34,813 bases of DNA. Origin: Deltaproteobacteria bacterium. GTDB lineage: Bacteria; Desulfobacterota; Desulfomonilia; UBA1062. The stretch covers positions 1 through 34,813 of the forward strand of contig JAJFUP010000069.1 of the NCBI GenBank assembly GCA_021372395.1, read 5' to 3'. This document shows, in pieces, positions 1-34,813 of this stretch; the stretch's first letter is position 1; each line of letters starts with the position of its first letter. A program made the translations under genes and the position numbers. The notes beneath the pieces were generated by a model. It saw only the letters and a program-made list of their open reading frames with translations, ran no database searches and was not told the DNA's origin.

Positions 1-383
1 CGCTTGCTGATCAGGCGGGAAAGGGCATCCTCGATCGTCTTCGTGGTAAAAGGCTTTTCAATATACTCATCCACCCCCAGCTCGGCTGCAGCAGAGATCA
101 CCTCCCTGCTCCCGTATGCGGTGATCAGTATCTTGAAGGAATCAGGGTTCGATTCCTGGGCACGCTTCAGGAATTTCAGCCCGTCCATACCCGGCAGGCG
201 GTAGTCGGTGATGATGATGTCATACCGCTGCCGTCTCAGGGCCGTTATCCCCTCTTCTGCGGTTTCCAGGGCATCGATGTGCATCTCTTCGCTCTTGAAG
301 AACATGCCGAGCGAGTCCCGTATCCACTCGTCGTCGTCGATGAGCAGTACCTTTTTCCCCTTTATCGTGACAAACTGATCCAT
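1..383 (-). CDS. Response regulator receiver domain protein (C-terminus cut by window edge)
   Basis: The first 127 residues of a response regulator are visible; the rest runs off the left edge, so any output domain is unknown. The receiver fold is clear: the acidic pair IDDDEW at residues 15-20, the phosphoacceptor Asp60 in ITDYRLPGMDG, the conserved Thr/Ser position in ILITAY (85-90), and Lys110 in EKPFTT. The start ATG at 383 is preceded by GGGAGAAG at a good distance. The first residues contain no membrane segment. It is read away from the PAS sensor at 959, with a 575-base non-coding gap between them, so a functional link is possible but not shown. It could be a single-domain CheY-like protein or the N-terminus of an NtrC- or HD-GYP-type regulator. 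Confidence 0.9.
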   Translation of the reverse strand, partial: MDQFVTIKGKKVLLIDDDEWIRDSLGMFFKSEEMHIDALETAEEGITALRRQRYDIIITDYRLPGMDGLKFLKRAQESNPDSFKILITAYGSREVISAAAELGVDEYIEKPFTTKTIEDALSRLISK

Positions 384-958
384 TCTTCTCCCAGCGCTAT
401 GAGAATGAGATTGGAGCGTCCTTTCCCGAGTTTCGCCCCGTTTCGATCGAGGTCTTTGTTCTTCATGATCGGTATGTTCCCCCGGGGGTCACCCCGTACC
501 TATCGGGCAATGACTCGAGAGCTTCGATCCCGAGTCGGTACATGGCGGACGATGAAAGCCGCACCGGTCATTGCGGCTGCGTGTATCGAGAAAATTTTGA
601 GTTGTTTTCCCATACCTGTTTCAGGTATCTCCTTCCCTACTCATGGGCGCTGTATGCATTCTTCAGCCCAGGTGTACAGCATAGGGCATGCCAGAGTTGG
701 GCGCAAGTATATCATGCAACAATTCAGTGTGTTGAATATTCTGGGTTTCGGCGGCAAGGTCGTGCATCACAAAAGATTAGAGAAAATTAGAAATTCATGT
801 GGGAAATCTTCGAAAGGTTTTCCCGGGTCCTGTACGGGCATGCCATGGCGCAGCACCGGCAGGGAGAGAGGTGCGGCAAACGGATTGATTGCCGGGAACG
901 CTGACTGTAGTATTATACAGAGGCAAGCAGCGCTCAGGAGAGAAAAGAAGGTGTTTCC
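384..958. other. Intergenic region between divergent signalling genes
   Basis: No convincing gene lies in these 575 bases. The stretch is less GC-rich than its surroundings, particularly 660-800. The only open frames are short, lack good ribosome sites and have no recognisable protein features. It should hold the promoters of the leftward response regulator and the rightward PAS protein; a weak sigma-70-like candidate for the latter is listed separately. A CCCCGGGG palindrome lies near 480-487. I saw no sigma-54 (-24/-12) element here despite the NtrC-type regulator nearby. Confidence 0.5.
885..913 (+). promoter_or_regulatory. Candidate sigma-70-like promoter for the PAS protein at 959
   Basis: TTGATT (885-890) is followed after 17 bases by TAGTAT (908-913), each 4/6 to consensus, about 45 bases before the start codon. 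A TATTAT at 911 overlaps. The match is weak. Confidence 0.25.
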
Positions 959-2341
959 ATGAAGGAAGAAAAAGGGAAACAAACAGAGGCGCACAAGGAC
1001 GGAGAGCAGGTGTATGCAGCGTTCTTCAAGGACGCGAAAGAGGCCATGTTCCTGTCCACGGAAGAAGGTGTCGTCCTGAACATCAACCGGGCGTTTCTCG
1101 ACCTCTTCGGCTATACCCGCAATGAGCTCATCGGAAGAGAGTTGAAGCTGATTCATCTGAACGTCTCCGACAGCAGGCGATGGATGGAAGAAGGCACACC
1201 GGAGGATACGGCAGCTTCCCTCCAGGTGCGCCTCGTCAGGAAGGACGGCTCCGTTTTGGACTCCCGGGTCTCCCTGCAGGGGAGAAAAGCCCCGGACGGC
1301 AAGGTTGAAGGCTTCAGCGGGGTCATTCACGACGTCACAGACATGAAGAAAGAGCACGATGCCCTGCAGAAGAGGGAAATGCTGCTGGGGAAACGCATAA
1401 AAGTGCTCGACTGCCTGAACGAGGTGTCCGATTTCATCGACCGGAAAGGGTTTTCCTTTGAAGAGATTATTCAGAACGTGGCGGAACTTATCCCCCGGGG
1501 CCTGAGCTATTCGGACATCGCCTGTGTCAGGATAAGCATCGACGGGAAAATATACACCACGGAAAGGTTCCAGCAGGCACCGTGGAGAATATCCTGCGAC
1601 ATCATCTCGCGGTTGCAGATCGTGGGGACCATCGAGGTGTTTTATCTCGAAGAGCGGCCGAAAAGCGACGAGGGGCCATTCACGAAAGGGGAAAGGATGC
1701 TTTTGAACGGCGTTGCATCGAGGCTCGGCCGTTCCTATTCGCGCAAGAGGGCCGAGGAGATGCTGCGGGAGAGCGAGGAGAGGTACCGGAGCCTTTTCGA
1801 GGATTCAAGGGACGCCATCTACACCACCTCCAAGGACGGGATACTGCTCGACGCGAACGAGGCCACGCTGGAGCTGTTCGGCTACTCCCGGGAAGAAATG
1901 ATCGGCATGAACATCCAGACGGTATACTGCAGCCAGGACGAGCGGATGCGGTTTCAGAAAGAGATAGAGGAGAAGGGCTCGGTGCGGAGCTATGAGGTCC
2001 TGTTGAAGAACAAGGACGGGCAGATCATGAACTGCCTCTACACCTCGAGCACGAGGAAGTCTTCCGAGGGCATTGTGATCGGGTATCATTCCATCGTGCG
2101 GGACATCACCAGCCGCAAAAGGGCCGAGGAGGAAAGGCAGAGACTGATCCATGAACTTCAGGATGCCCTGGAGAAGATCAAGACGTTGCGGGGCTTCATA
2201 CCCATCTGCGCTTCCTGTAAAAAGATACGGGACGACAAGGGGTACTGGAATCATCTCGAAGAGTACATCGAGATGCATTCCGATGCGGTGTTCAGCCACG
2301 GGCTCTGCCCCGAATGCCAGAGGAAATTCGAGGAGGAGTGA
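959..2341 (+). CDS. PAS-GAF-PAS sensory protein with C-terminal CxxC/CxxC module, no kinase domain
   Basis: This 460-residue cytosolic protein has no signal peptide or membrane span. Order of parts: PAS domain (about 16-130, with FLDLFGYTRNELIG and the DVTDMKK end typical of a PAS S-box), a GAF-like region (about 140-262), a second PAS (about 270-386, with LELFGYSREEMIG and RDITSRKRAEEE), a short coiled coil (385-412), and a 45-residue tail with Cys417, Cys420, Cys450 and Cys453 (ICASCKKIRDDKGYW ... GLCPEC). I know this tail from many PAS proteins of delta-type bacteria; the four Cys could bind zinc, but its function is unsettled. There is no HisKA, HATPase, GGDEF or other output domain, so it must signal through a partner or through the tail. 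AGGAGAGAAAAG sits before the ATG. It ends 58 bases from the convergent NtrC-type gene. Confidence 0.88.
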   Translation: MKEEKGKQTEAHKDGEQVYAAFFKDAKEAMFLSTEEGVVLNINRAFLDLFGYTRNELIGRELKLIHLNVSDSRRWMEEGTPEDTAASLQVRLVRKDGSVLDSRVSLQGRKAPDGKVEGFSGVIHDVTDMKKEHDALQKREMLLGKRIKVLDCLNEVSDFIDRKGFSFEEIIQNVAELIPRGLSYSDIACVRISIDGKIYTTERFQQAPWRISCDIISRLQIVGTIEVFYLEERPKSDEGPFTKGERMLLNGVASRLGRSYSRKRAEEMLRESEERYRSLFEDSRDAIYTTSKDGILLDANEATLELFGYSREEMIGMNIQTVYCSQDERMRFQKEIEEKGSVRSYEVLLKNKDGQIMNCLYTSSTRKSSEGIVIGYHSIVRDITSRKRAEEERQRLIHELQDALEKIKTLRGFIPICASCKKIRDDKGYWNHLEEYIEMHSDAVFSHGLCPECQRKFEEE

Positions 2342-2399
2342 GCCGGAAGGGGTATTTCATGCCAGCGCCGTCCCGGGAGCGAGGTGCTCCGGCACGAGA

Positions 2400-3797
2400 T
2401 CACACGTACTTTTTCCTCCGGTAGCGGAAGGTGTGGTGATTCATGTGAAGAAGCCTGGCCGCCTTGCTCTCGTTGCCGTCGGCCATCCGGAGTGCCTCCT
2501 CGATGTAGAACTTCTCGAAGGCCTTCTCCGCCTGCTCGAAGTCGTAGCCTTCCGGCGGTATCGGGGGGAATGCAGAGGGTGATGGTGTCTTTGTCTGCCG
2601 GATGTCGCCTCTCTCGACAACGGTCTTGTCTATCCCCAGGTCTTTCAGGGTCAGTTCCGGCCCGTTGCCGACCAGAACCCCCCGCTCGATGAGGTTCTTC
2701 AACTCACGGACATTTCCCGACCAGGGATGTCTCTTCAGGGCGTCTTGAGCCTCGGCGGACAGTGCAATGAATTTCTTGTCGAATTTTTGGCTGAACCTGA
2801 CCAGGAAGTGATTTGCGAGGGGAAGGATATCTCCCGGCCGCTCGTTCAGGGAAGGGACGTGAACCGTGATGACACTCAGCCGGTAGAACAGGTCGCTCCT
2901 GAACAGGCCCTGCTCTATCATGCCGCCCAGGTCCTTGTTCGTGGCGGAGACGACCCGGGTGCGGATATGCAGCTTCTGCGTCGAGCCGACCCGGTAGAAC
3001 TCCCCGTTTTCCAGGAAACGCAGGAGCTTTGCCTGGGCCTCCAGGCTGAGGTCTCCCACCTCGTCGAGAAACAGGGTTCCCTCCGCAGCATCTTCGAGAA
3101 GGCCCTTTTTGCCCAGGGGCGAGGCGCCGCTGAAGGCACCCTTTTCATACCCGAAGAGCTCGCTCTCGATGAGGTCCCGGGGCATGGTGGCACAGTTGAC
3201 CGTCACATACGGTCCTTTGAAGTTCGGGCTCCTGTAGTGGATGGAACTGGCGATCAGCTCCTTGCCCGTACCGGTTTCGCCCAGGATGAGGATGGGGGTG
3301 TCGGGGCTCTTTGCCACGGAGGCGATGAAGTCCATGATGTCCTGGATCTCGTTACTCTCGGCGATGAAACAGGGGAGGTTTTCCCGGAGGTACCCTTCCT
3401 GGAGAACCCGGATCTCCTTCCTGAGGCGGATGGATTCCAAGGCATTTCCGATGGTGATCATGAGGCTGTCCATGTGGATGGGCTTCACGACGTAATCATA
3501 GGCGCCGAGCTTCATGGCGGATATGACCGTATCGATGTCCTCGTACGCGGTGATCATGATCACCAGGATATCGGGCGAGATCTCCCGGATCTTCCGCAGG
3601 GCATCGATGCCGTTCATCCCCGGAAGCCCGATGTCGAGCAGGATAAGGTCGGGCAGCGACGTTTTTATGCGTTCAAGGGCGGTTTCCGCCGTGGCGAAGG
3701 CCTCGATGTCGTACTCCGGGACCAGCGCCATGCAGATCCCCTCGCGGATGGACTCCTCGTCATCGATGAGCGCCAGCGAGAATTTCACCATCCTCAT
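2400..3797 (-). CDS. NtrC-family sigma-54-dependent response regulator
   Basis: The 465-residue protein has the full NtrC layout. The receiver domain (about 5-120) has the acidic pair DDE at 12-14, Asp55 as phosphoacceptor in LLDIGLPG, and Lys105. The AAA+ domain (about 143-375) has Walker A GETGTGKE (173-180), Walker B TLFLDEVGD (241-249) and an arginine-finger region FRSDLFYRL (299-307). The Fis-type helix-turn-helix is at 428-462. The sigma-54 contact loop reads GAFSGA (220-225) rather than the usual GAFTGA; Ser is a conservative change. By family it hydrolyses ATP to open sigma-54 promoters when phosphorylated. Its ATG overlaps the TGA of the upstream kinase by 4 bases, so the two are coupled and presumably form a cognate pair. 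An in-frame ATG two codons later (3791) has better spacing from the AGGGG and could be the true start. Confidence 0.95.
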   Translation of the reverse strand: MRMVKFSLALIDDEESIREGICMALVPEYDIEAFATAETALERIKTSLPDLILLDIGLPGMNGIDALRKIREISPDILVIMITAYEDIDTVISAMKLGAYDYVVKPIHMDSLMITIGNALESIRLRKEIRVLQEGYLRENLPCFIAESNEIQDIMDFIASVAKSPDTPILILGETGTGKELIASSIHYRSPNFKGPYVTVNCATMPRDLIESELFGYEKGAFSGASPLGKKGLLEDAAEGTLFLDEVGDLSLEAQAKLLRFLENGEFYRVGSTQKLHIRTRVVSATNKDLGGMIEQGLFRSDLFYRLSVITVHVPSLNERPGDILPLANHFLVRFSQKFDKKFIALSAEAQDALKRHPWSGNVRELKNLIERGVLVGNGPELTLKDLGIDKTVVERGDIRQTKTPSPSAFPPIPPEGYDFEQAEKAFEKFYIEEALRMADGNESKAARLLHMNHHTFRYRRKKYV

Positions 3798-5326
3798 GAG
3801 CCCCTTTTCTGCATCGGGAGGAGGATGGTGAACTCCGCCCCCCCGAGATTACAGGAAGAAACTTTTAGAGCGCCGCCATGATCCTGGATGATCCGGTGAG
3901 ACAGGCTCAGGCCGATGCCGGTCGACCCGTTTTTCGTCGTGTAAAACGGGTCGAAGATCTTCTGCTTCTGGCTCCACGGGATGCCGGGCCCGGAATCCGA
4001 GACCCTGATGACGAGAAACTCGCCCGCAAGGGCGGTCGTTATCCGGATTTTTTTCCCGTCATCCATCTCCTTCATGGCCTCAGCCGCGTTCATGATGAGG
4101 TTCAACATCACCTGCTCGATGAGTTGCGGGTCGGCATAGCAGGCAGGCAGGCCTTCCTGGAGCACGGTTTCGAGCTCTATCCCGGTTTTGTGCAGCGTGA
4201 CGGAGGAGAGCCCCAGGGCCTCCTGGATGGGGGCGTGGATGTCGATGAGCACGAGCCGTGGTTCGGAAGGCTTGGAAAAGTCCATGACGCGTCTGATAAC
4301 GGACTCGATCTTGGAGGAGGCCGACTGGATCTTGCCCAGCACATCCCGTATCTTCTCGGCATTCTCCCCCTGAGAGGAGAGCCTTCCCAGGGTGTCCAGG
4401 TAGATGTTGATCCCCGAGAGGGGGTTCCTGATCTCGTGGGCGATGCCTGCTGCAACGTGACCCAGCGAGGTCATCCTGTCCTGGATGTTGAGCATGCGGT
4501 CTATCTCCCGTGCCTTGGTCACGTCCATCTGGTTGATCAGCACCGCCATCTTCCCATTGTACTCGATGAGGTTCGCCCTGCAGTGGAGACACTTCATGTC
4601 GGCTTCGTCGGAGGAATCCCCGGCGGGGAAAAACCTGATGTCCACGCCGGAAGACTGGGGCTGCCCGGACATGGCCGAACTGTACATCTGGGTGAGCTTG
4701 TCCGCATCATCGGGGTGGATCCTGGAATACATCGACGGGTAGTGCGTGTCCGGCACGGGGCCGAAGAGCCGCTGCTGTTCGGGGTTCCGGTACACGATCT
4801 TTTCGTCCTGGATGATGGAGATGCCGGTGGGAGAATTCTCCACCAGCTCGCGGAAGTCCTGCTCGCTCTTTTTCAATCCTTCTTCCGCCTGCTTTATCTC
4901 CGTGATGTCGTGTCCCACGGAGATGATGGCGCCGGTGGGCAGGCGGAAGTTGGCCCACACCTGGATGCGTTTGGACGAGTCCCGGGCGGTCGCCGTATAC
5001 TCCCGGAAGATGCCGTCCGCCCGGATCTGGTCTTTGAGCACCATGCTGCGCAGTTCCTGGTCCGGAAAGATCAGGGCAAGCGGGTCGTTGGAGGACAGGA
5101 TCTCTTCCTCGGTCCAGCCGAGCATCTTTTCGCACTCTTTGTTCCAGAGGACCCCGCCGCCTTCATATTGGAAGGCGTCTATCATGACCGGTGCGTTTTC
5201 ATACACCATCCGGAATTTCTCTTCTTTTTCCCAGAGTGATCGGATGGTTTCTTCCAGTGCGGATTTCTGATCCGCCAACTCCCGTATTCTCTTCTCCAAC
5301 TTTTCGCATGAGAGTTCTTCTGCCAT
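3794..5326 (-). CDS. Cytosolic PAS-PAS sensor histidine kinase
   Basis: The 510-residue soluble kinase is the partner of the NtrC-type regulator that follows with a 4-base overlap. It begins with a coiled coil (about 8-38), then PAS 1 (about 35-148, ending VGHDITEIKQAEE), PAS 2 (about 155-275, ending INQMDVTKARE), a HisKA dimerisation helix with His297 in GIAHEIRNPLSG, and an HATPase domain with N-box MLNLIMNAAEA (407-417), G1 DSGPGIP (444-450) and G2 GSTGIGLSLS (467-476). All catalytic motifs are intact. No transmembrane segment is present, so it reads a cytosolic signal. The reading frame is open a further 23 codons upstream, but the ATG at 5326 has AAGGTG seven bases before it and lies downstream of a plausible promoter, so I chose it. 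PAS 2 carries a CLHC motif (246-249). Confidence 0.93.
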   Translation of the reverse strand: MAEELSCEKLEKRIRELADQKSALEETIRSLWEKEEKFRMVYENAPVMIDAFQYEGGGVLWNKECEKMLGWTEEEILSSNDPLALIFPDQELRSMVLKDQIRADGIFREYTATARDSSKRIQVWANFRLPTGAIISVGHDITEIKQAEEGLKKSEQDFRELVENSPTGISIIQDEKIVYRNPEQQRLFGPVPDTHYPSMYSRIHPDDADKLTQMYSSAMSGQPQSSGVDIRFFPAGDSSDEADMKCLHCRANLIEYNGKMAVLINQMDVTKAREIDRMLNIQDRMTSLGHVAAGIAHEIRNPLSGINIYLDTLGRLSSQGENAEKIRDVLGKIQSASSKIESVIRRVMDFSKPSEPRLVLIDIHAPIQEALGLSSVTLHKTGIELETVLQEGLPACYADPQLIEQVMLNLIMNAAEAMKEMDDGKKIRITTALAGEFLVIRVSDSGPGIPWSQKQKIFDPFYTTKNGSTGIGLSLSHRIIQDHGGALKVSSCNLGGAEFTILLPMQKRGS

Positions 5327-5366
5327 GGGGAAACACCTTATTCCATACCTGATAGGGTCGCAATCC

Positions 5367-5395
5367 TCTATATACAAGAGATGCCGAATTCGCAA
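5367..5395 (-). promoter_or_regulatory. Candidate sigma-70 promoter of the kinase/NtrC operon
   Basis: On the minus strand TTGCGA (5395-5390), a 17-base spacer and TATAGA (5372-5367) lie about 40 bases before the kinase start at 5326. Both hexamers match consensus 4/6. It would lie inside a longer reading of the kinase gene, which supports the shorter start. Confidence 0.4.
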
Positions 5396-5618
5396 GGGAT
5401 CGGAAGGCGGCAGCAGCCCGTCTTTTCACGAACACCCCGGAGCGGCCGTGTCGCCCCCGCTGTGTCCCTGCGCCGTTGCCTGCCGGGAAGGGTCTATTTT
5501 GCCCTTTCAATTTCAGCCGCAGTTAGGTAAATAAACTGCTTTCTTGCGAGAAGAACGCCATGATAACACGACACTTGTTTCTTTCGGGCAAGCTGGCCCA
5601 TGAAAGGAATTTTCGATC

Positions 5619-6503
5619 ATGAAAGAGGCGATACAGCGGGCGAAGGTCCTGGTGGAGGCCCTCCCATATATCAGGGACTTCCACGGGAAGAGAATCGTGG
5701 TCAAGTACGGCGGCCATGCCATGGTGGACCCCGAACTGAAGCAGGTGTTCGCCAGGCAGATCATCCTCTTCCAGTACATCGGCCTTCAGGTGGTGGTGGT
5801 GCACGGGGGAGGCCCGCAGATCAGCTCCGTGCTGGGCCAGATGGGGATCAAGTCGAGCTTCATCGACGGCAAGCGCATCACCGATGACAAGACCATGGAC
5901 GTCGTGGAGATGGTGCTCGCCGGCGGGGTGAACAAGGAGATCGTGAACCTCATCAACACCGAGGGCGGCAGGGCCGTGGGCCTCTCGGGCAAGGACGGGG
6001 GGCTCATCAAGGCCAGGAAGCTCTACTACTCGCGCAAAAAGGCCGACGGCACCACGCAGGCCGACATCGACATGGGGCACGTGGGTGAGGTGACCGAGAT
6101 CAATCCCGAGATCATCGATGTGGTGGAGAAGGCCGGATTCGTCGCCGTGATTGCACCATCGGGCGTGGGCAAAGACGGGGCGACCTACAACATCAATGCA
6201 GACACGGTGGCAGCGGAGATCGCGAGCCATCTCAAGGTTGAGAAGCTCATCATCCTCACCGATGAAACAGGCGTACTCGACAGCAAAGGCAAGCTCATCT
6301 CGAGCCTGAAATATGAAGAGATCCCGGGGCTCATCTCGTCGGGCGTGGTCACGGGGGGCATGATCCCGAAGCTCGAATGCTGCATGAAGGCCCTGGACAA
6401 CGGCGTCATGAAGGCACACATCGTAGACGGCAGGATTCCCTACTCGATCCTTCTCGAGCTCTTCACGGATTCCGGCATCGGCACTCAGGTCGTGAAGGAG
6501 TAA
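5619..6503 (+). CDS. argB: Acetylglutamate kinase
   Basis: ArgB phosphorylates N-acetyl-L-glutamate with ATP, the second step of arginine synthesis. The 294-residue protein has the amino-acid-kinase fold signatures: VVKYGGHAM (27-35, Lys29), VHGGGPQI (61-68), NADTVAAEIA (193-202) and LTDETGVL (213-220). It is longer than the roughly 258-residue E. coli enzyme, with an extra N-terminal helix (about 1-20); in the family this extension marks the hexameric, arginine-inhibited form, so feedback inhibition by arginine is likely (inference). AAAGGA precedes the ATG. It opens a 14-gene rightward run and is followed by argD after 5 bases. The 292 bases upstream show no clear promoter or arginine-repressor site that I can defend. 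Confidence 0.97.
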   Translation: MKEAIQRAKVLVEALPYIRDFHGKRIVVKYGGHAMVDPELKQVFARQIILFQYIGLQVVVVHGGGPQISSVLGQMGIKSSFIDGKRITDDKTMDVVEMVLAGGVNKEIVNLINTEGGRAVGLSGKDGGLIKARKLYYSRKKADGTTQADIDMGHVGEVTEINPEIIDVVEKAGFVAVIAPSGVGKDGATYNINADTVAAEIASHLKVEKLIILTDETGVLDSKGKLISSLKYEEIPGLISSGVVTGGMIPKLECCMKALDNGVMKAHIVDGRIPYSILLELFTDSGIGTQVVKE

Positions 6504-6508
6504 TACCC

Positions 6509-7671
6509 ATGGATCACGTGATGAATACGTACTCCCGGCAGGGCGTCTCCATTGCACGGGGCAAGGGCTGCCTCGTGTGGGACGAAACCGGCAGGCAGTA
6601 TCTGGATATGGTCTCGGGCATCGCCGTGTGCAACCTCGGCCATGCCCATTCCGCGGTGGTACAGGCCTTGAAGGACCAGGCGGAGAAGCTCTTCCACTGC
6701 TCCAACCTCTATGGGATCCCCCAGCAGGAGACGCTCGGACGCATGATAGGGGAGAACTCGTTTCCCTCCCGGGTCTTCTTTTGCAACTCGGGGGCCGAGG
6801 CCAACGAGGCGGCCATAAAGCTCGCAAGGCGCTTCTGCAATGCCCGAGGCAAAAGGGGGTCCTTCATCATCACCTGCGACGGCTCCTTCCACGGCAGGAC
6901 GCTGGCCACCATGGCAGCCACGGGCCAGACCAAGTTCAGGAAGGGGTATGACCCCATCCCCGCAGGCTTCCTCACCGTCCCCTACGGAGACATACCGGCC
7001 CTGAAGGCAGCCGTCACCGACGAGGTCGGGGCGGTGATGCTGGAGCCCATCCAGGGAGAGGGCGGGGTGAACATCCCGCCTCAAGGCTATCTGAAGCAGG
7101 TCAGGGAGCTGTGCGACGATCTCGGGCTCCTGCTCGTGCTTGACGAGGTGCAGACCGGCATGGCCAGGACGGGGAAGATGTTCGCATACCTGCACGAAGG
7201 GATTACGCCCGATATCATGACCCTTGCCAAGGCCCTCGGAAACGGCTTTCCCGTAGGAGCCGCCGTGGCACGGCCCGAGGTGGCAGAGGCCTTCACGCCG
7301 GGCTCCCACGCATCGACCTTCGGCGGGAACCCGCTGGCCATGGCATGCGCCATCGCGACGGTCTCCACGATGGTAAAGGATGACATCCCGGGGCAGGCCG
7401 CCCGCAGGGGTGCATACCTGAAAGAGAGCCTCGAAGGGCTCAAAGGGACTCACCCGGCGCTTCGCGAGGTGAGAGGCAGGGGGCTCATGGTGGGGGCGGA
7501 TTTCGAGAGCGACATCTCCTTTTTCCCCCAGGCCGGCATCGAGCACGGCATCCTCCTGAACGTCATCCAGGGACGCATCCTCAGGCTCGTGCCCCCGCTC
7601 GTCATAAGCACGCAGGAGATCGATCAGGCCGTGGAAACCATTCACACCATCCTCAGGGAGAAGGGGCTGTG

Positions 7672-7672
<1 letters not shown>
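6509..7672 (+). CDS. argD: Acetylornithine aminotransferase
   Basis: ArgD is a PLP enzyme that moves an amino group from glutamate to N-acetylglutamate semialdehyde; the same family often also serves N-succinyl-diaminopimelate synthesis. The 387-residue protein shows class III aminotransferase marks: FCNSGAEANEAAIK (91-104), FHGRTLATM (127-135), Asp212 in LDEVQTGMARTG, and the PLP lysine Lys241 in TLAKALGNGFPVGA. STFGGNPLA (269-277) completes the active site. The frame is open further upstream inside argB, but the ATG at 6509 has AAGGAG eight bases before it and gives the usual family N-terminus. The last base of its TGA is the first base of the argF ATG. Confidence 0.96.
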
Positions 7673-8574
<902 letters not shown>

Positions 8575-8586
8575 AGGAGACATCAT

Positions 8587-9789
8587 ATGGACTCGAAAAA
8601 GGTGATTCTGGCATATTCGGGCGGCCTCGACACATCGGTTATCCTCAAGTGGCTTCAGGATGAATTCGATTACGAGGTGATCTGTTACTGTGCCGACCTC
8701 GGCCAGGCCGAGGAACTCGACGGCCTCGAAGACAAGGCCAAGAAGACCGGCGCCTCGAAGATCTATATCGAAGACCTCAGGGAGGAGTTCGTGCGGGACT
8801 ACGTGTTCCCTGCATACCGGGCCGACGTGGCGTACGAGGGCCTGTACCTCCTGGGGACATCCCTTGCCAGACCGCTCATCGCCAAGCGCCTCGTGGACGT
8901 GGCCAGGAAGGAAGGCGCCCACGCCGTTGCCCACGGCGCCACGGGCAAGGGCAACGACCAGGTTCGCTTCGAGCTCGGCTGCTGGGCCCTCTATCCCGAG
9001 ATCAAGATCATCGCCCCCTGGAAGATGGATGAGTGGAAGCTGACATCGCGGGAGAAGATGATCGATTATGCCAAGAAGCACGGCATCGATGTCCCGGTCA
9101 CCAAGAAAAAGCCCTACAGCATGGACAGAAACCTCCTGCACATCAGCTTCGAGGGGGGGATCCTGGAAGACCTCTGGAACGAGCCGGACGAAAGCATGTT
9201 CGTGCTCTCGTGCTCTCCCGAAAAGGCCCCGGACAAACCGACGTCCGTGGTGATATCCTTCCACAACGGCGATCCCGTGGCCATAGACGGCAAAAAGATG
9301 AGCCCGGCCAATCTGCTCGCGAAGCTCAACGAACTGGGAGGGGCCAACGGCATCGGGCGTGTCGACATCGTGGAAAACCGCTACATCGGCATGAAATCGC
9401 GCGGCGTGTACGAGACGCCTGGCGGGACCATCCTGAAGGCGGCCCACCGCGGGATCGAGCAGATCACCATGGACAAGGAAGTCATGCACCTCAGGGACGA
9501 GCTCATGCCCCGATATGCTGCGCTCGTCTACAACGGCTACTGGTTCTCGCCCGAGAGGGAGGTCCTCCAGACCCTCATCGACGAGTCCCAGAAAGGCGTG
9601 ACCGGCGACGTGAGGGTGAAGCTCTACAAGGGCAACTGCATGGTCACGGGGAGGAAGGCCGAAGTCTCCCTCTACAACCCGGAGATCGCCACCTTCGGAG
9701 AGGACATGGTGTACGACCAGAAGGACGCCGCCGGTTTCATCCGGCTCAATGCGCTCCGGCTCAAGGTGAGGGCCCAGGTGAAAAAATGA
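8587..9789 (+). CDS. argG: Argininosuccinate synthase
   Basis: ArgG condenses citrulline and aspartate using ATP. The 400-residue protein starts [10 protein letters not shown] and carries the N-type ATP pyrophosphatase P-loop YSGGLDTS (10-17). Other family blocks are [16 protein letters not shown], the substrate-binding YETPGGTI and [18 protein letters not shown] lies seven bases before the ATG. The gene overlaps argH by four bases (ATGA), indicating translational coupling of the last two steps. Length is that of the standard bacterial type I enzyme. Confidence 0.97.
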
Positions 9790-11180
9790 GCGAAAAACCG
9801 TGGTCCGGCAGGTTCTCGCACGATACCCATCCAGAGGTGGAGGCATTCACCTCCTCTGTGGGCGTCGATGCCAGGCTCTTTCGGGAAGACATCGAGGGAA
9901 GCGTGGCTCATGCCCGGATGCTCCTGTGCATGGGCCTGCTCACCTCCGGTGAGGCTTCTGCCATCATCGAGGGCCTCCAGGCCATCGGGGAGGACATCGT
10001 TTCGGGTGCATTCCGGTTCGACCCGAAGCTTGAAGACGTGCACATGAACATCGAGGCAGAACTGACGAAGAGGATCGGCGATGCCGGGAAGAAGCTTCAC
10101 ACCGCGCGCAGCAGGAACGACCAGGTGGCCACCGACCTGAGGCTCTTTGTCCGCGCCAACCTCGCACAGGTGGCCAAAGACCTCAGAGCCCTCATGGGTG
10201 TGCTGATCGCCAAGGCCCAGGAGAACGTGGACACCATCATCCCCGGGATGACCCACCTCCAGCACGCCCAGCCCGTGTCCTTTGCCCACCACCTGCTCGC
10301 CTACTTCGAGATGATGCTCAGGGACCACGAGAGACTCACGCAGGCCGTTCACCGGCTCAACGTCTCTCCGCTCGGCAGCGCTGCCCTGGCAGGGACCCCC
10401 CATCCCGTGGACCGGGCCATGACGGCCCGAGAACTCGGCTTTACAGCTCCCGGCAGGAACTCCATCGACGCGGTGAGCGACCGGGACTTCGCCATCGAGG
10501 CAGTCTTTGTCTGCGGGGTCATCATGATGCACCTGAGCAGGCTCGCCGAAGAGATCATCATCTGGAACTCCCAGCCGTTCTCCTTCGTGGACCTGCCGGA
10601 TGCCTACTGCACGGGCAGCTCCATCATGCCCCAGAAGAAGAACCCCGACGTGGCGGAGCTCGTCAGGGGAAAGGTCGGCGGCGTCTACGGGCACCTGGTA
10701 TCGCTCCTCACCGTGATGAAGGGGCTCCCCCTTGCCTACAACCGCGACATGCAGGAAGACAAGCGGCCCGTGTTCGAGAGCATCGACACCGCGAGGGCCT
10801 GTCTTCAGGTCATGGCAGGGCTCGTCTCGGGACTGACCCCGAACCGGGAATCCCTCGGGAGTTCACTCGAAGAGGGGTTCATCGCGGCCACCGACATCGC
10901 GGACTACCTGGCTGCCAAAGGCATGCCCTTCCGGCAGGCCCACCGCATCACGGGCGAGATCGTTTCGCACCTTGCACAGGGGCGCAGGACATTCGCCGAT
11001 CTTAACCTCGAAGAGCTCAGGGCCTTCTCCCTGCTGTTCGAGGAGGACATCTTCGAAGCTTTTGAACCTGCGACCTCCGTGGACAGGCGCACGAGCTACG
11101 GCGGGACCTCGAGGACCAACGTCCGCGCGGCCTTGGGCGAGGCCGGGGCCATCCTGGAGAAGCTCTTTCATGAGAAGTAG
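9786..11180 (+). CDS. argH: Argininosuccinate lyase
   Basis: ArgH splits argininosuccinate into arginine and fumarate. The 464-residue protein starts [10 protein letters not shown] and has the family blocks [10 protein letters not shown] (105-114), [13 protein letters not shown] (154-166, with the catalytic His region) and the fumarase/lyase signature [12 protein letters not shown] (277-288), whose flexible loop holds the catalytic Ser. The same frame is open upstream through the end of argG, but the ATG at 9786 gives the normal N-terminus and a 4-base overlap with argG. The gene's 3' end overlaps the start of the lipoprotein gene by 11 bases. Confidence 0.97.
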
Positions 11181-11550
11181 GGCCCTCCTGTGTTTTCTGG
11201 TCCTCCTGGCAGCCTTTGCCGGCTGCGGCAGGAAGCTGCCTCCGCTGCCCCCGGCCCTGCCCGACCCCGTTGAGGTCCGCTCCATCGGGTACGAGGGCGC
11301 CGAGGTGGTCGCCAGGGCGAGGTGCAACGTCGCAGGGGCGACCGTGACCCTCCTGGGCAAACCCAAGGGGATATGCCCTGCCTGCACCGACGACCTCGTC
11401 ATAAAGCAGCAGGTCACCATCGAGACGCCGGGGGAAGTGGTCCTGAAGGACGCCGTGCCGAAAGCGGACTACATGGTGTACCGTATCGCTGCAGAACATG
11501 ATTCCAGCAGGTGGATCACCCCGGCACAGATCGTCGTTCGAAAGAAATAG
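11170..11550 (+). CDS. Small LptM-like lipoprotein with a C-terminal Ig/FnIII-like domain
   Basis: A 126-residue lipoprotein: basic start MRSR, hydrophobic stretch to residue 18, and a signal peptidase II site ending AFAGC with Cys19 as the lipidated residue. The mature start CGRKLPPLPP resembles the CG(Q/K)KGP... start of LptM (YifL), a small lipoprotein that assists assembly of the LPS translocon LptDE and is often encoded directly before lysA, as here. E. coli LptM is far shorter; residues 34-126 here form an extra domain rich in short beta-like strands, and include a CPAC motif (69-72). The ATG at 11170 lies in the end of argH (11-base overlap). Lipoprotein nature is well supported; LptM relationship is inference from position and mature N-terminus. 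Confidence 0.75.
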   Translation: MRSRALLCFLVLLAAFAGCGRKLPPLPPALPDPVEVRSIGYEGAEVVARARCNVAGATVTLLGKPKGICPACTDDLVIKQQVTIETPGEVVLKDAVPKADYMVYRIAAEHDSSRWITPAQIVVRKK

Positions 11551-11590
11551 TCACTCACAAGCAAATCCCAAAGGGAGGTGCCATACCCGT

Positions 11591-12850
11591 ATGCATGATT
11601 TTATCTATGACAAGGAAGGAAGGCTCTGCTGCGCCGACGTGGAGCTCGAAAAGGTCGCTGCCGAGGTGGGCACCCCGTTTTACTGCTACAGCCTGGGCAC
11701 CCTCAAGCGCCATATCCAGGCCTTCGAGGAGCCGCTCGAGGGCATCGAGCACCAGACGTGCTTCGCCATGAAGGCCAACTCCAATCTTGCCATCCTCGCC
11801 TTCATGGCGAAAAAGGGGCTCGGGGCCGACGTGGTGTCCGGGGGCGAGCTCTACCGGGCGCTCAAGGCAGGCATTCCCGCCTCCAAGATCGTGTACTCTG
11901 GCGTGGGCAAGACCACCGCCGAGATCGACATGGCCATCGGCGAGGGCATCATGATGTTCAACATCGAGAGCGAGCAGGAACTCGAGGTCATCGACGAGCG
12001 TGCAGGCGCCCTTGGCAAAAAGGCGCCCATCTCGATACGCGTCAATCCCGATGTGGACCCCCAGACCCACCCGTATATCTCCACCGGGATGAAGGACAAC
12101 AAGTTCGGGATCGACATCGAGGCATCCACCCGGCAGTACCTCCGGGCCAGGCAGATGAAAAACATCGAGATCGTGGGCATCGACTGCCACATCGGCAGCC
12201 AGCTCACCGACATAAGCCCCTTCATCGACGCGGTTGACCGCCTCAGGGCGCTCATATCAACCCTCAGGGCAGCAGGGATGAATTTTCGGTATCTCGATCT
12301 CGGGGGGGGGCTGGGCATCACCTACTCGACCGAGCACCCGCCTCACCCCCGGGAGTATGGCGCCGCCATCATCGAGGCCGTAAAAGGGCTCGATCTGAAG
12401 CTGATCTTCGAGCCCGGAAGGGTCATCGTGGGCAATGCCGGGATACTGGTGACCCGGGTGCTCTACCGCAAAGAGACCCCCAACAAGACGTTCATCATCG
12501 TGGACGCGGGCATGAGCGAACTCATCAGGCCGGCCCTGTACCACGCCTTCCATGACATAAAACCCCTTTCCCTGAAGCACGGCCCCACCGAGAAGGCCGA
12601 CGTGGTGGGACCCATCTGCGAGTCAAGCGATTTTCTGGCCAAGGACCGGGACCTCCCCGTGCTTTCCCGCGGCGACCTGATCGCGGTGATGAGTGCCGGG
12701 GCCTATGGTTTCACCATGGCATCCAACTACAACTCCCGGCCCAAGCCGCCGGAGGTTTTGGTGGATGGGTCCCGATATTCTGTGGTAATACGAAGGCAAT
12801 CTTACGAAGACCTCGTCTCGGGAGAAAGCATCCCGGAGGCACGTGGCTAA
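11591..12850 (+). CDS. lysA: Diaminopimelate decarboxylase
   Basis: LysA decarboxylates meso-diaminopimelate to lysine with PLP. The 419-residue protein has the fold III PLP-enzyme motifs: PLP lysine Lys61 in CFAMKANSN, CHIGSQ (199-204), the phosphate-binding LGGGLGI (237-243), EPGR (274-277), CESSD and GAYGFTMASNYN. The chosen ATG (11591) begins MHDFIYDKEG and gives the usual N-terminus; a GGGAGGTG stands somewhat far upstream (12 bases). An earlier in-frame start would run back into the lipoprotein gene and is not supported. dapA follows after 15 bases. Confidence 0.97.
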   Translation: MHDFIYDKEGRLCCADVELEKVAAEVGTPFYCYSLGTLKRHIQAFEEPLEGIEHQTCFAMKANSNLAILAFMAKKGLGADVVSGGELYRALKAGIPASKIVYSGVGKTTAEIDMAIGEGIMMFNIESEQELEVIDERAGALGKKAPISIRVNPDVDPQTHPYISTGMKDNKFGIDIEASTRQYLRARQMKNIEIVGIDCHIGSQLTDISPFIDAVDRLRALISTLRAAGMNFRYLDLGGGLGITYSTEHPPHPREYGAAIIEAVKGLDLKLIFEPGRVIVGNAGILVTRVLYRKETPNKTFIIVDAGMSELIRPALYHAFHDIKPLSLKHGPTEKADVVGPICESSDFLAKDRDLPVLSRGDLIAVMSAGAYGFTMASNYNSRPKPPEVLVDGSRYSVVIRRQSYEDLVSGESIPEARG

Positions 12851-12865
12851 CCAGGGGGGAGAGAG

Positions 12866-13738
12866 ATGTTTTCAGGAGCTATCACGGCTATCGTGACCCC
12901 GTTCTCGGGCGGAGAGGTCGATGACAAGGCATACAGGGACCTCATCAATTTCCTCATCGACGGCGGCGTGTCGGGCATCGTTCCCTGCGGGACCACGGGC
13001 GAGTCTGCAACGCTGACCCACGCGGAGCACGAGAGGGTCATCGATATCACCGTGGAGACGGTTGCAGGCAGGGTCCCGGTCATCGCCGGGACCGGCTCCA
13101 ACTCCACCAGCGAGGCCATCCGCCTCACCCGGCACGCCAAAGAAGCGGGAGCGGACGCGGCACTCCTGATCACGCCGTACTACAACAAACCCACCCAGAG
13201 GGGGCTATACGAGCACTACCAGGCCGTGGCGAGCGCGTGCGACATCCCGCTCGTCCTCTACAACGTTCCCGGCAGGACCGGGGTGAACATGAGCGCCGAG
13301 ACGGTCGTCGAGCTTTCCAGGATCGACACCATCGTCGGGATCAAGGAGGCGAGCGGCGATCTCGTCAAGTGTTCCCGGATCGCGCGGGACACCCCCGATG
13401 ACTTCTGCCTGCTCTCGGGCGAGGATGCGCTGAACCTTCCCATATTGTGCTGCGGAGGCACCGGGGCCGTCTCGGTCACCGCAAACATCCTGCCGGCACA
13501 GCTCGCTGCCATGATCCGGGCCTGGGACGCAGGTGACTCGAAGACCGCTCTCCGACTCCACCAGGACCTCCTCGATGTCAACAATGTCATGTTCATCGAG
13601 ACCAACCCGATACCCGTGAAGACTGCGCTGGCAATGATGGGCAAGATCAAGGAAGAGTTCAAGCTGCCCCTGTGCCCCATGGCCGAGGGCAACAGGAAGC
13701 GCCTCTCCGAGGTGCTCGAGCGTTTCGGGTGCATCTGA
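12866..13738 (+). CDS. dapA: 4-Hydroxy-tetrahydrodipicolinate synthase
   Basis: DapA condenses pyruvate with aspartate semialdehyde, the first committed step to diaminopimelate and lysine. The 290-residue TIM-barrel protein has the Schiff-base Lys160 in GIKEASGD, the catalytic Tyr132 in LYNVPGRTG, the CGTTGESATL block (41-50) with the Thr pair, and PYYNKPTQ (104-111). GGGGGAGAG precedes the ATG. All active-site residues are present. It lies between lysA and dapB, so three enzymes of one branch are together. Confidence 0.97.
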   Translation: MFSGAITAIVTPFSGGEVDDKAYRDLINFLIDGGVSGIVPCGTTGESATLTHAEHERVIDITVETVAGRVPVIAGTGSNSTSEAIRLTRHAKEAGADAALLITPYYNKPTQRGLYEHYQAVASACDIPLVLYNVPGRTGVNMSAETVVELSRIDTIVGIKEASGDLVKCSRIARDTPDDFCLLSGEDALNLPILCCGGTGAVSVTANILPAQLAAMIRAWDAGDSKTALRLHQDLLDVNNVMFIETNPIPVKTALAMMGKIKEEFKLPLCPMAEGNRKRLSEVLERFGCI

Positions 13739-13745
13739 GATGGCC

Positions 13746-13753
13746 GGAGGAGG
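13746..13753 (+). promoter_or_regulatory. Strong ribosome binding site that sets the dapB GTG start
   Basis: GGAGGAGG is followed seven bases later by GTG at 13761. The upstream in-frame ATG (13740) has no comparable site, so this motif decides the start. Confidence 0.7.
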
Positions 13754-13760
13754 TGTTCCC

Positions 13761-14576
13761 GTGATCAGGACCGGTGTCAGCGGTTTCGGGGGAAGGATGG
13801 GCACCTCTATTGCGCGGCTCATCCTGGAATCTACGGACATGGTGCTGGGCGGTGCGATGGAGGACAAGGCACATCCCGCCATTGGCAGGGATGCCGCGGA
13901 AGCGCTCGGCTACCCCCGGTGCGGGGCCGTGGTGAGTTCCGGCATAAACGACGCCTTCGATGCGTGCGATCTCATCATCGATTTCACCCAGCCGGAAGCG
14001 ACCCTCCAGACAGCCCTGTATGCCTCCGGGAGGGGAAAGCCGCTGGTGATCGGCACCACCGGATTTTCTGCGGAACAGAAGGAGAAGATCGCCGCCTGTG
14101 CCGTTCACATTCCCATCATGCTCTCTCCCAACATGAGTATCGGGGTCAACGTGCTCTTCAAGGTCGTGGGCATGCTGGCAACGCTGCTGGATGAGAGCTA
14201 TGACGTGGAGATCGTGGAGGCCCATCACCGGCTCAAGAAAGACGCCCCGTCGGGCACCGCGTTAGCGCTTGCGCAGGCCGTTGCAAAGGCTCGCGGCGTC
14301 GACCTTGGGGATCGTGCGTGCTTTTCGCGCCACGGGATCATCGGCCGGAGGCCATCAGGCGAGATCGGCATCCAGGCGGTGAGGGCAGGCGATATCGTGG
14401 GAGAGCACACCGTGATGTTTGCGGGCACGGGAGAGCGCATCGAGATCACCCACAAGGCGCATTCCCGGGAGAACTTCGCCCAGGGGGCGCTTGCAGCCGC
14501 CAGGTGGATGATGGGAAAGCAGCCCGGTCTGTACTCCATGATGGATGTGCTGGGGATACGCGATGAGGTTCGGTAG
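13761..14576 (+). CDS. dapB: 4-Hydroxy-tetrahydrodipicolinate reductase
   Basis: DapB reduces the DapA product with NAD(P)H. Read from GTG 13761 the protein has 271 residues and starts MIRTGVSGFGGRMG, the normal family N-terminus with the dinucleotide-binding glycine loop at 7-14. Further blocks: DFTQPEATL (74-82), GTTGFS (98-103), SPNMSIGVNV (122-131), and the substrate and catalytic segment EAHHRLKKDAPSGTA (153-167) with His155, His156 and Lys159. An in-frame ATG lies 21 bases upstream at 13740, but it would add seven residues and has a poor ribosome site; GGAGGAGG is placed exactly for the GTG. Its end overlaps the next gene by 14 bases. Confidence 0.95.
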   Translation: MIRTGVSGFGGRMGTSIARLILESTDMVLGGAMEDKAHPAIGRDAAEALGYPRCGAVVSSGINDAFDACDLIIDFTQPEATLQTALYASGRGKPLVIGTTGFSAEQKEKIAACAVHIPIMLSPNMSIGVNVLFKVVGMLATLLDESYDVEIVEAHHRLKKDAPSGTALALAQAVAKARGVDLGDRACFSRHGIIGRRPSGEIGIQAVRAGDIVGEHTVMFAGTGERIEITHKAHSRENFAQGALAAARWMMGKQPGLYSMMDVLGIRDEVR

Positions 14577-15306
14577 AGGGTTATCGCCCCGCGGCGCGGC
14601 AGTCTGGTTTACGACGCAGGACGGGGAGGTCTTTCGTGAGATCGACCCGGTGACCCTGAAGCCCGGGGGGGGCATTGAGGTCACGCGTCTCCTGGCACCG
14701 GCCCTCCCCACCAAGATCGTGGCCGTGGGCCTCAACTACCGGGACCATGCACAGGAGATGAGCCTCGTTCCTCCCAAGGAGCCCATCATTTTTCTGAAAC
14801 CCGCATCGAGCATCGTCGGTCCCGGGGATTTCATCGTGTACCCGGCCCGCTCGAGCCGCGTCGACTTCGAAGCGGAGCTCGGCGTGGTCATCTCGAAAAA
14901 GTGCAGGAACGTGTCTGCGGACAGGGCGCGGGACGTCATCTTCGGATACACCTGCATCAACGATGTCACTGCCAGGGATCTCCAGACCATCGACGGCCAG
15001 TGGACAAGGGCCAAGTCCTTCGACACCTTTGCCCCCCTGGGCCCGTGGATAGTCACCGACATCGAAGACCCGCACGGCCTTGTCATAACGTCGCGCCTGA
15101 ACGGGCAGACAAGGCAGGAATCGAGCACGGCAAACCTCATCTTCAGTGTCTTCGATCTCATCGAATTCATCTCATCGGTCATGACGCTCGAGCAGTGGGA
15201 CGTGATCGCCACCGGCACCCCCGCAGGGATCGGCCCCATGAACCGGGGAGATGAGATCCAGGTGGTCATCGAGGGCATCGGGACCTTGACAAACACGGTC
15301 ACATGA
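14563..15306 (+). CDS. Fumarylacetoacetate hydrolase (FAH) family protein
   Basis: The 247-residue protein belongs to the FAH superfamily of metal-dependent hydrolases, decarboxylases and isomerases acting on 2-oxo or 1,3-diketo acids. The family blocks are VAVGLNYRDHA (53-63), PIIFLKP (74-80), the metal-ligand region DFEAELGVVI (101-110) with Glu103 and Glu105, NDVTARDLQ (133-141) with Asp134, KSFDTFAPLGP (151-161) and GTPAGIG near the end. The substrate cannot be read from sequence; oxaloacetate decarboxylase/tautomerase and acylpyruvase are known activities of related proteins. The ATG lies inside the end of dapB (14-base overlap), and its stop overlaps folK by four bases, so it is firmly within the operon. 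A role in clearing a reactive keto acid is only a guess. Confidence 0.88.
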   Translation: MRFGRGLSPRGAAVWFTTQDGEVFREIDPVTLKPGGGIEVTRLLAPALPTKIVAVGLNYRDHAQEMSLVPPKEPIIFLKPASSIVGPGDFIVYPARSSRVDFEAELGVVISKKCRNVSADRARDVIFGYTCINDVTARDLQTIDGQWTRAKSFDTFAPLGPWIVTDIEDPHGLVITSRLNGQTRQESSTANLIFSVFDLIEFISSVMTLEQWDVIATGTPAGIGPMNRGDEIQVVIEGIGTLTNTVT

Positions 15307-15788
15307 TGAGAGGATTCCTTTCTCTCGGCTCGAACCTCGGGGACCGGGAGGCGCTTCTCCGGGAGGCCATGGATCGTCTGGCAAGACGTCACGTGGCCAT
15401 CGTCCAGGCATCACGCATCTACGAAACCAAACCGGTCGAGGTAGACGATGTGCAGGGCAATTACCTCAACATGGTCCTTCGAATCGCCTTTGAGGGAGAC
15501 CCTTTTGCCCTGCTCGATGTCTGCCGGGACGTGGAGATCGCGCTGGGAAGGGTCAGGACCTATGAGCATGCGCCGAGAAGCATGGACATCGATATCCTCC
15601 TGCTGGAAGGCGTCGAGGTGAATGATGCGCGGCTGAGGGTCCCCCATCCGCGGATGGAGTACCGTGCCTTTGTGATCCACCCGCTTGCGGACGTGGCGCC
15701 CGACCTTGCGCTTCCCTCGGGGAGGATGGTCGCGGATGTCAGGAAAGAGCTGGGGAAAGACGAGATACTGACTGTCTGGGACAGGTAA
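15303..15788 (+). CDS. folK: 2-Amino-4-hydroxy-6-hydroxymethyldihydropteridine pyrophosphokinase
   Basis: FolK transfers pyrophosphate from ATP to 6-hydroxymethyl-7,8-dihydropterin in folate synthesis. The 161-residue protein has SLGSNLGDR (7-15), the signature PRSMDIDILLL (91-101) with the magnesium ligands Asp95 and Asp97, and VPHPRMEYRAFVIHPLAD (113-130). Two adjacent ATGs (15303 and 15306) are possible; the first gives the ATGA overlap with the FAH-family gene. No folP or folB is visible, so it is the only folate gene here. Confidence 0.95.
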   Translation: MMRGFLSLGSNLGDREALLREAMDRLARRHVAIVQASRIYETKPVEVDDVQGNYLNMVLRIAFEGDPFALLDVCRDVEIALGRVRTYEHAPRSMDIDILLLEGVEVNDARLRVPHPRMEYRAFVIHPLADVAPDLALPSGRMVADVRKELGKDEILTVWDR

Positions 15789-15789
15789 G

Positions 15790-17289
15790 ATGGAAGAGCC
15801 CGTGGGCAAGAAATGGAAGATCCTTCTCGCAGATGACAACCGCGATGTGAACGAGGCCGTCAAGGAGACGCTCGTCGAATACGGCTTCGATGTGGTGCAG
15901 GCCTTCGATGGGGAGGAGGCGTTCGATCTCTACTGCCGGGAAAAGCCCGACCTCGCGTTCCTCGACTACCTCATGCCCAAGATGGACGGGATCGATGTCC
16001 TCGAAGAGATCCGGACCGTCGACCCCGATGCCCTGGTGGTGCTCATAACCGGCGAGGGAACAGAGGAGATCGCCGTCAAGGCCATGAAGGCCGGGGCTGC
16101 AGACTACATCACGAAACCCTTTTCCGTACCCTACCTCGTGCATATCGCGAACAAGCTCATCAGGGACCACGAGATGCACCTGGATAACATCCGGCTGAAG
16201 ACCCGCGGCGATGCGTACAAGGATTACCTGGTCACCATCACCGAGACCATGGGAGAGGCGGTCCTGACCATCGACGCGAAGGGTACGATACAGTTCATGA
16301 ATTCCATGGCCCGCAAGCTGTGGGGGACCCTGGAAGAGATGAAGAACAAGCCCGTGGATGTGCTGATTCCGGACCCCAGCGTGGATGTTTTCACCGACAT
16401 CAGGGGCGCCTACTCGAACGGCAGCGACTACTTCCAGAACGAGTATGCCTTCCGCAAGGCCGACGGAGGCATCTTTTCGGGGCTCCTCAGTGCTTCGTTC
16501 CTCAAGAGCGAGAAGTATGCGGGGAGCATCGTGCTCGTGATCCGCGACCTCACCGACATCGAGATGATGAGGAGGCAGGTCATCAATGCCGAGAAGCTCG
16601 CGTCGCTTGGCAAGGTGGTGGAGGGGGTGGCGCACGAGATCAGGAATTCGCTGACCTCGCTCGGCGGGTTCTCGCGGCGGCTCAGCAAATCGGTGGGAGC
16701 GGAATCCGCCGAGAAGGTCTACGTCGATTACATCATCGACGACGTCAAGAGGCTCGAGACCATGATCATGGACATCGAGGAGTACGTGAATTACACCAAG
16801 ATCCATCGCCCGAACTTCTCCATGACGAACATCGAGGACATCGTGGACGAGGCGCTGATCAAGACCTTCGGCTCGGGGAAGTTCAGCCAGGTCGCCTACG
16901 AGGTGGGCGTGCCCCAGGGGCTCGAGGAGATCTACGCAGACCATGACTACCTGGTGGAGGCCTTCTGGCACCTCTTCGTGAACGCCTGTGAATCCATGGA
17001 CGGCAAGGGTTCGCTCACCGTCAACGTGAGCCTTCACCCGCACTACATCATCGTGGACGTTGTCGATACCGGCAAAGGCATCCCCAGCGAGGAGATCAAG
17101 GACATCTTCAATCCCTTCTACACATCCAAGGCCCGGGGGGCAGGCCTCGGGCTCTCCAAGGTCTACATGATCATCGAGGAGCACGGCGGCTTCATCACGG
17201 TGAACAGTTCGGTGAACAAGGGCACACGGATGAGGGTCTTCCTCTCCCGGAAGCGGATGCTCAAGGTGCACGGAGCACAAGACGCCTAG
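15790..17289 (+). CDS. Hybrid sensor protein: receiver - PAS - histidine kinase
   Basis: The 499-residue soluble protein has an N-terminal receiver (about 10-125; Asp59 in FLDYLMPKMDG, Lys109), a PAS domain (about 145-260), a HisKA segment with His282 in GVAHEIRNSLTSLGG, and an HATPase with N-box HLFVNACESM (394-403), G1 DTGKGIP (426-432) and G2 GAGLGLSKVY (450-459). All catalytic residues are intact. A receiver at the N-terminus means the kinase is probably controlled by phosphotransfer from another kinase, as in some phosphorelay and developmental systems. There is no membrane segment. It starts one base after folK stops, with only a weak AGG-type ribosome site. No cognate response regulator follows; the next genes are for envelope functions. 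Confidence 0.93.
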   Translation: MEEPVGKKWKILLADDNRDVNEAVKETLVEYGFDVVQAFDGEEAFDLYCREKPDLAFLDYLMPKMDGIDVLEEIRTVDPDALVVLITGEGTEEIAVKAMKAGAADYITKPFSVPYLVHIANKLIRDHEMHLDNIRLKTRGDAYKDYLVTITETMGEAVLTIDAKGTIQFMNSMARKLWGTLEEMKNKPVDVLIPDPSVDVFTDIRGAYSNGSDYFQNEYAFRKADGGIFSGLLSASFLKSEKYAGSIVLVIRDLTDIEMMRRQVINAEKLASLGKVVEGVAHEIRNSLTSLGGFSRRLSKSVGAESAEKVYVDYIIDDVKRLETMIMDIEEYVNYTKIHRPNFSMTNIEDIVDEALIKTFGSGKFSQVAYEVGVPQGLEEIYADHDYLVEAFWHLFVNACESMDGKGSLTVNVSLHPHYIIVDVVDTGKGIPSEEIKDIFNPFYTSKARGAGLGLSKVYMIIEEHGGFITVNSSVNKGTRMRVFLSRKRMLKVHGAQDA

Positions 17290-17362
17290 CCAAGCAGGGC
17301 ATAATCGGGTACAATAAGGAAACCCGTGAAGAAATGAACTCCGTTTGACGATATAGGATACT

Positions 17363-17974
17363 ATGAAGAGGACAGGAATAGCTTTGTTTTGTGCGCTGAT
17401 GGTCGTTTTTGCGTGGGCAGACCCTTCCCGCGCCGACATCTACGTGAGGCGCGGGGATGACGGAACGCTCCATTTCAGCAACTGCCCCATGGGAACTGAA
17501 TGGAAGCTGTATGCCCATGAGAAGAGGAAGCAGGCCCCGTCATACCAGTACCCGAACCGGCGCAGCAGCGGCAAGTCGCAGGCACAGTATGAAACCCTCA
17601 TCAACCATATCGCCACCGGACACGGGATGAATCCTTCGGTGATCAAGGGCATCATCGAGGTGGAATCTGGATACGATCAGTTCGCCAAATCTTCGAAGGG
17701 TGCCATGGGGCTCATGCAGCTCATGCCGGGGACGGCCCAGGACCTCGGTGTCGCCGATCCGTGGAACCCGACGGAGAACATCACTGCCGGGACGAAATAT
17801 TTCTCCTGGCTGCTGAAAAAATACAACGGCAACCTCACGAAGGCCCTTGCCGCATACAATGCAGGCCCTGCCGTTGTGGATGCCTATGGCGGAATTCCTC
17901 CCTACCAGGAAACTGAAGAGTATGTTAGGAGTGTGCTTGCCAGAATCTATGGGGGAGGATATGCCCAGGAATGA
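17363..17974 (+). CDS. Secreted lytic transglycosylase (SLT family)
   Basis: The 203-residue exported enzyme should cleave the glycan backbone of peptidoglycan with formation of 1,6-anhydromuramic acid. It has a signal peptide (MKRTG, hydrophobic 5-18, cleavage after SRA at about residue 24), a short DUF4124-like segment (DIYVRRGDDGTLHFSN, 25-40), a linker, and an SLT domain (about 75-195). Catalytic Glu101 lies in EVESGYD; KGAMGLMQLMP (112-122) and AYNAGP (164-169) are the standard motifs. TAGGAT precedes the ATG. A 73-base gap separates it from the kinase gene, so it may have its own promoter. It overlaps pgsA by four bases. Confidence 0.94.
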   Translation: MKRTGIALFCALMVVFAWADPSRADIYVRRGDDGTLHFSNCPMGTEWKLYAHEKRKQAPSYQYPNRRSSGKSQAQYETLINHIATGHGMNPSVIKGIIEVESGYDQFAKSSKGAMGLMQLMPGTAQDLGVADPWNPTENITAGTKYFSWLLKKYNGNLTKALAAYNAGPAVVDAYGGIPPYQETEEYVRSVLARIYGGGYAQE

Positions 17975-18504
17975 ACATATCGAATGCGCTCACCGTCTCA
18001 CGCATCGTCGTTGTCCCGATCATTGCCATTCTGCTCATTCATGACAGCGTGATCACGTCTGTTGCCGCCGCGGTGCTCTTCGTGGCTGCAACGATCACGG
18101 ATTACCTCGACGGGTACTTTGCGAGAAAGCTCCACATCGAGTCCGACCTCGGCAAGCTGCTTGATCCTTTGGCGGACAAGCTGCTCATAGCCACGGTCAT
18201 GATCCTGCTCATCCCCCTGGGAAGGATCTCTGCCTGGATCGTGGCCGTAGTCATCGCGCGGGAACTGGCGGTGACGGGCTTGAGAAGCATGGCTTCCGAG
18301 CGGTCCATCATCATTGCCGCCAACTGGCTCGGGAAATACAAGACCGCGTTCCAGTGTGCTGCAGTCATCCCGCTGCTGGTTCATTACCCGATCCTGGGGC
18401 TTCAGTTCCAGCTTGCAGGCGAGTTCTTCCTGTGGATAGCCCTGTTCTTCACCCTCTGGTCCGGCTTTGACTACGTCGCGGGCTATGCCAAAGCCGTAGC
18501 CTGA
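17971..18504 (+). CDS. pgsA: CDP-diacylglycerol--glycerol-3-phosphate 3-phosphatidyltransferase
   Basis: PgsA makes phosphatidylglycerol phosphate, the precursor of phosphatidylglycerol and cardiolipin, in the inner membrane. The 177-residue protein is highly hydrophobic and carries the full CDP-alcohol phosphotransferase signature: Asp44, Asp47-Gly48, Ala51-Arg52, Gly61, Asp65 and Asp69, in the exact spacing D-x2-DG-x2-AR-x8-G-x3-D-x3-D. Residues 10-43 and about 70-165 supply the remaining membrane helices. The ATGA overlap with the transglycosylase gene implies co-translation. It ends the rightward run. Confidence 0.95.
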   Translation: MNISNALTVSRIVVVPIIAILLIHDSVITSVAAAVLFVAATITDYLDGYFARKLHIESDLGKLLDPLADKLLIATVMILLIPLGRISAWIVAVVIARELAVTGLRSMASERSIIIAANWLGKYKTAFQCAAVIPLLVHYPILGLQFQLAGEFFLWIALFFTLWSGFDYVAGYAKAVA

Positions 18505-18556
18505 TCCTTCCTTCCTGCTCCGGCACGCACCCCGGAAAGAAGAATCGCGCGCCTTG

Positions 18557-18784
18557 TTATTTGTCGTTCCCGGCAGTGCTGAGGCCCAGGTGGGTGTACA
18601 GGGGGCATGTGCCTGAAGAGGCGCTGCTTGCCAGCATGCCGCTTGCCAGCAGGACGAGCGCGCTCACCAGCGATACCTTGCCGCTCCTGACGAGGATAAA
18701 GAAAAGCACAACAGCGGCTCCCAAGCGGATGAGCCTGTCCATCGTGCCAACGTTCATCACCACCGTACTTTCCGTCTGTTCCAT
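18557..18784 (-). CDS. DUF2892 / YgaP-like small inner-membrane protein
   Basis: The 75-residue protein begins MEQTESTVVMNVGTMDRLIR, has two hydrophobic helices (about 20-33 and 38-52) and ends with the family's CPLYTHLGLST motif (60-70). This matches DUF2892, the membrane part of YgaP-type proteins, which occurs alone or fused to rhodanese domains; its role is unknown, with suggestions of sulfur or thiol handling. GGAGG stands six bases before ATG 18784; the frame is open 18 codons further upstream but without a site. It converges with pgsA across 52 bases. Confidence 0.82.
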   Translation of the reverse strand: MEQTESTVVMNVGTMDRLIRLGAAVVLFFILVRSGKVSLVSALVLLASGMLASSASSGTCPLYTHLGLSTAGNDK

Positions 18785-18975
18785 CGGTAACCTCCCTGAT
18801 GATGGTTCATAATACAATATTTTCCGATGAAAGGCCATGGCGAGTCAAGGTGTCGTACTTTAAGGCGTGCAGGGAAGCTCTTTGAAAGAGCGACCTTTCC
18901 GGAAGGCCATGGGGCGGCTGAGAACTTTTAAGGGTGAACGGTTGCCGGGATACACTTCCCGGCCCAAGGGGAACT

Positions 18976-19027
18976 CGTCCTGGCCCCATTGTATGCAAGC
19001 CAGGACGCGTCGTTAAAAAAAGGTGTG
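18976..19027. repeat. Hairpin-plus-tail repeat, copy 1
   Basis: CGTCCTGGC (18976-18984) pairs perfectly with GCCAGGACG (18999-19007), with a 14-base loop. Four bases later comes the tail GTTAAAAAAAGGTGTG (19012-19027). Copy 2 near 26002 has the same stem core, the same 4-base gap and a tail matching at 14 of 16 bases. The A-run follows the hairpin on +, and on - the T-run comes before it, so neither strand reads as an intrinsic terminator. Confidence 0.65.
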
Positions 19028-19176
19028 AGGAAGATTCATTGCGTCGCAGCACCCTTCAACAGACAGGGAGCACTTTTTTAATATGCACATCAATACATAA
19101 TTTAAAACACGAAGTCAACAGGGAAAATGATCCCCCCTTCTCCGGCAATCAGACGGGATTGCGGCCTGAGAGGGGA

Positions 19177-19205
19177 TTGAATTCCAGGCATCGGGGTATT
19201 ATGGA
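19177..19205 (+). promoter_or_regulatory. Candidate promoter of the first glutaredoxin gene
   Basis: TTGAAT (19177-19182), 17 bases, TATGGA (19200-19205). The same TTGAAT-N17-TATG arrangement lies before the paralogue at 28376, which is the main support. The -10 is poor. Confidence 0.35.
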
Positions 19206-19231
19206 AAGAGAAGAACAGGAGGATACGCGAC

Positions 19232-19486
19232 ATGGGAAATTCGGTGAAGATATACACGCTCAGTACGTGCAGCCACTGCAAGGACACCAAGGCGTTCCTG
19301 AACGATTGCAAGGTCCCGTTCGAGTACACGGATGTGGATCTTCTCGACCCCGGGGACAAGGCCGCCATTCTGCAGGAGGTCAAACAACACAACCCGCGGA
19401 TTACCTTCCCCACCATCGTTGTCAATGGCTGGCGTGTCATCGTCGGGTTCAATAAAGCCGAGATCAAGAAGGTTCTCGGCCTGTGA
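19232..19486 (+). CDS. Glutaredoxin-like protein (copy 1)
   Basis: The 84-residue thioredoxin-fold protein has the active site CSHC (Cys13, Cys16), the cis-proline at Pro60 in TFPT, and a VNG...VIVGF strand pair, all typical of glutaredoxin/NrdH-like proteins that reduce disulfides or carry small thiols. AGGAGG stands nine bases before the ATG. It is 63/84 identical, without gaps, to the protein at 28376-28630, and the leaders are also similar, so the two arose by duplication. Unlike copy 2 it is not followed by a reductase gene; it converges with the NTPase gene over 29 bases. A third Cys (Cys26) is shared by both copies. Confidence 0.9.
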   Translation: MGNSVKIYTLSTCSHCKDTKAFLNDCKVPFEYTDVDLLDPGDKAAILQEVKQHNPRITFPTIVVNGWRVIVGFNKAEIKKVLGL

Positions 19487-19515
19487 ACGGGGAGGAGAAG
19501 ATCCGCGGCGGGTCC

Positions 19516-20079
19516 TCACTTCGGTCCGGGATGGCGAAGGCGGCTTTCCCCTGTCAATAGGGCATGCTCTGAAAGGAAGGACGCGATCCTGTCTCTGATA
19601 GCTTGTGTTCCTTGGCAGTCCATGTCCAGGATCTCACCGTTGAGAGGTCCTGCGTGTGAAGACAGGAAGCTTTCCAGGAGGTTCTTCCTTACCACCAGCA
19701 GCATCGAAGAGGCAGGGGGATCGGTCAGGGTCTTGAATATGGGGTAGTGACCGGCCTTTTCCATCTCGAGGATACCGAATTCGTCAAACACAAAGGGAAG
19801 ATTTTTTGTGATGTTGCAAAAATGCCCGTTCACCTTGTCGAATGTGCCTGGATAGAAATAGAACCTGCGGGTTGAATATGCGGTGGCCATGGGCGTGGTT
19901 GTGGCCATGGGCAAGGTTTCCAGCGAAGGCAGGATCAGCAGGGAGATGCCCGAGACGATCCCGTTCTTGAGGGTCTTCAGGCTCAGGAAACCCTGTGCGC
20001 CCCCTGGGTTTGCGGTTAGGATATCTTTGAGCAGCATGGATTTTCCGCATCCTTTTTCTCCCGTGAGGATGAGCATCAT
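19516..20079 (-). CDS. THEP1-like P-loop NTPase
   Basis: The 187-residue protein has Walker A GEKGCGKS (7-14) at its very N-terminus and a Walker B-like strand PFVFDEFGILE (95-105). The layout (P-loop at the first strand, GFLSLKT after about 15 residues, DE-G-xLE in the middle) resembles the THEP1/DUF265 nucleoside-triphosphatase family and the related DUF2478 group. The family hydrolyses NTPs in vitro but its cellular job is unknown. It is the last gene of the leftward uptake operon, 139 bases after the radical SAM gene. Two ATGs (20079, 20076) are possible; an AAGGAAAGGCGG lies upstream. It may act as an ATP-dependent chaperone or metal-cofactor loader for the radical SAM protein, but that is speculation. 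Confidence 0.7.
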   Translation of the reverse strand: MMLILTGEKGCGKSMLLKDILTANPGGAQGFLSLKTLKNGIVSGISLLILPSLETLPMATTTPMATAYSTRRFYFYPGTFDKVNGHFCNITKNLPFVFDEFGILEMEKAGHYPIFKTLTDPPASSMLLVVRKNLLESFLSSHAGPLNGEILDMDCQGTQAIRDRIASFLSEHALLTGESRLRHPGPK

Positions 20080-20218
20080 ATACTGTCACCGCCTTTCCTT
20101 CCTATCCTCTGCACAGGAGAGACCGCTATGGAAACCCATGGCGCTCCAGGTGCAGGGCGGCTTTTCTCCTGTGTGTGCGGCATGAAGGAAGGGGAGACCG
20201 GAAACCCGGGCTGCATCT

Positions 20219-22228
20219 TCACAGGACCGTCTCCAGGATCCCGTAGTGGTGCAGGGCCAGGGACTGGCATTCTATCGTAATCTTTGAGGGGAACGCAGTG
20301 TGAGTCATGATGCTCCTGTTGCCGATGGCAACCGGTACCCTGCCTGCCTTCAGGACGTCGAAGGTCAAACAGTCGCTGAGAAAGGGGGAGTTCCTTGAAA
20401 ACGGATTGATTCTCGGGGAACTCATCCAGTGGGGGTAGGCGAAGAAGTGCGGTACGATCTTCCGGCCGGACGACAGGACCATGTATTGGTGCATGGACGA
20501 AGCATACGGGATGCCGCCAAAGGTGTTGTCCACGGGGGTTGCATCGAAGGGAAAGGATTTCACCCCCACACCGTCCAGGATGATGAGCGCGGTATTGTGC
20601 CCGGACAGCACGTGGGAAACCACTGCCCGGCGTATGTCGGTGATCCGTGAGGGCGGCGTGAAAGTTGCGCATACGGGGATAACTATGTCCATGGCCTCGG
20701 TTCGGTATGAGAACCTGCTGGGCGATGAGAGGGCAAGGAAGCGGTACCCCTCCTCGGGGACGACGAAGTACTCACCGAAGGTGCCCTTGTCGAGGGTCAC
20801 GCCGGCAAGTTCCTCGAGTTCGCATCGGGTAAGGATCCTGTGGATGCCTTCCAGTCCTCTGACCGTATCCGCATCCTCCTGATCCGCCCCATACAGGCAG
20901 GCGATCCCGTCGTCTGCGGAAGCGATCCCCTTGATGTGCTTTTCCAGGTTTATGGTGCCTCGTGTGGCAACCATGTCTCCGAGGCCGACAATCAGTGAAT
21001 CGTAGCCGGTCAACATCAGAAAACGATCCACTTCGGACGTGAGATTCTCAAGGATACCCGAGTAGAGCGAATCCTCCTCCCTGTGCCTTCCAACAAAGGC
21101 GCACTGGGAGTAGACAAGGACCATGAGATCGGGGCGGTACTTTCTCGCAGCTGCCACGGCAGTGTCTGTCACCCACGTGTCAGCCTCTTTCTTCATGTCT
21201 CCCGGATAGGGGTTCTTTTCAATGAATTCCGTCATCAATCCCCGTCCTGACGCCTTCGTCGGCAGGCATGTTGCCATGTCCACCTCGCTCCTCCACCCAC
21301 CCACGTCGATAATGCCTGTTCTCGGGTCTTGTGCAGGTTCTTGTGTCTGCGATTCGAGGACGAATGTCCCCTTGAGGTGTACCTGCCGTGAACATGACGG
21401 GCACGACATACCTCCTTCAAGGGCATGCTCCAACAGGGTAGCCCCGCACCCGCCATTGCTTATCCGCTTTATCAGGGGCGTCTTGCAGGACGGGCAGAGG
21501 GTGTCCACCCAGATGGAGGCGGGGAAATTCTCCAGGTAGATGTAGTCGAGGACCTTCCCGGCTACGCTCCTGAGTGCAACCATGTCCTGAACGCCGGTGG
21601 CAGCGATGGATGCGAGCTTGTACTCCGGGAGAAGCCTGAAGATATGCCAGGGGATGTGCGGACTCACCTGCGAGAGCATGCAGGCGATATCCGCCATGTC
21701 TGATTCCGTGAGCAGGGGGACATATGGGGTCACCACCTCCACATGGACACCGTGATCGTAGAGGGTCCTGATGGTCTCCAGCACCTTCTGCGGGTTTCCT
21801 TTGCCGCACATCGTGCGGTAGTAATCCTGCGTGGGGCCTTTGATGCTGATGTTCACACAGGAGACGGATCGGGCGAGTTCTGCTGTCTGGCTGTCAGAGA
21901 GGAGTCCGTTCGTCGAACATCCCACCAGGATGCCTTTTTCTCTTGCTGCATGAACGATGTCCATGAAGTACTCGAAGCTGACGGCCGGTTCGTTCGCGCT
22001 GAAGCTGATGATGGGGCAGCCTGCAGTAAGGGCCTTTGACGCCACCTGCTCCGGGCTCAGGTCGAAGAAGAACGCGGGCTCGTTGAGAAGGTGCTGGTTC
22101 GAGCAGTACTTGCAGTCGAGGTTGCAGCCGTAGGTCCCGATGGACAGGACCCGTGACCCGGGGTAAAAGTGGAAGAAGGGGATTCTCTCGATATATCCGG
22201 AATACAGCGTTGTCAGTGGGTATTTCAT
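20219..22228 (-). CDS. Radical SAM protein: AmrS-like domain, Cys-pair ribbon and phosphodiesterase-like region
   Basis: The 669-residue protein begins with a radical SAM domain: Cys35, Cys39 and Cys42 (CNLDCKYC) hold the 4Fe-4S cluster, preceded by FYPGSRVLSIGTYG. FSANEPAVSFEY (76-87), INISIKG-type strand (125-131) and IPWHIFRLLPEYK (192-204) match the AmmeMemoRadiSam enzyme AmrS and activase-like relatives. Residues 245-279 have paired Cys (CPSC, CGA, CPSC), like a zinc ribbon. Residues about 350-510 resemble the alkaline-phosphatase/nucleotide-pyrophosphatase superfamily (RPDLMVLVYSQCAFVGRH; IVGLGDMVATRGTINLEK), but the usual metal ligands of DxxGH and SDHG are replaced. Residues about 545-669 are not assigned; ALIILDGVG there recalls the first strand of that superfamily. 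GGAGG is well placed, and the ATG overlaps the permease stop by four bases. The reaction is unknown. Confidence 0.8.
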   Translation of the reverse strand: MKYPLTTLYSGYIERIPFFHFYPGSRVLSIGTYGCNLDCKYCSNQHLLNEPAFFFDLSPEQVASKALTAGCPIISFSANEPAVSFEYFMDIVHAAREKGILVGCSTNGLLSDSQTAELARSVSCVNISIKGPTQDYYRTMCGKGNPQKVLETIRTLYDHGVHVEVVTPYVPLLTESDMADIACMLSQVSPHIPWHIFRLLPEYKLASIAATGVQDMVALRSVAGKVLDYIYLENFPASIWVDTLCPSCKTPLIKRISNGGCGATLLEHALEGGMSCPSCSRQVHLKGTFVLESQTQEPAQDPRTGIIDVGGWRSEVDMATCLPTKASGRGLMTEFIEKNPYPGDMKKEADTWVTDTAVAAARKYRPDLMVLVYSQCAFVGRHREEDSLYSGILENLTSEVDRFLMLTGYDSLIVGLGDMVATRGTINLEKHIKGIASADDGIACLYGADQEDADTVRGLEGIHRILTRCELEELAGVTLDKGTFGEYFVVPEEGYRFLALSSPSRFSYRTEAMDIVIPVCATFTPPSRITDIRRAVVSHVLSGHNTALIILDGVGVKSFPFDATPVDNTFGGIPYASSMHQYMVLSSGRKIVPHFFAYPHWMSSPRINPFSRNSPFLSDCLTFDVLKAGRVPVAIGNRSIMTHTAFPSKITIECQSLALHHYGILETVL

Positions 22229-23232
22229 GATGTTCCTCCATGGTTTCGATTGAGAAGATAGGCGAAGAATGGTGCGCCGATGATGGCGGTTACAATTCCG
22301 AGCGGGATTTCCTGGCCGGTGATCATCCTCGCCACGTCATCCACCATGACCAGGTAGGCCGAGCCCATGAGGGCCGAGGCTGGCAGCAGCTTTGAGTGGT
22401 CGGCACCGACCATCATGCGGCAGAGGTGAGGGACCACGAGACCCACCCAGCCGATGATGCCGGCAATAGCCACGATGGACGAAGCTATCAGGGTGGAACA
22501 GGTGATGATGACCAGGTACAGTGCCTTGGTGTTGATGCCCAGGCCCTGGGCCTCGGTGCTGCCCAGAGACAGGATGTTGAAGCGCCACCTGAGCATGATG
22601 AGCACGGCCGTGCCGATAATGATGACCGGCGCGGTGGTCAGCAAGTCTTCGATCTTCACCGAGGCGAGGCTGCCCATCAGCCAGAACACGATGGCCGGGA
22701 GTTTCGTGTAGATGTCGGCAACGTATTTAAGCAGGGATATGAGTGCTGAGAAAAATGCCCCGACCACTACACCGGAGAGCACGAGAGAGTAGGTGGAGAT
22801 CTTGTCACCAATACGGGCTATGAGGAAGGTGATGCTCACCGCGACGAGCCCGAAAACAAAGGCGAGAAGCTGGATCATGCCCGTGCTGTCGAACAGGAGG
22901 ATTGCGAGCGCTGCCCCGAACCCTCCTCCCGATGAGACTCCGAGTATGTAGGGAGATACCAGAGGGTTTCTAAACACCCCTTGAAAAGAGGCCCCGGTGA
23001 TGCCGAGACCAGCGCCGACGAGCATGGCAATGAGCACTCGCGGGAGCCTCACGTGGAAGATGACGATCTGGGTCAGGTTTGTCGGCTTTTCCCCGAGGGA
23101 AAAGAAAGGCGAACACAGGGCCGAGGCCACCTCGGATGGCGGTATGGCATACCTTCCGAGGAAGAGGGACAGGAAGAACATGAACACGTTCAGGAGGACG
23201 AGGATGATTGCAGCGGACCTCCATCTGTTCAT
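22225..23232 (-). CDS. FecCD/BtuC-family ABC transporter permease
   Basis: The 335-residue membrane protein is the permease of a type II importer for iron chelates, cobalamin or related ligands. Family marks are VRLPRVLIAMLVGAGLGITG (one block after the first helix), FRNPLVSPYILGVSSGGGFGA, WLMGSLASV, and the coupling segment WVGLVVPHLCRMMVG followed by DH. About ten hydrophobic helices are visible. The start MNRWRSAAII at 23232 gives an ATGA overlap with the binding-protein gene; the frame is open 18 codons further but without support. A single permease gene implies a homodimer. The family does not by itself give the substrate. Confidence 0.93.
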   Translation of the reverse strand: MNRWRSAAIILVLLNVFMFFLSLFLGRYAIPPSEVASALCSPFFSLGEKPTNLTQIVIFHVRLPRVLIAMLVGAGLGITGASFQGVFRNPLVSPYILGVSSGGGFGAALAILLFDSTGMIQLLAFVFGLVAVSITFLIARIGDKISTYSLVLSGVVVGAFFSALISLLKYVADIYTKLPAIVFWLMGSLASVKIEDLLTTAPVIIIGTAVLIMLRWRFNILSLGSTEAQGLGINTKALYLVIITCSTLIASSIVAIAGIIGWVGLVVPHLCRMMVGADHSKLLPASALMGSAYLVMVDDVARMITGQEIPLGIVTAIIGAPFFAYLLNRNHGGTS

Positions 23233-24278
23233 TGCTTTTCCAGAACGCTCAAGATATCCTGCTCTTGTGGGGTATACCCAAAGCACGTCTCATAGAAACT
23301 CACGAATTCCTTTTTCATGTCGAACCGGACGTCATGCGGGTAGAGCTTGTTCGCCAGCCACATGATACCGAGGAGAGATTCGGGTGTCGGCACATCCCAG
23401 GATCCGATATAGGTCCTCGACATGAACACGTTCCCTTTCCTGATCGCGGATATGTCCTGGAGACGGCTGTCGTTCGCGAACGACTTCACGCGTGCATTCC
23501 CGTACGTGCCGATAAAGATCAAGTCGGGGTTCCACTCGAGGAGATGCTCGACGGATATCGTGTTCCATCCTCCCTTCAGGGCATGGGCGACATTCACGCC
23601 CCCGGCATACCCGATGAGGGAATCCTGGTAACAGTCGGCCCCTGCCGTGCCGAGCATTGATGGGCCGGCGAAATACACCTTTTTCCTGTTCTTGACGCGC
23701 GAGGTTCTGCTCCGGATGTAGTCGAGCTTTCCCTGGTAGTAGGATACCACGAACTTGGCCCGCTCCTTTTTGTTCATGATATCGCCCACGAGCAGAATAC
23801 CCCGCATGAGGGCCTCGGGGCTTTCCAGATTGAGGTAGACCGTGCTGATGCCGAGTTCCTTCAATGCCCTGTTCTGCTGTGCATTTCGCGTGCAGCAGAA
23901 AACCACATCGGGCTGCAGCTTCAGGATCTCCTCCACCGTTATATCACTACCTGCCGATCTCCCCGGGACGGGGATATGGACGATGTCCGGATAGATCTTT
24001 TTCATCACGTCGTTCATGTCGTAAGTCGATATCCCGACCAGGGCATCCTCGGCCTGTACGAGGAACATGAGCTGGGTCGCGATGGGGTAGAGGGAGGTCA
24101 TGACCCGGTGGACGTCCCGGGGCACCGTCACTTGGTTTCCCTTCATGTCGCGGATGAGCCGAGCCCGCTCCCTTTCGGGAGCCGTCGGATGAACAAGCAT
24201 GGTTGCACCTGCTGCCGCAACAAGGACAACGGTGATGACAGCCGCGAGGATGAGGGCATATCGTGCCTTGGGCCTCAT
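23229..24278 (-). CDS. Periplasmic binding protein of FecB/BtuF type
   Basis: The 349-residue protein has a hydrophobic N-terminal segment (8-28) that acts as export signal or membrane anchor; no lipobox Cys is present. The mature part is a class III substrate-binding protein (PF01497 type): RDMKGNQVTVPRDVHRVM (a variant of the usual D..G..V..P....RIV opening), VEEILKLQPDVVF (115-127), and a long rigid linking helix near the middle. It should deliver a metal complex to the permease. It overlaps both neighbours by four bases. Specificity cannot be read from sequence. Confidence 0.9.
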   Translation of the reverse strand: MRPKARYALILAAVITVVLVAAAGATMLVHPTAPERERARLIRDMKGNQVTVPRDVHRVMTSLYPIATQLMFLVQAEDALVGISTYDMNDVMKKIYPDIVHIPVPGRSAGSDITVEEILKLQPDVVFCCTRNAQQNRALKELGISTVYLNLESPEALMRGILLVGDIMNKKERAKFVVSYYQGKLDYIRSRTSRVKNRKKVYFAGPSMLGTAGADCYQDSLIGYAGGVNVAHALKGGWNTISVEHLLEWNPDLIFIGTYGNARVKSFANDSRLQDISAIRKGNVFMSRTYIGSWDVPTPESLLGIMWLANKLYPHDVRFDMKKEFVSFYETCFGYTPQEQDILSVLEKQ

Positions 24279-25093
24279 GACGGGAGTTCTCCCTGGTGCA
24301 GCCGATGTGCGTCCGGCATGACACCCCTGACGACGCCATTTTCTGTGATGACATTCACGTCCACGGAATACACCTCCTTGATGGTCTCTCTGGTTATCAC
24401 CTCGTGCGGCAGTCCTCTTTTCAAGATCGACCCACGGTGAAGGATCATCACCTCGTCGGAAAAATACAGGGCTTGGTTCGGGTCGTGAGAAGAGATGACG
24501 GCAAGCAGACCCTTCTGTCTGACGAGCCTTCTCAGCAGGCTCAGGATGAGGATTTGATTTTTGAAGTCCAAGTGGCTCGTGGGTTCGTCCAGGATCATGA
24601 GCCGGGTGTTCTGTGCGAGGGCGCGGGCGATGAGCACGAGCTGTCTTTCTCCGCCGCTGATGTTGGTATAGGGTTTCTGCGCCAGCGTAGAGATCCCGAC
24701 CTCCTCCATGGCCTCCTCTGCCAGGGCCAGGTCAAGCGGTGCGGGGGAGGATAAGGTGTCGATATACGGTGCGCGGCCCATGATGACCATGTTCCTCACG
24801 GTGTACGGGAACACGATCGAATGCTCCTGGGGCACGATGCTGATCATCCGCGCGATGTCCCTGCGCCCCAGTTCCCGGATGTCCTTCCCATCCAGGCTTA
24901 TGCTGCCCGAGAGGGGAGGGAGAAGGCCGGACATGCACTGGAGCAACGTAGTCTTTCCCGATCCGTTGCCTCCCATGAAGGTGCAGACCATTCCCCGGGG
25001 GAGGCTGAAGGAGAGATCACTGAATACGGGCCTGCCTTTTTCATAGGCAAAGGTGAGCCCGTCCACACGGATGAGCCTATCTCTCTTTCCCAT
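24275..25093 (-). CDS. ABC transporter ATP-binding protein of FecE/BtuD type
   Basis: The 272-residue ATPase powers the importer. Walker A is GGNGSGKT (41-48), Q-loop VPQE (87-90), signature ISGGERQLVLIARAL (145-159), Walker B LMILDEPTSHLD (165-176) and H-loop SSHD. The layout, with a long insertion between Q-loop and signature (VRNMVIMGRAPYID...), is that of iron-siderophore and cobalamin transport ATPases. It lies one base after the tonB stop and overlaps the binding-protein gene by four bases. Confidence 0.95.
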   Translation of the reverse strand: MGKRDRLIRVDGLTFAYEKGRPVFSDLSFSLPRGMVCTFMGGNGSGKTTLLQCMSGLLPPLSGSISLDGKDIRELGRRDIARMISIVPQEHSIVFPYTVRNMVIMGRAPYIDTLSSPAPLDLALAEEAMEEVGISTLAQKPYTNISGGERQLVLIARALAQNTRLMILDEPTSHLDFKNQILILSLLRRLVRQKGLLAVISSHDPNQALYFSDEVMILHRGSILKRGLPHEVITRETIKEVYSVDVNVITENGVVRGVMPDAHRLHQGELPS

Positions 25094-25094
25094 G

Positions 25095-25874
25095 TCAGGA
25101 ATTCTCCACGAGCTTGAACGTGACGGGTACGGTCAGAATGGTGGCCTTGTCGGGAGGCGGGGGGAAGACGCAGGATTGGATGGTCTTCACCGATGCCTTG
25201 TCCAGGAGAGGTATGCCGGATGAGGATATGATCTCGATATCGCTCACTTTGCCCTGTTCATCGACGCTGAAACGGATGGACAGCTTTCCTTCAAGGTTTC
25301 TCCTTCGGGCGTTTGCCGGATAGGAGAGGTTGGCCTGAATAATCTTCAATACCTGGCTGGCATAGAGGCGAAGACCAAGGTCATGATCCATAGCCGGGCC
25401 GCTGTTCGCAGGTCCCCTCTGGCCATATCCCCTGTCGGCGGGGGGAGAGGTCGGGCCTCCCCTATCGCCGGAGGGAGAGGCAGGGGTGCTCCCCTGCTGT
25501 ATCGCTTCCTGGGGGGGAGAGGTATCCTCCATAACCGGTGCCTGAGCTGATTTCAAGTGAGGATTCGGAAGGCTTTTCAGCCTGGGAGGAGAACTTTTAC
25601 GTGGTGCGGACGTCTGCCGTGATGGGAGCGACGGATGGGTGGCGATCTCTCTTTGCCGGGGCATCTCTGAGATGACGGCGACGTGAAGGAGAGAGTACTC
25701 AGCAGGTTTTTCCTTCACCGTACAGAGATAGACGAACAGGGCGACATGGAGTGCGAACGAGAGGTACAGGAAGGGTGATAGTCCGGCCAGAAGTTTCATC
25801 GGTTTCGTCGGATACTCTGCCAATGAACGCGAAGCCATGGGCATGGAACCGCCTGTATCTTGAAAGATCTCCAT
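25095..25874 (-). CDS. tonB: TonB-family energy transducer
   Basis: The 259-residue protein has a cytoplasmic start, one transmembrane helix (about 32-52), a Pro/Ser-rich periplasmic spacer (70-165), and a C-terminal TonB domain (about 170-256) with YPANARRRNLEGKLSIRF, VDEQGKVSD and FPPPP. The helix carries Ser39 and His43 four residues apart (SFALH), the pair known from E. coli TonB Ser16/His20 as essential for coupling to ExbB/ExbD. No exbB or exbD is in the window, so these must be elsewhere. Placed between receptor and transporter genes, it is probably dedicated to this receptor. The start is uncertain: ATGs at codons 1, 11, 13 and 26 are possible, and the first has its AGGA very close. 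Confidence 0.9.
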   Translation of the reverse strand: MEIFQDTGGSMPMASRSLAEYPTKPMKLLAGLSPFLYLSFALHVALFVYLCTVKEKPAEYSLLHVAVISEMPRQREIATHPSLPSRQTSAPRKSSPPRLKSLPNPHLKSAQAPVMEDTSPPQEAIQQGSTPASPSGDRGGPTSPPADRGYGQRGPANSGPAMDHDLGLRLYASQVLKIIQANLSYPANARRRNLEGKLSIRFSVDEQGKVSDIEIISSSGIPLLDKASVKTIQSCVFPPPPDKATILTVPVTFKLVENS

Positions 25875-26001
25875 TATCCTCGTGTACTACAGGAGTCAGG
25901 CAGGGCTGGTATCCAGGGGACGGCGTTCTCGCCGTAACAAGGCCTGCCGCTGATCGCGATATCCCGATCTTCCGGATTCATTCCCGTACCTCTTGAAGTT
26001 T

Positions 26002-26055
26002 TCGTCCTGGCCTGCTGGAGCAGCAGGCCAGGACGACGGGTGAAAAAACGGTGTG
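26002..26055. repeat. Hairpin-plus-tail repeat, copy 2 (16-bp perfect stem)
   Basis: TCGTCCTGGCCTGCTG (26002-26017) and its exact complement (26021-26036) form a 16-bp stem with a GAG loop, followed by GTGAAAAAACGGTGTG (26040-26055). It shares the stem core and tail with copy 1 at 18976-19027. It lies between the receptor gene and tonB, where it might limit read-through or stabilise the receptor mRNA 3' end. No T-run follows the stem in the operon's direction. Confidence 0.75.
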
Positions 26056-26063
26056 TTGCAGGA

Positions 26064-28136
26064 CTACAGCTTTACCGTGCCCTTTACCATGTAGGTCCGT
26101 CCGTGGCTCTTGTCCCAGGACTCCCAGTATTCCTTGTCGAAGACGTTGAACACCCCGGCGGAAACCTCGCAGTTCTTTACCCGGTAGCCCAGGTTGAAGT
26201 CCACCACGGTGAACGGGTCGTACCCGTCGATGCGGTTGTTGTAGATGTCGCTGTTGTCGGCATAGTTGTAGCGGTCTCCGACGTGCCTCAGCACCGCGTT
26301 CGAAAAGAGTTTCCCGTTGTCGTAATCGCACCCGAGGTTATAGGTCTTGTCCGGTATCCGGGTGAATTCCTTTCCATCAATCTGTGCTGCAAGATCCGGA
26401 TCGTCCACCTTATTGACCTTGGTGTAGGTCCTCGTGTAGTTGGCGAACAGGCTCAGATCGCTCCTGAGGGCGAGCTTTGCCGTTGCCTCGTACCCCCAGG
26501 TGGACCCCTTGCTGACGTTCTTGTACATGTAGTCGGCTATCCCGTCGCCGTCCAGGTCCGGGGTGTCCACCTTGTACATCATGTCCTTTATCTCGTTGTT
26601 GAAATAGGTTGCCCCCATGCTGAATGCCTTGGTGAAGGACCTTTCCACACCTACCTCGTACGAACGGATGGTCTCGGGCTTCAGCTCAGGGTTCGGCAGG
26701 GAGGTGCCTCTCCTGCCCCGGGAATATTCGAACGCCTCCCAGAGGGTGGGGCCCCTGAACGCCTCGCCGGCAGAGGTCCTTATCGTGGTCTTGTCGTCTG
26801 GCTTTATCACGAGGGAAACCCGAGGAGACACGTAGTTGTCGGAATGGTCGGGCGTTTCGGTGGGATAGCCTGCAGAGGCACCGTTGGTCGCTGCGTTGTA
26901 TGCCTTCCAGTAATCATAGCGCAGGCCGCCGTAGAGGGTGAGGAAGCTCGTGGCATCCCACTGGTCCTGCAGGTATGCGCCAGTGGTGGTGGTCGACCCC
27001 TTGGTGATCTGGTCGTCATCAAGAACTGATGGATCTTTTTCGTCCAGCGAGGATATGCGTGCGTGTGACCAGTCGGTTCCCACGGTCAGGGTGTTCCTTG
27101 CCGGGAGCTTGATGTTCGACTGGATGCCTGCATTGATATGCGAGTTGGGCCTCAGGGAGTCTCCCGAGTTGTTGTTCCAGATGAACTGGTCCGTGTAGTT
27201 GTCCGTGAATCCTGCATTACAGAGAACCTCCACATCCTTTATCTCCGAGTTCCTGTAGGAGAGGATGTAGGTGTTGTTCGCATGCTCTCGATATGAGGAA
27301 GACAGATACTGTCCGTCGTAGTTCACTGTTGCCACCGGGTCCAGCTCGAAGCTGGCATGGGTGAACCTGAAGCTCAGGGAAGAATCGGGGGTCATGTCCC
27401 AGGTGATGCCGGTGGTAAGGGCCTCGTTGGTGGTGTTCTCCGTGGTGTAGCCCTGGATATATGTCGTCCCGCCCGTTGCGTTCGGTGCCGCGATGTTGTT
27501 GACGCCGGGGCTGAAGGCGGTGCTGGTCTGTTTGGGGGCTTCGAGCGTCATCCTCCTGTAGAGGATGTTGTAGGTGAAGTTGCCGACAGACCATCCATGG
27601 CCGGCGGAGAGGTACTGGGCCTGATTACTCCCGCACCCGTAGGTGAACTCGAACGGGGAGTACTCGGTCTTTGTGAGGATGTTCACCACCCCTCCCATGG
27701 CCCCCCCGCCGTAGAGGGCGGAGAACGGGCCGCGGACCACCTCGATGCGGTCGATATTCTCCACCGGGATGCTCCACCAGTGGATGTTTCCCTCGTAGTT
27801 GTTCATGGGTTGCCCGTCCAGGAGCACCAGGCTCTCGGACGCATTGGGCATGCCCCTGAGGTGAATCGGCGCAAAGGAGTCGGATATGCCCGATACCCCC
27901 TCCACCCGTTCACTGAAGAGGCCGGGTAACGCCCGGATGGCCTCATCAACGAAATGCGAATTGGATTCCTTGATAGCGGCCCCTGTCACGACGTTCACCG
28001 TGGCAGGGGAATCGCTCACCTTTTGCTGGGTCTTCGTGGCAGTGACAACCACGTCCCCCACGTTTGTTTCTTCCGCGAATGCGGAAGTTGCCAGAACCAA
28101 AAAACACAGTACTATCCCTATCGTGAAGTTCCTCAT
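26064..28136 (-). CDS. TonB-dependent outer-membrane receptor (BtuB/CirA-like)
   Basis: The 690-residue protein starts MRNFTIGIVL with a signal peptide cleaved after AFA (about residue 21). A TonB box (VGDVVVTATK, 27-36) follows, then the plug domain (about 40-155) with VVRGPFSALYGGGAMGGVVNI-type motif, and a 22-strand barrel with alternating aromatic strands; STWGYEATAKL and GVFNVFDKEYWESW are typical near the C-terminus. The plug motif and spacing resemble BtuB, CirA and other cobalamin or siderophore receptors; the ligand is not determinable. The final residue is Leu, not the usual Phe. ATG 28136 has GAGGAG six bases upstream and is preferred to the ATG six codons earlier. It is the first gene of the leftward operon, downstream of a good promoter. 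Confidence 0.94.
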   Translation of the reverse strand: MRNFTIGIVLCFLVLATSAFAEETNVGDVVVTATKTQQKVSDSPATVNVVTGAAIKESNSHFVDEAIRALPGLFSERVEGVSGISDSFAPIHLRGMPNASESLVLLDGQPMNNYEGNIHWWSIPVENIDRIEVVRGPFSALYGGGAMGGVVNILTKTEYSPFEFTYGCGSNQAQYLSAGHGWSVGNFTYNILYRRMTLEAPKQTSTAFSPGVNNIAAPNATGGTTYIQGYTTENTTNEALTTGITWDMTPDSSLSFRFTHASFELDPVATVNYDGQYLSSSYREHANNTYILSYRNSEIKDVEVLCNAGFTDNYTDQFIWNNNSGDSLRPNSHINAGIQSNIKLPARNTLTVGTDWSHARISSLDEKDPSVLDDDQITKGSTTTTGAYLQDQWDATSFLTLYGGLRYDYWKAYNAATNGASAGYPTETPDHSDNYVSPRVSLVIKPDDKTTIRTSAGEAFRGPTLWEAFEYSRGRRGTSLPNPELKPETIRSYEVGVERSFTKAFSMGATYFNNEIKDMMYKVDTPDLDGDGIADYMYKNVSKGSTWGYEATAKLALRSDLSLFANYTRTYTKVNKVDDPDLAAQIDGKEFTRIPDKTYNLGCDYDNGKLFSNAVLRHVGDRYNYADNSDIYNNRIDGYDPFTVVDFNLGYRVKNCEVSAGVFNVFDKEYWESWDKSHGRTYMVKGTVKL

Positions 28137-28180
28137 GCCAGTCTCCTCATGCAAAGATGCAGTGGTTTATTGAGTTACAA

Positions 28181-28208
28181 ATAACATATTGAAAACCCCC
28201 ATTGTCAA
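28181..28208 (-). promoter_or_regulatory. Probable sigma-70 promoter of the receptor/uptake operon
   Basis: On the minus strand a perfect TTGACA (28208-28203), a 16-base spacer and TGTTAT (28186-28181, 4/6) lie about 45 bases before the receptor start. A GTTACAAATAAC palindrome (28174-28185) overlaps the -10. Confidence 0.5.
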
Positions 28209-28211
28209 CTC

Positions 28212-28228
28212 CATAATTGAAAATAATG
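28212..28228. promoter_or_regulatory. AT-rich imperfect palindrome, possible Fur-type operator
   Basis: CATAATTGAAAATAATG is symmetric at 12 of 17 positions and abuts the -35 of the receptor promoter. Size, AT-richness and position recall Fur-family operators, as expected for a metal-chelate uptake operon, but it is not a full match to the E. coli Fur box. Confidence 0.3.
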
Positions 28229-28320
28229 TCCTTCCCGTGCCGGAAGAGAGACACCGGGATCGAGGTCCAACCATGGGTATCGTTCACCCATACCTGTGTT
28301 TCAAAGGCCAGGGGGGGGTA

Positions 28321-28349
28321 TTGAATTGCGGGATTCGGGAGATTATGTA
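28321..28349 (+). promoter_or_regulatory. Candidate promoter of the glutaredoxin-FTR pair
   Basis: TTGAAT (28321-28326), 17 bases, TATGTA (28344-28349). The arrangement is conserved with that before the paralogue at 19232, while the sequence between differs. Confidence 0.35.
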
Positions 28350-28375
28350 TACAGAGAGACAGGAGGATGAACGAC

Positions 28376-28630
28376 ATGCAGACATCCGTGAAGATATACA
28401 CGCTCAGCACGTGCAGCCACTGCAAGGACACCAAGAAGTTTCTGAACGATTGCAAGGTGGCCTATGAGTACACCGATGTGGACCTCCTCGACTCCGGAGA
28501 CAGGGCCGCCACCTTGGAGGAGGTCAAGAGGTACAATCCCAAACTTACCTTCCCCACCATCATCATCAATGGTGATCGCATCATCGTCGGGTTCAATGAA
28601 AAAGAGATCAAGGAGGCCCTCGGCCTATGA
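28376..28630 (+). CDS. Glutaredoxin-like protein (copy 2), partner of the FTR subunit
   Basis: The 84-residue thioredoxin-fold protein has CSHC (Cys13, Cys16) and cis-Pro60, and is 75% identical to the protein at 19232-19486. An ATG nine bases earlier (28367) touches the AGGAGG (28361-28366) and cannot be used well; from ATG 28376 the ribosome-site spacing is nine bases, exactly as in copy 1, and both proteins have the same length. Its stop overlaps the FTR gene by four bases (ATGA). The coupling strongly suggests that this glutaredoxin is the electron acceptor of the FTR subunit. Confidence 0.92.
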   Translation: MQTSVKIYTLSTCSHCKDTKKFLNDCKVAYEYTDVDLLDSGDRAATLEEVKRYNPKLTFPTIIINGDRIIVGFNEKEIKEALGL

Positions 28631-28959
28631 ACGAAGCAGACAAGCTCCGCGAGATGCTCAGAAAGGTCCAGGAGGGCAAGGGCTACTTCTTCAGCACCGA
28701 TGAAGAGCGGGTCAACGATCTGATGGAGGCGCTCCTGCTCAACAAGGGGCGCTACGGCTACATGTCCTGCCCCTGCAGGCTTGCCTCGGGAGAGAGGGAT
28801 AAGGATCGGGACATCATCTGTCCGTGCGAGTACCGCGGCCCCGATGTGGCGGAGTACGGGAGCTGCTACTGCAACCTGTACGTGTCCAGAGAATGGAACG
28901 AGGGCAAGATACCCCACGAGTACGTCCCGGAGAGGAGACCCCCCGAGAAGTACCTGTGA
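28627..28959 (+). CDS. Ferredoxin-thioredoxin reductase catalytic subunit-like protein
   Basis: FTR catalytic subunits use a 4Fe-4S cluster next to a redox disulfide to pass electrons from ferredoxin to thioredoxin-fold proteins. The 110-residue protein has the six Cys: Cys48-Pro-Cys50, Cys65-Pro-Cys67 and Cys80-Tyr-Cys82. By comparison with plant FTR, Cys50 and Cys82 would be the disulfide and the other four the cluster ligands. The spacing (14 and 12 residues) differs from plant CPC-x16-CPC-x8-CHC, and Tyr81 stands in place of the conserved His. I recall this CYC form from anaerobic bacteria and archaea. No variable subunit is needed in such forms. It is translated with the glutaredoxin and converges with the PilZ gene over 27 bases. 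Confidence 0.9.
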   Translation: MNEADKLREMLRKVQEGKGYFFSTDEERVNDLMEALLLNKGRYGYMSCPCRLASGERDKDRDIICPCEYRGPDVAEYGSCYCNLYVSREWNEGKIPHEYVPERRPPEKYL

Positions 28960-28986
28960 GCGCAGGCCGGGGTAGGTTTCGAACGC

Positions 28987-29295
28987 TCAATGGTTCAGGA
29001 GCGTGCTGAGGTCGGCGTCGTTGGCATAGGTAAACCTGATGGCCATGCCTCTGGCATCCGTCCGTATCACGAGCCCCTGGATGTAGACCGGTTTTCCGAT
29101 GAGGTTCTCTGCGTTGAGCCGCATGGTGACATAGGCATTCTGGCTCAGGACCGTGTCGGTGAGCATGAACATACCCTGGGGGCTGATGTCCCCTATGGTG
29201 CCGCCGCTGACCGGTTTCAGGGCGTCGCAGTAGGTTATGGTGGCTTCCATCCTTTCCGGGAGCCGCACCCTCCGCTCTCTTCTGCGGTTCTTCAT
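28987..29295 (-). CDS. Single-domain PilZ protein
   Basis: The 102-residue protein matches the c-di-GMP-binding PilZ domain: an Arg-rich start MKNRRRERRV giving the RxxxR motif (Arg4-Arg8), and DISPQG (36-41) for the (D/N)xSxxG motif, followed by strands ending in GMAIRFTY. Both binding motifs are intact, so it should bind c-di-GMP and pass the signal to a partner, for example in motility, pili or polysaccharide export. ATG 29295 has GGGAGG seven bases upstream; the frame is open 28 codons further but without support. No other c-di-GMP gene is in the window. Confidence 0.88.
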   Translation of the reverse strand: MKNRRRERRVRLPERMEATITYCDALKPVSGGTIGDISPQGMFMLTDTVLSQNAYVTMRLNAENLIGKPVYIQGLVIRTDARGMAIRFTYANDADLSTLLNH

Positions 29296-29592
29296 TGCCG
29301 ATCCTCCCGCTGGTTCGTGTTCCAAAGAACCCCCCTGAGGATTCAGCGCGATCCACGGCTTACCGGGAATACATGACAATGGGCATAAAAAGGGCTGAAT
29401 CTTTCCAGAGCGAAACCCCTGAATGAGCCCATGGTAAACCTGATGCTGTGAAAGTCAATAGGGAGTTGATGCAGTTCACCTCCAAGAGCCGTTCGTGGGT
29501 GAAAATCCCAGGAGGCACCGCAGGACCCGGCCCCGCATCGCACAAGCTGCACGCCGCAGCCGTGGCGCCCATGGGTGATCGCCGGTTACGTA
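29296..29592. other. Intergenic region upstream of the PilZ gene
   Basis: No gene is supported here. From about 29495 the stretch is GC-rich with several short inverted repeats (TGGG/CCCA, GCTGC/GCAGC with a 5-base loop, CCCATGGG), which could form a structured 3' region for the leftward cytochrome transcript. I could not match it to a known riboswitch. Confidence 0.4.
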
Positions 29593-29907
29593 TTATTTAC
29601 AGACCGGAGGGGTACCCGGTTTCAGTGTTGAAAGGAAGTCAGCCAGCCCCGGGATTTTGTCCTGGTCCACTGCCGCCCCCTTTCCCTTCATCCTGGTGAT
29701 GGTCTGAATCCAGGCATCCCGGTCCTTTTTCCCCAGGGCATCGCAGATCCGCTGCGTGTCATGGCACGCGGTGCAGGCCGTCATGACCAGGGACTGGTTC
29801 GGGTTCTCCTCGGGCGGTGCGCTTGCGCACGATGAGAAGCCGGACTGGAAAAGGAAGACGCAAAAGGCCATGGCCAAGGTGACGACCGACAACAGACGCT
29901 TCTTCAT
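29593..29907 (-). CDS. Small exported monoheme cytochrome c
   Basis: The 104-residue protein has an N-terminal signal (MKKRLL, hydrophobic 6-22) ending FSSC at Cys27, which could be a lipoprotein site, though SPase I cleavage after ASA is also possible. The heme motif CTACH is at 45-49, followed by TQRICDALGKKDRDAW; Met73 in ITRMKGKG is a plausible distal ligand. Proteins with this CxxCH...RIC..LG.KD..AW pattern are small periplasmic electron carriers or subunits. GAGGAG stands five bases before ATG 29907, which is preferred to an ATG 15 codons upstream. Its redox partner is not in the window. Confidence 0.87.
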   Translation of the reverse strand: MKKRLLSVVTLAMAFCVFLFQSGFSSCASAPPEENPNQSLVMTACTACHDTQRICDALGKKDRDAWIQTITRMKGKGAAVDQDKIPGLADFLSTLKPGTPPVCK

Positions 29908-30010
29908 GGACACTCCTCGCAGAGAATCAATCACTATAAGTAATACGTGCAAATGCTTTCAATGCAATGCCGGATGTCGCTTTTTTGCCCGGTGCCGTGT
30001 GCCGGGGAGC

Positions 30011-31642
30011 TCAGCCGGGCAGCTTGACCGTGAAGCACGTGATGAATCTCGGATCCAGGAGCGCGAGGTCCTTGATGCCCGAGATCTCGTCCTCGATCCG
30101 GGTGACGAGAAGGGAGACGATGTCCCTGACCAGGTCTTCCTCGAGGGAAGGGATGAGGTTCGAGAGGTGGGCCGCGAGGTCTTGGGTGAATTGGGGCATC
30201 ACCACGCGCACCTGGCCCTTCATGTTCGTCGCCCGGGAGAGGAAGCCCTGGAGTTCGCCTTCTTCAAGGGGGCGGAACCGGGTTTCCTGCTCAATGCTGC
30301 CAACGGTCAACGCGGTGAGGATGACGGTTTCCATGTCGAGATTCGCGCCGGTATTCGTCTCGGAGAGGTGGATGATCTGGTCCTCCCAGGGGAGAAGACG
30401 CAGCATGCGGGCCATGGCCTCTATCCGGTCGATGGAAACCCTCACCTCCTCGAGCTCATCGAGGCTGGAAAAATCTCTGTCCCTGTACAGGGGTCTCTTC
30501 TTCAGAAGGCCGTCCACGTGTTCCTTCAGAGCCTCGGGCACCATGGACCGCTCGATTTCCTGGAGGATAAGCTTCAGTCTCCGCTGTTGCTCGTATATCG
30601 CATTGTAGCCCAGCGAAAACAGGGTGTCGGCATTGATGGTGGAGAGGATCGCCTCTGCGGAGAGACCCTTTTCCCTCATGGCGACGCTGAGTCCCAGGGA
30701 GGTGAGAGAGCTCGCCTTTTCCATGCTTCTCTTGAGCTCTTCCATCTCGTTCATGGGTTTGAAGTCGGCCATGACGATCTTGTTTGCGAGGTAGATCATC
30801 TCGTAGAGAAACCGCTCTTTCGTCTCCGGCGATGTCCCTTCAAGGGCATGGACGAGGAGGCTCGTTCCCCTTGAGAAGTTCTCCAGGTACACGGTGGGAA
30901 GCAGGTGGAGGTCCCGGCTGATGAGGGGGGTCTTTTCCTTGAGGATCCCCTGGTTCAGGAGCTTCTCCTTACGGATATGACGGTAGATGCTCATTGCCTC
31001 GTCAGGTGGCGGGAAGCCCATTTCCATGAGCCGGAAGGACCGCTTCTCATAGGAGGTCTCTTCCATGTTGGAGGCCATCTCGAACATGACGCCCTCCATG
31101 ATGGTGTAGTAAAGGTCCGATTGCTGGGTGAAGAGGACACTCAGCATTTCCTTGACGAGCGGAGTCCTGTCGTCTTCCCGGATGATCCGGTAGAAGTAGT
31201 TGCTGTCCAGGCTCTCATAGCCTTCATCGAGGAGATCCGGGATGTGCTCGTCCGTCGGAGTCACATGGATCACTTCGAGGTAGGTCTGGAAGAGGAGTAC
31301 GATGATCTCGAGGTCGAGGGTGTCCAGGGCCTGGGCAAGGATGTCGAAGGATGCGTTGTAGAGTTCCCAGAGCCACTCCATGACATTGTCCACCGAAACG
31401 GTGTCCCCCTCCCAGCAGTCCAGGTCGATGAACCGGCACACCGCCTCGGGGGGTACGTACTGGAGCAGGATCTGGCTGTCCGTACCCCAGGACTCCTTTA
31501 TGATCAGGTAGGTCTCCTGCGGGGGAAGCTGCTCGAGTATCTCCCCGGTATAGGGCGAGTCTATGATGGTCCGGGCACGCTCCGAGGGGGTGCAGGCGAG
31601 CACCTTGGAGAGCTCGTTCTTCAGGGAGAGCTTCTTGTCCAT
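30011..31642 (-). CDS. Uncharacterised DUF6178-like protein
   Basis: The 543-residue protein has no signal peptide, no membrane span and no catalytic motif that I can name. It is acidic, Leu/Glu-rich and mostly helical by appearance, with repeated segments such as LEQLPPQETYLIIKESWG (36-53) and LLQYVPPEAVCRFIDLDCW. I associate this pattern with DUF6178, a family seen mainly in delta-type bacteria; the name is from memory and needs a profile search. The early repeats of the form L..LPP.E....... resemble short helical units found in MgtE-N or flagellar-motor FliG-like domains, so a scaffold role is possible. The ATG at 31642 has no strong ribosome site. Neighbours give no clear clue. Confidence 0.6.
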   Translation of the reverse strand: MDKKLSLKNELSKVLACTPSERARTIIDSPYTGEILEQLPPQETYLIIKESWGTDSQILLQYVPPEAVCRFIDLDCWEGDTVSVDNVMEWLWELYNASFDILAQALDTLDLEIIVLLFQTYLEVIHVTPTDEHIPDLLDEGYESLDSNYFYRIIREDDRTPLVKEMLSVLFTQQSDLYYTIMEGVMFEMASNMEETSYEKRSFRLMEMGFPPPDEAMSIYRHIRKEKLLNQGILKEKTPLISRDLHLLPTVYLENFSRGTSLLVHALEGTSPETKERFLYEMIYLANKIVMADFKPMNEMEELKRSMEKASSLTSLGLSVAMREKGLSAEAILSTINADTLFSLGYNAIYEQQRRLKLILQEIERSMVPEALKEHVDGLLKKRPLYRDRDFSSLDELEEVRVSIDRIEAMARMLRLLPWEDQIIHLSETNTGANLDMETVILTALTVGSIEQETRFRPLEEGELQGFLSRATNMKGQVRVVMPQFTQDLAAHLSNLIPSLEEDLVRDIVSLLVTRIEDEISGIKDLALLDPRFITCFTVKLPG

Positions 31643-31710
31643 GGGGCACTGGTTAGCACACTTACGGGCACAGGATCAAGAAGCCCTCTGATTAGGATTG
31701 TGTCGGTTCG

Positions 31711-31768
31711 CCCCGTCATATCTGTCCTCTCGTCGAACACTAGGGGCGAGAGGACAGATATGACGGGG
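31711..31768. repeat. 22-bp perfect inverted repeat (REP-like palindrome)
   Basis: Bases 31711-31732 (CCCCGTCATATCTGTCCTCT then CG) are exactly complementary to 31747-31768, with a 14-base loop. It lies between the tolC-like gene stop and the start of the DUF6178-like gene. GGACAGATATGACGGGG resembles the ends of REP-type palindromes that I recall near Y1 (RAYT) transposases in delta-type genomes; no transposase is nearby. It may also end or stabilise the tolC-like transcript. Confidence 0.7.
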
Positions 31769-31846
31769 TCAGGGTTCCCCCTGCCGTGCCAGGAGGCTGA
31801 AAACAGGCAGGGAATGATCTGCTCACCCCTGGAGATCGAGCTCTCT

Positions 31847-33133
31847 TTACAGGGTTCCCATGGATGCGCGAAGCGCGGCCAGCGACCTTGCATAATCAGC
31901 CTGTGCCGAGATGAGGTTATTCTTTGACCGGCTGAGCAAGGTCTGCGCGGTGAGCACATCGGTGGTGGTTGCCACCTGGAGATTGTAGCGGTCCTTCACG
32001 ATCCTGAAGTACTCCTCTGCCTGTGCGATGGCTTTATCGGCCACCACCATGCGGGAACGCGCCTCCTCCACGGAGAGGTACGAATCCTTTACCTCCAGCG
32101 ACACCTGGTCCTTCAGGCCTTCCAGCAGGTACCCCACCTGGGTGCTCATGTACCGGGCCTTGTTCAGATTCCAGTAGCTGCCCCCGCCCTCGAAGAGGTT
32201 CCAGGTGAGCCCGATACCGGTCTTCCAGGTGTCGTACTTCGTGGAGGGATCATCGCCTTTCTGCTTCTGATAGGCGTAGGTGGCGGCCACGTTCGGCATG
32301 AAGGCCGAGCGTGCGATGGTGATCCCTTTGTCGGCATTGTCGAGCTGGAGTTTCACGGTCTTGATTTCCTGCCTGTTCGTAAGCGCTGTTTCAAGCGATG
32401 TGTCGAGGGTGATGTCCAGGGCAATGAACGGTATCTCCGTGTCGATGGCCACCTCCTCGGAAAGATTCCTGCCCAGGAGGATGTTCAGGTTCGACTCTGC
32501 AAGCCGGACGGTTTTTTCGGCAGAGATCAGATTCTGTTCGCTCTCTGCAGAGCTCACCTGGGCTTCCAGAAGATCGTTTTTCGGGATCATCCCCTGGCTG
32601 AAGAAGGCATTGGCCACATCGAGGTGGCTTTTGATGGAGTTCACGTTGCTCTTTGCAACCTCTCTCTCCTGCCGGGCTTTGATCACCCCGTAATAGGCGC
32701 CGATGACCCGGAGCTTGAGGTCGCGGATGACCCGCTGGCGTTCGAGCTCGGCTGCGAAATAGTCGTTCTTGGCGATCTTGTAGCTGTTGTAGAGTGCACC
32801 GCCGGCAAAGAGTATCTGCCTGGCTTCGATGTCAGTCTCGTAATTGCCCTTGGATCCCGTGGTGATCTCCCCCATACCGGGGACCGTAACCGACGGGGCG
32901 TTCTCGAGCCTCATGTACCCGTAGCTCAAGTCCACGGTCGGGAGCATGCGGGAGAACCGGGCCCGCTTTTCCATGTCCTTTCCCAATACCTCCTGGTCCT
33001 GGACCTTGACGCTGGGATTCTTCTCGATGGCCATCCGGATGGAATCCTCGAGCGTCATGTGGCCGGCAGCGTGAGCAACCCCTGCCAGAAGGAAAGAACA
33101 CCCCAAGATCAGCGTAACGACTAGCCTGTTCAC
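31847..33133 (-). CDS. TolC-family outer-membrane efflux/secretion protein
   Basis: The 428-residue protein has a signal peptide (cleavage after AHA, about residue 22) and two OEP repeats, each with long amphipathic helices and a beta hairpin: MTLEDSIRMAIEKNPSVKV (a classic opening), LPTVDLSYGYMR, then ALTNRQEIKTVKLQLDNADKG-type repeat start, and FMPNVAATYAYQKQ. It would trimerise into an outer-membrane/periplasmic channel. No membrane-fusion protein or inner-membrane pump is adjacent, so it is an orphan here. The start codon is GTG at 33133, with GGAGG eight bases upstream. Confidence 0.92.
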   Translation of the reverse strand: MNRLVVTLILGCSFLLAGVAHAAGHMTLEDSIRMAIEKNPSVKVQDQEVLGKDMEKRARFSRMLPTVDLSYGYMRLENAPSVTVPGMGEITTGSKGNYETDIEARQILFAGGALYNSYKIAKNDYFAAELERQRVIRDLKLRVIGAYYGVIKARQEREVAKSNVNSIKSHLDVANAFFSQGMIPKNDLLEAQVSSAESEQNLISAEKTVRLAESNLNILLGRNLSEEVAIDTEIPFIALDITLDTSLETALTNRQEIKTVKLQLDNADKGITIARSAFMPNVAATYAYQKQKGDDPSTKYDTWKTGIGLTWNLFEGGGSYWNLNKARYMSTQVGYLLEGLKDQVSLEVKDSYLSVEEARSRMVVADKAIAQAEEYFRIVKDRYNLQVATTTDVLTAQTLLSRSKNNLISAQADYARSLAALRASMGTL

Positions 33134-33483
33134 TATGACAACCTCCTCACCTGCTCCCAGGATGTCCGGTGCATGCTCATAGCAGAAGACGTCTCAAGAA
33201 TACGGACGATACCAGTTGCCGATTCCGGCATCATTGCGCAGGATCATTTCGTGGTCCCCTGCCCATGGTGCCCATGTCTTTATGAATATGCTGATACCAG
33301 AGTTCGAAAGTAAAGTAATCATGCATGCAAGTCAAGTTCGTCGTGTCGAACACGACTGATGCGAAAGGCACGAAAGGTCTGATCTGTGTGTACCCGTCCC
33401 CAGGGATTCGTGAGCATGCTCATGCACCCGGCCTGCAGGGCTCGGGTCTTTTCCGGCAGAAGATCCGACGGGAGCGGACGACC
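33134..33483. other. Intergenic region between tolC-like and DUF1015 genes
   Basis: These 350 bases hold no credible gene. Visible elements are a 7-bp hairpin with CGA loop (33340-33356, GTCGTGT/ACACGAC), a perfect 12-bp palindrome TGAGCATGCTCA (33411-33422), and, on the minus strand, TTGACT (33335-33330) with a poor TACTTT 17 bases on, a weak promoter candidate for the tolC-like gene. Confidence 0.45.
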
Positions 33484-34767
33484 CTACTCGAGGGAGTGGA
33501 AAACCAGGCCTGTGGGGGCCTTGGGATAGAAGTTGGTGGATTTCTGGGGCATCCTCAGGCCCGCATCGGCTATCTGCATGATTTCATCCATGGAGGGCGG
33601 GTTGAGGAGGAAGGCGATATCCGCCTGTTCTTTGGTGACCATGTCTATGGCCTCGTCCGCCTTGCTCGTGAAGAGAATGCGCTTGTTCTCCATGTTCGAG
33701 CTGATACCCATAATGGGGTCGATGATACACTCGTGGAGGATGGTCACGTCGAGATCCTTCAGCAGCGGGTGGCTGTCGGGCGGGAGGTACTTGTCGAGCT
33801 CGGGCCCCCGGGCCGTCTGGAGGAGGTAGAACCTCGGGATGCCTTTCACGTACAGCCCCATGTTCCCGTGCCCTCCCTTGTTCAGGGCCAGCAGGAAGGC
33901 CTTCTTGTTGTCAAAGGGGATCATGTTGAAGATCTCCTTGATGCGGTACTCGAGATCCACGAGCCCGACGCCCATGCTGTCGATGATGACCCGGTGCGTG
34001 GGCAGAATCCTGATGCCCTCGTCCATGTTGATCAGGTACATCTGAATGTAGTCGAAGTTCTGGTTCCCGTCGTTTTTGTGAGTCGCCGCTCTCATGCGAT
34101 CCCGGTATATCTTTGCGGTCTCGTACCGGTGGTGCCCGTCCGCAATGAGGATCTTCTTGTTGAGCATCATCTTCGTGATCTGCTCCACCCGGGAGGGATC
34201 ATCGATTATCCACAGCTTCTGGGCCTCATCACGGGTGGAAAAATCGATCAGCGGCGAGCCCAGAGCAGGTCTGATTTTACTCTCCACGAGCTTCTTCGTG
34301 TCCGAGTAGACCCCGAACACCGAGCTGAAGTTTGTCCTCACCTCGCTCATGAGGCGAAGCCGGTCGAGTTTCGGGCTTTTCACCGTGTATTCATGGGGTC
34401 TGATGGTCTTCTTGTCCCCGTCATCGAGGCGAACCGATGCGATGATTCCCCTTCTCGTCTGGGGCTTGTCTCCCAGCATGTAGGTGTGCTCGTGGTAGTA
34501 CAGCGCCGGTTTTTCGTCCTGGATGAGGGTGTTCTCCTGGAGCCACTGCCTGAAGAGATCCCGGGCCCGGGTGTACCGGTTGCTCTCCTTGGTGTCTTTG
34601 GGGGACTGCTTCCCGAGCACGAGCCTGACCGCGTTGTAGGGGCTCCTGTTGTAGTAGTCATCCACCTGCTGGGGAAGTACCGCATCATAGGGAGGGCATA
34701 AGACAGTACTCAAATCGACCGCATCGGGGTTATAACGAATACCCCGGAAGGATCGTATTTTCGGCAT
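33484..34767 (-). CDS. DUF1015 family protein
   Basis: The 427-residue cytosolic protein matches DUF1015: MPKIRSFRGIRYNP, CPPYD (24-28), SPYNAVRLVLG (42-52), HEYT (125-128) and the family's most conserved segment ADGHHRYETA (209-218). The His-rich segment suggests a metal or catalytic site, but no activity has been established that I know of. AAAGGAG stands seven bases before ATG 34767; an in-frame start 14 codons upstream has less support. The remaining 46 bases to the window edge contain only this leader. Confidence 0.9.
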   Translation of the reverse strand: MPKIRSFRGIRYNPDAVDLSTVLCPPYDAVLPQQVDDYYNRSPYNAVRLVLGKQSPKDTKESNRYTRARDLFRQWLQENTLIQDEKPALYYHEHTYMLGDKPQTRRGIIASVRLDDGDKKTIRPHEYTVKSPKLDRLRLMSEVRTNFSSVFGVYSDTKKLVESKIRPALGSPLIDFSTRDEAQKLWIIDDPSRVEQITKMMLNKKILIADGHHRYETAKIYRDRMRAATHKNDGNQNFDYIQMYLINMDEGIRILPTHRVIIDSMGVGLVDLEYRIKEIFNMIPFDNKKAFLLALNKGGHGNMGLYVKGIPRFYLLQTARGPELDKYLPPDSHPLLKDLDVTILHECIIDPIMGISSNMENKRILFTSKADEAIDMVTKEQADIAFLLNPPSMDEIMQIADAGLRMPQKSTNFYPKAPTGLVFHSLE

Positions 34768-34813
34768 GAAACAGCTCCTTTCATGGCCTGCAAACGTGAG
34801 ATGGGACAAACAA

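Follow-up and report, generated by a model that had tools for sequence, protein, structure and literature searches.

The window analyzed here, the whole 34,813-nucleotide stretch of DNA, comes from a relative of syntrophic Desulfobacterota and contains an operon of seven leftward genes at 19516-28136 (minus strand), identified from the list of open reading frames and by domain profile searches. It begins with a TonB-dependent outer-membrane receptor (26064-28136, 690 aa; Plug 1e-23, barrel 8e-51), for which the best start is the ATG at 28136, followed by TonB (25095-25874, 259 aa; TonB_C 1.4e-18), a FecE-type ABC ATPase assigned by its domain profile matches (24275-25093), a periplasmic binding protein with a Peripla_BP_2 match (23229-24278), and a MolB-like permease of the FecCD type (22225-23232; FecCD 3e-90), with an ATG at 23232 in an open reading frame that reaches 23286. 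The last two genes encode a radical SAM fusion protein (20219-22228, 669 aa) and a THEP1-like P-loop NTPase (19516-20079, 187 aa; GEKGCGKS, DEFGILE). The TonB and ATPase genes are separated by 1 bp, and the next three junctions, from the ATPase gene through the binding protein and permease genes to the radical SAM gene, are 4-bp overlaps. The coordinates confirm both the gene count and the 1- to 4-base spacing that the initial annotation had described between tonB and the radical SAM gene; the remaining gaps are 189 bp (receptor to TonB) and 139 bp (radical SAM to NTPase). An operator-like palindrome, TATGTTATTTGTAACTCA, lies at 28171-28188 (minus strand), ~35 bp 5' of the receptor ATG. Near-duplicate glutaredoxin-like genes are found on either side of the operon (19232-19486 and 28367-28630, both plus strand). 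The second of these overlaps an FtrB-like ferredoxin-thioredoxin reductase gene (28627-28959), and a homolog is also close to formate dehydrogenase in one related locus (L120).

The N-terminal half of the fusion (residues 13-289; 21362-22192, minus strand) shares with AmrS, the radical SAM enzyme of the AmmeMemoRadiSam set (TIGR04337), the radical SAM core with its CX3CX2C motif (here CNLDCKYC, residues 35-42) and the region of a C-terminal CXXC pair. However, it scores 145.9 bits against TIGR04337, for which the curated cutoff is 220, and it is only ~33-38% identical to its AmrS-type matches. In an unrooted tree, a 100/100 branch lies between the radical SAM proteins linked to the partner domain described below, both fused and split, and 11 AmrS-type proteins. 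By score and by tree, this half is best classified as a relative that branches separately from canonical AmrS rather than as a member. A search of a plasmid collection returned AmrS-level matches only.

The C-terminal domain of the fusion (residues 301-669, ~370 aa; 20222-21328, minus strand) is encoded by a separate gene beside an AmrS-like radical SAM gene in other genomes. No Pfam match was obtained for any of 25 members of this partner domain, so by Pfam the domain is neither Memo nor AMMECR1 and would count as a new family. The idea that an ordinary AmmeMemoRadiSam gene landed in a transporter operon by chance, which the kinship of the N-terminal half to AmrS might suggest, is hard to reconcile with the TIGR04337 score, the tree, the identity of the partner and a linkage that is kept across several phyla, and we consider it extremely unlikely. 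Relative to AmrS, the window enzyme also differs in being fused to or paired with a domain that resembles alkaline phosphatases (AP) and in being located in operons for predicted molybdenum or tungsten (Mo/W) transporters.

For the fold of the partner domain, we used two AlphaFold2 models, which were made from different lead sequences with overlapping alignments (mean pLDDT 86.5 and 85.9). Both place phosphonoacetate hydrolase first (Foldseek probability 1.00, E 3e-5 to 5e-5), with a superposition of Z 10.2 over ~213 residues (rmsd 3.5 to 3.9), and alkaline-phosphatase-superfamily chains fill the VIA lists of both models. The predicted fold may thus be like that of phosphonoacetate hydrolase and the NPP phosphodiesterases (Z ~10 in both models), but TM is 0.38-0.40 and only ~60% of the domain is covered. 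The match begins at about the second third of the alkaline phosphatase fold, whose N-terminal third is unmatched in order, and the unmatched C-terminal part of the domain includes a (D/E)GVG strand resembling the usual first strand of the fold. A circular permutation, in which the first third of the fold would be supplied by the domain's own C-terminus, is possible. The domain differs from these enzymes in that sequence similarity was not detected (hhalign gave no significant match to Phosphodiest proteins, even with a circularly permuted profile) and in its likely active site. The dimetal site of the superfamily is built from Asp and His ligands, including three histidines (the set as generally known, rather than mapped on coordinates). 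As just one histidine is invariant among the 25 members (H354 of the domain), the usual three-histidine site is not conserved.

The NTPase falls below the cutoff of Pfam NTPase_1. A profile of six of its homologs nevertheless finds THEP1 of Aquifex (aq_1292, 1ye8) at E 2.5e-5, with a shared P-loop and Walker B pattern, so "THEP1-like" was a fair description. Where the neighborhood could be read, the 11 close homologs among 99 relatives are either within operons of this kind or divergent from formate dehydrogenase genes (as in L118 and L120), which ties this NTPase, unlike THEP1, to Mo/W uptake and formate dehydrogenase genes.

The fusion is kept at full length in five other genomes of the family (55-59% identity), which argues that the gene set is conserved rather than assembled by chance. 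The operon order in the family is receptor, ExbB, ExbD, TonB, ATPase, binding protein, permease, radical SAM fusion, second binding protein and NTPase, with differing receptors and with one of the five operons interrupted by a contig end. The window operon has neither ExbB nor ExbD, nor the second binding protein. For the latter, no close copy was found in the window genome, where the top-scoring proteins are the binding protein encoded in the operon itself and two more distant ones. Elsewhere, the fusion is split into an AmrS-like radical SAM protein of ~335 residues and a partner of ~375 residues, whose gene is directly 3' of the radical SAM gene in most loci. Scanning 84,980 species genomes yielded at least 27 loci with the radical SAM/partner pair (a lower bound, as the scan needs exact patterns) from Thermodesulfobacteriota, Bacillota (including three Sporomusa), Acidobacteriota and Actinomycetota. 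Fec-type transporter genes accompany the partner domain in 24/27 loci, and the other three have ModB/Wtp-like or MOT1 transporters. The initial annotation would have been undermined by homologs that routinely occur apart from transporters, and this neighborhood survey did not find them to do so. It had also noted that no described pathway is known to have this exact set of genes; our literature search, which was limited in scope, likewise turned up no paper on the gene set or on TonB-dependent Mo/W uptake.

The transporter genes point to the class of ligand. Compared with solved structures, the window permease scores 254 bits against MolB (HI1471), 187 against FhuB and 138 against BtuC, a lead of 67 bits, and it is closer to MolB than to BtuC, HmuU or FhuB; two other full-length FecCD permeases of the window genome, used as a control, show no such lead. 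MolA (HI_1472, 3psa) is the third best match of the binding protein (2.7e-27), so the protein is akin to MolA; binding of molybdate or tungstate would be expected of it in a MolBC-A-type importer. Both features are shared with MolBC-A (HI1470-HI1472), the FecCD-type molybdate/tungstate importer of Haemophilus influenzae. As described (PMC4031551), MolBC-A has no TonB receptor, radical SAM protein or NTPase, all three of which the window operon has. A TonB-dependent step is unusual in this setting, as MolBC-A is a low-affinity importer of free molybdate and its paper names no TonB (PMC4031551), and this counts against a Mo/W reading. Judged from sequence, the window transporter can be described as a TonB-linked relative of MolBC-A. 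The receptor is less informative: among receptors of known ligand, none stands out, and its top-scoring models are heme and B12 receptors, with every score below cutoff. With the B12 models, the receptor reaches 162 of 600 bits and the permease 234 of 461, short of a match of BtuB/BtuC grade.

Two kinds of regulatory element connect these operons to Mo/W. First, the Mo/W-cofactor riboswitch (RF01055) is directly 5' of the operon that encodes the radical SAM/partner pair in three distantly related lineages (L047, at ~112 nt from the gene; L054; and L062, in tandem); in L045, it is just 3' of the partner gene. As the genomes concerned hold only three to five RF01055 copies each, chance linkage is remote (simple binomial ~6e-8). 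Some relatives of the operon belong to the riboswitch regulon, whereas the window has no riboswitch and the window genome has no RF01055. The founding paper for RF01055 mentions neither radical SAM nor TonB (PMC2408646). Second, we derived an 18-bp palindrome, TATGTTATNNRTAACATA, from the upstream regions of these operons. The window site, TATGTTATTTGTAACTCA, has two mismatches to it and is the sole site with three or fewer mismatches in the 34.8 kb. Eight sites with at most one mismatch were found in eight family genomes. Four of these are at or beside the source operons, and the other four are at formate dehydrogenase genes (2) and FmdE/molybdopterin oxidoreductase genes (2). In addition, two-mismatch sites precede modA in two genomes (G013, G014). 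As a control, the backwards motif gave 9 matches, versus 32 for the forward motif. The two mismatches of the window site, the different upstream sequences of the fused operons of G014, G017, G019 and G020, and the lack of RF01055 in the window genome count against the Mo/W reading. Still, as predicted for a Mo/W-regulated operon, a regulatory element of this kind is present ahead of the operon, namely the riboswitch in relatives and the shared putative operator in the window. A predicted secreted protein resembling cytidine deaminase is encoded beside the radical SAM/partner operon in two loci (L085, 765-1430; L041, 14192-14845), and in G017 the deaminase-like gene has its own Mo/W palindrome upstream.

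Neighboring genes also point to Mo/W. MOT1 (PF16983), of which there is one gene per genome, is within 10 kb of the pair in 4/9 genomes that have it (~2e-7). WtpA is above cutoff in L047, a Wtp/ModB-like permease and ATPase are present in L045, and FmdE adjoins the pair in Sporomusa and relatives; the Mo/W roles of the MOT1, FmdE and FecCD neighbors in these organisms are assigned by family. Within Sporomusa Mo/W uptake operons, we also observed a gene that joins a TrmO N-terminal domain to an FmdE-like one (L049, 12948-13778). The window genome itself has seven Molybdopterin matches, three of which are interrupted by an in-frame TGA, a feature of selenocysteine formate dehydrogenases. Uptake of a corrinoid, heme or iron-siderophore, with the radical SAM protein as a tailoring enzyme, would fit the heme and B12 receptors among the sub-cutoff models of the receptor. 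We consider it very unlikely given the links to the Mo/W riboswitch, MOT1, WtpA, modA and formate dehydrogenase, a permease nearest to MolB rather than BtuC, and the lack of any cobalamin riboswitch: at gathering threshold, neither a cobalamin nor a NiCo riboswitch was found in the window or in 24 related loci. The corrinoid, generic metallophore or other cofactor first suggested as ligand for this operon accordingly gives way to molybdenum or tungsten, which the operon probably imports across both membranes; both this import and Mo/W control have good support.

Which step the radical SAM/partner pair performs is constrained by loci in which the pair and the transporter come apart. In L119 (G011), an operon that runs from receptor to NTPase but has no radical SAM gene is divergently oriented to formate dehydrogenase, and two palindrome-like sites are located between them. 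In Bacillota L047 and L051 the pair occurs with oxyanion-type MOT1/WtpA transporters only. The pair and this type of transporter can thus each be found without the other, and the most likely target of the pair is Mo/W or its cofactor, within the cytoplasm, rather than one imported organic ligand. What stands of the original proposal is an operon for uptake through two membranes that also encodes a conserved radical SAM fusion and NTPase, while processing of the imported ligand by the radical SAM enzyme is somewhat disfavored, since the uptake operon occurs without that enzyme and the pair occurs with simple oxyanion-type transporters. The same loci weigh against a metallophore pathway, in which the pair would make or dismantle an organic Mo/W chelator imported by the TonB system. 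Bulky chelates are the usual ligands of TonB receptors, the operons of some relatives (L046, L048, L055-L057, L028) include class I or O-methyltransferases, and MATE-type or MFS exporters are near in L047 and L043, as judged by eye. However, the window operon contains no peptide-synthase, exporter or other chelator gene, and we regard this pathway as unlikely, though worth keeping in mind. Cofactor salvage, in which molybdopterin or a Mo/W-pterin nucleotide would be imported and recycled by the AP-like domain and the radical SAM enzyme, draws on the nucleotide phosphodiesterases among the AP-superfamily relatives and on the predicted secreted deaminase of G017, which adjoins the operon there, as a homolog does in G013. 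It is at odds with the unconserved three-histidine dimetal site and with the coexistence of the pair with oxyanion transporters, and the free molybdenum or tungsten cofactor is unstable outside cells; salvage therefore seems quite improbable.

The gene set, its conservation, its linkage to Mo/W regulation and the MolB kinship were computed directly, and the following mechanism is proposed beyond them. We think it rather likely that the operon is a Mo/W-responsive acquisition system with an intracellular step carried out by the radical SAM/AP-like protein and the NTPase. When Mo/W is scarce, an operator-binding repressor would release the operon, with the window palindrome as putative operator and this sign of regulation presumed; in some relatives, the Mo/W-cofactor riboswitch would take the repressor's place. 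A Mo/W species, either complexed or as the free oxyanion, would cross both membranes by way of the receptor, TonB, the binding protein and the MolBC-like ABC transporter, and the imported Mo/W would feed enzymes such as formate dehydrogenase. No secretion signal was recognized on the fusion or the NTPase, which would act in the cytoplasm on the metal or the pterin cofactor. Members of the alkaline phosphatase superfamily bind oxyanions, and phosphate is well known to be mimicked by tungstate and molybdate; we therefore propose that the AP-like domain, having lost the usual dimetal catalytic set, may bind Mo/W as the oxyanion or else a cofactor intermediate that bears phosphate. The AmrS-like domain could then modify that cofactor or a carrier, whether protein or small molecule, and the NTPase might drive loading or release. 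There is perhaps an even chance that the pair is an undescribed enzyme for a new Mo/W step (for example, cofactor modification or synthesis of an import ligand) coupled to an undescribed TonB-dependent Mo/W import. Syntrophs and acetogens rely on Mo/W enzymes for their formate metabolism, and little is known about how Mo/W passes the outer membrane; the operon suggests a TonB-dependent, MolBC-like route, together with Mo/W control of a radical SAM enzyme whose partner domain is uncharacterized. As the pair is present in cultivable Sporomusa, its function is directly testable.

Several further genes were observed next to these operons. In the window genome, another binding-protein/FecCD operon (L034, G000:C94) adjoins a class I methyltransferase of a kind that is also present in the radical SAM/partner operons of L028 and L056. 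In the tandem-riboswitch operon of L062, a DUF4213/DUF364 protein, putatively for heavy-metal chelation, is encoded directly 3' of the partner gene (11208-11927). Finally, a predicted secreted multiheme-like protein, rich in CXXCH motifs and with membrane helices at its C-terminus, is encoded 3' of the partner gene in Desulfotignum (L046, 11903-14341), and a similar protein likewise follows the partner gene in L055.
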